Assembly (NCBI RefSeq): GCF_000422785.1
Contig: NZ_AUGS01000002.1
Location: 62,001 to 126,000 of the forward strand
DNA: 64,000 bases
From: Pseudovibrio exalbescens DSM 16456
Lineage (GTDB): Bacteria > Pseudomonadota > Alphaproteobacteria > Rhizobiales > Stappiaceae
Reading direction: 5' to 3'
Shown here in pieces: positions 1 to 64,000 of this stretch; position 1 is the stretch's first letter; every line of letters begins with the position of its first letter. The notes below the pieces were generated by a model, which was not told where the DNA came from, did no database searches, and saw nothing but the letters and a program-made list of their open reading frames with translations. The position numbers and the translations under genes were made by a program.

Positions 1-2576
1 GCTGGCAAAAGAAGTGGGACGAACAGGAAGTTTTCAAGACGGACAACGATGATCCGCGGGACAAGTACTATGTCCTAGAAATGTTCCCCTACCCTTCCGG
101 TCGCATCCACATGGGGCATGTGCGCAACTATGCCATGGGCGACGTTGTTGCGCGCTTCAAACGCGCAACCGGGCACAATGTGTTGCACCCCATGGGATGG
201 GATGCATTCGGTATGCCTGCCGAAAACGCTGCCATGGAAAAGGGTGTTCATCCAAAAGGGTGGACCTACGATAACATCGCAACAATGCGCGGCCAGCTGA
301 AATCCATGGGATTATCACTGGACTGGAGCCGCGAGTTCGCAACGTGCGACGAAGACTACTACGCACAACAGCAGCGTTTGTTCATCGATTTTCTGAAAGC
401 GGGCCTGATTTATCGTAAGAATGCCAAGGTCAACTGGGATCCGGTTGATATGACCGTTTTGGCCAACGAACAGGTGATTGATGGCAAGGGCTGGCGCTCC
501 GGTGCTCCCGTTGAGCAAAAAGAACTGACACAGTGGTTCTTCAAGATCTCGGAATTCTCTGAGGATCTGCTTGAGAGTCTGGACACGCTTGATCGCTGGC
601 CGGAAAAAGTTCGGTTGATGCAGAAGAACTGGATTGGTCGCTCCGAAGGCCTGAAGGTCCTGTTTGAATTCACCGAGGCTGCGCCAACAGGCGATACCAC
701 ACTGGAAATCTTCACAACCCGGCCGGATACGCTTTACGGCGCTTCCTTCATGGGGTTGTCGCCAGATCACCCCATTACGCAGAAATTGGCAGAAAACAAT
801 GAAGATCTGCAGGCATTCATTGCTGAATGTCGCCGCATAGGCACCACCGAAGAAGCCATTGAAACCGCAGAAAAGCTGGGGTTTGATACTGGCCTGCGTG
901 TGAAGCACCCGCTTGACCCAAGCTGGGAACTCCCGGTCTACGTCGCAAACTTCATTCTCATGGATTATGGTACCGGCGCAATTTTCGCCTGTCCGGCCCA
1001 CGACCAGCGTGACCTTGATTTTGCTCGCAAGTATGGTCTGCCAGCCAAGGCGGTTGTTCTGCCGGATGGGGAAGATCCAACATCATTCGAAGTGACGGAT
1101 GAAGCCTACACAGGTGAAGGCACCATCTTCAACTCCGATTTCATGGATGGCATGTCCATCGCCGATGCAAAGGCTGCTGTATCAGACCGCTTGGAACAGC
1201 AAAAAGTTGGCGGCAAGCCTCAAGGTACTCGAGAAATCAACTACCGTTTGCGCGACTGGGGAATTTCACGGCAGCGGTATTGGGGCTGTCCGATCCCGGT
1301 GATCCATTGTGATGACTGCGGTCCCCAGCCAGCGCCGATTGAAAGCCTGCCTATCAAGCTGCCGGAAGACGTGTCTTTTGACCGCCCAGGCAACCCACTT
1401 GATCGTCACCCCACATGGCGCAACGTCAAATGCCCCTGCTGCGGCAAGGATGCAAAACGTGAAACCGATACCATGGACACCTTCGTGGATTCCTCTTGGT
1501 ATTTTGCTCGGTTCACGGACCCGAAAAACACCAATCCAACCGATCCGGCTGCTGCCAACGCATGGTTGCCCGTAGACCAGTACATTGGTGGCATTGAGCA
1601 TGCGATCTTGCACCTGCTGTACTCCCGTTTCTTCACACGGGCCATGCAGATTACGCATCATCTTGATCTTAAAGAACCCTTCAAGGGCCTGTTCACCCAG
1701 GGCATGGTGAACCATGAAACCTACAAGGCATCCTCGGACAATCGTTGGGTTTCTCCTGCAGACATCAAGATTGAAGAAGTAGATGGCGGCCGCAAAGCAA
1801 CCCTTCTTGATACTGGTGAGGATGTTATCATCGGCTCCGTCGAGAAAATGTCCAAGTCCAAGAAAAACGTTGTCGATCCAACCGACATCATCGATACATA
1901 CGGTGCCGATACAGCACGCTGGTTTGTGCTCTCCGACAGTCCGCCCGAGCGTGACATCATCTGGACCGAGGAAGGTGTGCTGGGTGCCTGGCGTCACGTT
2001 CAGCGCGTTTGGCGTGTAATCAACGAGATTGCGGAAAAGACAGACGCCGGAATTGATGAGCCGGCAAATTTTGGCGAACCCGCCCTTGCCTTGCGGCGTA
2101 TGACCCACAAGACCCTGGCTGGTGTGCGCAAGGACTTTGATAGCCTCGGTTTCAACCGCGCCGTGGCAAAGATCTACGAGTTCCTCAATGCCATCAGCAA
2201 GGCCTCGCAGGCAGACCTCTCGGGAACCGATATGGTTTTTGCGCTGCGGGAAAGCGCAGACTTCCTGCTTCACATGATGGCACCGATCACACCGCATCTT
2301 GCTGAAGAATGCTGGTCTGTTCTGGGTCATGATGAGCTGCTTTCGCAGTCGGCATGGCCAACGCTCATCGAAGACCTGCTCGTTGAAGACACCATCACCC
2401 TGCCGATTCAGATCAACGGCAAGAAAAAAGGTGACTTAACAATCGCACGAGACTCTTCCAAAGAGGACGTGGAAGCGGCTACTCTGGCACATGAGGTTGT
2501 TCAGCGGGCGCTGGAGGGCAAGGCGCCACGCAAAATCATTGTGGTACCCCAGAGGATCGTGAATGTCGTTGTTTGA
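1..2576 (+). CDS. leuS: leucyl-tRNA synthetase (5' end cut by window)
   Basis: Class I aminoacyl-tRNA synthetase that charges tRNA-Leu in the cytoplasm. The reading frame is open from base 3, and the residues before the first in-window ATG (base 81) already match the family (WQKKWDEQ near the N-terminus), so the gene begins upstream; about 857 residues are visible and only a dozen or so should be missing. The HIGH signature appears as HMGH at 108-119 and KMSKS at 1845-1859. The CP1 editing domain lies between them, with TTRPDT and, further on, a DQRD motif. The C-terminal anticodon-binding region is complete. Its end overlaps the start of lptE by 14 bases, indicating translational coupling in a leuS-lptE-holA operon, a usual alphaproteobacterial order. 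Confidence 0.97.
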
Positions 2577-3159
2577 TCGAAAGGCCAAGACCGCCTTTGC
2601 AAACCGCCGGGCAGTGCTCGGCGGTGTTGCGCTCATTGCCAGTTCTCTGGTTTTGGCAGGCTGCCAAGTTCGCCCCTTATACGGGGTCAAGACAGTGACC
2701 TTCAGCCAGGACGGTCAGGAAATCGAAACTTCGGTGCAGCAGCAACTGGCGGCAATTGATGTGACGGTTGCTGATATTGGTGGAAACGGGCTGGCGCGAG
2801 TCAATCAGTATCTGCGCAACGAGTTGCTGTTCAACCTGCGCCGCGGCGGGGATGGATTGCCTTCGCAGTACACCCTCAAGGTTCTCGTGAACAAGGTAGA
2901 AAGCGAAGTTGGTGTTGAAGAACTGGCAGATGTGCCGTCTGCATATAACCTGACACTGAATGCCAGTTTTGTGCTATCTGAAGCGGTATCGGACAAAACC
3001 CTCTACACGGGTCGATCCTTTGCGTCTGCCTCCTATGACTTTTCCAGTCAGCGATTTGCCAACCTGCGCGCAGAACGCAATGCCGAAGACCGTGCCGCCA
3101 AAGTCGTTGCAGCCGACATTCAAGCCCGACTGGCGGGTTACTTCGCCGGCAAAATTTAA
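2563..3159 (+). CDS. lptE: LPS-assembly lipoprotein LptE-like
   Basis: Predicted outer-membrane lipoprotein that partners LptD in inserting lipopolysaccharide into the outer membrane. The 198-residue protein has a basic N-terminus, a hydrophobic stretch and a lipobox LAGC with the lipidated Cys at about residue 34, followed by the short VRPLYG motif typical of alphaproteobacterial LptE. The remainder is compatible with the alpha/beta LptE fold, which is poorly conserved in sequence. The start codon lies inside the end of leuS and the stop is 15 bases before holA. Assignment rests on the lipobox, size and the conserved leuS-lptE-holA context rather than on strong sequence motifs. Confidence 0.85.
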
Positions 3160-3174
3160 CGAAGTGGACGGGCA

Positions 3175-4209
3175 ATGGTTGCGCTGAAGGCACAAGAAGT
3201 CGATCGGTTTGTAGCCAAACCACCTGAATCCGTGTCTCTGGTCCTTGTTTACGGGCCAGACACCGGACTTGTGTCTGAACGCGCAGCGACTTTGATCAAG
3301 CACGCTGGCGGAGACGACCCTGACCCGTTTTCTCAAATCAAACTGGACGGCAGTGACATCAGTTCGGATCCAAATCGACTGGTGGATGAAGCACTAACCA
3401 TCTCGATGTTTGGCGGGCGGCGAACCATCTGGGTCAAGGACGGTAGCAGCAAGAATATCGTTCCGGCCGTCGAAACGCTTTTAAGGAATCCGGACCAACC
3501 TTCTTTTGTGGTGATTGAAGCTGGGGACCTTAAAAAGACGGCGCCGCTGCGCAAAAAGATTGAAGGTGACAAACTCGCCGTTGCCCTACCCTGTTTCCCG
3601 GACACTGCCAAAGACGTTGACAGGCTCATAGACGAGGAAACAAAGGCAGCTGGTCTGATGATTAGTCGTGAGGCCCGAATGGCTCTCCATGCTCTTCTGG
3701 GAGCCGATAGACGGGCAAGCCGAGGTGAACTTCAGAAGTTATGCCTATATGCCATGGAAGACCAACGTATCGAAAGCCACCATGTTGAGGAAATCATTGG
3801 TGATGCTTCCGCGTTTGCCATGGACGAACTGATTGATGCCGCCGCCTTGGGCCAATTGAAAACACTGGACCAGGGCCTGGAGCGTTTTGAAGCCGGAGGA
3901 ATGGATGCCGGCGTAATTGCCAGTCAGGCGCTCAGACACTTCCAACAACTGCACTTTTGCAAACTGGAGACGCAAAAGCGGCGGAGCGCTGATGATGTAG
4001 TCGGCAGCCTTCGACCACCGGTTTTTTGGAAGCGGAAATCGAAAATGGTTCGGCAAGTCGAGATATGGCCGGTTGAACAGCTTGAGCGAGCTCTCATTCG
4101 ACTGAATGAGACAGTTAAAACAGCCCGGCTCAATGCAGTTCTCGGGCCTTCAATCCTCTCGCACGCGCTTTTGATGATCGGGCAATATGCCAGTCGTCTG
4201 AACCGGTAA
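3175..4209 (+). CDS. holA: DNA polymerase III delta subunit
   Basis: Delta subunit of the clamp-loader complex, which opens the beta sliding clamp and loads it on primed DNA. The 344-residue protein has the delta pattern: an early VLVYGPDTG segment in the degenerate nucleotide-binding fold, a central region and an alpha-helical C-terminal collar domain. Length is normal for the family. It follows lptE by 15 bases in the same orientation and faces parB across a 212-base convergent gap. No distinct T-rich terminator was seen on its own strand after the stop. Confidence 0.93.
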   Translation: MVALKAQEVDRFVAKPPESVSLVLVYGPDTGLVSERAATLIKHAGGDDPDPFSQIKLDGSDISSDPNRLVDEALTISMFGGRRTIWVKDGSSKNIVPAVETLLRNPDQPSFVVIEAGDLKKTAPLRKKIEGDKLAVALPCFPDTAKDVDRLIDEETKAAGLMISREARMALHALLGADRRASRGELQKLCLYAMEDQRIESHHVEEIIGDASAFAMDELIDAAALGQLKTLDQGLERFEAGGMDAGVIASQALRHFQQLHFCKLETQKRRSADDVVGSLRPPVFWKRKSKMVRQVEIWPVEQLERALIRLNETVKTARLNAVLGPSILSHALLMIGQYASRLNR

Positions 4210-4353
4210 TAGCTCCCTTTCTCGGCCACACCCAGACACTCCGGCCTTTTCCGTCAGCTCTTACCTCGAAATAATAGTTTCGTTTCCGATACGAAATATC
4301 GGCTTGTATCTGGCGTGCGACCTGGAAACACCTCTCCAACAAAGCTTCATAGC

Positions 4354-4385
4354 AAAAAGCCAGCGTCTCGGATAAAGACGCTGGC
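4354..4385 (-). terminator. rho-independent terminator of parB
   Basis: A perfect 9-bp stem (4359-4367 with 4377-4385, GCCAGCGTC) and a 9-base loop. On the minus strand the stem is followed by five T residues (complement of 4354-4358). It lies 37 bases past the parB stop codon and fits termination of the parA-parB transcript. Confidence 0.85.
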
Positions 4386-4421
4386 CAATGAACTATTTCA
4401 AAAAACCTTGAGCTCAGGTAT

Positions 4422-5318
4422 TCAGTTCTGAATGCCCAGCAACCGGCAGACTTCATCCAGCTGCTCCAGTGAGGCATACTTGATCTTGAGCTCACCCACC
4501 CCTTTATCCGCCTTGTGAGCGATAGCAACCTTTAATCCCAACCCGTCCGTCAAACGTTTTTCCAGCGCTTTGGTATCGGCATCTTTTTCCGGTTTGGGCG
4601 CACGTGCCTTCTTCTCCAAAAGAGATGGATCTTGGGCCAGCCTTTCCGCATCACGCACTGTCAAACCGCGCTCAACAATCAAATCAGCCAGCGCCGCAGG
4701 ATCTTCAGCTGTAATAAGAGCGCGCGCATGGCCGGCTGTCAGCAAGCCCTCCGCCAGATAATCTTTGACAGAGTTTGGCAGCTTCAAGAGACGAAGTGTG
4801 TTGGCCACATGGCTACGGCTTTTGCCGATCACCTTGGACAGTTCCACCTGACTATAGGAAAAGTCCTCGATCAACTGATCATAACCCAACGCCTCTTCAA
4901 TCGGGTTCAAATCCGCCCGCTGGACGTTCTCAATGATTGCCAGCTCGAGGGCTTCTTGATCCGTGACATCGCGAATGACGACAGGAGCGTCATGCAACCC
5001 CACCCGTTGGGCTGCACGCCAACGACGCTCACCGGCAATAATCTCGTAGTGACCCGGTGCATTAGGCTGCGGACGAACAAGAATGGGTTGAACTATACCC
5101 TTTTCGCGAATGGATTCCGAAAGGCTCGTCAGATCCTCTTCAACAAATGCTTTCCGAGGGTTGCGTGGATTGGGACGCATGTTCTCAATAGGAACTTTGC
5201 GCACATCCCTTGGACGCTCCGAGGTGTGCGATGATTCAACATTTACATCTCCAATCAAAGCCGCAAGCCCACGTCCCAAACGCTTGTTGCTTCGACCGCC
5301 TTCCTCAGATTTCGTCAT
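4422..5318 (-). CDS. parB: chromosome-partitioning protein ParB
   Basis: CTP-dependent DNA clamp that loads at parS sites, spreads along DNA and with ParA segregates the replication-origin region. The start is set at 5318 because AGGTG lies a few bases upstream and the protein then begins MTKSEEGG, giving 298 residues; the frame stays open to 5411 but the added residues do not resemble ParB. Visible features: an N-terminal RLGRGLAALIG segment (13-23), the CTP-binding GERRWRA motif at 96-102, a central helix-turn-helix that reads parS, and a C-terminal dimerisation region. It follows parA by 141 bases. Candidate parS targets lie at 6884, 9073, 10302, 11821, 12616 and 13286. Confidence 0.97.
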   Translation of the reverse strand: MTKSEEGGRSNKRLGRGLAALIGDVNVESSHTSERPRDVRKVPIENMRPNPRNPRKAFVEEDLTSLSESIREKGIVQPILVRPQPNAPGHYEIIAGERRWRAAQRVGLHDAPVVIRDVTDQEALELAIIENVQRADLNPIEEALGYDQLIEDFSYSQVELSKVIGKSRSHVANTLRLLKLPNSVKDYLAEGLLTAGHARALITAEDPAALADLIVERGLTVRDAERLAQDPSLLEKKARAPKPEKDADTKALEKRLTDGLGLKVAIAHKADKGVGELKIKYASLEQLDEVCRLLGIQN

Positions 5319-5459
5319 TTTGTTCACCTGATCGACATCATTAAGGGCGAAGCGCCGCGCAAACGCCCCTTGATAGTGCGTCCACCTACCCGATACCAGT
5401 GTGGCCGCCATTCATTATTCGAAATACGCCTCTGCGACGCTACTCAACTACCCATCGCA

Positions 5460-6287
5460 TCAGGCCGCAGCCATTCGCATATCGCGTTCACGCTGAATGA
5501 TTTCAGACGCCAGCCGCAAGTACGCCTGTGAGCCCGAACACTTCAGATCATAAAGCAACGCTGGCTTTCCGTAAGACGGCGCCTCTGAAACCCGCACATT
5601 TCGCGGAATTACAGTTTCATAAACAGCGTCGCCCATTGTTTCCCGGACATCCTGAACCACCTGGCTCGACAGATTGTTACGGCTGTCATACATCGTCAAC
5701 ACAATACCGTGGATGCTCAGTTCGCTGTTCAAGGTGTGTTTGACCTGCTCAACTGTACTCAAAAGCTGGCTCAACCCTTCAAGCGCAAAAAACTCACACT
5801 GCAATGGCACCAAGATCGAGTGGGATGCGCTCAAAGCATTGATGGTGAGCAGGTTCAAGGACGGCGGACAATCAACCAAAATATAGGAAAAGCCTTGTGC
5901 CCGTCCCTGCTCAGCTGCTTTGGCCAAATTCACGATTGCATTACGGAGCCGAAACGCTCGATCAGATGCACTCGATATTTCCAGCTCAACGCCCAGCAAA
6001 TCCATAGTGGACGGAGCGATCCAGAGTCGAGGTACAGCGGTCTCTTGAAGTGCCTGCTGCAACGAGCAATCGCCACACAGAACATCATAGGTTGAATACT
6101 CGCGCGCCTGCCGATCAATGCCCAAACCCGTTGAGGCGTTTCCCTGCGGATCCAGATCGATAACAAGAACACGCTCCCCGATCGCAGCAAGAGCGGTACC
6201 AAGGTTGATCGCGGTCGTCGTTTTACCAACGCCGCCTTTCTGGTTCGCAAGCGTCAAGACTCGCGGAGATTGTGGCAATAAGTTCAT
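5460..6287 (-). CDS. parA: chromosome-partitioning ATPase ParA (Soj family)
   Basis: Walker-type ATPase that binds DNA non-specifically and pulls ParB-parS complexes apart during chromosome segregation. The 275-residue protein carries the deviant Walker A motif KGGVGKTT at residues 17-24 with the signature lysine, the Walker A' DLDPQGN motif, and the Walker B segment ILVDCPP. Its ATG overlaps the rsmG stop by four bases (ATGA), so rsmG, parA and parB are probably co-transcribed. Location a few kilobases from the putative origin is as in most bacteria. Confidence 0.97.
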   Translation of the reverse strand: MNLLPQSPRVLTLANQKGGVGKTTTAINLGTALAAIGERVLVIDLDPQGNASTGLGIDRQAREYSTYDVLCGDCSLQQALQETAVPRLWIAPSTMDLLGVELEISSASDRAFRLRNAIVNLAKAAEQGRAQGFSYILVDCPPSLNLLTINALSASHSILVPLQCEFFALEGLSQLLSTVEQVKHTLNSELSIHGIVLTMYDSRNNLSSQVVQDVRETMGDAVYETVIPRNVRVSEAPSYGKPALLYDLKCSGSQAYLRLASEIIQRERDMRMAAA

Positions 6288-6928
6288 GAAACAGGTCCCC
6301 GTCCAGCTGTCGCAGGTTCCATACCCCGAATGACAAGAACGCGACTTAGCGGATCTACTCGACTTTTATGTTCTACCAGATCTAGGGACCACTCGTGAGA
6401 CGCTTCTTCAATCTCCCTCTGAAAATCTTGCCCTTTGTGGAAAACAGCGGTAGCACCCTGTTGAATCAAACGGGCAGAAAACCCGCATAAAACCGCCAAA
6501 GAGGCCAAAGCTCGAGCGGAAATCGCATCAATCGGCTGGGTCCAGTTCTCAGTCACACTCTCGATTCTGCCAGCATGAACCTGAACCTTACAGCCAGTTT
6601 CACGTGCAACAGTGCGAAGAAAAGCCGCCTTGCGTTGATTACTCTCCACCAGATGCACCAGTGCCTCAGGCTCATCAGCCAGCAAAATAGCAGTGACAAG
6701 GCCAGGAAACCCCGCTCCGCTTCCAAAATCGATCCAGTTGCGAGCGTCCGGGATTGTTTTTTGAATCTGAATAGAATCGGCTACATGGCGTATCCAAATA
6801 TCCGGTAGCGTTTTGGGAGCAATCAAGTTCTGCGCCGGTTGCCATTTGCGTACCAAATCCACATAAAGCGCCAACCGATTAAATGTTTCATGTGAAACAT
6901 CCGGGTACATTTTCTGCACCACGGCCAT
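6284..6928 (-). CDS. rsmG: 16S rRNA (guanine-N7)-methyltransferase RsmG (GidB)
   Basis: SAM-dependent methyltransferase that modifies G527 of 16S rRNA. The 214-residue form starts at the ATG at 6928. A GTG at 6958, two bases after the mnmG stop, is an alternative and would add ten residues. Recognised by the glycine-rich SAM site DFGSGAGFPGL and the N-terminal V-S-x-E-T motif (here VSHET, residues 11-15), followed by LVRKWQPAQNLIAP. The bases coding VSHET are a near-perfect parS site. It sits in the canonical mnmE-mnmG-rsmG-parA-parB series and overlaps parA by four bases. Confidence 0.95.
   Translation of the reverse strand: MAVVQKMYPDVSHETFNRLALYVDLVRKWQPAQNLIAPKTLPDIWIRHVADSIQIQKTIPDARNWIDFGSGAGFPGLVTAILLADEPEALVHLVESNQRKAAFLRTVARETGCKVQVHAGRIESVTENWTQPIDAISARALASLAVLCGFSARLIQQGATAVFHKGQDFQREIEEASHEWSLDLVEHKSRVDPLSRVLVIRGMEPATAGRGPVS
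6884..6899. other. parS site 1 (inside rsmG)
   Basis: TGTTTCATGTGAAACA, 15 of 16 bases identical to the bacterial parS consensus TGTTTCACGTGAAACA. The only change is C to T at position 8. It lies in the rsmG coding sequence and spells Val-Ser-His-Glu-Thr. It is the site closest to parAB. Confidence 0.85.
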
Positions 6929-6959
6929 TTGTTCCGTATCTTGTTTTGTTACCACAACA

Positions 6960-8840
6960 TTACCCAGTCTGCGCCACACGCAAGCCGTTCCGGCGCACAT
7001 GCCCCAATAGTAAAGTAAGTGCAGCGGGCGTCACGCCATCGACCCGCGAAGCCTGACCAATGGTCGTTGGCCGCACTGACTCCAACTTTTGTCTAACTTC
7101 ATTAGAAAGCCCCGAAAGCGCACCGTAATCAAGATCCGCAGGAATGCTCAGCGCTTCATCCTTCTTCAAAGCCTCAATATCCGCAGATTGGCGCTCCAAA
7201 TAAACCGCGTACATGGCATCAATGGCCACTTGCTCAGCTATCTTCCTATCTAATTGATTTATCTCGGAAAATACAATTTCCAGTTTGTCCAGATCGATAT
7301 CGGGATAAGCAAGAAGATCAAATGCGGAACGCTTTACACCATCCTGATTGATGGGAAGTCCCTTCTTTCGACCTTCATTAGGCGAAATGATCAAGCTCTT
7401 CATCAACGCAGTCGCATCATCCAATGACCTGCGCTTTTGTTGGAAGGCGGCCCAACGCGCATCCCCCACGCATCCCCATGCAAGCCCCAACGGCGTCAAC
7501 CGCTGGTCAGCATTGTCCGCACGCAAGGACAAACGATATTCTGCCCGTGAGGTAAACATACGATAAGGCTCAGTAACTCCGCGGGTTACAAGATCGTCGA
7601 CCATTACGCCAATATATGCGTCTGCGCGGCCAATAACGACGGGCTCGTCGCCTTTCGCCAAACGCGCCGCATTCAATCCGGCCAAAAGCCCTTGTGCGCC
7701 GGCTTCTTCATAGCCTGTAGTGCCGTTGATCTGACCAGCAAGGAACAACCCTTTCTGCTTCTTCACCTCCAGGGTCGGACGCAACTCGGTTGGGTCGATA
7801 TGGTCGTACTCAATGGCATAACCGGGTTTGATCACCTCGACCTTTTCAAGGCCCGGAATGGTCTTCAAAAACGCAAGTTGCGCATCCACTGGAAGAGAAG
7901 TGGAAATGCCATTCGGATAAACCGTGTGATCATCAAGACCTTCAGGCTCCAGGAACACCTGGTGGCCATCCCGGTCGCCGAACCGTACCACCTTGTCTTC
8001 AATCGAAGGACAGTAGCGTGGTCCCCTTCCCTTGATCTCACCAGAATACATAGCGGAGCGATCCAAATTTTCGCGAATGATCTGATGAGTTTCCTGAGTG
8101 GTCCGGGTGATGTAGCAGGAAACCTGCGGCACTGTAATCTTGTCCGTCAGCGTAGAGAAAGGCTCAGGAGCCTCATCACCCGGCTGCTCGACCAACTGGT
8201 CCCAATCTATGGTGCGACCGTCGAGACGGGCCGGCGTACCTGTTTTTAAGCGCCCCAACCGCAAACCGATTTCTTCAAGACTAGCGGACAAGCCCATAGC
8301 AGGTTTCTCGCCGTCTCTTCCAGCAGGCGTTTTATCCAAACCGATATGGATCATGCCGCGCAGAAAGGTTCCCGTCGTCAAAACTACGGCTTCAGCTTTC
8401 AACTCCGTTCCATCGGCAAGCGCAATGCCCTTGAGCTGATTTCCTTCGCGAAGAAGCTTATCTGCTTCACTTTCAACCACCACGAGATTAGCTATGCTCG
8501 AAATCTCGCGCTGCATGGCCTTACGATAAAGTTTGCGATCTGCCTGCGCTCGCGGTCCCTGCACTGCGGGCCCCTTTCGGCGATTGAGCATGCGAAACTG
8601 AATACCTGCAGCGTCCGCGACGCGGCCCATCAAGCCGTCCAGGGCATCAATTTCACGGACCAGATGCCCCTTCCCTAACCCACCGATGGCCGGGTTACAC
8701 GACATCACGCCAATCGTATCAAAACGATGCGTCACCAGCGCGGTATGCGCTCCGGCGCGGGCAGCCGCGGCCGCAGCTTCGCAGCCAGCGTGGCCACCGC
8801 CAATGACAATAACGTCAAAGCGCTTGCTCAATGTGGTCAC
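6960..8840 (-). CDS. mnmG: tRNA uridine-5-carboxymethylaminomethyl modification enzyme MnmG (GidA)
   Basis: FAD-dependent partner of MnmE that installs the carboxymethylaminomethyl group on wobble uridine 34 of several tRNAs. The 626-residue length is normal. The N-terminal Rossmann motif is [12 protein letters not shown]; the GIQFRMLN and [14 protein letters not shown] segments, the catalytic-cysteine regions and [10 protein letters not shown] are all present. The stop is next to the start of rsmG and the two are likely co-transcribed. A 255-base gap with a parS site separates it from mnmE, which encodes its functional partner. Confidence 0.98.
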
Positions 8841-9072
8841 TTGTCTCTTCCTAAATCAGTCTGGTGCGGCTCTTGTTTTCAGCGCTCTTGGATGGGCTGT
8901 TTGGCCAGCAACACATGCTTCGGTCTAGCAGTTCAGTTGGGTTTTAATACATGAGCCACCGGACAACGTCAAAGCCTTGATAAGCATGATTCGATCGCAA
9001 ATGACATGCGATTATCAGGACAAGCTTCTCCCCTTAATTATCCCCGCAAAACGACTCATCTTGACATCTGAT

Positions 9073-9088
9073 AGTTTCACGTGAAACA
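9073..9088. other. parS site 2 (mnmG-mnmE intergenic)
   Basis: AGTTTCACGTGAAACA matches the parS consensus at 15 of 16 bases, with the full CACGTG core and both GTTT/AAAC arms intact. Only the outermost base differs. It is the one strong parS site lying wholly outside coding sequence, eight bases past the mnmE stop codon. Confidence 0.92.
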
Positions 9089-9095
9089 GGCTCGC

Positions 9096-10457
9096 TCATT
9101 TACCTATGCAAAAGTCCCTAAAAATGACGTCCAGAAGATCCTCTACATCGATACGTCCGGTGATACGCCCAAGCTGTTCTGCGGCCATACGAAGCTCTTC
9201 GCTTCGCAGTTCCAAAGGTAGATGCGCTCCAGCAATGGCGCGATCCAATGCCTCAACGCACGAGCTTAAATGAGAGCGGTAGCGCTCCCGAGTGATCAGA
9301 GGGTTTTCGAAATTGCCGATATTCTCTTCTGCAAAGGCGGTGAGCTTCTCTATTAGCGCATCCATACCATCTTCATTGTGAGTACTAGAGTAAACAAAAG
9401 GTAAACCCTCAACCTCAACGCGTGCCACCTCTGCCGCTAGATCCGCCTTCGTCTTCACAATCCAGACCTCTGCCGAGCCGTCCCTCAGATGCTCCGGTAA
9501 GGGTTCTGAGATGCCATCAAGGCCTTGCGTCCATAAGATAAGGTCCGCATTTTCGGCTGAAGCCAGAGCCCGTTTGATCCCTTCCCGCTCCACAAGACCG
9601 GCATTTTCTCTCAGTCCGGCGGTATCTATCAGGGTCACAGGATAGCCGCTCAGATCCAGATGTACTTCCAACACGTCGCGGGTGGTGCCAGCTTCCGGGG
9701 TCACAATCGCCACATCTCTTCGCGCCAGCTTGTTCATCAGACTGGACTTACCCGCATTGGGCGGACCCAGCAGAACCACCACAAGACCGCTGCGCAAGCG
9801 TTCACCTCGCCGGGCATCACTCAGGTGCGCCTCTATATCAGCTTTCAAGGTGCTGAGCTTGCTCCACACCTCATCAGAAACAGAGTCCGGCACATCCTCT
9901 TCATCAGCAAAATCCAGCTCCGCCTCGATAAAGGCGCGGCTTCGGATCAAGCTCTCGCGCCATCCGTTGTAAAGCTCACCCAGCGCTCCGGACATTTGTC
10001 GCTGAGCCTGGCGCCGCTGCGCCTCTGTTTCCGCGTCTATGAGGTCCGCAAGCCCTTCCACCTCTGTAAGATCCAGCTTGTTATTATGAAAGGCGCGGCG
10101 GGTGTATTCCCCCTGCTCTGCCGGACGAAGGCCCTCCATCCTTGACAGAACCCGTAGTACGGCAGAGACCACAGCCCGACCACCGTGGCAATGAAGCTCA
10201 ACAGTGTCCTCACCGGTAAAGCTGTTTGGGCCTTCAAACCACAGCACCAAGGCCTCATCTAGAACGCTTCCATCCACAGGGTGATAAAGTTTCCGAAGTG
10301 ATGATTCACGTGAAACAGGAAATTTACCTTTTATCAGGAGACGCAACGCATCCCGGCTTTGTGGTCCTGAAAGACGAATGACAGCAACGCCGGATGGCAA
10401 AGCCCCACTGGACAAAGCGAAAATCGTATCTCTGCGGCCAGCACTCAAATTATTCAT
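9096..10457 (-). CDS. mnmE: tRNA modification GTPase MnmE (TrmE)
   Basis: Dimeric GTPase that works with MnmG in modifying wobble uridine. The ATG at 10457 is preceded by the strong ribosome-binding site GGAAGAAG, giving 453 residues; a TTG five codons upstream is less likely. The N-terminal tetrahydrofolate-binding domain begins TIFALSSG. The G domain shows GPPNAGKSS (P-loop, near residue 225), the TTRD switch and DTAGLR. The extreme C-terminus CIGK provides the Cys conserved at this position in MnmE. Codons 48-52 (VSRES) contain a parS site. It is divergent from the yyaL-like gene, 98 bases apart. Confidence 0.97.
10302..10317. other. parS site 3 (inside mnmE)
   Basis: TGATTCACGTGAAACA matches the parS consensus at 15 of 16 bases. 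On the mnmE coding strand it encodes Val-Ser-Arg-Glu-Ser. Confidence 0.88.
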
Positions 10458-10555
10458 ATTATCTTCTTCCAAAACCTTGTTCTCGCCCGGACTGTCATTA
10501 CCCTAGAACTAGGAACTTCAATTGCCATCTACCAGTGTCAGGACAGGCTTTCGCT

Positions 10556-12553
10556 ATGCCAGAGAACCGCTTAAAAAACGCTTCAAGCCCCTACCTTCTT
10601 CAACATAAAAATAACCCAGTGCACTGGTGGGAATGGGGTCCTGAGGCAATGGCAAAAGCCAAGCGGACGGGCAAGCCCATTCTACTTTCTGTCGGCTACT
10701 CTGCCTGTCATTGGTGCCATGTCATGGCCCATGAAAGCTTTGAGGACGACGAGACCGCAGAGCTGATGAACGATCTTTATATCAACATCAAGGTTGATCG
10801 GGAAGAACGCCCCGACGTTGATCTGGTTTACATGCGCGCCCTTCATGCCTTGGGCGAACAAGGCGGCTGGCCTTTGACCATGTTCCTCACATCAGAGGCA
10901 GAACCCGTTTGGGGCGGCACCTACTTTCCAAAGGAAGCGCGCTACGGACGCCCCTCGTTCAAGCAAGTATTGAACGCCGTGGCCAACACTTTCGCCAATG
11001 ATCAGGACACCGTAGAGACCAATCGGCAATCCCTTTTGATGGTGCTGAACGAGCGCCCCAAGCAACCCTCCGCGGTTGATCAGGGGCTAGTGAGCGCAGC
11101 CGGAGAGCGTCTTTCCTCAATGATAGACCGCGAGCTTGGCGGCATGCGTGGGGCGCCGAAGTTCCCTCAAGCCTCTGTCATGGAGCTCATTCTGAGAACC
11201 GGCTATCGCGAGCACAACAAAGACCTCATTGATCTTCATGCCGAAAGCCTGCGCATGATGAGCCAGGGCGGCATCTACGACCATGTGGGCGGCGGCCTTG
11301 CCCGCTATTCGGTCGATGAGAACTGGCTCGTCCCCCACTTTGAAAAGATGCTCTACGACAACGCCCAGTACATTGATCATCTTTGCTGGGCCTATTGCCA
11401 CACACAGGATCCGCTCTTCATTCGCCGCCTTTCTGAAACGGTCGACTGGATCGAGCGTGAGATGGTGCTGCCGGAAGGCGGTGTCTCAGCTGCGCTTGAT
11501 GCAGACAGCGAAGGGGTTGAGGGCAAGTTCTATGTCTGGACCGATGAGGAACTCTCCAACCTTCTCCCAGAGAACAGCATCGAGCTGTTCCGCGCTGTCT
11601 ATGATGTTCAGCCACAAGGCAACTGGGAAGGCACGACCATTTTGAACCGATCACGCCCCCTGCCCCGCCCGTTGACGGAGGAAGAGGAAGGTCAGCTCTC
11701 AGCCTGTCTTGCTCTGCTGCTAGAGGAGCGTGCAAAACGGATCCGTCCCCATAGAGATGACAAGGTGCTTCTCGACTGGAATGCCATGCTGATCTCAGCC
11801 CTAGCACATGGTTACCAAATTGTTTCACGTGAATCGTTGAAGAGCCAATTGAGGACTTTAGCTCACAGAATTTTCGAGTTTATCGAAACGCACATGAGAG
11901 AGACTGATGGCTCCATGATCCACTCCATTCGCGAAGGAGTGAAGGGCCCAGCCGCCTTTGCGGGAGACTATGCCCACCTCGCCCGTGCAGCCCTTGCTCT
12001 GGCTCGGATAGAGGATGACCCGGAAAAGAAAAGCGCCCTGATTGGCAAAGCAAAGGCACTTCTCGATCAATTGGATGCACGCTATGCCCACCCTCAAGGC
12101 GGCTACTATATGACCTCAGAGAGCTCTGATGATCTTCTCGTGCGGCCCTATCATGCGATGGATGAAGCCATCCCGAACTATAACGCGGTCGCCGCTAACG
12201 CGCTGGTCGAATACTGGATGCTGACTGATGATGCGGCCTATCGCGAGCGCGCAGACAAGCTGATCGCCAGCTTCACCGGGGAGATCAGAGCCAACATCTT
12301 CGGAACCGCCGCCCTGCTCAATGCCCTCGACACCCGCACACGGTTCAAAAAGGCAGAGATCACCCTCTCTCCTGATAGAGAGACTAACCAAGTTTCCGCT
12401 GCTTGGAAAAGTGGTGATCCCGCGTGGTTCGCCACTGTCACGACGAAAGCCGATGCAGCTGCATCAGAGGTTTTGATTTGTTCTGAAAACGGTTGCAGTG
12501 TCCCTCTTTTCACAGCTGAGGCCATTGAAGAAGAGATGCAGCGCATCTCCTGA
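10556..12553 (+). CDS. thioredoxin-domain protein, DUF255/YyaL (spermatogenesis-associated protein 20) family
   Basis: 665-residue protein of the YyaL family: an N-terminal thioredoxin-like DUF255 domain followed by a long alpha/alpha-barrel region resembling N-acylglucosamine 2-epimerases or six-hairpin glycosidases. The start at 10556 gives [17 protein letters not shown], the usual family beginning; the frame is open upstream but overlaps mnmE. The domain includes NPVHWW and the redox-like CHWC motif (SACHWCHVM) near residue 50, then GGWP and the [11 protein letters not shown] motif. The cellular substrate of the family is not established. A divergent copy of parS lies at codons 423-427. 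It converges with a GNAT gene. Confidence 0.9.
11821..11836. other. parS-like site 4 (inside the yyaL-like gene)
   Basis: TGTTTCACGTGAATCG matches the parS consensus at 14 of 16 bases. Eleven of the first twelve and the whole CACGTG core are preserved, with changes only in the right arm. The coding reading is Val-Ser-Arg-Glu-Ser, the same as in mnmE. Confidence 0.7.
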
Positions 12554-12615
12554 ATGGTCCCGAAAAACAAAGAGCAGAGGCATAAAAAGCCCCTGCTCCC
12601 CTCTCCACATTTTGA

Positions 12616-12631
12616 GGATTCACGTGAAACA
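12616..12631. other. parS-like site 5 (intergenic)
   Basis: GGATTCACGTGAAACA matches the consensus at 14 of 16 bases with an intact right arm and core. It lies in the 93-base convergent gap between the yyaL-like gene and the GNAT gene. Confidence 0.72.
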
Positions 12632-12646
12632 AGATTTCCTGAGAAA

Positions 12647-13222
12647 TCAATCTTCCCGCCAAACCTCGGCCGCAAGCCGATAAAGAACGTGAGGGTTCAG
12701 GCGATGATCTCGATCCAAACTGGTGATGAGGAAATCATCGGATGGATTACGGGACATGCCGAGTTTCTCCATCACGCGACGAGACTTCATGTTGTTGTGA
12801 GCCGTGTAGGCAATCACTTCTTCCAGTTTCAGCTCATGGAAGGCAAACTCGAGCCAAGCCTTAGCAGCTTCCAGAGTGATGCCCTTGCCCCAATGGGCCT
12901 TGTGTAGCCGCCACCCGATTTCAACGGTAGGCCACACGGGCAAGCCCAAATCACCACGTGGAACACTCAGACCGCAAAAGCCAAGAAACGCGCCTGTGTT
13001 TTTTTCTTCTATCACCGGGAAGCATTGCCCAACCTCTTCCTGCCGCGCGAAGATACGCGCAAAAACTGAATCAGCTTCTTCTTGCATTTGCGCATTTGGA
13101 AAGTACGCCATCACGTCTTCATCGCTACTCAAGGTGAAGTAGTGTTCTCGGTCTTCCTGCTTCCACGGCCTCAGGATCAAACGCTCTGTCTCAATGACAG
13201 GGCTTTTCAATTGAATGGGCAT
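12647..13222 (-). CDS. GNAT-family N-acetyltransferase (RimJ/RimL type)
   Basis: Acetyl-CoA-dependent acetyltransferase related to RimJ/RimL; the acceptor is unknown. The ATG at 13222 lies just after a strong GGGGAGGAGG ribosome-binding site, giving 191 residues starting MPIQLKSP. The family opening ETERLILRPW is present, and the acetyl-CoA-binding stretch reads IGWRLHKAHWGKGI, followed by the AHNNMKSRRVMEKLGM motif that closes this subfamily. The rho terminator at 13254-13284 lies upstream, so the gene needs its own promoter. It may be a strain-variable gene placed between rho and the tRNA-modification genes. Confidence 0.85.
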   Translation of the reverse strand: MPIQLKSPVIETERLILRPWKQEDREHYFTLSSDEDVMAYFPNAQMQEEADSVFARIFARQEEVGQCFPVIEEKNTGAFLGFCGLSVPRGDLGLPVWPTVEIGWRLHKAHWGKGITLEAAKAWLEFAFHELKLEEVIAYTAHNNMKSRRVMEKLGMSRNPSDDFLITSLDRDHRLNPHVLYRLAAEVWRED

Positions 13223-13253
13223 TGCCCCCTCCTCCCCTAACTGGTGCACCAAC

Positions 13254-13284
13254 AAAAAAGCCGGCCTCATTTTCTGAGGCCGGC
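13254..13284 (-). terminator. rho-independent terminator of rho
   Basis: Perfect 10-bp GC-rich stem (13260-13269 with 13275-13284, GCCGGCCTCA) and a 5-base loop. On the minus strand it is followed by six T residues (complement of 13254-13259). It lies 28 bases past the rho stop codon. A degenerate parS site begins two bases beyond the stem. Confidence 0.92.
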
Positions 13285-13285
13285 C

Positions 13286-13301
13286 TGTTTCACGTGATCG
13301 C
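13286..13301. other. parS-like half site 6
   Basis: TGTTTCACGTGATCGC has a perfect left arm and CACGTG core (first twelve bases match) but a lost right arm, 12 of 16 overall. It lies between the rho stop and its terminator. It may be a decayed or low-affinity ParB site. Confidence 0.4.
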
Positions 13302-13311
13302 AGTATAAAGC

Positions 13312-14577
13312 CTACGTGTTCATTGAATCGAAGAACTCTTCGTTGGACTTGGTCTGCCGCAGCTTGTCCATCAGGAACTCCGCTGCATCCACTGTACCCA
13401 TTGGGTTGAGGATGCGGCGCAGAACAAAGGTCTTCTTGAGCTTGTCCGCTGGAACCAACAGCTCTTCCTTACGAGTACCAGAACGCTGAATATCAACGGC
13501 TGGGAATACACGCTTGTCGGAGATCTTGCGATCCAGGATGATTTCGGAGTTACCTGTGCCCTTGAACTCTTCGAAGATCACTTCATCCATGCGGCTGCCG
13601 GTATCAATAAGAGCCGTTGCGATGATGGTGAGCGAGCCACCCTCTTCAATGTTACGGGCAGCACCGAAGAAGCGCTTTGGACGCTGCAGAGCGTTTGCAT
13701 CCACACCACCCGTCAGAACCTTACCGGAGGACGGAACAACCGTGTTGTAAGCACGGCCCAAGCGTGTGATGGAATCCAGCAGGATCACAACATCGCGGCC
13801 GTGTTCAACGAGTCGCTTGGCCTTTTCAATCACCATCTCAGCCACCTGAACGTGGCGCGCGGCAGGTTCGTCAAACGTGGAAGAAACCACTTCCCCGTTC
13901 ACCGTACGCTGCATGTCGGTTACTTCTTCAGGACGTTCGTCAATCAGAAGCACGATCAAATAGCATTCGGGATGATTGGTGGTGATGGACTGGGCAATGT
14001 TTTGAAGAAAGACGGTCTTACCAGTTCGTGGCGGTGCCGTAATCAGAGCACGTTGGCCTTTACCCAGAGGGGCAACCAGGTCGATGACCCGCGCAGACAA
14101 GTCTTTCTTGGTCGGGTTTTCAATCTCAAGATTGAAACGATGATCCGGATAAAGCGGTGTCAGATTGTCAAAGTGGACTTTATGGCGTGCTTTATCGGGT
14201 TCTTCAAAATTGATTTTGTTAACTTTTAACAGAGCGAAATAACGTTCGCCCTCTTTTGGACTGCGGATCTGTCCTTCAACCGTATCGCCCGTCCGCAGGG
14301 AAAACCGGCGGATTTGGGAAGGCGAGACATAAATGTCGTCGGGTCCAGGCAGATAGTTTGCATCCGGTGAACGAAGAAAACCAAAACCGTCCTGTAAAAC
14401 CTCCACAACGCCTTCACCAACAATTTCGATATCTTGTTCGGCCAGACGTTTAAGGATCGCAAACATGAGTTCCTGTTTGCGAAGGGCGTTCGCGTTTTCG
14501 ACCTCGTGCTCTTCAGCAAAAGCGAGGAGTTCGGTCGGTGTTTTCTCTTTAAGATCTTTGAGTTTCATTTCCCGCAT
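13312..14577 (-). CDS. rho: transcription termination factor Rho
   Basis: Hexameric RNA-dependent ATPase/helicase that ends transcription of untranslated RNA. The 421-residue protein starting [14 protein letters not shown] shows the N-terminal Rho helix bundle, the cold-shock-like RNA-binding domain ([30 protein letters not shown]), and the RecA-type core with Walker A APPRTGKT and Walker [17 protein letters not shown]. Length is normal for Alphaproteobacteria. It is followed by a strong intrinsic terminator and preceded by a 254-base gap separating it from hemJ, which probably contains its promoter and leader. Confidence 0.98.
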
Positions 14578-14831
14578 CAACTGGGATCGTTTTCTCTAAT
14601 GGTTCTGTGCTTGATCAGAATTCTCAAGAACGAATGAACACTTTAATGGGTGGGGAATACACAGGTTGGCGCACCCGCTTCTTGCGAGCAGGTCCCTCTT
14701 CAGAGGATTAGGTACCAAACTGCACTAAATGAGGTTGGGCAGAACATAGCCGCAAATTGGCCTTACGACAAGGCCCAAAAATCACGAATATCTCAGAAAT
14801 ATCTGGGATAACTAGTTACAGTGAAACAACT
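14578..14831. promoter_or_regulatory. rho upstream region
   Basis: 254-base gap between the rho start and the hemJ stop. It should contain the rho promoter and leader. Rho is autoregulated through its leader in other bacteria, but no specific element was recognised here. A GTGAAACA half-palindrome at about 14820 is not a parS site. Confidence 0.45.
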
Positions 14832-15260
14832 CTAAGGTTTAAATATTACCAGAATTACGATGAAGATCATGAGAACTGTCGGTACCTCATTGATAATTCT
14901 GTAATAACGCTCTGTATTCTTGTTTTCATCCTTCGCAAACTGCCGGACATGAAAACTCAATCTCATGTGAAATGCGGTCATCAAAACCACCAGACACAAC
15001 TTCAAAAGAAACCAAAGATCCCAATAGGCACCGAGCAAATACACCGTTATCAGCCCGAAAAGCCATGAGGCATGCATGGCAGGTCCCATGATGGCTTTCA
15101 GAAGGCGCCGCTCCATGATCTTGAACGTTTCGCTCTTGTCTGAGCCAGTTTCAGCACCTGTGTGATAGACAAATAACCGCGGCAGATAAAACAGCCCGGC
15201 CATCCAAGAGATGACCGAGATGATATGCAGCGTTTTCATCCAGAGATATAAATCCGCCAT
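14832..15260 (-). CDS. hemJ: protoporphyrinogen IX oxidase HemJ
   Basis: Membrane enzyme that oxidises protoporphyrinogen IX to protoporphyrin IX in haem synthesis; HemJ replaces HemG/HemY in most Alphaproteobacteria. The 142-residue protein starts MADLYLWMKTLHIISV and has about four hydrophobic segments. The family features are an early conserved His (residue 12 in KTLHII) and GLFYLPRLFVYH in the first helix pair. A GGGTGGGGG stretch precedes the chosen ATG. It follows hemE by 28 bases on the same strand, pairing two haem-pathway genes. Confidence 0.93.
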   Translation of the reverse strand: MADLYLWMKTLHIISVISWMAGLFYLPRLFVYHTGAETGSDKSETFKIMERRLLKAIMGPAMHASWLFGLITVYLLGAYWDLWFLLKLCLVVLMTAFHMRLSFHVRQFAKDENKNTERYYRIINEVPTVLMIFIVILVIFKP

Positions 15261-15288
15261 ACGGGCCCCCACCCTCTCTCAAAAACTA

Positions 15289-16320
15289 TCAAATACGGCC
15301 TTGAACTCGCTTCACCATGTGAGCGACGTGATCCGGGTTGGTTTGCGGCACTACGCCATGACCCAGATTGAAAATGTGTGGCCCGGTTTTAAAGAGGTCG
15401 AGAACATGGTCAATGCCTTCATCCAATGCCGTTCCACCTGCAACGAGACGCATCGGATCCAGATTGCCTTGAACAGGCAACTTCTTTTGCAAAGACTGTG
15501 CAACATCGGCCGGGACGCTCCAATCAAGCCCAACTGCATCAACACCAGTTTCATCCACGAAACGATGCAAGCGAGCTGCGGATGCCTTGGGGAAACCGAT
15601 GATTTTTGCGGAGGGGCGCGCAGCCTTGACTTTGGCTACCAAGGCCTTGGTCGGCGCTATTGACCAGCGTTCAAAACCCAAGTCATCCAATACCCCCGCC
15701 CATGTGTCGAAAACCTGCAATGCATCGGCACCAGCATCGATCTGAGCAATGAGATAGGTCGCAGACGCCTCGATCAGGTGGTCGATGAAAGCCTGTAGCA
15801 GCTCTGGATCCGTGTAAGAGCCGATGCGAGCAGCTGTTTGATCCGGGGTGGTGTGACCGGCGACAGAATAGCATGCAACGGTCCAGGGAGCGCCACAGAA
15901 GCCCAGAAGGGTTGTTTCCGTAGGCAGCTCAACACGCAGCCGTGAAACGGTCTCTATGACCGGCTCAAGGTGCTTCATTGTTCGATCCTGATCCAGCTTG
16001 CCGATCAATTCACGGGAAAGCGGTTCAAGAACCGGACCACGTCCTTCTTCAAAGCGAACTGGATAGCCTAAGCCATCCGGCACAACGAAGATGTCGGAAA
16101 ACAGAATGGCTGCATCAAAGCCAAAGCGGCGGATCGGTTGAAGTGTGACCTCTGTGGCGAGATCCGGATTGTAGCAAAAATCAAGGAAATTTGGAGCTTT
16201 GGCCCGCTCTGCTTTGTATTCGGGAAGATATCTTCCGGCCTGTCTCATCATCCAGACGGGCGGTTGCGCGAATTTTTCGCCGTTTAGAACGCGCATTAGC
16301 TTTCGGTCGTGAGAGTTCAT
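15289..16320 (-). CDS. hemE: uroporphyrinogen decarboxylase
   Basis: Decarboxylates uroporphyrinogen III to coproporphyrinogen III in haem synthesis. The start at 16320 gives 343 residues beginning MNSHDRKLMRVLNGE; upstream codons are open but not conserved. Signature motifs: PPVWMMRQAGRYLPEY (N-terminal family signature), the DAAILFSDIFVVPDGLG segment with the catalytic Asp, and GFCGAPWT. Forms a short operon with hemJ. Its 5' side faces the presumed replication origin, the classical origin neighbour in Caulobacter and Sinorhizobium. Confidence 0.97.
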   Translation of the reverse strand: MNSHDRKLMRVLNGEKFAQPPVWMMRQAGRYLPEYKAERAKAPNFLDFCYNPDLATEVTLQPIRRFGFDAAILFSDIFVVPDGLGYPVRFEEGRGPVLEPLSRELIGKLDQDRTMKHLEPVIETVSRLRVELPTETTLLGFCGAPWTVACYSVAGHTTPDQTAARIGSYTDPELLQAFIDHLIEASATYLIAQIDAGADALQVFDTWAGVLDDLGFERWSIAPTKALVAKVKAARPSAKIIGFPKASAARLHRFVDETGVDAVGLDWSVPADVAQSLQKKLPVQGNLDPMRLVAGGTALDEGIDHVLDLFKTGPHIFNLGHGVVPQTNPDHVAHMVKRVQGRI

Positions 16321-16390
16321 GGCCTGCCCTTTTATCCCTGATCTGACTCTAACAATCCTCATTTATGAGGATGCTGTTTTTTCTATTAGG

Positions 16391-16430
16391 GAGTGAATTA
16401 CAAGGATCAAATGGCATCCACAATTCACTC
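16391..16430. repeat. inverted repeat inside putative oriC
   Basis: GAGTGAATT at 16391-16399 and its exact reverse complement at 16422-16430, separated by 22 bases that contain the best DnaA-box-like sequence of the region. It could be a protein-binding site or cruciform. The function is not known. Confidence 0.6.
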
Positions 16431-16456
16431 AGTGTTTGACAATCGCAGCATAAACT

Positions 16457-16473
16457 CACGGGCAGATCCCGTG
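16457..16473. repeat. small hairpin inside putative oriC
   Basis: CACGGG at 16457-16462 pairs with CCCGTG at 16468-16473 over a 5-base loop, followed by an A-run on the plus strand. It is short and may be part of the hemE leader or of the origin. Confidence 0.35.
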
Positions 16474-16748
16474 GAAAAAACTGTCATGGAGTCAATAAAG
16501 GCAAAAATCACTCAGATTCAATAGGTTGCCTGATTGCTCCATCTGAATAACTCGGGAATTATTTTTTTCGTATCCTGTGAAAACGTTTATAGGCTTTTGT
16601 GCAATCCAAAAGTGCACGACCATTTCGCAAAAGGTTTGCAGCGAATTTTCATCTGTTGATCGAAATCGCTTTGCGGGTATGACTTTTATGCCGACTCAGC
16701 AAATGGCCGAGTTATCCTTGAGTCAGCCACGGCCATGGGGATTATAAT

Positions 16749-17594
16749 ATGGGAAACCAGTCTAACGTGTTCCATTTACACATGATTTCGGATTCAACAG
16801 GTGAAACTTTGATGACTGTTGTCCGCGCCGTTACCGCCCAATTCGAAAATATCCATCCAATCGAACATGTTTATCCGCTCATTCGGCAGGAGCGACAGCT
16901 TGATCGGGTCATATCGGAGATTGAGGCTGCGCCCGGCATCGTGCTTTACACACTGGTAGAGCCTGAATTCGCCCAGCACCTTGAACGGGCTTGCCAGCGA
17001 ATAGGAACGCCGTGTGTCAATGTCATGCAACCGGTCCATAATGTCTTCAGTTCGTTTCTGAATGTGGATATGGCTCCGCGGGTGGGCGGGCAGCATGCGT
17101 TGGATGATGAGTATTTTGAGCGCATGGAAGCGCTGAATTACACCATGCTGCACGATGATGGTCAGATTACCGAGGATCTCGAGTTGGCGGACGTTGTGTT
17201 GGTGGGAGTGAGCCGCACATCCAAAACACCGACCTGCATCTATTTGGCAAATCGGGGTATCAAGGCTGCCAATATTCCTCTCGTTCCCGAAATAAAGCCG
17301 CCCCGACAGCTCATGAAGCTTAAAAAACCGTTGGTTGTCGGGCTGACTGCAAGTGCTGAACGCATTCGTGATATTCGCCAAAATCGTGTGTTGTCCACAA
17401 TTCCTTCAACGGATAGTGACAGCTATATCGACAGGAAGCTCATATCCCAGGAAATCCTTCGTGCTCGCAAACTATGCAAAGAGCAAGGCTGGCCCCTTAT
17501 CGATGTAACGCGACGCTCCATTGAAGAAACAGCAGCCGAGATCATGGCGTATCTACGCGCACACAAGGCCGATCATCGACATACCCCTCAGTGA
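16749..17594 (+). CDS. ppsR: pyruvate,phosphate dikinase / PEP synthase regulatory protein (DUF299)
   Basis: Bifunctional serine/threonine kinase and pyrophosphorylase that switches pyruvate,phosphate dikinase or PEP synthase off and on by ADP-dependent phosphorylation. The 281-residue length is typical. The protein begins with FHLHMISDSTGET, the conserved family opening, and has the P-loop-like motif GVSRTSKTP at residues 153-161. The ATG is preceded by GGGGA. This is the gene on the other side of the origin from hemE in Caulobacter and Sinorhizobium, often annotated only as a hypothetical protein. Maf, aroE, coaE and dnaQ follow. Confidence 0.95.
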   Translation: MGNQSNVFHLHMISDSTGETLMTVVRAVTAQFENIHPIEHVYPLIRQERQLDRVISEIEAAPGIVLYTLVEPEFAQHLERACQRIGTPCVNVMQPVHNVFSSFLNVDMAPRVGGQHALDDEYFERMEALNYTMLHDDGQITEDLELADVVLVGVSRTSKTPTCIYLANRGIKAANIPLVPEIKPPRQLMKLKKPLVVGLTASAERIRDIRQNRVLSTIPSTDSDSYIDRKLISQEILRARKLCKEQGWPLIDVTRRSIEETAAEIMAYLRAHKADHRHTPQ

Positions 17595-17644
17595 GGACTA
17601 TCTATTTGTCCTCCAATTCCTATTGGCCAACAGTCAGGTGAATT

Positions 17645-18241
17645 ATGAAAGAACTGATCCTTGCCAGCGGAAGCGCGGTTCGTGCCTCACTTTTAAAGAA
17701 CGCCGGTCTTTCGTTTGAAGTTGACCCGGCAAAAGTGGATGAACGTGCCCTTGAAGAACCCATGTTACAAGGTGGCGCGTCTCCAAGCGAAATCGCCCAA
17801 GAGCTGGCTCGTGCAAAAGCTCTGGATGTTTCCGCACATCGCCCAGGGAAACTTGTCATAGGTGCCGATCAGGTTCTCGACTTTGAAGGACAGCGGCTTA
17901 CAAAACCAGAGAACCTCGAAGCCGCTCGTCGTCAGCTTGTCGCGTTCTCCGGCAAGGTACACAGTCTTCATTCGGCGGTTTGTGTCGCACATGACGGACA
18001 AGTTGTTTGGGAAACAATCTCGACTGCGGAACTAAGTGTGCGCGAACTCTCCAGCGCGTTTCTAGATGAGTACATCGATCGCGCTGGTGAGAAAATCCTT
18101 TCCAGTGTCGGCGCGTACCAATTGGAGTCGTTGGGAGTGCAATTGTTTGAGCGAATTGAAGGTGATTACTTCACAGTGTTGGGCCTTCCCCTTTTACCTC
18201 TACTTGATTTCCTGCGCTCAGAAGGAGCTGTTTTGAAATGA
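17645..18241 (+). CDS. maf: Maf-family nucleotide pyrophosphatase
   Basis: House-cleaning pyrophosphatase that hydrolyses non-canonical or selected canonical nucleoside triphosphates. The 198-residue protein opens KELILASGSAVRASLL, the Maf S-x-S-x-x-R signature, and carries the GADQVLDFEG segment with a metal/base-binding Asp. Preceded by an AGGTG ribosome-binding site, 50 bases after ppsR. The stop overlaps the aroE ATG by four bases, showing translational coupling. Which nucleotide it prefers cannot be read from sequence alone. Confidence 0.94.
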   Translation: MKELILASGSAVRASLLKNAGLSFEVDPAKVDERALEEPMLQGGASPSEIAQELARAKALDVSAHRPGKLVIGADQVLDFEGQRLTKPENLEAARRQLVAFSGKVHSLHSAVCVAHDGQVVWETISTAELSVRELSSAFLDEYIDRAGEKILSSVGAYQLESLGVQLFERIEGDYFTVLGLPLLPLLDFLRSEGAVLK

Positions 18242-19068
18242 GGAAAGCTGCGGTCACCGGCCATCCCGTCAAGCATTCGCGCTCGCCGCTTATTCATGGC
18301 TACTGGCTTAAAACCTATGGGATTGAGGGGAAGTATGGCTTGGTTGATGTGCCTCCGCACGAAGCTCTTACCTTTTTCAAGAGTTTGCCAGAACATCAGC
18401 TTGTGGGGTGCAATGTGACGATCCCAAACAAGGAGATCGCACTTGAAGCGGCGGATATCGTTGATGATGCGGCCCGTGAAATCGGTGCAGTCAACACGCT
18501 CTGGATTGATGAAACTGGCAAATTGCAGGGGTCCAACACGGACGCCGTGGGTTTTTTGGGAAATTTGGATCAAGCAGCGCCAGGATGGGACACCCGTAAG
18601 GCAAAAGCAGTTGTGCTCGGCGCTGGCGGCGCCGCTCGTGCCATCCTGTGGGCATTAAAACAGCGGAATTATCAAGAGATTGTACTGATTAACCGAACAT
18701 TGGAAAAAGCTGAGGCCTTGCAACATCATTTTGGTAAGCCGATTAGGACAAGTGTGTGGGAAACTCGTTCAGAAGAATTGGAAAACTGCGACCTTCTTGT
18801 GAATACGACTGCTCTTGGAATGACAGGCCAACGCCCTCTTGACCTTGATCTTGATCGCTTGCCGTCAACAGCGGTTGTAACCGATATCGTGTATACGCCC
18901 TTGATGACCGATTTACTGGCCGCAGCCAAGGCACGGGGTAATCAGGTTGTCGATGGTCTTGGAATGCTGCTCCATCAAGCGGTTCCCGGTTTCGAAAAAT
19001 GGTTTGGTATCCATCCGGTGGTAACACCGGAGCTCCGTTCCTTGATCTTGAAGGATATGGATCAGTAG
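18238..19068 (+). CDS. aroE: shikimate dehydrogenase
   Basis: NADPH-dependent reduction of 3-dehydroshikimate to shikimate in aromatic amino-acid synthesis. The 276-residue protein has the shikimate-binding H-S-x-S-P motif ([10 protein letters not shown]), the catalytic Lys in CNVTIPNKE, the downstream Asp in NTDAVGF, and the glycine-rich nucleotide-binding motif GAGGAARAI. It overlaps maf by four bases and coaE starts one base after its stop. The maf-aroE-coaE-dnaQ order is standard in the group. Confidence 0.97.
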
Positions 19069-19069
19069 C

Positions 19070-19657
19070 ATGATTGTTTTAGGCCTCACCGGCTCCATCG
19101 GTATGGGTAAATCGACAACAGCAAAAATGTTTGCCGACGAAGGAGCTGCAGTTTATGACGCGGATGCGGCTGTTCATCGCTTGTATGCGGGTCGTGCTGT
19201 TGCACCGGTGGAAACGGCTTTCCCAGGGGTGACGCGGGATGGCCGTATTGATCGTGGTCTATTGGCGGAATACGTTTTGGGTAATCCGCAAGCCATGTCG
19301 AGACTGGAAGCGATCGTTCATCCTCTCGTACATGAAGAAGAACTGGCGTTTTTGAAAAGAGCGCGTGAAGCGCGTCGGCGCGTTGCTGTTCTTGACATTC
19401 CCTTGTTGTTGGAAAAGTGGGTGCCAGGCCGAGTAGATGCAGTGTGTGTTGTGTCTGCGTCACCTGAGATTCAAAGAAAGCGGGTGCTCGATCGGTCGGG
19501 GATGAGCGAGGAAAAGTTTAACTCTATCCTTGCCAAGCAGTTGCCGGATGCAGACAAAAGGCGGAGGGCTCATTTTTTGATTGATACCGGGCGAGGCACG
19601 ACTGTCGCGCAAAGTGCCGTAAGAGCGCTTATGAGAACATTGTCCTTGATGGCGTAA
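19070..19657 (+). CDS. coaE: dephospho-CoA kinase
   Basis: Final step of coenzyme A synthesis, phosphorylating the 3'-hydroxyl of dephospho-CoA. P-loop GSIGMGKST at residues 8-16, then the conserved [10 protein letters not shown] segment and the LDIPLLLE motif. 195 residues, normal length. One base separates it from aroE and 13 bases from dnaQ, so it is read within the maf-aroE-coaE-dnaQ operon. Confidence 0.97.
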
Positions 19658-19670
19658 CGGAAACAGATAC

Positions 19671-20381
19671 ATGCGTGAAATTTCTTTCGATACCGAAACA
19701 ACCGGCCTTAATCCTCTGGATGGCGACCGACTGGTCGAGATTGGGGGGGTGGAGTTGATCAACTTTATCCCGACCGGACGCGTGTATCATGTCTACATCA
19801 ATCCGGAACGCGACATGCCGGAAGAAGCCTATCGTGTTCACGGGCTATCGGAGGAGTTTCTAAAGGACAAGCCCAAGTTCGCAGAGGTGGCGCAGGAGTT
19901 TCTCGATTTCGTCGGCGATGCTCGTTTGGTAATTCACAACGCGCCGTTTGACATGGGTTTCATCAATATGGAACTGGGCCGCTGTGGCCTTCCCAACATC
20001 CCGGATAATCAGGTGTTGGATACGCTCACCATGGCGCGTCGCAAGTATCCAACCGGCTCTGCCTCCTTGGATGCTCTGTGTTCGCGTTTTGGAATTGATA
20101 ATTCAAAGCGCACCAAGCACGGTGCTTTGCTTGACGCCGAGCTTCTCGCCGAAGTCTATCTGGAACTGAACGGTGGAAAGCAACGCAATCTTATCCTCTC
20201 CGATGATGAAGAAGACTACGACACTTCGGAAGGCTCAGGACGACGTCAGCGCAAGCCGGCTGCTCAGAGACCAACTCCGCTGATCTCTGCCCTCACTGAG
20301 GCGGAAAAAGAAGCTCATGCAGCATTTCTTGCGGGAATGAAAGCTGAGCCAATCTGGAACAAGTACCTCAAGTCACACTGA
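19671..20381 (+). CDS. dnaQ: DNA polymerase III epsilon subunit (proofreading exonuclease)
   Basis: 3'-5' proofreading exonuclease of the replicative polymerase. DEDDh active site: D7 and E9 in FDTETTGL, the Asp in IHNAPFD, and the final His and Asp in KHGALLDAELLAEVY. A charged linker follows (DDEEDYDTSEG), and the C-terminal tail would bind the alpha subunit. 236 residues. In related genomes secB and fxsA usually follow. Here a 2-hydroxyacid dehydrogenase on the other strand is found instead. Confidence 0.96.
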   Translation: MREISFDTETTGLNPLDGDRLVEIGGVELINFIPTGRVYHVYINPERDMPEEAYRVHGLSEEFLKDKPKFAEVAQEFLDFVGDARLVIHNAPFDMGFINMELGRCGLPNIPDNQVLDTLTMARRKYPTGSASLDALCSRFGIDNSKRTKHGALLDAELLAEVYLELNGGKQRNLILSDDEEDYDTSEGSGRRQRKPAAQRPTPLISALTEAEKEAHAAFLAGMKAEPIWNKYLKSH

Positions 20382-20383
20382 CA

Positions 20384-20411
20384 AAAAGGGCTGCATCATA
20401 AGTGCAGCCCC
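20384..20411 (-). terminator. terminator of the 2-hydroxyacid dehydrogenase gene
   Basis: 8-bp stem GGGCTGCA (20389-20396 with 20404-20411) and 7-base loop, followed on the minus strand by five T residues. It sits in the convergent gap with dnaQ, whose stop lies two bases to the left. Confidence 0.8.
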
Positions 20412-20438
20412 GAAATCTTGTCGGCAGGGTCGGTCGTG

Positions 20439-21425
20439 TCACAGCATGGATGGCAACACGCGGTCCGGTGGGCGATGCCCATCCATGAAGGCCTTGATGT
20501 TGATGATAACCTTTTCGCCCATATCGATACGTCCCTCGATCGTCGCGGATCCCATATGAGGCAAAAGCACTACCTTTTCGCATTTGGTAAAGCGTGGATT
20601 CACGGCAGGCTCATGCTCGAAAACATCAAGTCCCGCCCCAGCTAGTTCGCCGGCTTCTATCTGGCGGATCAACGCATTTTCATCCACCACCTCGCCGCGT
20701 GCCGTGTTGACGATGTAGGCGTCAGGCTTCATCAGCTTCAAGCGGCGGGCAGACAGTAGATGGTAGGTTGCCGGTGTGTGGGGGCAGTGAATGGAAACCA
20801 CGTCCATCCGCGCCAACATTTGGTCGAGACTCTCCCAATAGGTCGCTTCCAGCTTTTCCTCGACGTCCAGAGGTTCACGAATGCGGTTGTGATAGTGAAT
20901 GGACATACCAAAGGCTTTGGCGCGCCGGGCAACGGCCTGACCGATGCGGCCCATGCCGATGATACCAAGCCTCTTGCCCCAGATACGGTGGCCCAGCATC
21001 CATGTTGGGGACCAGCCAGACCATTCGTTGTTTTCGATCTTCTTGATCCCTTCCATCAACCGGCGTGGCACCGCCAGGATCAGCGCCATGGTCATGTCAG
21101 CCGTGTCTTCGGTCATCACACCGGTCGTATTGGTAACAGCGATGCCGCGATTATTTGCCGTCACAACATCGATGTTGTCGACACCATTACCAAAGTTGGC
21201 AATCATTTTCAGGTCGGGACCGGATTGAGCCAGTACTGAGGCATCGATGCGATCGGTTACAGTTGGGACAAGCACATCCGCCGTCTTAACAGCCTCAACA
21301 AGCTCTGCCTGGCTAAAGGGTCGGTCCGTTTCATTCAGCCGCGTATCAAACAGCTCGCGCATGCGCGTCTCAACAACATCAGGAAGCTTACGCGTAACCA
21401 CCACAACGGGCTTCTTTTTGGGCAT
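20439..21425 (-). CDS. D-isomer-specific 2-hydroxyacid dehydrogenase (glyoxylate/hydroxypyruvate reductase-like)
   Basis: NAD(P)-dependent oxidoreductase acting on 2-oxo/2-hydroxy acids. 328 residues. Nucleotide-binding GMGRIG at 157-162, and the catalytic triad of the family is in place: Arg243 (TARGEVVDE), Glu272 (EHEP) and His290 (LLPHMGSAT). Resembles the glyoxylate reductases of rhizobia, but glyoxylate versus other substrates cannot be decided by eye. Divergent from the SH3-domain gene across a 244-base gap. Interrupts the expected dnaQ-secB neighbourhood. Confidence 0.88.
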   Translation of the reverse strand: MPKKKPVVVVTRKLPDVVETRMRELFDTRLNETDRPFSQAELVEAVKTADVLVPTVTDRIDASVLAQSGPDLKMIANFGNGVDNIDVVTANNRGIAVTNTTGVMTEDTADMTMALILAVPRRLMEGIKKIENNEWSGWSPTWMLGHRIWGKRLGIIGMGRIGQAVARRAKAFGMSIHYHNRIREPLDVEEKLEATYWESLDQMLARMDVVSIHCPHTPATYHLLSARRLKLMKPDAYIVNTARGEVVDENALIRQIEAGELAGAGLDVFEHEPAVNPRFTKCEKVVLLPHMGSATIEGRIDMGEKVIINIKAFMDGHRPPDRVLPSML

Positions 21426-21669
21426 GATCCCCGCCTTCTGAAATTCATTGAGAGTTTGTTAACTCTACGATGTCCACCATATGGGACTAGAAATCCGTAG
21501 CCCCCACCTGTTTTCATAAGCAGATGACCCGTGTAAAACAAGTGCTGTCAATCAGGCCTGATTAATCCATCTGCCGCTATGGCATAACCATAGCACGCAA
21601 AGAATGATAGTTCAGGTCACCTTGTACAACCCACACACGTTATCCCTGTTGGAAAGTTTCGGTAAAGCC

Positions 21670-22209
21670 ATGCCAAATAACAGATTCCGAGCTTGTCGTC
21701 TGGTCTTGAGTAGCTTCTTGATTGCCGTCTCGCTGGGTTCTGTGCCGCTTCCCGCAGCGGCTCAATCGTCCGGTACTGGAGCCAGCGGCCTGCCGGTGCC
21801 ACGTTACGTCAGCATTAAATCCGATCGGGTGAATGTGCGTGTTGGCCCCAGTCGCGACCATGATATTGCGTGGTCCTTCGTGAAGAGCCGAGTGCCAGTG
21901 GAAATCATCCAGGAATTTGAAAACTGGCGACGCATTCGGGATTGGGAAGGCAATACGGGCTGGGTATTCCGAACGCTGTTGTCTGGCTATCGCTCGGCAC
22001 TGGTCACCCCATGGGCTGATGCGAACGAAACCACGCCCTTGCGCAGCGCGCCCGGACCCAATGAGCAAATCATTGCCTATATGGAGCCGCTCGTTTTGGC
22101 CGGTGTACTGGAGTGCGATGACGGATACTGCCGCATTTCGGGCAAGGATTTTGAAGGTTGGGTCGATCAAACCCGCTTGTTTGGTGTCTATCCTGACGAA
22201 GAGTTCTAA
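21670..22209 (+). CDS. exported SH3-domain protein
   Basis: 179-residue protein with a signal peptide (MPNNRFRAC, a hydrophobic core and an AAAQ cleavage site near residue 33) followed by two SH3-like segments. The first, YVSIKSDRVNVRVGPS, is the standard bacterial SH3 opening; the second is the weaker repeat with LRSAPGPNEQIIAY. The closing W-V-D-Q motif matches the DUF1058/SH3 proteins that precede fabI or the dehydrogenase in related genomes. Likely binds peptidoglycan or another periplasmic ligand; no catalytic motif is visible. Start chosen for the signal peptide; open codons extend upstream to 21604. Confidence 0.8.
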   Translation: MPNNRFRACRLVLSSFLIAVSLGSVPLPAAAQSSGTGASGLPVPRYVSIKSDRVNVRVGPSRDHDIAWSFVKSRVPVEIIQEFENWRRIRDWEGNTGWVFRTLLSGYRSALVTPWADANETTPLRSAPGPNEQIIAYMEPLVLAGVLECDDGYCRISGKDFEGWVDQTRLFGVYPDEEF

Positions 22210-22210
22210 T

Positions 22211-22247
22211 AAAAAAAGCGGTGCCGATTTGAAATCAACACCGCTTT
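22211..22247 (-). terminator. terminator of the fabA-fabB-fabI operon
   Basis: Nested hairpin: AAAGCGGTG (22215-22223) with CACCGCTTT (22239-22247) and an inner GATTT/AAATC pair. The minus-strand product ends in a run of T residues. It lies 24 bases past the fabI stop and can also serve weakly the SH3 gene on the opposite strand. Confidence 0.82.
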
Positions 22248-22271
22248 GAAACTTGGCTAAAAGCGCGAGTT

Positions 22272-23081
22272 TTACTCGGCGTTGTCCAGTGTTTTCAGGC
22301 TCTCAATGCGTGGCATGGACATGATGTTGTAGCCTGCATCGACAAAGTGTACCTCACCGGTAACGCCGCCGGACAGATCTGACAGAAGGTATAGGCCAGA
22401 GCCCCCAAGCTGTTCCGAGGTTACAGTTGTCTTGAGTGGAGAGTTGTCGCGCTGGTAATTGAACATGATGCGTGCATCCGCAATTCCTGCACCAGCCAGG
22501 GTTCGCACTGGCCCTGCAGAGAGCGCGTTGATCCGAATTCCCTTTTCCCCGTAGTCGAAGGCAAGATAGCGCACAGAAGCTTCCAAAGCCGCTTTGGCAA
22601 CACCCATAACGTTATAGTTCGGCTGCACCTGAGTGGATCCACCATAAGTCAGAGTGAGCATTGAACCGCCGTTGGTCATCAATTCGGCCGCGCGTTTTGC
22701 CACTTCAGTGAAGGAGAAGCATGAAATCACCATGGTGCGAGAGAAATTCTCGCGCGTGGTGTTCGCATATTTTCCCTTCAGTTCGGACTTGTCGGAGAAC
22801 GCAATGGCGTGAACAAGAAAATCAATTGATCCCCACTCTTCCTTGAGGCGATCAAATACACCATCAACACTGCTGATGTCTTCCACATCACATGGAAGCA
22901 CTAGGTTGGCGCCAACGCTCTCGGCCAGAGGCTTGATCCGGCGCCCAAAAGCTTCACCTTGATAGGTGAAAGCCAGTTCTGCCCCTTGGTCGGCCAGTGC
23001 TTTCGCAATGCTCCAGGCAATTGAGTGGTCGTTTGCAACGCCCATGACAAGACCACGCTTGCCCTGCATCAGCTTGTTCAT
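22272..23081 (-). CDS. fabI: enoyl-[acyl-carrier-protein] reductase (NADH) FabI
   Basis: Last reduction of each fatty-acid elongation cycle. 269 residues with the FabI pattern: GVANDHSIAWSIA near the N-terminus (nucleotide binding), and catalytic Tyr146, Tyr156 and Lys163 in YGGSTQVQPNYNVMGVAK. AGGAG lies eight bases before the start. Third gene of a fabA-fabB-fabI operon, with a 66-base fabB-fabI spacer containing a hairpin. It is the target class of triclosan-type inhibitors. Clustering with fabA-fabB suggests it serves mainly unsaturated-chain synthesis; other enoyl reductases may exist elsewhere. Confidence 0.96.
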   Translation of the reverse strand: MNKLMQGKRGLVMGVANDHSIAWSIAKALADQGAELAFTYQGEAFGRRIKPLAESVGANLVLPCDVEDISSVDGVFDRLKEEWGSIDFLVHAIAFSDKSELKGKYANTTRENFSRTMVISCFSFTEVAKRAAELMTNGGSMLTLTYGGSTQVQPNYNVMGVAKAALEASVRYLAFDYGEKGIRINALSAGPVRTLAGAGIADARIMFNYQRDNSPLKTTVTSEQLGGSGLYLLSDLSGGVTGEVHFVDAGYNIMSMPRIESLKTLDNAE

Positions 23082-23102
23082 ATGAAACTCCTGTTGTCGG
23101 AG

Positions 23103-23132
23103 CGGGTTGGCGGTTTCATGAAGTCCAACCCG
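23103..23132 (-). repeat. hairpin in the fabB-fabI spacer
   Basis: CGGGTTGG at 23103-23110 pairs with CCAACCCG at 23125-23132 over a 14-base loop. There is no T-run, so it is not a standard terminator and may affect mRNA stability or processing between fabB and fabI. Confidence 0.45.
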
Positions 23133-23147
23133 TTCCCTGCAATAGTT

Positions 23148-24365
23148 TTAGTCGTTGTAGCGCTTGAAAACGACCGAGGCGTTTGTGCCGCCAAAGCCAA
23201 AGCCGTTGGACAGAACACAGTTCAGACCGGCGTTATCCTTGCGCTCGCGCACAATTGGCATATCCGCAAAGTCAGGGTCCAGTTCGTCAATATGAGCAGA
23301 AGCGGCAATGAAATCGCCCTGCATCATGAGAAGTGAATAGATTGCTTCCTGTACGCCAGCAGCACCCAGCGAATGGCCGGTTAGCGCTTTAGTGGCGGAA
23401 ATTGGCGGAATCTTGTCACCAAAGACGTCGCGAATTGCTTCGATTTCCTTGACGTCGCCAACCGGTGTGGATGTCGCATGCGGATTGATATAGTCCACAT
23501 CACAATCAAGCCCTTCAATGGCCAGACGCATACAACGAGCGGCACCCTCGCCGCTTGGTGCAACCATGTCATAACCGTCGGATGTAGCCCCATAACCCAC
23601 GACCTCGGCATAGATCGTGGCTCCGCGGGCCTTGGCATGTTCCAGTTCTTCCAGAACCAAGACGCCAGCCCCACCTGCAATCACGAATCCATCACGGTTC
23701 TTGTCGTAAGGTCGGGATGCCGTTTCCGGCGTATCGTTGTAGCCGCTCGACATGGCACCCATGGCATCGAACATGTTGGAAAGCGTCCAGTCCAGTTCTT
23801 CGCCACCACCAGCGAAGACAATATCCTGCTTTCCCCATTGGATCAGTTCAGCCGCATTGCCAATACAGATGTTTGTTGTGGCACAAGCAGCGGATATGGA
23901 ATAGTTCACGCCGTGGATCTTGAACGGCGTAGCCAGCGTTGCCGAGTTTGTTGAACTCATCGCTTTTGGCACCGCGGTTGGTCCGATGCGGCGTGGGCCT
24001 TTTTCGCGCGTGATGTCAGCTGCTTCGACAATGGCGCGGGTCGATGGGCCGCCTGACCCCATAATCAATCCCGTACGCTCGTGAGACACCTGATCTTCCG
24101 AGAGCTTGGCGTCTTCAATTGCCTGCTGCATGGCAACGTAGTTCCAAGCTGCGCCCGTGCCCATGAAACGGGTTGCGCGGCGGCCGAGAACTTCGAACGG
24201 ATCCATCTTCGGGGCGCCGTGTACCTGGCACTTGAAGCCCAGATCTGCATAGTCTTGCGCCCGGACAATACCAGAAGTGCCATCGCGTAAGCTTTGCTGC
24301 ACTTCTTTTGCATTATCGCCGATGGATGAAACAATACCGATACCGGTAACGACCACACGCCTCAT
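23148..24365 (-). CDS. fabB: beta-ketoacyl-ACP synthase I
   Basis: Condensing enzyme needed to elongate the cis-3-decenoyl chain made by FabA. 405 residues with the full Cys-His-His set: C161 in SAACATTN, H296 in [11 protein letters not shown], and H331 in [10 protein letters not shown]. Begins [16 protein letters not shown]. Sits between fabA and fabI on the same strand, with 120 and 66-base spacers. Confidence 0.97.
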
Positions 24366-24430
24366 GAAGGACTCCCGTGGTTAAAACACGACAAGGCGCC
24401 TGCTGCGCCTGCCGTAAACTGCACATAGAA

Positions 24431-24452
24431 GAGGCCTGTTGTTCCAGGCCTC
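24431..24452 (-). repeat. hairpin in the fabA-fabB spacer
   Basis: Perfect 8-bp stem GAGGCCTG/CAGGCCTC (24431-24438 with 24445-24452) and 6-base loop, 33 bases past the fabA stop. No strong T-run. It may be an attenuating or mRNA-stabilising structure. Confidence 0.5.
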
Positions 24453-24485
24453 ATATTCTTCTCGTAGATGTGGCACGCAGCAGGC

Positions 24486-25001
24486 TTAGTCCTGCTCGTC
24501 CTGAAACAGACCGACGCGCAAGTCTTTTGCTGTGTAGATCTGTTCACCGTCGGCCTTCACCCACCCGTCTGCGATCGCAAGCTTGAGCTTCGAGCGCATG
24601 ACGCGCTTGAGATCAACACCATACTCGATCTTTTTAACATCGGGTGTGATTTGGCCAGTAAATTTGATTTCACCGGACGACAGCGCGCGGCCACGACCGG
24701 GTTCTCCCAGCCAGCCCAGGAAGAAGCCCGTCATCTGCCAAAGCGCATCCAGACCCAGACAACCAGGCATGACCGGGTCGCCCTTGAAGTGGCAATCAAA
24801 GAACCAAAGATCCGGCTTGATTTCCAGTTCCGCACGGATCAGGCCTTTGCCGTGTGCGCCGCCTTCCTCAGAGATCTCGGAGATCCGGTCGAACATGAGC
24901 ATTGGTGGCAGCGGCAACTGCGCGTTGCCTGCTCCAAACAGCTCCCCACGTCCGCAAGCCAACAGTTCTTCATATTCGAAGCTCGAACGCCCTGTATGCA
25001 T
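24486..25001 (-). CDS. fabA: beta-hydroxydecanoyl-ACP dehydratase/isomerase
   Basis: Makes trans-2- and cis-3-decenoyl-ACP, the branch point to unsaturated fatty acids. The start at 25001 ([23 protein letters not shown]) gives 171 residues, the usual length; the frame is open to 25049. The catalytic His71 and Asp85 in [20 protein letters not shown] correspond to E. coli H70 and D84. Opens the fabA-fabB-fabI operon and is divergent from irr across 379 bases, a pairing seen across the Hyphomicrobiales. Confidence 0.97.
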
Positions 25002-25380
25002 CCCATTCCCGCATATTCTATCGTTGACAGGATCCACCAGACCGCGCATCGACCGGGTGTTCCTAAACGATGGTTTAATTTTTTAATGTTCGCGCTTTCC
25101 TATCACACGCCATCGGTCGACGAAAGACCGGCGTATGGGAGAATGCGTGTGCCTAATGTGCGCAGTTGCGTTCACAAGAGACTGTTCTTATTATTATTGT
25201 AAATTATGGCTGGACCAGTTGGGATTACCAGTTAATACGACTCGATGCGTACTGCTCTGGAGAGTTTCCAGCAAACAGCCATTGTCAATGATGACGGGAG
25301 ACCGATGGCCGCACCGACGGGATACCATCGGGGAGATAACACCAACTTTTGACCCGGCGAAAGTTGACTGCGGGACGATT
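25002..25380. promoter_or_regulatory. fabA-irr divergent promoter region
   Basis: 379 bases with no convincing coding capacity; codons are open in the irr frame from 25135 but the sequence is not conserved. It should hold both promoters. Visible palindromes are TAAAC-N4-GTTTA at 25064-25077, on the fabA side, and CAACTTT-N10-AAAGTTG at 25343-25366, 15 bases before the irr start. Neither matches a well-known consensus such as the Irr ICE box. AT-rich runs at 25190-25210 could be promoter elements. Confidence 0.55.
25343..25366 (+). repeat. inverted repeat just upstream of irr
   Basis: CAACTTT (25343-25349) and AAAGTTG (25360-25366), exact 7-bp arms, 10 apart. It lies in the irr 5' untranslated region before the GGGA ribosome-binding site. 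Possibly an operator or leader hairpin; the regulator is not recognisable. Confidence 0.45.
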
Positions 25381-25812
25381 ATGAATACGAGCGAGCACAA
25401 AGAAGAATTTGACGTCGTGAACATGCTTCGGGAATCCGGACTGCGTCCAACACGTCAGCGTGTGGCTCTTGCTGAACTGCTTTTCTCTAAAGGAAACAGA
25501 CACATATCAGCAGAGGTGTTGCATGAGGAAGCCATCGTGGCCAGTGTTCCGGTGTCGCTTGCTACTGTGTACAACACGCTTCACCAGTTCACCGAAGTGG
25601 GCCTTCTGCGTGAAGTTGCCGTTGAGGGCACAAAGACTTATTTCGACACAAATACCCATGAACACCATCACTTCTTCATAGAAGAAGAAAATCGGGTTGT
25701 TGATATTCCCGATAGTGGGCTGCGCCTTGAGGCCCTGCCGACCCCTCCGGAAGGTATGGAAATTTCGCGTGTCGAAGTCGTCGTGCGTGTGAAAAAGGCT
25801 CAAAAGCACTAA
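25381..25812 (+). CDS. irr: iron response regulator Irr (Fur family)
   Basis: Fur-family repressor/activator that senses haem status and controls haem synthesis and iron genes in Rhizobiales. The start at 25381 gives 143 residues, MNTSEHKEEFDVV. The winged-helix begins near RPTRQR, and a His-rich dimer-domain motif HEHHH falls at residues 93-97, the secondary haem site. The N-terminal haem regulatory motif of Bradyrhizobium Irr (GCPWHD) is absent, and the protein contains no cysteine at all, as in Rhizobium-type Irr, whose activity rather than degradation depends on haem. Divergent to fabA, convergent with nth. Confidence 0.94.
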   Translation: MNTSEHKEEFDVVNMLRESGLRPTRQRVALAELLFSKGNRHISAEVLHEEAIVASVPVSLATVYNTLHQFTEVGLLREVAVEGTKTYFDTNTHEHHHFFIEEENRVVDIPDSGLRLEALPTPPEGMEISRVEVVVRVKKAQKH

Positions 25813-25819
25813 AGGAATA

Positions 25820-25875
25820 GGCAAGAAAAACCCTGTGAATACTTTTTGGATTCACGCCTGTGGTGGTTTCTTGCC
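25820..25875. repeat. nested inverted repeat at the irr-nth convergent junction
   Basis: Outer arms GGCAAGAAA (25820-25828) and TTTCTTGCC (25867-25875), inner arms GTGAAT (25835-25840) and ATTCAC (25850-25855). It begins seven bases past the irr stop and extends into the last codons of nth. A bidirectional terminator or transcript-end structure is plausible; no clear T-run follows. Confidence 0.5.
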
Positions 25876-26616
25876 CGCCAAGCCCACCTTGTTTTCCGGA
25901 CTTTTGCATAGGTCGGAAATGATGCATCGACTGCAGTCCGGTGTCCGGGCCTTGCACACGTAGCGGCCGTGCAGGATCAGCCAATGATGGGCGTGGCGCA
26001 TGTATTCCTTGGGAATGATGCGCTCCAGCTTCAATTCCACATCCAGCGGTGTTTTTCCCGGAGCGAGGCCCAAGCGGTTGCCGATCCGGAACAGATGCGT
26101 GTCCACCGCGATTGTCGGCTGACCAAACGCAATATTGAGCACGACATTTGCGGTTTTGCGCCCGACCCCCGGCAACGCCTCCAACTCCTCACGCGTCTGC
26201 GGCACCTTGCCGCCATGTTTTTCAATGAGCTGTTGGGAAAGCAGGAAGGTGTTCTTTGCCTTATTCTTGTAAAGCCCGATTGTTCGGATCTCTTCACGGA
26301 TGCGATCTTCGCCCAAGGCCAGCATTTTCTCCGGGGTGTCCGCAATCTGGAACAAGTGCCTCGTCGCCTTGTTTACACCGGCATCCGTTGCCTGAGCTGA
26401 TAGGACCACCGCAACCAGAAGGGTAAATTCGTTAACATGATCAAGTTCACCTTTAGGTTCGGGATCAGCTTCTCGAAATCGCTCAAAGATCGCTTTGATT
26501 TCTGCTTTGTTGTATTTGGAACGAGCAAGCGTCTTGCGCCGCGGTTTATCGGCCTTGGATGACGCAAGGGCAGATTTTTCTGCTTTTGCCGATGTAAGGG
26601 TCTTTCCGGATGCCAT
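25852..26616 (-). CDS. nth: endonuclease III
   Basis: Bifunctional glycosylase/AP lyase repairing oxidised pyrimidines. The ATG at 26616, after AGAGG, gives 254 residues; an extended frame to 26661 is not favoured. The N-terminus has a Lys/Ser-rich extension (about 30 residues). HhH motif LPGVGRKTANVVL with catalytic Lys154, Asp172 in AVDTH, and the 4Fe-4S ligands Cys221, Cys228, Cys231 and Cys237 (C-x6-C-x2-C-x5-C). Divergent from the DUF2244 gene, 21 bases apart, and convergent with irr. Confidence 0.97.
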   Translation of the reverse strand: MASGKTLTSAKAEKSALASSKADKPRRKTLARSKYNKAEIKAIFERFREADPEPKGELDHVNEFTLLVAVVLSAQATDAGVNKATRHLFQIADTPEKMLALGEDRIREEIRTIGLYKNKAKNTFLLSQQLIEKHGGKVPQTREELEALPGVGRKTANVVLNIAFGQPTIAVDTHLFRIGNRLGLAPGKTPLDVELKLERIIPKEYMRHAHHWLILHGRYVCKARTPDCSRCIISDLCKSPENKVGLAGKKPPQA

Positions 26617-26637
26617 AAAACCTCTATACTCTAGCGC

Positions 26638-27201
26638 ATGACGAGGGACAAATACTATCAATCACAGGGCCCGGAGCAGACGGCGATCAGTGCTGATCAG
26701 GATTGTTTTCCCCCCTTTTTTGAGGCGGTTCTGACCCCATATCGCTCCATGCCCAAATCCGGTTTGGCCTGGCTGCTGGCAGTTACGGCGGCTATGGCAG
26801 CTGTTTCTGCTGCGTTCATGGCGGCGGTGGGCCTTTGGTTTGCACCTTTGTTGTTTCTCCTGCCTGTGGGCGCGCTGTGGCTCGCCTTTCACAGCAACTT
26901 CAAGGCAGCGCAAGCCTACGAGCATGTCAGGGTGTCACCCTTCCATATCCATGTCACTCAGGTGAGCGGGCGTGGACACCAGACAGAAGTTCAGGTCAAT
27001 CCACTGCATACCCGGCTTGTGGTGCGCCGCCTTGAGGATGAGGGGGTCACGCATATTTTTCTTGTAGCTGGAAATCAACGCGTCTCCGTTGGATCTTTTC
27101 TCAATCCGGCTGACCGTACAAGTTTTGCCGACGCATTTGTTGCAGCCATTCAAACCGCCAAGAGCGACGGATTGGCCGTTTATAGCCGAAACGCCATTTG
27201 A
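26638..27201 (+). CDS. DUF2244 membrane protein
   Basis: 187-residue protein with two hydrophobic segments (about residues 43-62 and 67-85), the DUF2244 architecture of a short cytoplasmic start (FFEAVLTPYRSMPKSG), a helical hairpin and a soluble domain. The function of DUF2244 is unknown. There is no clear ribosome-binding site and only 21 bases from the nth start, so the two genes share a compact divergent promoter. The nth-DUF2244 pairing occurs in many Alphaproteobacteria. Confidence 0.82.
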   Translation: MTRDKYYQSQGPEQTAISADQDCFPPFFEAVLTPYRSMPKSGLAWLLAVTAAMAAVSAAFMAAVGLWFAPLLFLLPVGALWLAFHSNFKAAQAYEHVRVSPFHIHVTQVSGRGHQTEVQVNPLHTRLVVRRLEDEGVTHIFLVAGNQRVSVGSFLNPADRTSFADAFVAAIQTAKSDGLAVYSRNAI

Positions 27202-27282
27202 TAGGTCTTAACGCGCTCGTTTTTCGGGTGGTTTGCCGAAAATGATCCTCTTAAGGTGAACGACTTGAAAGAGGTGGCTCTG

Positions 27283-28233
27283 ATGCCGCCGCTTGAGAAG
27301 GAGATGTTCACCGTGCCACGTTCCGTTGTATCCCAATCTCATGGCGAAATGGCTGACCAGCGCTTTGATGATTACTCTGTGGTTCGCCAAACACTTCAAA
27401 CCATCACCGAAACGTGGCGTTCGCAGCCCTCGTTGGAGCAACTGGCAGCAGATTTGAACATGCAGCCCATTCAGCTACAGCGGGTTTTTACTCGGTGGGC
27501 AGGTCTCACACCCAAACAGTTTCTTCAGGCTATTACCTTGGATCACGCTCGGGCATTGCTGAGGGAGTCGGCTTCGGTTCTGGACACCTCCTACGAAGTT
27601 GGTCTGTCAGGCCCTTCCCGCTTGCATGATCTGTTTGTCACCCATGAAGCAATGACTCCGGGCGACTATCGTCGGCGCGGTGAAGGGTTGCTGATCCAGT
27701 ACGGGTTCCATCCCTGCCCGTTTGGATATGTCTTGATCATGGTCACAGACAAGGGCTTGGCAGGCCTTGCCTTCGCCGATCCCGGTGAAGAGCAGACTGC
27801 TCTGGATGACATGACGCGGCGTTGGCCTGCCGCTACGTTCGAAGAAAACCCTGATCAGACAAGACCGTATCTTGATCGGGTGTTTGATCCGCAAACCTGG
27901 TCGCAGGACACACCGTTGCGCATCGTTCTGATTGGCACGGATTTCGAGGTGCGCGTCTGGGAAACCCTGCTCAAGATTCCTTTGGGCCGGGCCACAACCT
28001 ACGCCGACATTGCAACAAGCCTGGGCAAGCCAACAGCAACGCGGGCTGTCGGCACAGCAGTTGGAAAGAACCCCATTTCATTTGTCGTTCCGTGCCATCG
28101 CGTGCTTGGCGCGAAGGGCAATCTCTGCGGCTATCACTGGGGTATTACACGCAAGCGCGCCATTCTCGGCTGGGAAGCCGGTTTGAGTGGAGCGGTGCTG
28201 GATTTGGAGTCTCAGAGCGAGTTTCAGTTTTAA
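27283..28233 (+). CDS. Ada-type bifunctional regulator / O6-methylguanine-DNA methyltransferase
   Basis: 316 residues: an AraC-type helix-turn-helix (about residues 40-115) followed by an ATase domain with the acceptor motif PCHRV, Cys271. The E. coli Ada N-terminal zinc domain that repairs phosphotriesters is not present, so adaptive regulation would have to work differently from E. coli Ada. The ATG at 27283 is chosen because GAGG lies upstream; a GTG at 27256 would add nine codons. Its stop overlaps that of the convergent GST gene by four bases. The name Ada-like is safer than ada. Confidence 0.88.
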   Translation: MPPLEKEMFTVPRSVVSQSHGEMADQRFDDYSVVRQTLQTITETWRSQPSLEQLAADLNMQPIQLQRVFTRWAGLTPKQFLQAITLDHARALLRESASVLDTSYEVGLSGPSRLHDLFVTHEAMTPGDYRRRGEGLLIQYGFHPCPFGYVLIMVTDKGLAGLAFADPGEEQTALDDMTRRWPAATFEENPDQTRPYLDRVFDPQTWSQDTPLRIVLIGTDFEVRVWETLLKIPLGRATTYADIATSLGKPTATRAVGTAVGKNPISFVVPCHRVLGAKGNLCGYHWGITRKRAILGWEAGLSGAVLDLESQSEFQF

Positions 28234-28826
28234 CGCAGATAATCAGGGATCAGTCCCTGTTCTGCCAGATGTGTCCGGTGCCCATCAAATCTGTCAAGTT
28301 TGCCTCCGCCATGCTGTAGATACTTGCGATAGATTGTGGCCACAAAAACGTCTGCCGCTGAGAAAGACGTGCCGCAGCAGAAATGACCATCCCGCCACAA
28401 CATGGGCTCCAACGTCTCTAGCTGGTCGCCGATCCACCTTGCTCGCAGATCTTTCTTGTCTGTTTCCGAGAGTTCTGGGCGCAGGAAGTTCAGCACCGTT
28501 CGATTTTGCGGACTATGAATAGTTGAGCCCACATGGGAGCAAACGGAACGGATTTGAGCGCGGGCAGAGGGGGACACGCCAAGAACAGGCTTATCTGGAA
28601 AACACTCGTCAAGATACTCGATGATTGCCATGGATTCGACCAGCGTTCGCCCACCGTGAACCAAGGCGGGAACAAAACCAAACGGGTTTATCTGCTCCCG
28701 GTAGGTAGTCTTTAGGGCTTCATTGGTGACCTCGATGCGGTCCCATTCCAACCCCTTGTAAGTCAACACCGATTCGACGCGCTCTGAACTGTTGGAGCCC
28801 AGAGCACTGTAAAGCAAAATAAACAT
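28230..28826 (-). CDS. glutathione S-transferase family protein
   Basis: 198 residues with a thioredoxin-fold N-terminal domain (LLYSALGSNSSERVESVL, with NPFGFVPALVHGGRTLVESMAI, the GSH-binding cis-Pro and ES motif) and an all-helical C-terminal domain (ADVFVATIY). The P-A-L and E-S patterns suggest the maleylacetoacetate isomerase/zeta-like subgroup, but this is not certain. Convergent with the Ada-like gene with a four-base stop overlap. The start is 72 bases from the trpB end. Confidence 0.83.
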   Translation of the reverse strand: MFILLYSALGSNSSERVESVLTYKGLEWDRIEVTNEALKTTYREQINPFGFVPALVHGGRTLVESMAIIEYLDECFPDKPVLGVSPSARAQIRSVCSHVGSTIHSPQNRTVLNFLRPELSETDKKDLRARWIGDQLETLEPMLWRDGHFCCGTSFSAADVFVATIYRKYLQHGGGKLDRFDGHRTHLAEQGLIPDYLR

Positions 28827-28858
28827 AATAAGCCGACTAACAAAAACCCGGAAAGAGC

Positions 28859-28880
28859 AGCGGGACTCGAAAATCCCGCT
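28859..28880 (-). terminator. putative terminator of trpB
   Basis: AGCGGGA (28859-28865) pairs with TCCCGCT (28874-28880) over 8 bases, 17 bases past the trpB stop. The T-run on the minus strand is short (GCTCTTT), so it is a weak or rho-assisted terminator. If real, it shows trpB is now the end of its transcript. Confidence 0.55.
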
Positions 28881-28897
28881 ACAAAAGTGATATGCTC

Positions 28898-30112
28898 TTA
28901 AAGATCAAAGCCGAGCAGATTGCCAACGGTGAAAATGTCCTTGTCACCACGGCCGCACAGATTCATGACGATAATCTGGTCTTTATCCATCTGTGGCGCC
29001 ATCTTGATAACCTGCGCCAACGCGTGGCTTGGTTCCAATGCCGGAATGATGCCCTCAACGCGGGTCAACATCTGAAATGCGTCCAGCGCCTCGTTGTCGG
29101 TAATGGGCACGTAGGTCACACGACCTGTATCCCGTAACCAGGAGTGCTCGGGACCGATCCCCGGGTAATCGAGACCAGCCGATATGGAATGCCCCTCTAG
29201 GATTTGCCCATCATCATCCTGCAGAAGATAGGTGCGATTACCGTGCAAAACGCCTGGTTTGCCAGCATTGAGTGAGGCGCAATGCTCATCGCCATCAAGG
29301 CCGTTTCCTCCGGCTTCAACGCCGTAGATCTTTACGGAAGTATCATCAAGGAACGGATGGAACAGCCCAATGGCATTGGATCCACCACCTACCGCGGCAA
29401 CTATTGCATCCGGAAGCCGGCCTTCGGCGTCCTGAATTTGTGATCTGGTCTCTTCCCCGATAATGGACTGGAAGTCCCTTACCATTTCGGGATAGGGATG
29501 CGGCCCGGCGGCGGTGCCAATGAGGTAGTAGGTGCTGTCGACATTGGTTACCCAGTCTCGCAGGGCTTCATTCATGGCGTCTTTCAGCGTCCCCGCCCCC
29601 GCCGTTACCGGAATGATTTCTGCTCCCAGCAGCTTCATTCGAAAGACGTTGGGCTTTTGGCGTTCCACATCTGTGGCGCCCATGTAGACCACACAAGGGA
29701 GGCCAAAACGAGCACAAACCGTGGCTGTGGCCACTCCATGTTGTCCTGCCCCGGTCTCTGCAATGATCCGGGTTTTGCCCATGCGCTTGGCAAGGAGGAT
29801 CTGGCCGAGGCAGTTATTGATCTTGTGTGAGCCGGTGTGGTTCAACTCATCGCGTTTGAAATAGATTTTGGCCCCACCCAGCTCTTCGGTCAAACGTTCC
29901 GCAAAATACAGCGGTGAGGGTCGACCCGTGTAATGCGTGTTCAGCTGTGTCAGCTCAGCCTCGAATGCAGGGTCTTTCTTGGCGTCTTCGTAAGCCTTCT
30001 CCAGATCAAGAATAAGAGGCATGAGAGTTTCGGCAACGAAACGGCCGCCAAAAATGCCAAAGTGGCCATTCTCATCCGGGCCTGAGCGTAGTGTGTTGGC
30101 CTGCTGGTTCAT
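28898..30112 (-). CDS. trpB: tryptophan synthase beta subunit
   Basis: PLP enzyme that joins indole and serine to make tryptophan. 404 residues; the Schiff-base Lys97 in [10 protein letters not shown] and the phosphate-binding GGGSNAIG loop are present. The AlphaTRP-type full-length N-terminus ([14 protein letters not shown]) is intact. The stop is followed not by trpA but by a hairpin and a GST gene on the same strand. The partner alpha subunit is 25 kb away on the plus strand (54979). Preceded 16 bases upstream by trpF. Confidence 0.98.
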
Positions 30113-30128
30113 CGGCTAGATCCCTATC

Positions 30129-30779
30129 TCAAGAAAGTGTATCTCGTGCACGCTGCACGAATGTTTTTATCAGTTCGGCGTCCTTAATGCCCTTTTCCCG
30201 CTCTACCCCTGAAGAGACATCAACCCCGGGCGCGCCTGAGGTCGCAAGCGCCTCCGATACATTGTCGATGGTCAGCCCGCCGGAGAGCATGTACGGCACA
30301 CCCAGATCAAGGTCTTTCAACAGGCGCCAGTCAAACGGCACTCCGTTTCCGCCAGGGAGGGAGGAGCCCTGTGGCGGTTTTGCGTCAAACAAGAACCGAT
30401 CGACAACCTGTGCGTATGGTTGGACACGGTCCAGATCTCCCGGGCCGGATATACCAAATGCCTTCATGATCGGCAGCTTGAAGCGCTCCCGCACCTCATG
30501 GCACCGCTCAACGCTCTCAGTGCCGTGTAACTGCAAGATATCCGGTTTCAAGCTGGAAACGAGCGTTGCCAGATCCCGATCATTCATGTTTACGGTCAGT
30601 GCCACGACCTGCACTGCGCCACCTGCAGCATCTGACAGTTCTTTCGCCTGACCAATACTCACGTTTCGCGGGCTTTTGGGAAAGAACACAAACCCGATCA
30701 TGTCAGCGCCTGCGTCCACTGCGGTTTGAACCGTATCGGGAGTTGAAAGCCCGCAAATCTTGATTATCGGATGTGTCAT
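30129..30779 (-). CDS. trpF: phosphoribosylanthranilate isomerase
   Basis: (beta-alpha)8-barrel enzyme that isomerises phosphoribosylanthranilate in tryptophan synthesis. The start at 30779, after GAGGCGGGAC, gives 216 residues beginning MTHPIIKICGL, where the Cys is the catalytic base. The remaining barrel loops are intact (IGFVFFPKSPR; DVSSGVE). Sits 16 bases before trpB, and 168 bases after the maeB stop. Confidence 0.97.
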   Translation of the reverse strand: MTHPIIKICGLSTPDTVQTAVDAGADMIGFVFFPKSPRNVSIGQAKELSDAAGGAVQVVALTVNMNDRDLATLVSSLKPDILQLHGTESVERCHEVRERFKLPIMKAFGISGPGDLDRVQPYAQVVDRFLFDAKPPQGSSLPGGNGVPFDWRLLKDLDLGVPYMLSGGLTIDNVSEALATSGAPGVDVSSGVEREKGIKDAELIKTFVQRARDTLS

Positions 30780-30909
30780 GTCCCGCCTCGTGTTTCGGGT
30801 ACTGCATATAGTCTTTTTACGGCACAGGTCCATCACCTGTCACTGTGCTGTTTGATGTGTCGGTGGATCACGAAGAACCGCAGCAGTTGAGAGAACTTTG
30901 CAATCCAAT

Positions 30910-30940
30910 AAGATGTCCGGCTTCAAAAACCGGACATCTT
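30910..30940 (-). terminator. hairpin after maeB (putative terminator)
   Basis: Perfect 11-bp stem AAGATGTCCGG (30910-30920) with its complement (30930-30940), 9-base loop, seven bases past the maeB stop codon. The T-run is short, so termination may be incomplete, leaving trpFB within reach of maeB read-through. Confidence 0.6.
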
Positions 30941-30947
30941 GATATGA

Positions 30948-33224
<2,277 letters not shown>

Positions 33225-33364
33225 TCGGCTTGTCCCCCACCCCGGTTGCAGCTTCGTTCTATGTGTTTTGGAGCCTGACATTATCCCCTGAAATTCCCGG
33301 TCACAAGGTCATAAGGCGGGGCTTGCTCGTGAAAGGCACAATTCGTTTTGCTAGGGTGCGCGCC

Positions 33365-36100
33365 ATGACGACGACAGATGCAAAAACCACCGCGAGCGAT
33401 AAGGGTCGCATGACCCCGATGATGGCTCAGTACATTGAGATCAAGGCGGCCAATCCGGACAGCTTGCTGTTCTATCGGATGGGTGACTTTTATGAGTTGT
33501 TTTTTGAAGACGCGGAAATCGCCTCACAGGCGCTGGGTATCACGCTAACAAAGCGGGGCAAGCATCTGGGGGAAGACATTCCCATGTGTGGGGTCCCGGT
33601 TCATGCCGCCGATGACTATCTTCAAAAACTGATTGGCCTTGGGCACCGTGTCGCTGTTTGCGAGCAAACCGAAGATCCTGCCGAGGCCAAAAAGCGTGGC
33701 TCCAAATCAGTGGTTCGCCGAGATGTCATTCGCTTGGTTACACCGGGCACGTTGACGGAAGATCGCCTGCTCGACTCCCGACAGAACAATTTCTTATGTG
33801 GTATCGCGCGGTTGAAAGCGGGAGCCAGTGGCGAAGCCAGCCTGTTCGGCCTGGCCTGGATTGATATTTCTACCGGCGTGTTCCGCGTTGCTGAAACAGA
33901 TGACGTGCGCCTTGGCGCGGATCTGGCACGCATTGACCCTTCAGAAGTTGTCGTCGCAGATGGCCTGCTTCAAGAGCCGGACCTGCGTCTGGTTCTGGAA
34001 AGCGGCGCTGGGGCTGTTTCTCCAGTTCCAAAAACGTTTTTCGAAGGCTCGACTGCCGCTGATAGGGTGGCCGAGTTCTTCAATGTTCGAACTCTGGACG
34101 GTTTTGCAACGTATTCACGAGCGGAATTGTCTGCCGCTGCGGGTATTCTTGCCTATATCGAAAAGACCCAGCTTGGCGAGCGCCCTCCGATCGAACCGCC
34201 GCAAAAAGAAGCCTCAAGTGGGCAGATGCTCATTGATCCCGCGACCCGGGCCAATCTTGAACTGACGCGTACGCTGTCTGGTGATCGCAAAGGCAGTCTG
34301 TTGTCTGCCATTGATCGTACGGTTACCGGCGCTGGTTCTAGGTTGTTGAGCAGTCGTCTGGCCAGTCCGTTGACAGATCCAGAGGCGATCTTGGAACGTC
34401 AGGAATCTGTCTCTTATTTCGTATCCGATACAATGCTGCGAGATGACATCCGAGGCCTATTGAAGTCCGCTCCGGACATGTCGCGTGCCTTGTCTCGTTT
34501 GGCTGTGGGGCGCGGTGGCCCACGTGATTTGCAGGCGATTGCGGAAAGTTTGCAATCCGCGCGAGACATTGCTGGCTTGATTGCGTCAAGCACGAGTCTT
34601 CCGGCTGAACTAAAGCGCGGTCTTGGTGCACTGGAAAACGCTCCTCACGATTTGGGAGACACGCTCACTCGGGCGATTGCTGAAGAGCCTCCGCTTCTCA
34701 AGCGCGACGGCGGATTTATCGCTTCTGGCTACAATCCTGATCTTGATGAACTGAAGGCATTGCGGGACGAAAGCCGGAAGGTCATCGCCCAAATGCAGGC
34801 AGAGCTCTCACAGGAGTTGGAGGTGCGGTCTTTGAAAATCAAGCACAATAATGTGCTTGGTTGGTTCATCGAAGCACCGACCGCCCAATGCGAAGCAATG
34901 AAAACCGATCCTGAGCGTTTCATTCATCGTCAAACCATGGCAGGGGCCATGCGTTTTACGACAACACAGCTGGCGGATCTGGAATCGAAGATCGCCAATG
35001 CGGGTGAACGTGCGCTTGCAATCGAGTTGGAGATTTTCGACAGTCTTTGTCAGCAGGTTGTCTCGGCCTCGGTACAGATCAAGGCTGCAGCCGAAGCTCT
35101 TGCCATGCTGGATGTTTCCAGCGCACTGGCAGTTCTGGCGGAAGCAGAAAACTACACGCGGCCGTTGATCGATGACTCGTTGGCGTTTGATGTCGTCGGG
35201 GGGCGTCATCCGGTCGTGGAACAAGCCCTTGCCAAGACATCTGGCGAACCTTTTGTGGCAAACGATGCACAGCTTGGTCCGGATGAGGCCGTGGATCTCG
35301 GTCAGATCTGGCTTATCACCGGACCCAACATGGCAGGTAAATCCACCTTTTTGCGTCAGAATGCGCTGATCGCGGTACTGGCGCAGATCGGTGGATTTGT
35401 TCCGGCAGAAAAGGCCCACATTGGTGTGGTGGACCGGCTGTTTTCCCGCGTTGGTGCGGCTGATGATCTCGCAAGGGGACGTTCCACATTTATGGTGGAG
35501 ATGGTGGAAACAGCTGCCATTTTGAATCAGGCAACTCAGCGCTCCCTTGTAATTCTGGATGAAATCGGGCGCGGTACCGCCACGTTTGATGGATTGTCCA
35601 TAGCATGGGCGGCGATTGAGCATCTGCATGAGGAAAACAGATGCCGTTCTTTGTTCGCAACCCACTATCATGAGCTGACAGTTCTCTCGCAGAAACTAAA
35701 CCGGCTGACCAACGCGACGGTGCGGGTGAAGGAATGGAACGGCGATGTTGTGTTCCTGCACGAAATTGTGCCGGGCGCTGCAGATCGGTCCTACGGGATC
35801 CAGGTTGCTAAACTTGCAGGCTTGCCTTCAAGTGTCGTACGTCGCGCGGAAACCGTGCTCAAGCAGTTGGAAGAACAAGATCGCAAGGCGCCCTCAGAAG
35901 CATTGATTGACGACTTGCCCTTGTTTGCCGGTATTTCCAAGCCTTTGGACCAGATACCAGAGAGCCCAACGGAGGTTCCGCTTCCTCTCCATGAACTGGC
36001 GGACTTGGTCCGCACGCTTGACCCGGATGACATGACACCGCGTCAAGCCCATGACCAGTTGTATGCACTCAAGCAGAAACTGCGGGAGTTGGAGGCTTAA
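33365..36100 (+). CDS. mutS: DNA mismatch repair protein MutS
   Basis: Mismatch-recognition ATPase. The start at 33365 gives 911 residues (MTTTDAKTT). Mismatch-binding motif [11 protein letters not shown] (the Phe-x-Glu pair), the connector and core domains, and the ABC ATPase with Walker [10 protein letters not shown] at 653-661, the Walker [10 protein letters not shown], and FATHYHEL. Divergent from maeB; its stop overlaps the last codons of the LigB-type gene by four bases. In several related genomes glnD follows mutS; here an 11-kb block of other genes intervenes. Confidence 0.97.
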
Positions 36101-36882
36101 GCAGCGGGCGTCTCCGTGAATTCGTAGGCGGCCATACTGAGCGTTCGATGGGTGTAGCTGGAATGCATCCGTCGACCTTGTGCTCTGGGTCCTGCCGCCC
36201 CCAACGCGACACACAATGGCAGAAAGTGTTCATCAGTGGGCAGTGCTCTTTGATAAAGTGGCGAGCTCACTAGATTGGCAATGGCGTTGATATCGCCCCG
36301 CTTGATGACATCATGGACAAGCTCGTCAAAAGCAACAGCCCAGGCCGGCGGTGGTTCATCGTGAGGTCCAAGCTCTTGAAAGTTATGGATGGTTGAGCCT
36401 GTTCCGAGCACTTGAATGCCCTCGTCTGCTAGCGGGGCCAAAGCGCGACCCAGTTCAATGCTTTCCAGAATATCATATTGTTTCGGAAGCGAAACTTGAA
36501 CGATCGGGTGTTCGCCTGCTGGATCTGCAAGAAGAAGAGGAATCCACGCACCATGATCCAATCCCCAATTTGGATCGGTTTGGGCAGCAAAACCGGCTTG
36601 GCACAAAGCGCGAAGCACCTGATCCACCAGGCTCGGCGTGGCTATTGCCGGGTACGAGAGCTCATAGAGCTCTTGTGGGAACCCGTTGAAATCATGGATT
36701 GTTTTTAGAGGTCCTGGTGCGGAAACACAGAGCGAACGGGTTCGCCAATGCGGTGAGATCACCACAAACGCCTTGGTGTTTTGAAGACGGGGCCCGAGTT
36801 GGCGCAAGAACGATTGTGCGGGACTTGGCGTCAGATATAGATCGGGCGCTCCATGGGGCAGGAACAAAGGTGAATGTTTCAT
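36097..36882 (-). CDS. extradiol dioxygenase of the LigB/4,5-DOPA type (YgiD-like)
   Basis: Class III ring-opening dioxygenase fold, 261 residues. Putative metal ligands His10 (LPHGAPDL), His45 (ISPHWR) and His110 ([10 protein letters not shown]), with a further conserved His166 (STIHN), the YgiD pattern. The physiological substrate of YgiD-type enzymes is uncertain. The start codon ATG AAA lies inside a parS-like palindrome, so any ParB binding would cover the translation-start region. Convergent with mutS. Confidence 0.85.
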
Positions 36883-36890
36883 GTGAAACC
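36875..36890. other. parS-like site 7 (over the ygiD-like start codon)
   Basis: TGTTTCATGTGAAACC matches the parS consensus at 14 of 16 bases and shares the CATGTG core with the site in rsmG. It is about 20 kb right of the putative origin. The palindrome includes the start codon of the minus-strand dioxygenase gene. Confidence 0.55.
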
Positions 36891-37081
36891 ATATCGTCGC
36901 GCATATCGTGTTCTGAGTGGTTCTGAGCCTATATTGTTTATTTCTAGGAATTAATCCTCGATTCATTGAATATACTGTTCACAAAAACGGCCCACTCTCT
37001 TCTCAGTACCACGCATCGGGACAGACTTTAAAAAGTAACAGGGCTCTGCTAGACCTGTCTTGAATAACGCACAGGCTCATC

Positions 37082-37531
37082 ATGACACCTTCTTTAAAAA
37101 TCAAACGCTTGGAACACGCTCAGGATCTACCTTTGCCGGCCTATGAATCCGTACAGGCTGCCGGATTGGATTTGCGGGCAGCGGTTCACGACACCATTTC
37201 TTTGAAACCGGGCGAGCGGGCCATGGTGGAAACCGGCCTTTCAATGGCCATTCCCAGTGGTTTTGAGGGGCAAGTGCGCCCGCGTTCCGGGTTGGCTGCC
37301 AAGCATGGTGTGACAGTACTGAACACGCCCGGTACGATCGATGCCGATTATCGGGGTGAGGTTAAGGTTATTCTGATCAATCTGGGATCGGAGATGTTTT
37401 TGATTGAGCGCGGCATGCGCATCGCTCAATTGATTGTAGCCCCCGTTACGCAGGCGCACATTCTCGAAGTGAACCAACTTGATGAGACAGAGCGCGGCGA
37501 CGGCGGCTTCGGGTCTTCTGGTACACATTAG
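37082..37531 (+). CDS. dut: deoxyuridine 5'-triphosphate nucleotidohydrolase
   Basis: Trimeric dUTPase that keeps uracil out of DNA. 149 residues with all five motifs: [35 protein letters not shown] (catalytic Asp), [10 protein letters not shown] and the C-terminal [10 protein letters not shown] arm. It is 200 bases from the dioxygenase start. The HAD-type phosphatase gene follows by 11 bases. Confidence 0.97.
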
Positions 37532-37542
37532 GGGCGCAGTTG

Positions 37543-38208
37543 ATGACACCCAAGCTCATCATTTTTGATTGTGATGGCATTCTGGTTGATACCGAAAAGG
37601 CCGCGAACGAGGTGCTTTCCGGGTTCGTCTCCCGGGCAGGTGGTAACATCAGCCCGGATCAATGCCACTTGCGATTTACCGGCCGCACTCTGGACACCAT
37701 TAAAACACTTCTGGAAACTGAAGAAGGGTTGATATTAGAGCCAGACTGGGCAGATCAGGTACGGGCTGCAGATTTGGTGGCGTTTGAAAAGGGGGTTGAT
37801 GCCATTCCGGGTATCGAGGCCGTTGTTCAAGCCGTTCGCGCCAACGGCATCTCCTATTGCGTCGGCTCTTCTGGCAAGTATGAGAAGATGCATGCCACTC
37901 TGGGCAGCGCAGGCTTGCTGCCCTTGTTCAAGGATGTTTTGTTTTCGGCCCAAGATGTGCCGAATGGCAAACCGGCACCCGACATTTTTCTTTATGCGGC
38001 TAAAGGGATGGGTGTGGATCCTCAACACTGTATTGTTATCGAGGACAGCCTCCCCGGACTTCAGGCCGCCCGCGATGCCGGAATGCGCGCTTTCGGTTTT
38101 ACCGCCGACCCCTTGGCGGATGAAGCAAAAGTCCGCGCACTGGGGGCTACGCCCTTCAAGGCAATGGCTGATTTGCCGGCCTTGCTTGGTCTTGAAACGC
38201 CAGCGTGA
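37543..38208 (+). CDS. HAD-superfamily phosphatase (subfamily IA)
   Basis: 221-residue haloacid-dehalogenase-like hydrolase. The nucleophile/acid pair is Asp9 and Asp11 in FDCDGILVDTE; the second motif is S in VGSSGKYEK, and the third motif is KPAPDIF with VIEDSLPGL. The cap is of the beta-phosphoglucomutase/YieH type. AGGGG lies upstream of the ATG; a TTG one codon before is possible. The substrate cannot be named. Read with dut. Confidence 0.88.
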   Translation: MTPKLIIFDCDGILVDTEKAANEVLSGFVSRAGGNISPDQCHLRFTGRTLDTIKTLLETEEGLILEPDWADQVRAADLVAFEKGVDAIPGIEAVVQAVRANGISYCVGSSGKYEKMHATLGSAGLLPLFKDVLFSAQDVPNGKPAPDIFLYAAKGMGVDPQHCIVIEDSLPGLQAARDAGMRAFGFTADPLADEAKVRALGATPFKAMADLPALLGLETPA

Positions 38209-38412
38209 TGGCATTTTGCAAGATCATTCTAACAAGGCGGCTTATTGGAACTATTTTCTAAAAGTGGTGATATTTTTAATTCTCTTTTCCCTCTCTCTCC
38301 GCTTCCGCGAGCCCTGAAAACCTCGTAACGGCCCTGCGAACTCACTACATTGTAGCTCAAGGACTTGCCACGGTGCGTCTTCACTTGCACCACTTAATCA
38401 GCGGAGTTTGTC

Positions 38413-39375
38413 ATGAGCCATACAAAAGTTGGACGCGGGAAAATCTATTCCTCGATAACCGAAACCATTGGAAACACACCGCTGGTTCGGTTGGACCGCA
38501 TCGCCGAGAAATACGGTGTCAAAGCCAACATTCTAGCCAAGCTTGAATTTTTCAATCCGATCTCCAGTGTCAAGGATCGTATTGGCGTTGCGATGATTGA
38601 AGCAATGGAAGCTGCCGGACAGATCAAACCCGGCGAAACCACGCTGATTGAGCCTACCTCGGGAAATACAGGTATCGCGTTGGCATTCGTTGCGGCTGCG
38701 AAAGGATATAAGCTGATCTTGGTGATGCCGGAAACGATGTCCGTTGAGCGCCGCAAGATGCTCAAGTTCATGGGCGCGGAACTCGAGCTGACTGAGGGCC
38801 CAAAAGGGATGAAGGGCGCCATTGCCCGCGCCAATGAACTCCTCGAGGAGATTCCTGGGGCGGTGATACCGCAGCAGTTCGAAAATCCGGCGAATCCCGA
38901 AATACATCGCAACACAACGGCCCTAGAAATCTGGAACGATACCGAAGGTAATGTCGACGTGTTCGTCTCGGGCATTGGCACGGGCGGAACCATCACAGGC
39001 GTGTCTCAGGTCTTGAAAGAAAAGAACCCCTCCGTACACGTGGTCGCGGTTGAGCCAGAAGACAGCCCGGTCCTCTCCGGTGGAGAGCCTGGGCCCCATA
39101 AGATCCAAGGGATCGGCGCCGGCTTTGTGCCACAGGTTCTGGATACGGAAGTGTTTGATGAAGTGCTGAAGATCAGCAATGACGACGCTTTCGCGCGTGC
39201 ACGAGAGGTGGCAAAGCTTGAAGGGGTGCCTGTCGGGATCTCATCCGGCGCCGCGCTGACAGCAGCCATTCAGGTTGGCCAGCGGGAAGATATGGCGGGC
39301 AAGAATATCGTCGTCATTATTCCAAGCTTTGCGGAACGCTACCTGTCCACGGCTTTGTTTGAAGGACTTGAATAG
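38413..39375 (+). CDS. cysK: cysteine synthase (O-acetylserine sulfhydrylase)
   Basis: PLP-dependent enzyme that makes cysteine from O-acetylserine and sulfide. 320 residues; Lys54 in PISSVKDR is the Schiff-base residue, and the asparagine loop TSGNTG and phosphate-binding GTGGTITG are present. GGAG lies just upstream. Ends in a strong bidirectional terminator facing polA. The 204-base upstream gap holds its promoter; no leader element was recognised. Confidence 0.97.
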
Positions 39376-39388
39376 ACCCCGATCCGAA

Positions 39389-39404
39389 TGATTCACGTGA
39401 AAAA
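39389..39404. other. parS-like site 8 (at the cysK-polA junction)
   Basis: TGATTCACGTGAAAAA keeps the CACGTG core and most of both arms, 14 of 16 to consensus. Its last five bases are part of the cysK-polA terminator stem, so a match by chance through the A-run is possible. Confidence 0.45.
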
Positions 39405-39429
39405 GGGAAGGCTCGCACCTTCCCTTTTT
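39400..39429. terminator. bidirectional terminator between cysK and polA
   Basis: 12-bp stem AAAAAGGGAAGG (39400-39411) with CCTTCCCTTTTT (39418-39429) and a 6-base loop. It gives a T-run on both strands and serves convergent cysK and polA. Confidence 0.9.
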
Positions 39430-39503
39430 GTATATCGTTTTGTTGCTGATGCCATGTTGCGCCAGCAAGAGCTTTCTGGCCGCTAACTGAAAGCACAGTG
39501 GCG

Positions 39504-42458
39504 TTAGTGTGCCTCATCCCAGTTATTTGCCGCCTTAGCTTCCACCTTCAATGGAACGGACAAGGTCAACGCCGGCTCCGTGGCCTGCTCCATGGTGCTG
39601 ATAACGATCTTCTTGGTCTCATCCACTTGGTCTTCTGGCAATTCAAAGATGAGTTCGTCATGCACTTGAAGAAGCATCTGTGCATCCAGGTGGGATTGCT
39701 GCAAGACGGCATCCATACGCACCATTGCCCGGCGAATAATATCTGCGGCTGAGCCCTGAATGGGAGCGTTGATCGCAGCGCGCTCATAGAACTGACGCAT
39801 ATTGGGGTTCTTGGTGTTTACATCCGGATAGTGGGCGCGGCGTCCAAAAATGGTTTCCACGTAGCCATTGGCGTGAACGAACTTCTTGGTTTCTTCCATG
39901 TATTCCTGAATACCGGGGAAGCGCTTGAAATAGGTTTTGATATAATCTCCGGCTTCACCACGAGAAATACCAAGCTGGTTTGCCAGTCCAAAGGCGGAAA
40001 TGCCGTAGATAATGCCAAAATTGATTGCCTTGGCCTGCCGGCGAACCGTTGGGTCCATGCCTTCAATGGGTACGCCAAACATTTCGGAGGCTGTCATCGC
40101 ATGGATGTCCAGATCCTCGGCAAATGCCTTTTTCAGCTGCGGAATGTCGGCCATGTGAGCCAGAACCCGCAACTCGATCTGACTGTAGTCTGCAGAAATC
40201 AGTTTCTTGCCCTTGTCGGCAACAAAGGCTTTGCGGATCTTGCGGCCGGCCTCAGTACGGATCGGGATATTCTGGATATTGGGCTCGGAGGAAGACAAGC
40301 GCCCTGTTGTCGTGGCTGCCAACGAAAACGATGTGTGAACCCGGTTGGTCTGGGGGTTGATGTAGTTCGGAAGAGCGTCCGTATAGGTTGACTTCAACTT
40401 TGAAAGTTGCCGCCATTCCACGATCTTTGTCGGCAACTCATGGCCTTGGGCTGCAAGATCTTCCAGAACCGATGCGGAGGTTGACCACGCGCCGGTTTTG
40501 GTTTTCTTGCCGCCCGGCAGGCCCATTTTGCCAAACAAGATTTCACCAAGCTGCTTCGGGCTTCCAATATTGAAGTTTTCGCCAGCCAGCTCGAAGATTT
40601 CACTTTCAACCGCTGCAGCGCTCTGGGCAAAGTCACCGGACAGGCGGGATAGCATTTGCCTGTCCACAGAAACGCCCCGGCGTTCCATTCGAGCCAGAGT
40701 GTCCACCATTGGACGCTCAAGCCGCTCGTAAACGTGAGCCAGGCCTTCTGCCGCCAGCCGCGGTTTGAGAATGTGCCAGAGGCGAAGTGTTACATCGGCG
40801 TCTTCGGCAGCATAGGCCGTCGCCTTGTCGAGTGGCACCTTGTCGAAGGTAATCATGTTGCGTCCCGAGCCGCAAACCTCCTTGAAGGGAATCGGCGTGT
40901 GGTCCAGCCAGCGCTCGGCAAGCTCATCCATTCCATTGCCGCCAACGCCGGCATCAAGAACGTAGGACAGCAGCATGGTATCGTCGAACGGCGTCATTTC
41001 GATTCCGTAACGACTTAACACGAGCCAGTCGTATTTCATGTTTTGGGCGATTTTCAAAATCGCCGGATCCTCCAGCATCGGCTTCAGGATCTCAAGCGCT
41101 TCCGCCATCTGAAGCTGGCCGGGCACCAGATCCCCACCGCCGAGAAGGTCTCCCTCCCCCTCCACATGGGCCAGAGGGATATAGCAGGCCTTGCCTGGGC
41201 GCGTTGCCAGCGAAACCCCGACAAGATCCGCTTGCATGGCGTTGAGTGCGCTGGTTTCCGTATCCACGGCCACGTGGCCAATCTCATGAATCTCCTCAAT
41301 CCACGCTTTCAGTGAGGTGGCATCCGATATCATTTCATAGGCGGAACTATCGATGGAAATCGATGTTATTTCTGCCTTTTTGGCTTCAACCAGAGCGCTT
41401 GGTGTCCACGCAGTATTACCGTCATTTCCACCAGTTGCTCCCAATTTATCAGCAGGGATATCCTCAGAAGGTGTTGCCGGTTCCCAACCGACAATGGGAA
41501 CATCCGCGGGCTCAATGGCTTCCGCGTCCGTCGCTGTTATTTCGGCAACCTTCCGCGTCAGCGTGGTAAAGCCCATGGCTTTCAAAAAGCCGAGCGCTGA
41601 AGGTCCATCCACATCAACAATGGACAGATCTTCCAATGGCACCTCAACGGGAACGTCTTCTTTCAGCTGTACCAGCTGCTTGGATATGCGGGCCTGATCC
41701 GCAAATTCGATCAGGTTTTCTCTGCGTTTCTTTTGTTTAATGGTGTCGGCTTGTTCAAGAAGCGTTTCCAGAGTGCCGAACTCGTTGATCAGTAGCGCGG
41801 CCGTCTTCAAACCGATACCGGGAACGCCAGGCACGTTATCCACGCTGTCGCCCGCCAGCGATTGCACTTCGACGACCTTGTCGGGTGTTACCCCAAACTT
41901 CTCAAAGACCTCTTCGGGACCAATGAGCTTGTTTTTCATTGTGTCCACCATGCCGATCCGCTCATTGACCAGCTGCATCAGATCTTTGTCGCCCGAGACA
42001 ATAGTCACTCGCGCGCCACATGCAGCGGCCTGCCGTGCGTATGTCGCAATCAGATCGTCTGCTTCATACCCCTGCTGCTCCAGCGCCGGCACACCAAAAG
42101 CGCGCGTCGCTTCACGTATCAATCCAAACTGAGGGATCAGATCTTCCGGCGCATCGGGCCGGTGCCCCTTGTAATCTGGGTAGATTTCGTTTCGGAATGT
42201 GTCGCCGGACTTGTCGAAAATTACGGCAAAATGGGTCGCTTCATCGCCGGGCTCTTTTGTGGGGCCTTGCTGGATCATTTTCCAGAGCATGTTGCAAAAG
42301 CCCGAAACGGCGCCAACAGGCAGCCCATCGGGTTTGCGCGTCAGCGGCGGCAGCGCATGATAGGCGCGGAAGATGAAAGTCGATCCATCTACAAGGATAA
42401 GATGGTCGTTTGGCGTGAGTGCAGGAGCGGTAGACTGATTTGGCATGGGCGCGATCAT
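39504..42458 (-). CDS. polA: DNA polymerase I
   Basis: 984 residues with all three domains: 5'-3' exonuclease (VDGSTFIFRAYHALPP and the KDLMQLV/DNVPGVPGIG motifs), proofreading 3'-5' exonuclease with an intact DTE (AVDTETSAL), and a family A polymerase with SADYSQIELR, the QAKAINFGIIYG finger motif and VHDELIFE. Processes Okazaki fragments and repair gaps. Start at the first ATG, next to a GGGGG run; an internal ATG four codons later is possible. The acyltransferase gene precedes it on the same strand. Confidence 0.96.
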   Translation of the reverse strand: MIAPMPNQSTAPALTPNDHLILVDGSTFIFRAYHALPPLTRKPDGLPVGAVSGFCNMLWKMIQQGPTKEPGDEATHFAVIFDKSGDTFRNEIYPDYKGHRPDAPEDLIPQFGLIREATRAFGVPALEQQGYEADDLIATYARQAAACGARVTIVSGDKDLMQLVNERIGMVDTMKNKLIGPEEVFEKFGVTPDKVVEVQSLAGDSVDNVPGVPGIGLKTAALLINEFGTLETLLEQADTIKQKKRRENLIEFADQARISKQLVQLKEDVPVEVPLEDLSIVDVDGPSALGFLKAMGFTTLTRKVAEITATDAEAIEPADVPIVGWEPATPSEDIPADKLGATGGNDGNTAWTPSALVEAKKAEITSISIDSSAYEMISDATSLKAWIEEIHEIGHVAVDTETSALNAMQADLVGVSLATRPGKACYIPLAHVEGEGDLLGGGDLVPGQLQMAEALEILKPMLEDPAILKIAQNMKYDWLVLSRYGIEMTPFDDTMLLSYVLDAGVGGNGMDELAERWLDHTPIPFKEVCGSGRNMITFDKVPLDKATAYAAEDADVTLRLWHILKPRLAAEGLAHVYERLERPMVDTLARMERRGVSVDRQMLSRLSGDFAQSAAAVESEIFELAGENFNIGSPKQLGEILFGKMGLPGGKKTKTGAWSTSASVLEDLAAQGHELPTKIVEWRQLSKLKSTYTDALPNYINPQTNRVHTSFSLAATTTGRLSSSEPNIQNIPIRTEAGRKIRKAFVADKGKKLISADYSQIELRVLAHMADIPQLKKAFAEDLDIHAMTASEMFGVPIEGMDPTVRRQAKAINFGIIYGISAFGLANQLGISRGEAGDYIKTYFKRFPGIQEYMEETKKFVHANGYVETIFGRRAHYPDVNTKNPNMRQFYERAAINAPIQGSAADIIRRAMVRMDAVLQQSHLDAQMLLQVHDELIFELPEDQVDETKKIVISTMEQATEPALTLSVPLKVEAKAANNWDEAH

Positions 42459-42620
42459 GCCCCCGCCGGTTGCCGAAAGAAAGGAAAAAAGCGGCCAATC
42501 TCCGGCTATTCGCAGGTTTGGTACGAGCGGTGACTTGGCACCATCGGATCGGCCTGCTCTTTAGCTTTCTGCACCCGTTCTGGGCTTGGTTTTGTCAGCA
42601 GGTCTCGTCGCTATCCGCTG

Positions 42621-43658
42621 TTATTCCGCAGGTATGGAAGCTGGTTTTGGCGGGGCAATGTAGGCCCAGCGAGGCCGCTCAAACAGGAAACGACCGAAAT
42701 TGTATCGATCAATGAGCCAGTACAGGATCAGCGGCGATCCGACGGCGGCCAGTGTAACCGCAACAGCGATCAGATCGCTGTCCTGTATGAGGCCGAGTTT
42801 GAGAAGTACCACCCGCGTCACGGCCATGGGGAAGAAAAAAGACAGGTAGATCACAATTGAATTTTTTCCGCATACGCGAAGGAAGTCAAAAAAGCGGCTG
42901 CATGCAAGCAATGTCGCGCTGGTGATCACTGCAAGCGCGCCCAGAAACCCAAGCGCCAGAGAAATGCCTGGCAATGTTGCCAGGCCGCCAAAGACAAACG
43001 CGCCATTCACTGCTGCCCAAACGGCCAAGCCGACCAACGAAAGCGCAATGTGCTCTTGCACCCAAGCCGCTATCGAGAAGATTTGTGTTGCAAAAACGTA
43101 TCCGCAAAAGAAAAACACGAACCGCGAACATGATTCATCAAGGATGACCGACCCGGTGTCTACGGGTATGGAGTGAAGCACTGCAGCGCCAAGCAGTGTA
43201 ATCCACCAAGGAATTCGCATCTCGTGAAGCAGTTTTGTGAGTACCATGAACAATGGCAGCACGTAGATGAACCAAAGCGTTCCGAACGGTTGAACAAACG
43301 CCAGAAGATACGCTTCAAGCACGCCGTTCCACCCGATCTCCGCAGCAAAGGAGGGCGCTTTTATAACGAATTGAATAGTGACCCAGAGCACATAAAAATA
43401 GGCGAAATGCACCAATTTTCGGTCGAGGTAAACGCGCCATGGACGGTCAATGACACGAGCGAGAAACAGGCCGGATATCATGAAGAAATCGGGCATTCGA
43501 AACGGACGGGCAAACTCGACAAAAGCCCCCATCCAGCCGGACTGTCCGGTTACGGCCTCCACACCCAATGTGGAGTGCATCATGACAACAAGCACAATGC
43601 AAAAGCCCTTCGCGTAATCGACCCAATCGACACGATTGTTCGCTGTATGAATGGCCAT
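42621..43658 (-). CDS. acyltransferase family 3 membrane protein
   Basis: 345-residue protein with about ten hydrophobic segments and the acyltransferase-3 opening RVDWVDYAKGFCIVLVVMMHS, in which the early His is the catalytic residue, and the FFMISGLF motif. Such proteins acetylate or succinylate glucans or polysaccharides (OpgC, OafA and NodX relatives); the substrate here is unknown. The next gene polA is 162 bases away. Upstream, a 10-bp palindrome CCTTATAAGG at 43703-43712 precedes the start and could be a promoter element. Confidence 0.85.
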   Translation of the reverse strand: MAIHTANNRVDWVDYAKGFCIVLVVMMHSTLGVEAVTGQSGWMGAFVEFARPFRMPDFFMISGLFLARVIDRPWRVYLDRKLVHFAYFYVLWVTIQFVIKAPSFAAEIGWNGVLEAYLLAFVQPFGTLWFIYVLPLFMVLTKLLHEMRIPWWITLLGAAVLHSIPVDTGSVILDESCSRFVFFFCGYVFATQIFSIAAWVQEHIALSLVGLAVWAAVNGAFVFGGLATLPGISLALGFLGALAVITSATLLACSRFFDFLRVCGKNSIVIYLSFFFPMAVTRVVLLKLGLIQDSDLIAVAVTLAAVGSPLILYWLIDRYNFGRFLFERPRWAYIAPPKPASIPAE

Positions 43659-43788
43659 GCTGTCTTACCCCGATGCCGGATGCCCCGTAATTCTTATCCC
43701 CTCCTTATAAGGGTTCGTACGAGGGCTCCAGCCTTTTTGTCGAGGGCGGGGTCGTCAACTTGAATTAGGGTAAACAAGGAAGACGCAA

Positions 43789-44322
43789 TCAGGACTTGTT
43801 ATCGCCGCGCCAAGGCGTTTCTCGATCACTTCCGATGGACCGCTGTGGGCCATCTTCAGGTGCATCGGGATTACGCGGTTCTCTCGACGACCATTCTTCC
43901 ACGTCCAGATCAACGACCCCCTCATCGGTCCGATAGCGCCGGTGCATGTGGACATCCGGATGAACCTGTACGCGCGCTGCCATGGCGCGGCCCAGATAGG
44001 TGCGCACTGCAGGAATGAACAGCAAGAGGCCGATCGCATCCGTGAAGAAGCCCGGAATCAGCAGGCAAATCCCGGCCAGTACGATAAATGCGCCGTGCAC
44101 AAGTTCGTCACCCGGTACACGTCCGGCATCCATTTCCGAGCGCATCCGCATCAAGAGGCTCACCCCTTGATGGCGCAAAAGCGCTGTGCCAGTTACGGCA
44201 GTCAGAATGGTGAGTAGAATGGTTGGGATCGCGCCTATTTCACTTCCCACTTCGACAAAGAGAAAAATCTCTATTGTGGGGACCAGGATAAAGGCGGCTA
44301 AAATAATGAGTCCGACAGGCAT
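43789..44322 (-). CDS. fxsA: FxsA family membrane protein
   Basis: 177 residues with a multi-span membrane N-terminus (VGLIILAAFILVPTIEIFLF, LLTILTAVTGTALL, FIVLAGICLLIPGFFTDAIGLLLFIPAVR) and a charged cytoplasmic tail. FxsA relieves phage T7 exclusion by F plasmid in E. coli; its normal role is unknown. In related genomes it lies between secB and a Tim44-like gene next to dnaQ; here the Tim44-like gene and mltA follow but dnaQ is 23 kb to the left. Divergent from the Tim44-like gene. Confidence 0.88.
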   Translation of the reverse strand: MPVGLIILAAFILVPTIEIFLFVEVGSEIGAIPTILLTILTAVTGTALLRHQGVSLLMRMRSEMDAGRVPGDELVHGAFIVLAGICLLIPGFFTDAIGLLLFIPAVRTYLGRAMAARVQVHPDVHMHRRYRTDEGVVDLDVEEWSSREPRNPDAPEDGPQRSIGSDRETPWRGDNKS

Positions 44323-44613
44323 AGCGCTCGCATTGTTTTATCAAACACTCTATATATATGAGCTACTAGCCGAAATTGCGAGTATGTAATGCTTGGAATG
44401 CCGAACGAAGATCGGCGGTCCACCCGTCTAAAGGGGCATCGGCAACAAAATTCGTGTTTGATATGGTGCTAAACCATTGGATGTTGAGCCCATAACGCTT
44501 AAATTGGGATCAATAGGTATAAAACGGGCGATGTGAGGCGTATCGCGCTGAGCCGAGGGGCGCTGACGAGATGCGACAACATTCACTACAAAGGGATTGG
44601 TCGGTAACGCGAC

Positions 44614-45351
44614 ATGAGCGAAATTTTCGACGTCACCAACATCATCATTCTTGTCGTAGCAGTGGTCATTTTTCTTCGGCTTCGTTCGGTTCTGGGTAAA
44701 AGAACCGGCAATGAAAACCCCCCATACGATCCATATTCGGCGCAACCGGGTAAGGATGCCTCCCAGGCACCGCAGTCTCAGAGCGGGGATAACGTGATCC
44801 AGCTGCCGGGCAGCAATCAGCACCAGCCGGGTGTGAATGCCAGCCAGGCCCACGAGGCCGCCGAGGAAGCCATTGAGGAAATGGCAAAGCCCGACACCAA
44901 ACTCAATACCAATCTGCGTGCCATTCTTGATGCAGAGCCGGGCTTCAATCCAAAAGAGTTCTTGCAAGGTGCCACCGCAGCCTACGAGATGATCGTCACG
45001 GCTTTTGCTCAAGGTGATCGTAAAACCTTGCAGATGTTGCTGTCTGACGATGTTTATGAAGGCTTTATTGCTGCGATTGAGGCCCGTGAAGGCCGTAAAG
45101 AACGGGTGGACTTCACCTTTATTGGTATTCAGAAGTCAAACATCGTTGATGCTGAACTGAAGGACAAGGTTGCTCAGATTACCTTGAAAATCAAAAGCCA
45201 GCTCATTACCGCAACGCGCGGACCTGAGGGGCATATCGTGGAAGGTGATCCGACCAACGTGACCGAGGTAACCGATATCTGGACCTTCAGCCGCGTTACC
45301 GGAACACCGGATCCGAACTGGAAGCTGGTTGCCACCGAATCCGGCGAATGA
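44614..45351 (+). CDS. Tim44/TimA-like protein
   Basis: 245 residues: a single N-terminal membrane span (VTNIIILVVAVVIFL), a low-complexity Gln/Pro linker, and a C-terminal Tim44-like domain (about 95-245) with the GFNPKEFLQGATAAYEMIVTAFAQGDRKTLQ opening. Mitochondrial Tim44 recruits Hsp70 to the import channel; the alphaproteobacterial protein (TimA) is an ancestor-like relative of unknown partner. The stop overlaps the mltA start. Conserved in the order fxsA-timA-mltA-smr. Confidence 0.88.
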   Translation: MSEIFDVTNIIILVVAVVIFLRLRSVLGKRTGNENPPYDPYSAQPGKDASQAPQSQSGDNVIQLPGSNQHQPGVNASQAHEAAEEAIEEMAKPDTKLNTNLRAILDAEPGFNPKEFLQGATAAYEMIVTAFAQGDRKTLQMLLSDDVYEGFIAAIEAREGRKERVDFTFIGIQKSNIVDAELKDKVAQITLKIKSQLITATRGPEGHIVEGDPTNVTEVTDIWTFSRVTGTPDPNWKLVATESGE

Positions 45352-46436
45352 GTGGAAAACAGCTGACGTTGCCGTGGCAACGTTGTGTGCGTGGACGGGT
45401 GGTTGGAGCTGTAGCGGCCCTCACCCTCTTGGTGGGCATCGCCCCTGTCGGCCAAGCCAATGAGCACACCATGGAACCCATTGAATTTAAAAGTATTCCC
45501 GGTTGGGCTGCAGATGATCATTCTGCGGCCCTTTACGCGTTCAGGCAGAGTTGTCGCGGTTCCGGTGGTCAAAACAGGAGCGATGAACAGCGTCGCCTTG
45601 AAACTCTTTGTGAGCGTGCTCGCCTGCTTGGGCAAGCGTCGCGCGATGAGGCGCGCCGGTTTTTTGAGAATAATTTCTTGGCCATGCGCGCTGCGGGTGA
45701 GGGATTTGTTACCGGCTATTTCGAACCGGTGCTGAAGGCGTCTCTGACCCGCACGAAATCCTTCCGCTATCCGCTCTATCAAAAACCCCAGGGCTTGAAT
45801 CCCCTGCCTGATCGCTCAGCCATCATGGATGGTGCCTTGGCAGATCGGGGCCTTGAAGTGCTCTGGCTCGACAATCCGATAGACGGATTTTTCGTTGCAA
45901 TTCAAGGGTCTGCCCGTGTTGAAACCCCTGAAGGAAAGCGCTATCGGTTGCGTTACGCTGCCAAGTCCGGCCATCCTTATACGCCCGTCGGCCGCGTTTT
46001 GATCGCGCGCGGTGAGATTCCGCGCGATCAGATGTCAATGCAGGCAATCAAGGATTGGCTGTATGCGCATCCGGATGCCGCCGAGGATGTAATGCGCCTG
46101 AATCGGTCCTACATATTCTTTTCAATAGAAGAGGATAAACAAGGAACGGAAGGCCCCGTCGGTGCGGCAGGAGTCCCTTTGATTGCAGGTCGCAGTCTTG
46201 CACTGGATCACCGGCTTTACAGCTACGGACTGCCAGTTTTCATAGGTGCACGCTTGCCTGATGGGCAGGGAGCCGTTAAACCCTTCAACCGTTTGATGGT
46301 TGCTCACGACACCGGATCAGCCATTCGGGGACCTGCGCGCGGGGATATTTTTTTCGGCAGCGGGTATAAAGCGGGCGAACAAGCCGGGCGTATACGCCAT
46401 TCAGCAGACTTTGTTGTTCTGCGCCCAAGACCTTGA
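45348..46436 (+). CDS. mltA: membrane-bound lytic murein transglycosylase A
   Basis: Cleaves peptidoglycan glycan strands. 362 residues with an N-terminal hydrophobic signal segment (about 20-36, ending at AQANEH, lacking a lipobox), the TGYFEPVL core motif and the C-terminal 3D domain with AHDTGSAIRGPARGDIFFG. The 3D motif has the expected three Asp. Without a lipobox it may be anchored by an uncleaved signal or be periplasmic. Overlaps the Tim44-like gene by four bases; the Smr gene follows 24 bases later. Confidence 0.93.
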   Translation: MSGKQLTLPWQRCVRGRVVGAVAALTLLVGIAPVGQANEHTMEPIEFKSIPGWAADDHSAALYAFRQSCRGSGGQNRSDEQRRLETLCERARLLGQASRDEARRFFENNFLAMRAAGEGFVTGYFEPVLKASLTRTKSFRYPLYQKPQGLNPLPDRSAIMDGALADRGLEVLWLDNPIDGFFVAIQGSARVETPEGKRYRLRYAAKSGHPYTPVGRVLIARGEIPRDQMSMQAIKDWLYAHPDAAEDVMRLNRSYIFFSIEEDKQGTEGPVGAAGVPLIAGRSLALDHRLYSYGLPVFIGARLPDGQGAVKPFNRLMVAHDTGSAIRGPARGDIFFGSGYKAGEQAGRIRHSADFVVLRPRP

Positions 46437-46460
46437 CCTATAACCTGATGCATATGGCCT

Positions 46461-47087
46461 ATGAGCGCAGACAAACCAACAAGAAAACGCCGCAAAGGCC
46501 TGAGTGATGAGGACCGTGCCCTTTGGAAAAAGGTAACGGCAACGCTGACCCCTTTGCACCCGGCCAAACAACGCTTCGATGAAGCGTTGAATGAGGCGGC
46601 CGTGGAACCGGAGCCGCTAAAACCTGCGCCGCCAATATCGGCCAAAGAAAAGAAAAAACAGCAGCTTAATACTGTGAGCCTTCCCAAGGCGACTCAAAAG
46701 CCAGCCCTGCCCCCCTTGTCACCATTGGCGAAACGCGACAGGCGGCGACTGGTCCGGGGGCGCGGCAAGACCATTGATGCACGCATTGACCTGCATGGCA
46801 TGACACAGCATCAGGCTCATGATCGGTTGCGGGGATTTCTGCACCACAGCCAGGTCAGTGGCTATGCTTTGGTTTTGGTTATTACCGGAAAAGGCACGGC
46901 ACCTGACGCCTCGCCCTATGGCGATATGCGCGGTGTTCTGCGGCGCGTGGTGCCACAATGGCTCTCTTTACCCGACTTTCGCAATTATGTTGTTGGATTT
47001 GAGCAAGCCCACCCCAGTCACGGGGGCGAAGGGGCGCTGTATGTCAGGATAAGACGTCGCAAAGGGTTCGGCGGGGATTACTCATGA
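46461..47087 (+). CDS. Smr-domain protein
   Basis: 208 residues, with a Lys/Pro-rich N-terminal half and a C-terminal Smr domain (about 115-208) containing the family motifs IDLHGMTQHQAHDRL and VITGKG. Smr domains are RNA/DNA-associated nucleases or binders; the specific role is not known. The last four bases overlap the XRE gene (ATGA). Confidence 0.9.
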   Translation: MSADKPTRKRRKGLSDEDRALWKKVTATLTPLHPAKQRFDEALNEAAVEPEPLKPAPPISAKEKKKQQLNTVSLPKATQKPALPPLSPLAKRDRRRLVRGRGKTIDARIDLHGMTQHQAHDRLRGFLHHSQVSGYALVLVITGKGTAPDASPYGDMRGVLRRVVPQWLSLPDFRNYVVGFEQAHPSHGGEGALYVRIRRRKGFGGDYS

Positions 47088-47455
47088 CACCATTTGGGGC
47101 CAAGGTGCGTGAACTGCGCCGCAAAAGAAACGTCACGCTGAAAGAGATGGCTGAGGCGCTCTCCGTGTCGCCGGCCTACTTGTCGGCTTTGGAGCATGGA
47201 CGGCGCGGAACGCCGACCTGGTACATGGTCCAGCGCATCATCACCTATTTCAACGTCATCTGGGACGAGGCCGAGGAATTGCAGCGGTTGGCGGAAAGTT
47301 CCGATCCGCGCATAACAATCGACACCGGGGGATTAAGTCCTCAAGCCACGGAACTGGCGAACCTGCTGGCCGCCAAGATTGGCGGCCTTTCTCAGGAGTC
47401 ACTGGACCACTTGTTGCATCAACTCCGTGTGGTATCTGCGCGCGATAACGTATAG
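47084..47455 (+). CDS. XRE-family transcriptional regulator
   Basis: 123-residue Cro/C1-type helix-turn-helix protein: KVRELRRKRNVTLKEMAEALSVSPAYLSALEHGRRG at the N-terminus. The rest is a short helical tail with no other recognisable domain. Translationally coupled to the Smr gene, a pairing seen across Rhizobiales. Targets are unknown. Confidence 0.9.
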   Translation: MTPFGAKVRELRRKRNVTLKEMAEALSVSPAYLSALEHGRRGTPTWYMVQRIITYFNVIWDEAEELQRLAESSDPRITIDTGGLSPQATELANLLAAKIGGLSQESLDHLLHQLRVVSARDNV

Positions 47456-47543
47456 GCTGAACGCCCAAACCGATTGAAACATTCGTGCATCGGTTTGCGT
47501 TAAACCCGTATTTTTTGCGTTGGCTGCTCTCTGGACGTTCGAC

Positions 47544-50372
47544 ATGACCCCATCTGCCCTTGGAATTGCCCACCTGGTGCCGGTAGACACCATTCTTGAT
47601 GAATTTTCAGCTTTGGTTAAAGAGCACGGTGGCAACGCAGGAAACCCGAAAGTGCGCAGCGCTGTTCTGGCGCGGTTGAAAGAGCTGTATCAATCTGCTC
47701 GCCAAGAGATCGAGCAGATGTTGTTTGATGACGGGCGTGGGCGCCGCTGTGCCGAGCGCCTGAGCATGGTGCAGGACCAGATCATCATCCTGATTTACGA
47801 ATTTGCCTCACGCCATGTGTACCCCACATCCAGCCGCAGCAAGGCCGAGCGACTGGCCGTGATTGCTGTTGGCGGTTATGGGCGGGGCACTCTCGCGCCC
47901 CAGTCGGATGTGGATCTCCTGTTCTTGTGGCCCTACAAGCAAACCCCTTGGGGCGACCAGATGGTGGAGTACATGCTCTACATGCTCTGGGACATGGGGC
48001 TGAAGGTTGGACACGCAACGCGCAGCCTGAATGACTGTATTCGTCAGGCCAAGGCCGATATGACCATCCGGACAGCGCTGCTGGAAGCCCGCCACATCTG
48101 GGGGGACAAGCCGCTATATGATGATCTCCTGCGGAAGTTCGACAAAGACATCGTGGCCCAGACGGGCAAGGAGTTCATCGAGGCCAAGTTGGCCGAACGC
48201 GATGAACGCCACGAGCGGCAAGGCTCCTCCCGCTATCTGGTGGAACCGAACGTCAAGGAGAGCAAGGGCGGGCTGCGCGATCTGAATACCCTGTTCTGGA
48301 TCGGCAAATACTTCTACCGCGTCAACAGCAGCGCCGAACTGGTCAAGGTGGGTGTATTCTCGCGTGCTCAATTGAACCGGTTCCGAAAGAACCAAGATTT
48401 TCTCTGGGCTGTCCGCTGTCATCTGCATTTCCTCACCGGTCGGGCTGATGATCGGCTCTCCTTCAATGTGCAACGCGAAATTGCCGAACGGCTGGGTTAC
48501 AAGGATCATCCCGGCATGCGCGATGTGGAACGCTTCATGAAGCACTACTTTCTGGTGGCCAAGGATGTGGGGGACCTGACGCGTATCTTTGCTGCCGCCT
48601 TGGAGGAGCAACACGTCAAGACGGCCCCGGTTATCTCGAGGTTCTTGAATGCAATGGTGCCCGGTCGCAAACCGCGCAAAACCTCGATCAAGGGAACTCG
48701 TGACTTCCTGATTGAAAACGGCCGACTGATCCACGCGTCAACAGACATTTTCAAAAAGGATCCGGTCAATCTGATCCGGGTTTTCTATCTGATCGATCGC
48801 AACAATCTGGATATGCACCCGGAACTGTTGAAGCTGATCCGGCGCTCATTGAAGTTGATCAACGCTTCTTTGAGGGAAAACGATCAGGCCAATCGCCTGT
48901 TTCTCAAGGTCCTGACATCCCGAAGCGATCCTGAAATCGTCTTGCGGTCCATGAACGAAGCGGGCGTGTTGGGACGGTTCTTGCCGGAATTCGGCAAGGT
49001 GGTGGCGATGATGCAGTTCAACATGTATCACCACTACACAGTAGATGAGCACTTGATCCATTCAATCGGTGTCCTCTCGCAGATCGAACGGGGTGAAGGC
49101 AGCAATGACCATCCGTTGGCGACCAACTTGATCAAGACGGTCCCGAACCGAACCGTCTTGTATGTGGCCATGCTGCTTCATGATATTGCCAAGGGACGCC
49201 CCGAGGATCATTCCACGGCGGGCGCGCGCATTGCCCGCAAGTTGTGCCCCCGGCTGGGCCTGAATCCGGCCGAAACGGATACGGTGGCATGGTTGATCCA
49301 GCATCACCTGGAAATGAGCGTTGTCGCACAGTCGCGTGACCTCAATGATCCGCAAACCATCAAGGATTTCTGCAATGTGGTGCAAAGCCTTGAACGGTTG
49401 AAGCTGCTCTTGATCCTGACCGTTGCCGATATCCGCGCAGTCGGTCCCGGCGTCTTTAACGGCTGGAAAGGGCAGTTGCTTCGCACGCTCTATTATGAAG
49501 CCGAAACAATCATGAGTGGTGGTCATGGTCAGCTCAGCCACCGTCAGAGGTTGGACTATGCCAAGCAAGAGCTTTTAGAAGCGCTTCCCGATTGGCCCGA
49601 GGACGAAAAGGCGGCTTATCTTGATCGGCACTATCCGGCCTACTGGTTGCGGGTGGATCTGGACCGGAAAATTCGCCATGCCAATCTGATCCGGACAACG
49701 GACAAGGAAGCCGAGCATCTGGCAACAAGCGTCGAGCCCCATGCTTTTGAGGGGATCACCGAGATCACTGTATTGGCGCCGGATCATCCGCGCTTGCTCT
49801 CGGTGATTGCGCAGGCCTGTTATGCCGCCGGTGCAAACATTGTCGATGCGCAGATTGATACCACCAAGGATGGGTTGGCTCTGGACACGATTTTCGTGCG
49901 CCGGGAACTGCCCGAAGATGCCGATGAACTGCGCCGCGGCCAACGCATCTCAAGTATCATCAAGAGCGCCCTTCGCGGTACCGAGCCCATTCCCGAACCC
50001 AGCAACAAGCAACGAAACGCCTTGCAGAAAAACAAGGCTTTCGACATCAAGACATCGGTGAATGTGAGCAACTCCTGGTCGGAGCACTTCACCGTCGTGG
50101 AGGCGATCGGGCTCGACCGCCCTGGCCTGCTGTTCAATTTGACCCGGGCGCTGTCGGAATTGAACCTGAACATTGCTTCGGCCCATGTGGTGACATTCGG
50201 CGAGAAAGCGGTGGATGTGTTCTACGTGACCGACCTGACTGGACAAAAAATCAGCAATGTCGGTCGTCAGGATGCCATAAAGGCGCGGATAACAGAGGCG
50301 TTCGATGGGGCTGCAGAACCAGTGCCAAAACCGGTTCGTCCACGCCGGCGCCGCGCGCCGATGGCAAGTTAG
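47544..50372 (+). CDS. glnD: bifunctional uridylyltransferase/uridylyl-removing enzyme
   Basis: Senses glutamine and uridylylates or deuridylylates PII proteins. The ATG at 47544 gives 942 residues, preferred over an upstream TTG because of a GGACG sequence. Nucleotidyltransferase motif GGYGRGTLAPQSDVD near residue 110, the HD phosphohydrolase domain with HDIAKG near residue 545, and two C-terminal ACT domains (around residues 730-800 and 845-920). Nine bases separate it from murJ. Preceded by the XRE gene. Confidence 0.97.
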   Translation: MTPSALGIAHLVPVDTILDEFSALVKEHGGNAGNPKVRSAVLARLKELYQSARQEIEQMLFDDGRGRRCAERLSMVQDQIIILIYEFASRHVYPTSSRSKAERLAVIAVGGYGRGTLAPQSDVDLLFLWPYKQTPWGDQMVEYMLYMLWDMGLKVGHATRSLNDCIRQAKADMTIRTALLEARHIWGDKPLYDDLLRKFDKDIVAQTGKEFIEAKLAERDERHERQGSSRYLVEPNVKESKGGLRDLNTLFWIGKYFYRVNSSAELVKVGVFSRAQLNRFRKNQDFLWAVRCHLHFLTGRADDRLSFNVQREIAERLGYKDHPGMRDVERFMKHYFLVAKDVGDLTRIFAAALEEQHVKTAPVISRFLNAMVPGRKPRKTSIKGTRDFLIENGRLIHASTDIFKKDPVNLIRVFYLIDRNNLDMHPELLKLIRRSLKLINASLRENDQANRLFLKVLTSRSDPEIVLRSMNEAGVLGRFLPEFGKVVAMMQFNMYHHYTVDEHLIHSIGVLSQIERGEGSNDHPLATNLIKTVPNRTVLYVAMLLHDIAKGRPEDHSTAGARIARKLCPRLGLNPAETDTVAWLIQHHLEMSVVAQSRDLNDPQTIKDFCNVVQSLERLKLLLILTVADIRAVGPGVFNGWKGQLLRTLYYEAETIMSGGHGQLSHRQRLDYAKQELLEALPDWPEDEKAAYLDRHYPAYWLRVDLDRKIRHANLIRTTDKEAEHLATSVEPHAFEGITEITVLAPDHPRLLSVIAQACYAAGANIVDAQIDTTKDGLALDTIFVRRELPEDADELRRGQRISSIIKSALRGTEPIPEPSNKQRNALQKNKAFDIKTSVNVSNSWSEHFTVVEAIGLDRPGLLFNLTRALSELNLNIASAHVVTFGEKAVDVFYVTDLTGQKISNVGRQDAIKARITEAFDGAAEPVPKPVRPRRRRAPMAS

Positions 50373-50381
50373 TGGGAATAG

Positions 50382-51950
50382 ATGCTGTTTAAGAATTTTG
50401 CGACGGTGGGCGGCGCGACGCTGCTGAGCCGCGTCCTCGGGTTTGTGCGTGATGTGATGCTGGCGGCCTTTGTGGGCGCCGGTCCTGTCGCCGATGCTTT
50501 CGTTGTGGCCTTTCGTCTGCCGAACCTGTTCCGCCGGCTGTTTGCCGAAGGCGCGTTCAACTCCGCGTTCATTCCCCTGTTTGCCCGCTCTTTGGAGGAG
50601 GATGGGGAGCGTGGAGCCAGACAATTTGCCGGCGAAATTGCTGCGGCCCTGTTCTGGACCCTGGTCATCGTTCTTGTGCTTGCAGAAATCGCCATGCCCG
50701 TGTTGGTCTATGTTCTCGCGCCCGGTTATTTTTCTGATCCCGCCAAGTTCGATCTTACCGTTTTGATGGCGCGTATCGCCTTTCCCTACCTGCTGTTCAT
50801 GTCTTTGTTGGCCTTTGTCAGTGGCATCCTCAACAGCTTTCAGCGTTTCGCCGCCGCAGCCATGGCCCCCGTCATGTTGAATGTGGTGATGGGGCTTGTG
50901 CTCGCTGGCATCGGCTTGTCAGGTCTTGAACCCACGCCCACAACCGGTGTCATTCTGGTAACTGGTGTCGCTGTGGCGGGTGTCGTGCAACTTGCATTCG
51001 TGGCGGTTGATCTGAAGCGGCTAGGCTTTTCCATTCCGCTTTTTCGGCCGCGATGGACGCCGGGGGTCAAGCGACTTTTGTCATTGGGCCTGCCGGGCGT
51101 TCTGGCCGGCGGCATCACGCAGATCAATATTACGGTTGGAACCATCATCGCCTCCATGCAGGATGGCGCGAACTCGTTTCTCTATTACGCTGACCGCGTC
51201 TACCAATTGCCCCTAGGGGTGGTGGGCATTGCCATTGGCGTGGTGTTGTTGCCCAACTTGACCCGATCCTTGCGCTCAGGCCATCAGGAGGAGGCGCTGC
51301 ATCTGCAGAACCGCTCGCTTGAGTTTGCGCTGGCCCTCACATTGCCTGCCGCAGTTGCGCTGTTTCTGATCCCCAGAGAAATTATTGATGTCCTGTTTGG
51401 TCGGGGGGAGTTCGGTCAAGAGGCCATCAACCAGACAGCATGGGCGCTGATGGCCTTCAGCATTGGCCTGCCGGCCTTCGTTTTGAACAAGGTTCTTTCG
51501 CCGGGTTACTTTTCCCGGGAAGATACCAAGACACCGATGTACTTTGCCGGTGTTGCCATGGTCATCAATGTGGTGCTGGCAATCGGTCTTTTTCCGTTTC
51601 TGGCCCATGTGGGCATTGCCGTGGCAACCTCTGTTGCAGGTTGGGTGAATACCGGGCTGTTGGCTCTGTTGCTGTATAAACGCGGTCACTTTGAGCTGGA
51701 TACGGCCGCGCTGAAGCGCTTGCCGCTGCTGTTCATAGCCAGTGTTTTGATGGGCGCTGTGGTGCTGGGGCTGGCCATATTCGTACCCGGTGCTCACGCG
51801 GAACGGTTCCTCGTCCGGGCCGGGCATCTGGCCATTCTGGTTCTGGCGGGCATGGTTTCCTTTGCGGTTTTTGTCCAACTGACGGGCGCGGTGAACTTCG
51901 TGGCCTATGCCAAACGTCTGCGCAGCCGGAAAACTGCGCCCAAGACCTAA
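50382..51950 (+). CDS. murJ: lipid II flippase MurJ (MviN)
   Basis: Polytopic membrane protein that flips lipid II across the inner membrane for peptidoglycan synthesis. 522 residues with 14 predicted hydrophobic segments, the MOP-superfamily start GGATLLSRVLGFVRDV and the RLPNLFRRLFAEGAFNSAFIP motif. Nine bases after glnD and 110 bases before trpS. Essential function. Confidence 0.97.
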   Translation: MLFKNFATVGGATLLSRVLGFVRDVMLAAFVGAGPVADAFVVAFRLPNLFRRLFAEGAFNSAFIPLFARSLEEDGERGARQFAGEIAAALFWTLVIVLVLAEIAMPVLVYVLAPGYFSDPAKFDLTVLMARIAFPYLLFMSLLAFVSGILNSFQRFAAAAMAPVMLNVVMGLVLAGIGLSGLEPTPTTGVILVTGVAVAGVVQLAFVAVDLKRLGFSIPLFRPRWTPGVKRLLSLGLPGVLAGGITQINITVGTIIASMQDGANSFLYYADRVYQLPLGVVGIAIGVVLLPNLTRSLRSGHQEEALHLQNRSLEFALALTLPAAVALFLIPREIIDVLFGRGEFGQEAINQTAWALMAFSIGLPAFVLNKVLSPGYFSREDTKTPMYFAGVAMVINVVLAIGLFPFLAHVGIAVATSVAGWVNTGLLALLLYKRGHFELDTAALKRLPLLFIASVLMGAVVLGLAIFVPGAHAERFLVRAGHLAILVLAGMVSFAVFVQLTGAVNFVAYAKRLRSRKTAPKT

Positions 51951-52060
51951 GTTTGGTCCGGCGCATCTTGCAACAGACGGGCCGAAGGGCTAACAGTTGC
52001 GGCGCATGTTGCAGCCCATCAGGCCCTTCCAACAGGCCGTAGTATCAGGGAATTATTGAA

Positions 52061-53146
52061 ATGAAGGCGTTTGAGCCACGCGTTTTTTCCGGTGTTCAAC
52101 CCACCGGAAACCTCCACCTTGGCAACTATCTTGGTGCCATTAGCCGTTTTGTTCCGTTGCAGGATCAAATGCCCACGATTTATTGCGTGGTCGACCTGCA
52201 TGCCATCACCGTCTGGCAAGAGCCGGAAGTCCTGACGCGCACGATCCGTGAGGTGACTGCTGCCTATCTGGCCGCCGGCATTGATCCGAAGAAATCCATC
52301 ATCTTCAACCAGAGTCAGGTGAAAGAGCACGCGGAACTGGCGTGGATCTTCAATTGCATTGCGCGCATGGGCTGGCTCAAGCGGATGACGCAGTTCAAGG
52401 ACAAGGCAGGCAAGAATCAGGAAAACGCGAGCGTCGGCCTGTTTGCCTATCCAAACCTGATGGCGGCGGACATTCTGGCTTACCGCGCAACCCACGTGCC
52501 CGTTGGTGAAGACCAGAAGCAGCACCTTGAGCTGACCCGGGATATCGCGCAGAAGTTCAACAACGATTATGCCGAGCGTATCAAGGAACTGGGGCTGGGC
52601 ATTCCGAATCCGGAGCCGAACCCGGAATTGCCAGATGAGTTGTACTTGCCGTTGACCGAGCCGATGATTGCCGGTTCGGCGACCCGCATCATGAGCTTGC
52701 GTGACGGCACCAAGAAAATGTCCAAGTCCGATCCCTCTGATCTGTCACGCATCAATCTGACGGATGATGCCGATGCGATTGCCAAGAAGATCAAGAAGGC
52801 CAAGACCGATCCCGAGCCACTTCCAGGTGAGGTGAAGGGGCTGGAAGAGCGGCCGGAAGCGGACAATCTTGTTGGCATTTATGCTGCATTGGCCGACATG
52901 ACCAAACAGGACGTGCTCAACGAGTATGGCGGCCAGCAATTCTCGGCATTCAAGCCTGCGCTGTCCGAGTTGGCGGTTACCAAGCTTGCGCCCATGAATG
53001 AGGAAATGAAGCGGCTGACGCAGGATCCGGGCACCATTGACGCTGTCTTGAAGGATGGCGCCGAGCGCGCGGCGGCAATTGCCGAGCCGGTTTTGCACGA
53101 CATGCGCCGCATCCTTGGCTTTGTCGAGGCACGCTGGGGCGCGTAA
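52061..53146 (+). CDS. trpS: tryptophanyl-tRNA synthetase
   Basis: Class Ic synthetase charging tRNA-Trp. 361 residues with HLGN (HIGH equivalent) at 19-22 and [10 protein letters not shown] for KMSKS. Contains a longer insertion ([16 protein letters not shown]) typical of Alphaproteobacteria. Ends in a strong bidirectional terminator. Read after glnD-murJ. Confidence 0.97.
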
Positions 53147-53171
53147 GGCCGAGCGTTGCATCAAAAAGATC

Positions 53172-53205
53172 AAAAACCCCGGCTGGGTGTTGGCCGGGGT
53201 TTTTT
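53172..53205. terminator. bidirectional terminator between trpS and the yiaV-like gene
   Basis: 12-bp stem AAAAACCCCGGC (53172-53183) with GCCGGGGTTTTT (53193-53204) and a 9-base loop, plus a further T. Serves both convergent genes, with the yiaV-like stop codon starting at 53207. Confidence 0.95.
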
Positions 53206-53206
53206 G

Positions 53207-54334
53207 TTAGTGGTCAAACGACAGGTAGTGCAGCCAGGACTGCATGCGCAGCAATACCTTTCGGATGATCGCCACATGATGGAAAAAGTCCGTATAGACT
53301 GCAACCTGACCGTAGGATCCGCCGGGTAGGGTGAACTCGCTGATATCCTCGTCCAGATCAATGATGACATTCATGCGTCCCGGCCCGCCTCGATCTTCCG
53401 GGGCGATGATTTCGCCGCTGGGTGCCACCTGACCATCGGGTATGTATTCGATGACTGCGGATATCTTGCCGGAGAAGATCCGGCCCGGAATACCGAGAAA
53501 CGCCACTTCTACTTCGTCGCCCACCTGGAGGCGTTGCATGTGGACCTGAAGAAAGCTGGCAACCACCTGATTGGGCTGTTCTTCAACGAACACCATGCTG
53601 GGGGCGATACGGCGCGCCATGAAGCCGGGTCTTACGGCAAGACTGGTGACATAGCCATCTGCCGGCGCCCTGATGACGGCCTGTTCCAGCTCCCATCTGG
53701 CCTGCTGAAGCTGTGCGTCGATTTCGGCAATCTGGGCAAACTCACCGGAGGCCGCACGAGCGCCCACGGTCAGTTCCACGCCGCGCAGCGCGGCCTCGGC
53801 GCTCTCCAATTGCGCTCGGGCTGTTTCGAGTTCGCGCTCGCGAAATTCCAGTGATGCCACCGAGGCAACGTCGCGCTCCACCAGCGTTGCCGCGTCATCA
53901 CGCCGGGTTTGTGCCAGAGCGAGAGCGGCTTGCGCGGCCTCCACGTTCGCTTGCGCTTCCCGCAAAGATTCTGTTTGCGCGTCATAGTCTGCCACCACCA
54001 ATGCTCGCCGTGCTTCCAGCTCATCCACCCGGTTTTTGGCCTGAGTATCGTCCAGAACCAGCAATGGCTCCCCTTTCTTGATGGGGACATTGGGTTTTAC
54101 GGGCACGTCTATGATCGGCGCCCGCAGGTAGGAGATGATCGGTGTGGTGCGATAAAACGTTGAGGCGATGGTTGTTGCCGGGTGGCTGTAGTTCATCAAA
54201 AGGAGCAGCCCGGCAATCAGAAAAACGCCGCCCAGCCCCGCCGTTGTCAAAGACCATTCATTGACCGGAATGCGGAAGACTTTGAATATGACCGTACAGA
54301 TTGCCACATAGGTGAGGATCAGAAGGATATCCAT
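53207..54334 (-). CDS. HlyD/EmrA-type membrane protein, YiaV-like
   Basis: 375 residues with two N-terminal membrane spans (about 1-20 and 30-47), the second close to the start of a membrane-fusion-protein-like core: a lipoyl-like half, a long alpha-helical coiled coil (about residues 95-215, rich in Ala, Glu, Arg) and a beta-barrel. This is the E. coli YiaV architecture. No outer-membrane or ABC partner lies next to it. The stop of the YiaW-like gene is at its ATG (one-base contact), so the two are co-translated. Confidence 0.85.
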   Translation of the reverse strand: MDILLILTYVAICTVIFKVFRIPVNEWSLTTAGLGGVFLIAGLLLLMNYSHPATTIASTFYRTTPIISYLRAPIIDVPVKPNVPIKKGEPLLVLDDTQAKNRVDELEARRALVVADYDAQTESLREAQANVEAAQAALALAQTRRDDAATLVERDVASVASLEFRERELETARAQLESAEAALRGVELTVGARAASGEFAQIAEIDAQLQQARWELEQAVIRAPADGYVTSLAVRPGFMARRIAPSMVFVEEQPNQVVASFLQVHMQRLQVGDEVEVAFLGIPGRIFSGKISAVIEYIPDGQVAPSGEIIAPEDRGGPGRMNVIIDLDEDISEFTLPGGSYGQVAVYTDFFHHVAIIRKVLLRMQSWLHYLSFDH

Positions 54335-54684
54335 CAGTTGGCTCCTCCGTCCGTTTTGGTCAAGGTTGCAACCTGTTGGCGCAAGCTGGCCAGTTCATCG
54401 GTGAGCCCTTTGACCTGCTGTTCCAGCGCCTCCTCCTTTTGCTTGAGAGCGCCGAAGCCGTATCCTCGATCCTTCTGATACATGGTTGCCCAGATCCACA
54501 AGAATGGCCAGATGGCATGGAGCGTGAACAGCGACACCCAGCCCGCCGCATAGATGGCGTCCTTGTGCGGGTGCTCGCGTTTTTCGGCAATCTTGTAAGG
54601 GATGTCGTGGATGAACACGATGCCATACACCACCACAAGGATCACGAATATGATCAGAAACAAGGCGAAGTAGTTCAGGAACAC
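54334..54684 (-). CDS. DUF3302 membrane protein, YiaW-like
   Basis: 116 residues, two membrane spans (YFALFLIIFVILVVVYGIVF; AGWVSLFTLHAIWPFLWIW) and a coiled-coil tail. Closely resembles E. coli YiaW (DUF3302), including HDIPYKIAEKREHPH. The GTG at 54684 after AGGAG is taken as the start, as it matches the YiaW opening MFL-YFAL; the frame is open further up to 54762. Paired with the YiaV-like gene as in E. coli. The pair's function is unknown. Confidence 0.85.
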   Translation of the reverse strand: MFLNYFALFLIIFVILVVVYGIVFIHDIPYKIAEKREHPHKDAIYAAGWVSLFTLHAIWPFLWIWATMYQKDRGYGFGALKQKEEALEQQVKGLTDELASLRQQVATLTKTDGGAN

Positions 54685-54978
54685 AGCGGTCTCCTGTTGA
54701 TCCAGGATTATTATCTTCCGCAGCGTAATCAATAAGTACTTCGAAGGTGTAAACACACGCAACGGGGCATCGCGCCTCCGCGGGCAGCAATGAAACCCAC
54801 GGTGAATGCATGACCCTCACAGGCCCATCGGCACCAGCATTAACCGGCACAAGCAAAAATCGACCAAAACAACCACTGATCGGGAGGAGTTTGTTGACAG
54901 AACCTAGGTCTGCCCCCTACATCCATTACCAGTTAATTCTTGGAGCAGTCTCTCCAAACACCAAGTTGGTCGGGGTAT

Positions 54979-55809
54979 ATGACGAAGACGCGTATTGATC
55001 GGCGGTTTGCTGAGCTGAAAGCCGAGGGGCGACCTGCCCTAGTCACCTTTATCACCGCCGGTGATCCGGATCTGGACACTTCCCAGGAAATTCTTGAAGC
55101 GCTTCCCGCCGCGGGAAGCGACGTCATTGAACTTGGCATGCCGTTTTCCGACCCCATGGCTGAAGGCGTTCCCATTCAGTTGGCAACACAACGGGCGTTG
55201 AAGGCTGGTCAGACCATGGACAGGACGCTGGACATGGTGCGCAAGTTCCGTGAAAAGGACCAGACGACCCCAATCATCCTCATGGGCTACTACAACCCTA
55301 TCTACGTTCGTGGATCGCACGCATTTGTGGCTGAGGCCAAGGAAGCAGGCGTTGACGGACTGATCGTGGTTGATGTGCCGGCCGAGGAAGATGAGGAACT
55401 GTGCATTCCGGCCCTTGAAGGCGGGCTCAATTTCATTCGTCTTGCCACCCCCACCACCGATGAAAAACGTTTGCCTGCGGTGCTAGCCAATACCTCCGGT
55501 TTCGTTTATTACGTCTCGGTGACAGGTGTTACGGGCAGCGCCAGTGCAGACACAACTGCTGTCGCAAGCTCCGTTGCCCGGATCAAACAGCACACTGACC
55601 TTCCCGTTGCTGTCGGCTTTGGCGTAAAAACCGCTGAGCAGGCGCGTGACATCGGCCGCAACGCGGATGGCGTAGTGGTTGGCTCCGTTCTTGTGGAAGC
55701 CATTCGCGCCAGCCTTGACGAGGCCGGCCGGGCCACAAAGGAGACAAAAGAGGCTGTTACCGGGACCGTGCGCGCTCTGCGAGAAGGTGTGGAAAGCGCT
55801 CGGGGCTAA
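54979..55809 (+). CDS. trpA: tryptophan synthase alpha subunit (active-site Asp replaced by Glu)
   Basis: Cleaves indole-3-glycerol phosphate to indole. The start at 54979, after GGGG, gives 276 residues. E51 (ELGMPF) matches catalytic Glu49 of E. coli, but the conserved PFSDPxADGP is [10 protein letters not shown] here, so Glu62 stands where catalytic Asp60 is expected. The rest is intact: GDPDLDTS, the phosphate loops and [13 protein letters not shown]. TrpF and trpB, usually upstream in the same operon, are at 28.9-30.8 kb on the other strand. AccD and folC follow as in the ancestral order. Confidence 0.95.
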
Positions 55810-55880
55810 CAAATTCAATTGGGTGCAGGTTCTGTGCCCGCTCGATCGACCAACAACATCAACAACTGGCGGGGTTGCCC

Positions 55881-56819
55881 GTGAACTGGATTAATAACGT
55901 CGTTCGGCCAAAGATCCGCAGCTTTTGGGAAAAGCGCGATGTGCCGGAAAACCTATGGATCAAATGCCCGGAAACCGGGGAAATGGTTTTCCATCGTGAC
56001 CTGGAAGCCAACCAGTGGGTTGTGCCGAACTCCAACTTTCATATGCGCATTACCGCGAAGAAGCGTCTTGAATACTTCTTTGACGAGGGTGCCTACACCA
56101 AGGTGGCCACCCCTGAAGTCTATCAGGACCCGCTGAAATTTCGCGACCAAAAACGTTATGTTGATCGCCTGAAGGACGCCAAGGCCAAAACCGAACTGGA
56201 TGATTCCGTTCTGGTGGCCAAGGGCAAGGTCCATGGGGATGAACTGACGGTGGCCGTGCAGGATTTCGCCTTTATGGCAGGGTCTTTGGGCATGGCGGCT
56301 GGTGAAGCAATCATCAAGGGCATGGAAACTGCCGTTGAAGATCGCACACCTTTCGTGATGTTTGCCGCCTCCGGCGGTGCGCGCATGCAGGAAGGCATTC
56401 TGTCGCTGATGCAAATGCCACGCACCACGCTGGCCGTACAGATGCTGCGCGAGGCCAATCTGCCTTACATCGTGGTGCTGACCAATCCGACCACAGGCGG
56501 GGTAACAGCTTCCTACGCCATGCTGGGGGATATTCATCTTGCCGAACCGGGCGCGCTGATCGGGTTTGCCGGCCAGCGGGTGATAGAGCAGACCATCCGC
56601 GAAAAACTGCCGGAAGGTTTCCAGCGCTCTGAATACCTGCTGGATCACGGGATGGTGGATATGGTGGTCCATCGCCATGCGTTGCGCGACACGATTTCCA
56701 ACCTCTGCGGGATTTTGATGAAGCGCGACCCATCCTTGCCGAAACTGGAAGCGCCTGAACCAGCCAAGACCGAACCGGCCGAGGCTGTCAACGAGGAGAC
56801 GGAAACCTCCAACGCGTAA
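55881..56819 (+). CDS. accD: acetyl-CoA carboxylase carboxyltransferase beta subunit
   Basis: Carboxyltransferase half of acetyl-CoA carboxylase, giving malonyl-CoA. The GTG at 55881 gives 312 residues, [12 protein letters not shown]. The N-terminal four-cysteine zinc ribbon of E. coli AccD is reduced to a single Cys ([13 protein letters not shown]), which is usual in Alphaproteobacteria. The crotonase core has [12 protein letters not shown], the [13 protein letters not shown] motif and [12 protein letters not shown]. 71 bases after trpA; a terminator separates it from folC. Confidence 0.96.
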
Positions 56820-56844
56820 GGTTCCGGACCCGAAACAAGCTATG

Positions 56845-56873
56845 AAAAGTCCGGTTTCATGCCGGACTTTTTT
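56845..56873 (+). terminator. terminator between accD and folC
   Basis: 10-bp stem AAAAGTCCGG (56845-56854) with CCGGACTTTT (56862-56871), 7-base loop, followed by more T residues. Indicates that trpA-accD can end before folC. Confidence 0.85.
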
Positions 56874-56895
56874 CATGAAACAGAGATGGCTTGCC

Positions 56896-58236
56896 ATGAG
56901 CAAACATGCGGCTCTTGTTCAGGATGCATTGAAGCGCTTGATGACCTTGCATCCCAGCGAAATTGACTTGTCCCTTGAGCGGATCGAGCGCGTGCTCGCC
57001 CGTCTTGATAATCCTCACCAAAAGCTGCCGCCGGTCTTTCACATCGCAGGCACCAACGGCAAGGGATCGACAGGGGCATTCATTCGCGCCTTGCTGGAAG
57101 CACAGGGCCAGCGTGTGCATGTTTATACCTCTCCCCATTTGGTGCGCTTCAACGAACGCATCCGCCTGGGTGAAACCGGAGCGCTGGTCAGCGATCGCAA
57201 ACTGCTGGAAGCGCTGGAGGCAGTGGAGACAGCGACCGATGGTCAGCCTATCACCTTTTTTGAAGCAACCACAGCCGCAGCGCTCTGGCTGTTTGCCCGC
57301 GAACCTGCGGATGTCGTCATTCTGGAGGTGGGGCTCGGCGGCATTCTGGATGCCACCAATGTGATTTCCAGCCCGTTGGTAAGCGTGATCACGCCGGTGT
57401 CGTTGGATCACGAGAACTTTCTTGGAAACGATCTGGCGGGGATCGCAAGGGAAAAGGCCGGGATCATCAAGCCTGGACGTCCGGTGGTATGCGGACGTCA
57501 GCAGGACGCCGCCATGCGGGTGATCGAGTATCACGCTGCGCGGGCAAAAGCGCCGCTTCAGGTTATCGCTCAGGATTTCACCGCCTTCGAAGAGCGCGGC
57601 AGATTAGTCTATCAAGATGAAGGGGGGTTGGTGGAGCTTTACCCGCCCAAACTGCCGGGTGACCATCAGATCGACAATGCCGGGCTGGCGGTTGCCGCCG
57701 TTCGTGCCGGTGGGTTCTTGTGCGAACCGCAAAGTGTCACTCCCGCCGTAGAAAAGGCGCTGCGCACCGCCAACTGGCCAGCGCGGATGCAATCCCTGAC
57801 CGATGGCGGACTGATTGATGAACTGCCACTGCTCACCGATGTGTGGGTGGACGGTGGGCACAATCCCGGCGCCGGAGAAGTGGTGGCCCGGTTCATGGCC
57901 GATCTAGAAGAGCAGAACTCCCGGCCGCTTTATCTTGTAGCGGGTATGATGACCACCAAAGACCCGGTGGGGTATTTTTCCCAGTTTGCGGGTTTGGCGC
58001 GGCATGTACTGACAGTGCCGTTGGCCACAACCACCATGGGGCGTAGCCCGGCCGAGTTGGCACAGTTTGCGCGTCAAGCCGGTTTGGCAGCCACGCCGTG
58101 CGCATCGTTTGATGAAGCCTTGAAAGAGTTGAAGGGCCATTTGGCCGATACCATGATTCCGGGACGCGTCCTGTTTTGCGGCTCGCTGTATCTGGCAGGT
58201 GAAGTGCTTGAGGCAAATGGCACCCTGCCAACGTGA
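56896..58236 (+). CDS. folC: bifunctional folylpolyglutamate/dihydrofolate synthase
   Basis: Adds glutamate to dihydropteroate and to folates. The start at 56896 (MSKHAALVQ) gives 446 residues; the frame is open from 56842, but that part overlaps the accD terminator. Mur-ligase-type P-loop GTNGKGST, the DHENFLGN catalytic segment with EKAGIIKPGRP, and the VDGGHNP motif of the C-terminal domain. Follows accD in the conserved trpA-accD-folC block. Confidence 0.95.
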   Translation: MSKHAALVQDALKRLMTLHPSEIDLSLERIERVLARLDNPHQKLPPVFHIAGTNGKGSTGAFIRALLEAQGQRVHVYTSPHLVRFNERIRLGETGALVSDRKLLEALEAVETATDGQPITFFEATTAAALWLFAREPADVVILEVGLGGILDATNVISSPLVSVITPVSLDHENFLGNDLAGIAREKAGIIKPGRPVVCGRQQDAAMRVIEYHAARAKAPLQVIAQDFTAFEERGRLVYQDEGGLVELYPPKLPGDHQIDNAGLAVAAVRAGGFLCEPQSVTPAVEKALRTANWPARMQSLTDGGLIDELPLLTDVWVDGGHNPGAGEVVARFMADLEEQNSRPLYLVAGMMTTKDPVGYFSQFAGLARHVLTVPLATTTMGRSPAELAQFARQAGLAATPCASFDEALKELKGHLADTMIPGRVLFCGSLYLAGEVLEANGTLPT

Positions 58237-58573
58237 CACACAACCCCTGATTCATCCCACACCTGCGATCCGTCCCCTCCCTTGCCTTGCCCTCCCATTG
58301 CGAGTGAGGACGGCGGCAAGCTGTACCTGCGACTCGCTTTGTCCGTGCTTGGGCGGACGGTACAATTGCCGGGTAATCCCACATTTTCCTGCGCGATCAG
58401 GGACATCGCCGCTACAGGTGGGCTCCTGCGCCAAATTACCCCTAAAAAATACTTGACTAAATAACTCATGTTTATATTAGGTAGTGACAAATTCCGAGGT
58501 AAGGCCTCGGGCGCTAGCCAGAAATTTTCCCAGCCAGCTCACTCCAAAGCCATATAACCAAGTCGGGGCAGCC
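58237..58573 (+). promoter_or_regulatory. TonB-receptor upstream region
   Basis: 337 bases between folC and the receptor. No convincing gene; codons are open in the receptor's frame from 58484 but the sequence is not conserved. The last third is AT-rich and contains the candidate IRO box. No riboswitch core was recognised. Confidence 0.6.
58454..58468 (+). promoter_or_regulatory. candidate RirA-binding IRO box
   Basis: TGA-N9-TCA with an AT-rich spacer (TGACTAAATAACTCA). This is the IRO consensus of the rhizobial iron regulator RirA. It overlaps a -35-like TTGACT at 58453-58458, 106 bases before the receptor start, so RirA could block the promoter when iron is plentiful. The six-base consensus is short, and chance occurrence is possible; no rirA gene lies in this window. 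Confidence 0.5.
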
Positions 58574-60625
58574 ATGTTTAATGGAACCGTTTCCCGTGCC
58601 GCCTTGCTGGCTGGCACAACCCTTTCGCTCGCCTTGTCGGCGGGGCAGTCGCATTCACAAGAAGCCATCACGGTCCTTGATGAGATTGTTGTGACCGCAG
58701 GCGAAGAAAAAGTTGCCATCGATACGCCACAGGCAGTGACGGTAGTCGGTCAGGAGGAGATTGACCGCCGCCAGGCAACGACACTAGGCGAGATCCTGAA
58801 TGATATCCCGGGCGTCTCTGTCATCAATGCAGACAACCCGCTCGGAGAATCCCTGAACATCCGGGGGATCGGCGGAATCCTGTCTTCCGATGAAAACCGC
58901 ATGATCGTGCAAGTGGACGGGGTGAAATCGTTCTTTGAAGCCTATCGTGCCGGTTCTTTCTTCTTTGAGCCGGAAATGCTCAAGGAGGTTGAAGTGTTGC
59001 GCGGTCCAGCGTCCTCCACTCTGTATGGTTCTGGTGCTTTGGCTGGCACGGTCAGTGCTCGCACCAAGGACGCAAGCGACTTTCTTGAAGGCGATGATGC
59101 GATTGCCGTTCGTGCTAAAACCACATGGGATTCAAACGGCAATGGCTCCAAGAACTCCTTGATTGCTGCAATGCGCCCGCTGGAAAATCTGGAGTTTCTG
59201 GCCAACTTCAATTATGGCCGTTATGGCGATTACGACGCTGGAAATGGCACGGAACTGGGCAACTCGCGGTTTACGGACCTTTCCGGCCTCGCCAAGCTGA
59301 AATACACCTTCGGTGAAGATCGCGACCAGTCCCTTACAGCAAGTTATTTCAACATCAACAAGTCTGGTAACGGACTGTATGATCAGATTACCCATGAGCC
59401 CATGTTTGGCTATGCGGATCACGTTACAAGTGAACAACAAGGTCGTCTCACCTATGAAAACGCCTTTGCGTCCAATGACTGGCTCGACCTGACAGCTCAG
59501 GTTTCCTATAGCGAAACAAAACGCGATCTGGATGATATCACCTATCGCAATCCGTGGAACGGAGACCCTGCTTTCGGCTTGGAAGCCGAATATGTTTACA
59601 AAACATGGCAGGGAAAGCTGGAAAACACCTCTGAAATTGAAATCTCTGATACCATTCTGGCCTATCTGACAATGGGAGTGGAAGGGCATCATCGCGAACG
59701 TTTGAACCCGCGCTTAATGCCGGATGGCTCCACAACACACGGCGCCTCCTCACATCCGGAAGGAGAGTCACGTTTGTTAGGCGCCTATGGTCAGGCCGAG
59801 ATCATTGTGAACGACCGCTTCACACTCATTCCCGGCATGCGTGTTGACCATTCCCGCCTGTCCCCCGGCAGTGGTGTTGCCCTACAGGATGACGTCAGTG
59901 ATACAGCCTTTTCGCCGAAGTTGGCTGCCATTTATGAACTCACGCACTGGATGAATGTGTTTGGGTCGGTGTCCCATACGGAGCGCTTGCCGGTTATTGA
60001 TGAGGCCTTCACCGGAAACGGCTTTACGGATCTTGGCAAGGAAAAGTCCAACAACTACGAGGCCGGCATCGGGTTCAAGTTCGACGATGTTCTACAGGAT
60101 AGCGATAGCGTACGGTTCAAGGTAACCGGCTTCCACAATGATATTGAGAACTACCTGTACACCACCTTCCAGGTGCCGGGTGGCGCTGTTACCACAGCAA
60201 TTGACGATGTGCAGATCAAGGGTGTTGAAGTCGAAGCTGGCTATGCATCTCCAACCTGGTATGGCACGCTCGGTGCAGCCATAACGCGGGGCGACAACCA
60301 GTCCGAGGATACGTATTTGGAAAGCGTTGCGGCGGACAATGCGTTCTTCACGCTGGGCTACCGGTTTACCGAATACAATCTGGACGTTTCCTGGCGGTCC
60401 GACCTGTATGCACGGCAGGACCGTGTAAACAGTGCTGACAGTGAAACTCCCGGTTACGCGTTGCACAGCGCGCGGTTGAGCTGGTTGCCGGAAGACGGGA
60501 TGTTTGCTGGGGCAGAAGTGCGTGCTAGTGTGACAAACCTGTTCGACAAGGAGTACACGCCACACCTTAGCGGCACCCAAGGCAAGGGCCGGAGCTTCAA
60601 GCTTTCTGTCGCCAAGACATTTTAA
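58574..60625 (+). CDS. TonB-dependent outer-membrane receptor (probably haem/iron type)
   Basis: 683 residues: a signal peptide (MFNGTVSRAALLAG with a hydrophobic core ending near ALSAGQSHSQE), the TonB box ITVLDEIVVTA, a plug domain (about 40-155, with IPGVSVINADNPLGESLNIRG and EVLRGPASSTLYGSGALAGTV), and a 22-strand beta-barrel ending in the aromatic KLSVAKTF. The plug and barrel resemble haem/haemoglobin receptors, but the FRAP/NPNL haem motif was not identified. GGGG precedes the ATG. No transporter or TonB genes lie beside it. Its promoter carries a candidate iron operator. Confidence 0.92.
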   Translation: MFNGTVSRAALLAGTTLSLALSAGQSHSQEAITVLDEIVVTAGEEKVAIDTPQAVTVVGQEEIDRRQATTLGEILNDIPGVSVINADNPLGESLNIRGIGGILSSDENRMIVQVDGVKSFFEAYRAGSFFFEPEMLKEVEVLRGPASSTLYGSGALAGTVSARTKDASDFLEGDDAIAVRAKTTWDSNGNGSKNSLIAAMRPLENLEFLANFNYGRYGDYDAGNGTELGNSRFTDLSGLAKLKYTFGEDRDQSLTASYFNINKSGNGLYDQITHEPMFGYADHVTSEQQGRLTYENAFASNDWLDLTAQVSYSETKRDLDDITYRNPWNGDPAFGLEAEYVYKTWQGKLENTSEIEISDTILAYLTMGVEGHHRERLNPRLMPDGSTTHGASSHPEGESRLLGAYGQAEIIVNDRFTLIPGMRVDHSRLSPGSGVALQDDVSDTAFSPKLAAIYELTHWMNVFGSVSHTERLPVIDEAFTGNGFTDLGKEKSNNYEAGIGFKFDDVLQDSDSVRFKVTGFHNDIENYLYTTFQVPGGAVTTAIDDVQIKGVEVEAGYASPTWYGTLGAAITRGDNQSEDTYLESVAADNAFFTLGYRFTEYNLDVSWRSDLYARQDRVNSADSETPGYALHSARLSWLPEDGMFAGAEVRASVTNLFDKEYTPHLSGTQGKGRSFKLSVAKTF

Positions 60626-60641
60626 CGACGATTCCAAAGGG

Positions 60642-60671
60642 CGGCGGCCTTGAGCCGCCGTCTTCCTGTTT
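60642..60671 (+). terminator. terminator after the TonB receptor
   Basis: 7-bp GC stem CGGCGGC (60642-60648) with GCCGCCG (60654-60660), 5-base loop, followed by a T-rich stretch TCTTCCTGTTT. It lies 16 bases past the receptor stop codon. Confidence 0.65.
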
Positions 60672-60690
60672 GGGTTGAGGCTCCAGTAAC

Positions 60691-61497
60691 CTAGCTGTCC
60701 AGTTCCAGTATTTCCGGCCAGCTCTTGGGGGCATCGCCGTTCAACGGATTGGACGGGTCGCGGCTGTAGCGGATGCTTTCAAAGCGCATGGTGGCGGTAT
60801 CAACCAGCAGCAGCCTGCCCAGTAGTGTTTCGCCGAAACCGGCGATTTCCTTGATTGCTTCCATGGCCTGAAGGGAGCCGAGAACACCGGCCAAGGCGCC
60901 CACAACGCCTGCTTCCTCGCAGGTGGGCACACTGCCCGCCGCCGGCTTGTTGGGAAAAACACAGCGATAGGTCGGATACGGTGTGCCGACCTCGTTGGTG
61001 AGGTAGGGTTTCAAAAGAGTGAGTGATCCGTCGAACCGGCCAATGGCGGCTGTGATCAGCGGCTTTTGCGCAAAAAAGCAGGCATCGCTCGCGAGATAAC
61101 GCGTCTCGAAGTTGTCGCAACAATCAATCACCAAATCATAGTTGCTAACGAGCGCCATCACATTCTGACCGTTGAGGCGTGTGGGATGCGGCTTGACCGA
61201 TACATTGGGATTGAGCCGGGCAATCGCCTCGGCGGCACTTGCCACTTTCGGTTCGCCCAGTTGGTCCGTATCGTGAAGTACCTGCCGCTGCAAATTGGAC
61301 AGGCTGACAACATCATCATCGATAATACCGAGCTGACCGATGCCTGCTGCAGCCAGATACTGCAATACGGGCGAGCCAAGGCCCCCGGCCCCGATGACCA
61401 GAACCTTGGCGTCTTTTAGTTTTTGTTGTCCGGCACCGCCGATTTCTTTCAGCACGATGTGGCGAGCATAACGTTCCAGTTCTGCAGCAGACAGCAC
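60691..61497 (-). CDS. moeB: ThiF/MoeB/HesA-family adenylyltransferase
   Basis: E1-like enzyme that adenylates the C-terminus of a sulfur-carrier protein (MoaD or ThiS). 268 residues from a GTG start. ATP-binding GAGGLGSPVLQ at 36-45, the catalytic Asp in DCCDNFETR and the PTCEEAGVVGALAGVLGSLQA segment. The two CxxC zinc motifs of E. coli MoeB are missing (TYRC in place of CYRC), as in a subset of MoeB/HesA proteins. The partner carrier is not nearby. Precedes nothing on its strand in the window; the hrcA stop is 28 bases upstream. Confidence 0.88.
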   Translation of the reverse strand: MLSAAELERYARHIVLKEIGGAGQQKLKDAKVLVIGAGGLGSPVLQYLAAAGIGQLGIIDDDVVSLSNLQRQVLHDTDQLGEPKVASAAEAIARLNPNVSVKPHPTRLNGQNVMALVSNYDLVIDCCDNFETRYLASDACFFAQKPLITAAIGRFDGSLTLLKPYLTNEVGTPYPTYRCVFPNKPAAGSVPTCEEAGVVGALAGVLGSLQAMEAIKEIAGFGETLLGRLLLVDTATMRFESIRYSRDPSNPLNGDAPKSWPEILELDS

Positions 61498-61525
61498 AAT
61501 AAAGCCTCTCTTTTTGGGAAATGGG

Positions 61526-62605
61526 TCAGGGCAACAGCCGGCTCACCAGCCGCGCTGTGTAATCTACCATCGGGATCACACGGGCGTAGTTCAGCCGGGT
61601 AGGGCCAATCACGCCCAAAACCCCGACGATGCGTTGGTCGCTGTCGCGATAGGGTGAGACGATCAGTGAAGACCCAGAAAGCGAGAACAACTGGGTTTCC
61701 GAGCCGATGAAGATGCGAACTCCTTCTCCCTGCTCGGCCAAGCCCAACAAGCGGATCAACTCGCTCTTGTTTTCAAGATCATCGAACAGCAGCCGGATCC
61801 GCTCAAGGTCTTCAGCCGCCTCAAGATCCTGAAGCAGGTTGGAGCGGCCCCGCACGATGAGCGTGTCGCTGTCGCCGGAACCGCCACCCCACACAGCCAG
61901 ACCGGAGGCGACGACCTTTTCCGTCAATCGGTCCAGTTCCGCTTTGTTTTCCGCCTTTTGGCGTTCAAGCTCTGCCTGTACCTCCGAGATGGTGCGGTTT
62001 CGAATGACAGAGTTCAGATAGTTGGAGGCTTCGACAAGCGCGGATTGCGGCAAGCCGGGCGGCAGATCGACAATGCGGTTCTCGACCGAGCCGTCCTCAC
62101 TGACCAGCACCACCAGCGCCTTGAGCGGCTCAATCTGCACAAACTCCACATGGCGTAGTGGCGCATCCTGCTTGTGGGCCAGCACAACACCAGCTCCCCG
62201 GCTCAAGCCGGACAGCATCTGACTTGCTTCAGTCAAGAGCTGGGCGGAGGTTTTTTCCGACCCGGAGGCCTTGACCTGAATGTCGATTTGCTCGCGCTCC
62301 TCGCGGCTCAGATCCCCCACTTCCAGCAGTCCGTCAACGAACAGTCTCAGGCCGGTTTCCGTTGGCAACCGCCCGGCACTGGTGTGAGGCGAATACAAAA
62401 GCCCCATGTGTTCCAGATCAGACATGACGTTGCGCACGGATGCCGGAGACAGTGGCTTGCTCAACCCGCGCGACAATGCGCGGGACCCCGAGGGTTCGCC
62501 AGTGCCGAGATAGTTCTCGACAATGCGCCGGAATATTTCGCGGGATCTTTCGTCAAGCTCGGTCAGTGGAACGGAAGAAGGTCCGCTGGTCACGTGTTTG
62601 CTCAC
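61526..62605 (-). CDS. hrcA: heat-inducible transcription repressor HrcA
   Basis: Represses groESL/dnaK operons through the CIRCE element. The GTG at 62605 gives 359 residues, near the family norm; the frame is open to 62704, and a GTG at 62593 is another option. Winged-helix ([45 protein letters not shown]), a GAF-like domain ([22 protein letters not shown]) and the dimerisation segment. No CIRCE sequence was seen in this window. Divergent from rph with about 200 bases between. Confidence 0.93.
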
Positions 62606-62811
62606 TCCAAGATCATGTGTGCCCTGTCCCCAATATAATCGAGCAGGTTCAAGAGTTCTATATCCTCTGAACCGGGGGTGCGGAAAGCAATTTTCGGATT
62701 TCATGTCATAAAATTGATCGCGGCCTTTGCGCTTGAGCTCATGTGACGTTAAAACCGGCGCGAGCTACAGGCAGTTGTGCCTCCTGCCCTGACAAACCAA
62801 TGGAGTTGGCC

Positions 62812-63528
62812 TTGAACCGTCCATCCAAACGCGCGCCGGAAGAAATGCGCCCGGTGACCCTTGAACGGGGTGTATCCAAACATGCTGAAGGATCATGTCT
62901 TGTAAAATTTGGCGATACGCACGTGCTGTGCACGGCGAGCCTGGAAGAACGGGTGCCGCCATGGCTGCGCGGCCAGAATCAGGGCTGGGTCACGGCAGAA
63001 TACGGCATGTTGCCGCGCGCCACTCATGACCGCATGCGCCGGGAAGCATCTGCGGGTAAGCAGTCGGGCCGGACGCAGGAAATCCAGCGCCTGATTGGTC
63101 GCTCCTTGCGCGCTGTTGTGGATCTGAAAGCGCTGGGCGAACGCCAGATCTCCGTTGACTGCGATGTCATTCAGGCGGATGGCGGAACTCGTACGGCCTC
63201 GATCACCGGAGCCTGGGTCGCCCTGCATGATTGCCTTCAGTGGATGAAGGCGCGCGATATGGTGAAAGACAATGTGCTTGTTGACCATATTGCCGCTATC
63301 TCCTGCGGTATATACGAAGGCACGCCGGTGGCTGATCTGGACTATCTGGAGGACTCGGCCGCAGAAACCGATGCCAATTTCGTGATGACCGGTCAGGGTG
63401 GCATTGTTGAGATTCAGGGAACGGCAGAAGGTAAACCGTTTTCCGAAGACGAATTCGGCCAACTCATGGGCTTGGCGAAGAACAGCATTGCCAAGCTGGT
63501 TGAGCTGCAAAAACTCTCTATCCTGTAA
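62812..63528 (+). CDS. rph: ribonuclease PH (TTG start)
   Basis: Phosphorolytic 3'-5' exoribonuclease that trims tRNA 3' ends. The TTG at 62812 follows GGAG by seven bases and gives the conserved [14 protein letters not shown] start and 238 residues, the usual length. An ATG at 62800 lacks a ribosome-binding site. Motifs: [30 protein letters not shown]-like segment ([15 protein letters not shown]), and [10 protein letters not shown]. Forms the rph-rdgB pair usual in Proteobacteria, divergent from hrcA. Confidence 0.95.
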
Positions 63529-63543
63529 GCAAGGGATCTATGA

Positions 63544-64000
63544 ATGACTGAACGCCGTCTTGAGCCGGGTCGTCTTGTGGTGGCCAGCCACAACAAGGGA
63601 AAGCTGAAAGAAATCAACGAATTGTTGGAGCCCTTCGGCTTTGACGTGGTCTCTGCCGGAGATCTGGGCCTCCCGGAGCCGGTGGAAGACGGCGAAACGT
63701 TTGAAGCCAACGCCGAAATCAAGGCGTTGGCTGCAGCAAAAGCCTCGGGGCTTCCGGCATTGGCCGATGACAGCGGGTTTTGCGTCAACGCGCTGATGGG
63801 TGACCCTGGCGTTTATTCCGCCCGCTGGGCCGGACCGGGCAAAGACTTTTCGGTTGCCATGCAGAAGGTGGAAGACAAGCTGCAGGCGCTGGGCGCAACG
63901 GACCGCGGCTGTTACTTTGTGGCCGTGTTGTGCGTGGCCTGGCCGGATGGTCACACGCAGTTCTATCGCGGTGAAGTGCACGGGGATGCCGTTTGGCCAC
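63544..64000 (+). CDS. rdgB: XTP/dITP pyrophosphatase (3' end cut by window)
   Basis: Nucleotide house-cleaning enzyme (RdgB/HAM1) that hydrolyses dITP and XTP. The reading frame is open from the ATG at 63544 to the window's right edge, about 152 residues of an expected 200 or so. Visible family features: [13 protein letters not shown] (the SHNxxK motif), [22 protein letters not shown] and [10 protein letters not shown]. 15 bases after rph. Confidence 0.93.

Follow-up and report, generated by a model that had tools for sequence, protein, structure and literature searches.

In this Pseudovibrio genome, the interval between the divergent genes hemE and ppsR very probably serves as the chromosomal origin of replication (oriC). 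An earlier note had put forward the same gap as an origin, and this proposal draws support from the gene context, the clustering of parS-like sites, a change in GC skew, a high AT content and the retention of the same interval in other families. The origin itself is of a known kind, predictable by gene order, and more weight attaches to a comparative result: a CtrA motif that is fixed in the origins of six other genera of the family is missing in the seventh, Pseudovibrio, which offers a testable comparison of origin control. We lean slightly towards the reading that direct CtrA control is an old family trait exerted at one fixed origin site, and that it was lost once on the Pseudovibrio stem, with CtrA itself being kept and the DnaA boxes drifting. 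If such a single loss of the CtrA site did take place, the sister genera would represent a natural experiment on the role of CtrA at the origin.

The window, that is, the whole 64,000-bp stretch analysed, corresponds to bases 62001-126000 of contig C2 (518,740 bases) in a draft genome of 4.16 Mb and 36 contigs (G000), and its features are collected in Table 1. When the PpsR protein was used as a query, the named relatives recovered were Pseudovibrio exalbescens (91% identity) and P. flavus (68%), and the genus is taken as Pseudovibrio or the equivalent GTDB genus. The hemE start was placed at codon 15 of the 357-aa longest ORF, which sets the left edge of the gap; several relatives align only from about residue 15. 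All the genes named in the earlier note were recovered, namely ParB, ParA, rsmG, mnmG, mnmE, rho, hemJ and hemE to the left, and ppsR, maf, aroE, coaE and a dnaQ-like exonuclease to the right. The strand flip that it described at the gap is real but not clean, since ORFs run against the trend on both sides, three of them rightward at 81-4209 and one leftward at 20439-21425. Additionally, a DsbH/thioredoxin-like ORF of 719 aa (10394-12553, +) was observed to break up the otherwise leftward left block.

Table 1. Features of the putative origin and its surroundings in the window (strand as + or -; a dot where none applies).
Feature	Position	Strand	Remarks
parB	4422-5411	-
parA	5460-6287	-
Six parS-like sites	6596..12631	.	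starts 6596, 6884, 9073, 10302, 11821, 12616
hemE, left flank of the gap	15289..16320	-	TIGR01464
Putative oriC, divergent hemE-ppsR gap	16321..16748	.	428 bp, 58% AT
GANTC (CcrM-type) sites	16345, 16489, 16515, 16693, 16720	.	two within 16489..16519
Terminator-like hairpin and T run, directed from hemE into the gap	16355..16372	+
Conserved left block CTATTAGGGAGTGAATTACAAGGATCA...ATCCACAAT	16383..16424	.	alignment; contains GCATCCACA
DnaA-box-like GCATCCACA	16414-16422		two mismatches from TTATCCACA
Weak DnaA-box-like word TTTTCCACG	16470..16478	-	two mismatches
IHF-like site ATTCAATAGGTTG	16516..16528	+	one mismatch from WATCAANNNNTTR; alignment
Slot aligned with TTAA-N7-TTAA (CtrA motif) of other genera	16535..16553	.	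motif missing here
AT-rich stretch and T run, candidate unwinding element	16541..16600	.
Conserved TGTTGAT...CGGGTATGA, putative ppsR promoter-like element	16654..16682	+	alignment
ppsR (COG1806), right flank of the gap	16749..17594	+	NF003742
Two more parS-like sites	36875..39404	.	starts 36875, 39389

Each of the 50 loci examined in the order, that of the window among them, has hemE and ppsR adjacent and divergent (30 + 20 loci; ppsR was matched in 58 of the order's 61 genomes and in three it was not). Class-wide, the same arrangement was seen in 39 of 40 loci, one taken per family among the 100 genomes, of 143, in which ppsR was matched (43 had no match). The sole miss, L179, has no hemE in its locus, and L001 and L002 were excluded from the counts as duplicates of L004 and L017. 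Within the window's family (36 genomes) the gap spans 421-444 bp, and across the class sample 306-1590 bp, measured in each case to the codon aligned with codon 15 of the window's hemE because the aligned codon is no start codon in some relatives. A divergent hemE/ppsR gap, an AT content above that of the genome and parAB with parS nearby, as looked for in an origin of the hemE-COG1806 type, are all found here.

As the earlier note had claimed, ParAB and a parS cluster lie near the gap: parA and parB stand to its left, and the eight parS-like sites of the window (up to three mismatches) compare with 0.27 expected. When the whole 4.16-Mb genome was searched with up to two mismatches, eight sites were found, all at 68.6-101.4 kb of C2, within 33 kb around the gap. 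In each of eight genomes, at least two parS-like sites were located no farther than about 12 kb from ppsR, and G010 and G005 carry additional matches farther from this gene. Regarding composition, the mean AT content over 400 kb of the contig is 45%, and only 0.17% of 428-bp windows reach that of the gap; the five GANTC sites compare with a mean of 0.57 per window, a count reached by 0.07% of windows in the 400 kb. Windows of 40 bp attain up to 70% AT in the candidate unwinding element and likewise at 16361-16400. The hairpin near the hemE side folds stably in some relatives and weakly in several others. The exact IHF site WATCAANNNNTTR does not occur in the window's gap, where a one-mismatch site with a conserved core is present, and a consensus promoter scan detected no promoter, including at the promoter-like element.

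The DnaA boxes of the gap are weak. None lies within one mismatch of TTATCCACA; with two mismatches allowed there are four, where shuffles predict 1.4, and one of the four falls on the ribosome-binding region of ppsR; 7.7% of AT-matched windows carry as many box-like words. The sequence does contain the two weak boxes picked out by eye in the earlier note, GCATCCACA at 16414 and TTATCC at 16712, of which the latter is, as a 9-mer, three mismatches from TTATCCACA and outside the four counted. Among the 16 gaps of the genus, the TTTTCCACG form is confined to the window and L004. A box within one mismatch was found in 13 of the 20 gaps of the six other family genera, against one of the 16 Pseudovibrio gaps. 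Canonical boxes were rejected as proof of an origin, given that the exact TTATCCACA occurs four times in the genome and never in the gap. In all 11 genomes searched (G000, G005, G010, G011, G017, G019, G025, G026, G034, G036 and G055), moreover, the perfect box is outnumbered by its reversed control, and therefore the lack of a perfect box in the gap carries little weight. An altered DnaA specificity in the genus was also considered and set aside, since the C-terminal motif around RDHTTVLHAVRK, which we take to be the box-reading signature, is identical in seven genomes of the family; in G055, which belongs to another family, one change was seen beside it.

The comparison of CtrA motifs separates Pseudovibrio from its relatives. 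Of 20 genomes belonging to the six other genera, 18 have an exact TTAA-N7-TTAA mid-gap (gap positions 182-222) and the remaining two a copy there with at most one mismatch; counted anywhere in the gap, the exact motif is present in 19 of 20, one genome having it at gap position 323. No exact motif occurs in the 16 Pseudovibrio gaps, one of which contains a one-mismatch site away from the mid-gap position; in the window's gap no copy lies within two mismatches and the best has three, so that the TTAA-N7-TTAA expected of a CtrA-controlled origin of the Cori type is missing from it. When spacings from 0 to 20 were compared, N7 was found in 19 of 20 gaps of the six genera against 0-7 of 20 for any other spacing, in 6 of 14 gaps from 14 other families of the order against at most two, and in 7 of 39 class-wide gaps against 0-3. 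Genome-wide, N7 and N6 occur 23 and 13 times in the window's own genome, 33 and 23 in G010, 29 and 28 in G005, and 21-31 and 4-10 in five sister genomes; in samples of 400 kb, N7 stands out in the contig of the window (6 copies, against no more than 2 for any other spacing) and not in that of G010 (3, against up to 5). In a midpoint-rooted FastTree phylogeny of HemE and PpsR, the 16 Pseudovibrio form one clade (support 1.00) inside the family, and since motif-bearing genera stand on both sides of it, the pattern is most simply read as one loss on the stem, although related genomes are non-independent and the motif counts overstate the number of events. It is plausible, on motif distribution, that the Pseudovibrio lineage lost direct control of its origin by CtrA. 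Loss of CtrA itself was rejected as an explanation, as the window's own genome, the one considered for this point, encodes CtrA (L166), recognised by its N-terminal sequence. A CtrA motif was additionally found about 50 bases upstream of a regulator gene, which we take to be FtcR/Rem. Among the literature matches listed, no paper was found that deals with CtrA sites at origins in this family.

GC skew agrees with an origin at the gap in part. Local fits placed a change in slope near the gap in four of five genomes: at 76 kb of C2 in the window's genome, with the gap at 78.5 kb (90% bootstrap 71-80 kb, in a gap-centred range), at 4727 kb in G010 (gap at 4729.9 kb), at 106 kb in G025 (106.6 kb) and at 2809 kb in G019 (2814.2 kb; p=0.013); no slope change was detected in G055 (p=0.61). 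The ranges were picked around ppsR, which biases them towards mid-range breaks, and in G010 and G019 the skew merely weakens at the gap and keeps its sign. The earlier note had named a skew minimum elsewhere as evidence against the gap, and here the outcome was divided, the gap-centred range placing the change approximately at the gap but the fits over 220 or 400 kb picking 95 kb, 16 kb to its right. The cumulative skew of C2 has two minima, at 77.7 kb and, slightly deeper, at 94.9 kb (about 16 kb and 33 kb in the window), and that of trained 7-mers reaches its minimum at 110 kb. The polarity of GGGNAGGG was rejected as an origin marker and counts as evidence against the gap, since it shows no clean flip there: in C2 (bases 1-400000), forward and reverse copies number 1 and 15 to the left and 22 and 13 to the right (p=0.00017), with a mixed 7 and 12 from 78 to 230 kb, the first 150 kb right of the gap, and in G010 (C1:4610001-4830000) the polarity is unchanged, with 1 and 18 to the left and 2 and 16 to the right. 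In G010, GGGNAGGG was seen to retain its left-arm polarity for 100 kb beyond the gap on the right-hand side, without following the change in GC skew.

An alternative account places the origin elsewhere nearby, either beside dnaA, 84 kb right of the gap, or near the second skew minimum, some 16 kb to the right, and makes the gap no more than a conserved double promoter. The break at 95 kb and the change of GGGNAGGG polarity 100-150 kb right of the gap fit this account, which we nevertheless regard as improbable: the distance from dnaA to ppsR varies greatly, from 73 to 729 kb across eight genomes (two of these distances assuming a circular contig), whereas the parS-like sites keep to about 12 kb or less from ppsR; the length of the gap is near constant in the family; and in G025 the skew changes less than 1 kb from the gap, at a point off mid-range, with dnaA about 207 kb away. 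More improbable still is that the gap serves simply as a divergent promoter region of the usual sort, bearing its motifs by chance. The weak DnaA boxes and the promoter-like conserved block could be read in this way, as could the fact that 6-8% of AT-matched windows equal the gap in GANTC or box-like words (6% of 285 such windows for GANTC); however, chance would hardly keep the interval across families, with parS sites and a skew change around it, or account for the specificity of the N7 spacing in the gaps of relatives.

Taking the gap as the origin, and starting from what was directly observed, i.e., gene order, parS clustering, the skew change, AT and GANTC enrichment and the presence or absence of motifs, a course of binding, unwinding, methylation and regulation can be proposed. 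DnaA would assemble on the few degenerate boxes of the gap, aided by bending at the IHF-like site, and the AT-rich stretch would open, while ParB on the nearby parS cluster, together with ParA, would segregate the new origins. The GANTC sites may carry a replication-dependent methylation mark. Phosphorylated CtrA would, in the six other genera, additionally bind at mid-gap and restrain replication, in the manner of the Caulobacter Cori; in Pseudovibrio, where the motif is gone, any CtrA control of initiation would be indirect, as reported for Sinorhizobium meliloti. The CtrA, DnaA and IHF sites are all predicted, and the presence of a motif should not be equated with its occupancy.

One close comparison is with the six other genera of the family, whose gaps have the same flanks and near-equal length and share the left block and the CA core of the IHF-like site, but differ in their mid-gap CtrA motif and closer DnaA boxes. 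The chromosomal origin of S. meliloti reportedly adjoins hemE as well, a location attributed to work by Sibley in 2006. By description, this origin resembles that of the window in being without a CtrA motif and unbound by CtrA (PMC4433202). The hemE-COG1806 interval is the proven origin of Caulobacter and is common to Rickettsia (PMC1914354). The Cori of Caulobacter crescentus shares with the gap its flanks, weak and degenerate DnaA boxes, AT-richness and an IHF-like site (PMC1914354 and PMC4468827), but has five CtrA sites where the window's gap has none within two mismatches. The origins predicted in Wolbachia and other Rickettsiales are similar in their hemE flank and AT-rich gap of about 400 bp, although Wolbachia, Ehrlichia and Anaplasma have COG1253 where the window has ppsR; in PMC1914354, CtrA motifs are predicted in the origins of Wolbachia and relatives, and few or none in some predicted origins of Rickettsiales. 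Elsewhere in the class, CtrA was reported to be unbound at the origin in Brucella (PMC2877005) and to bind beside the origin in Hyphomonas neptunium (PMC7200025). Judged by its motifs, the origin of the window is of the CtrA-free kind, within a family that otherwise bears the motif.
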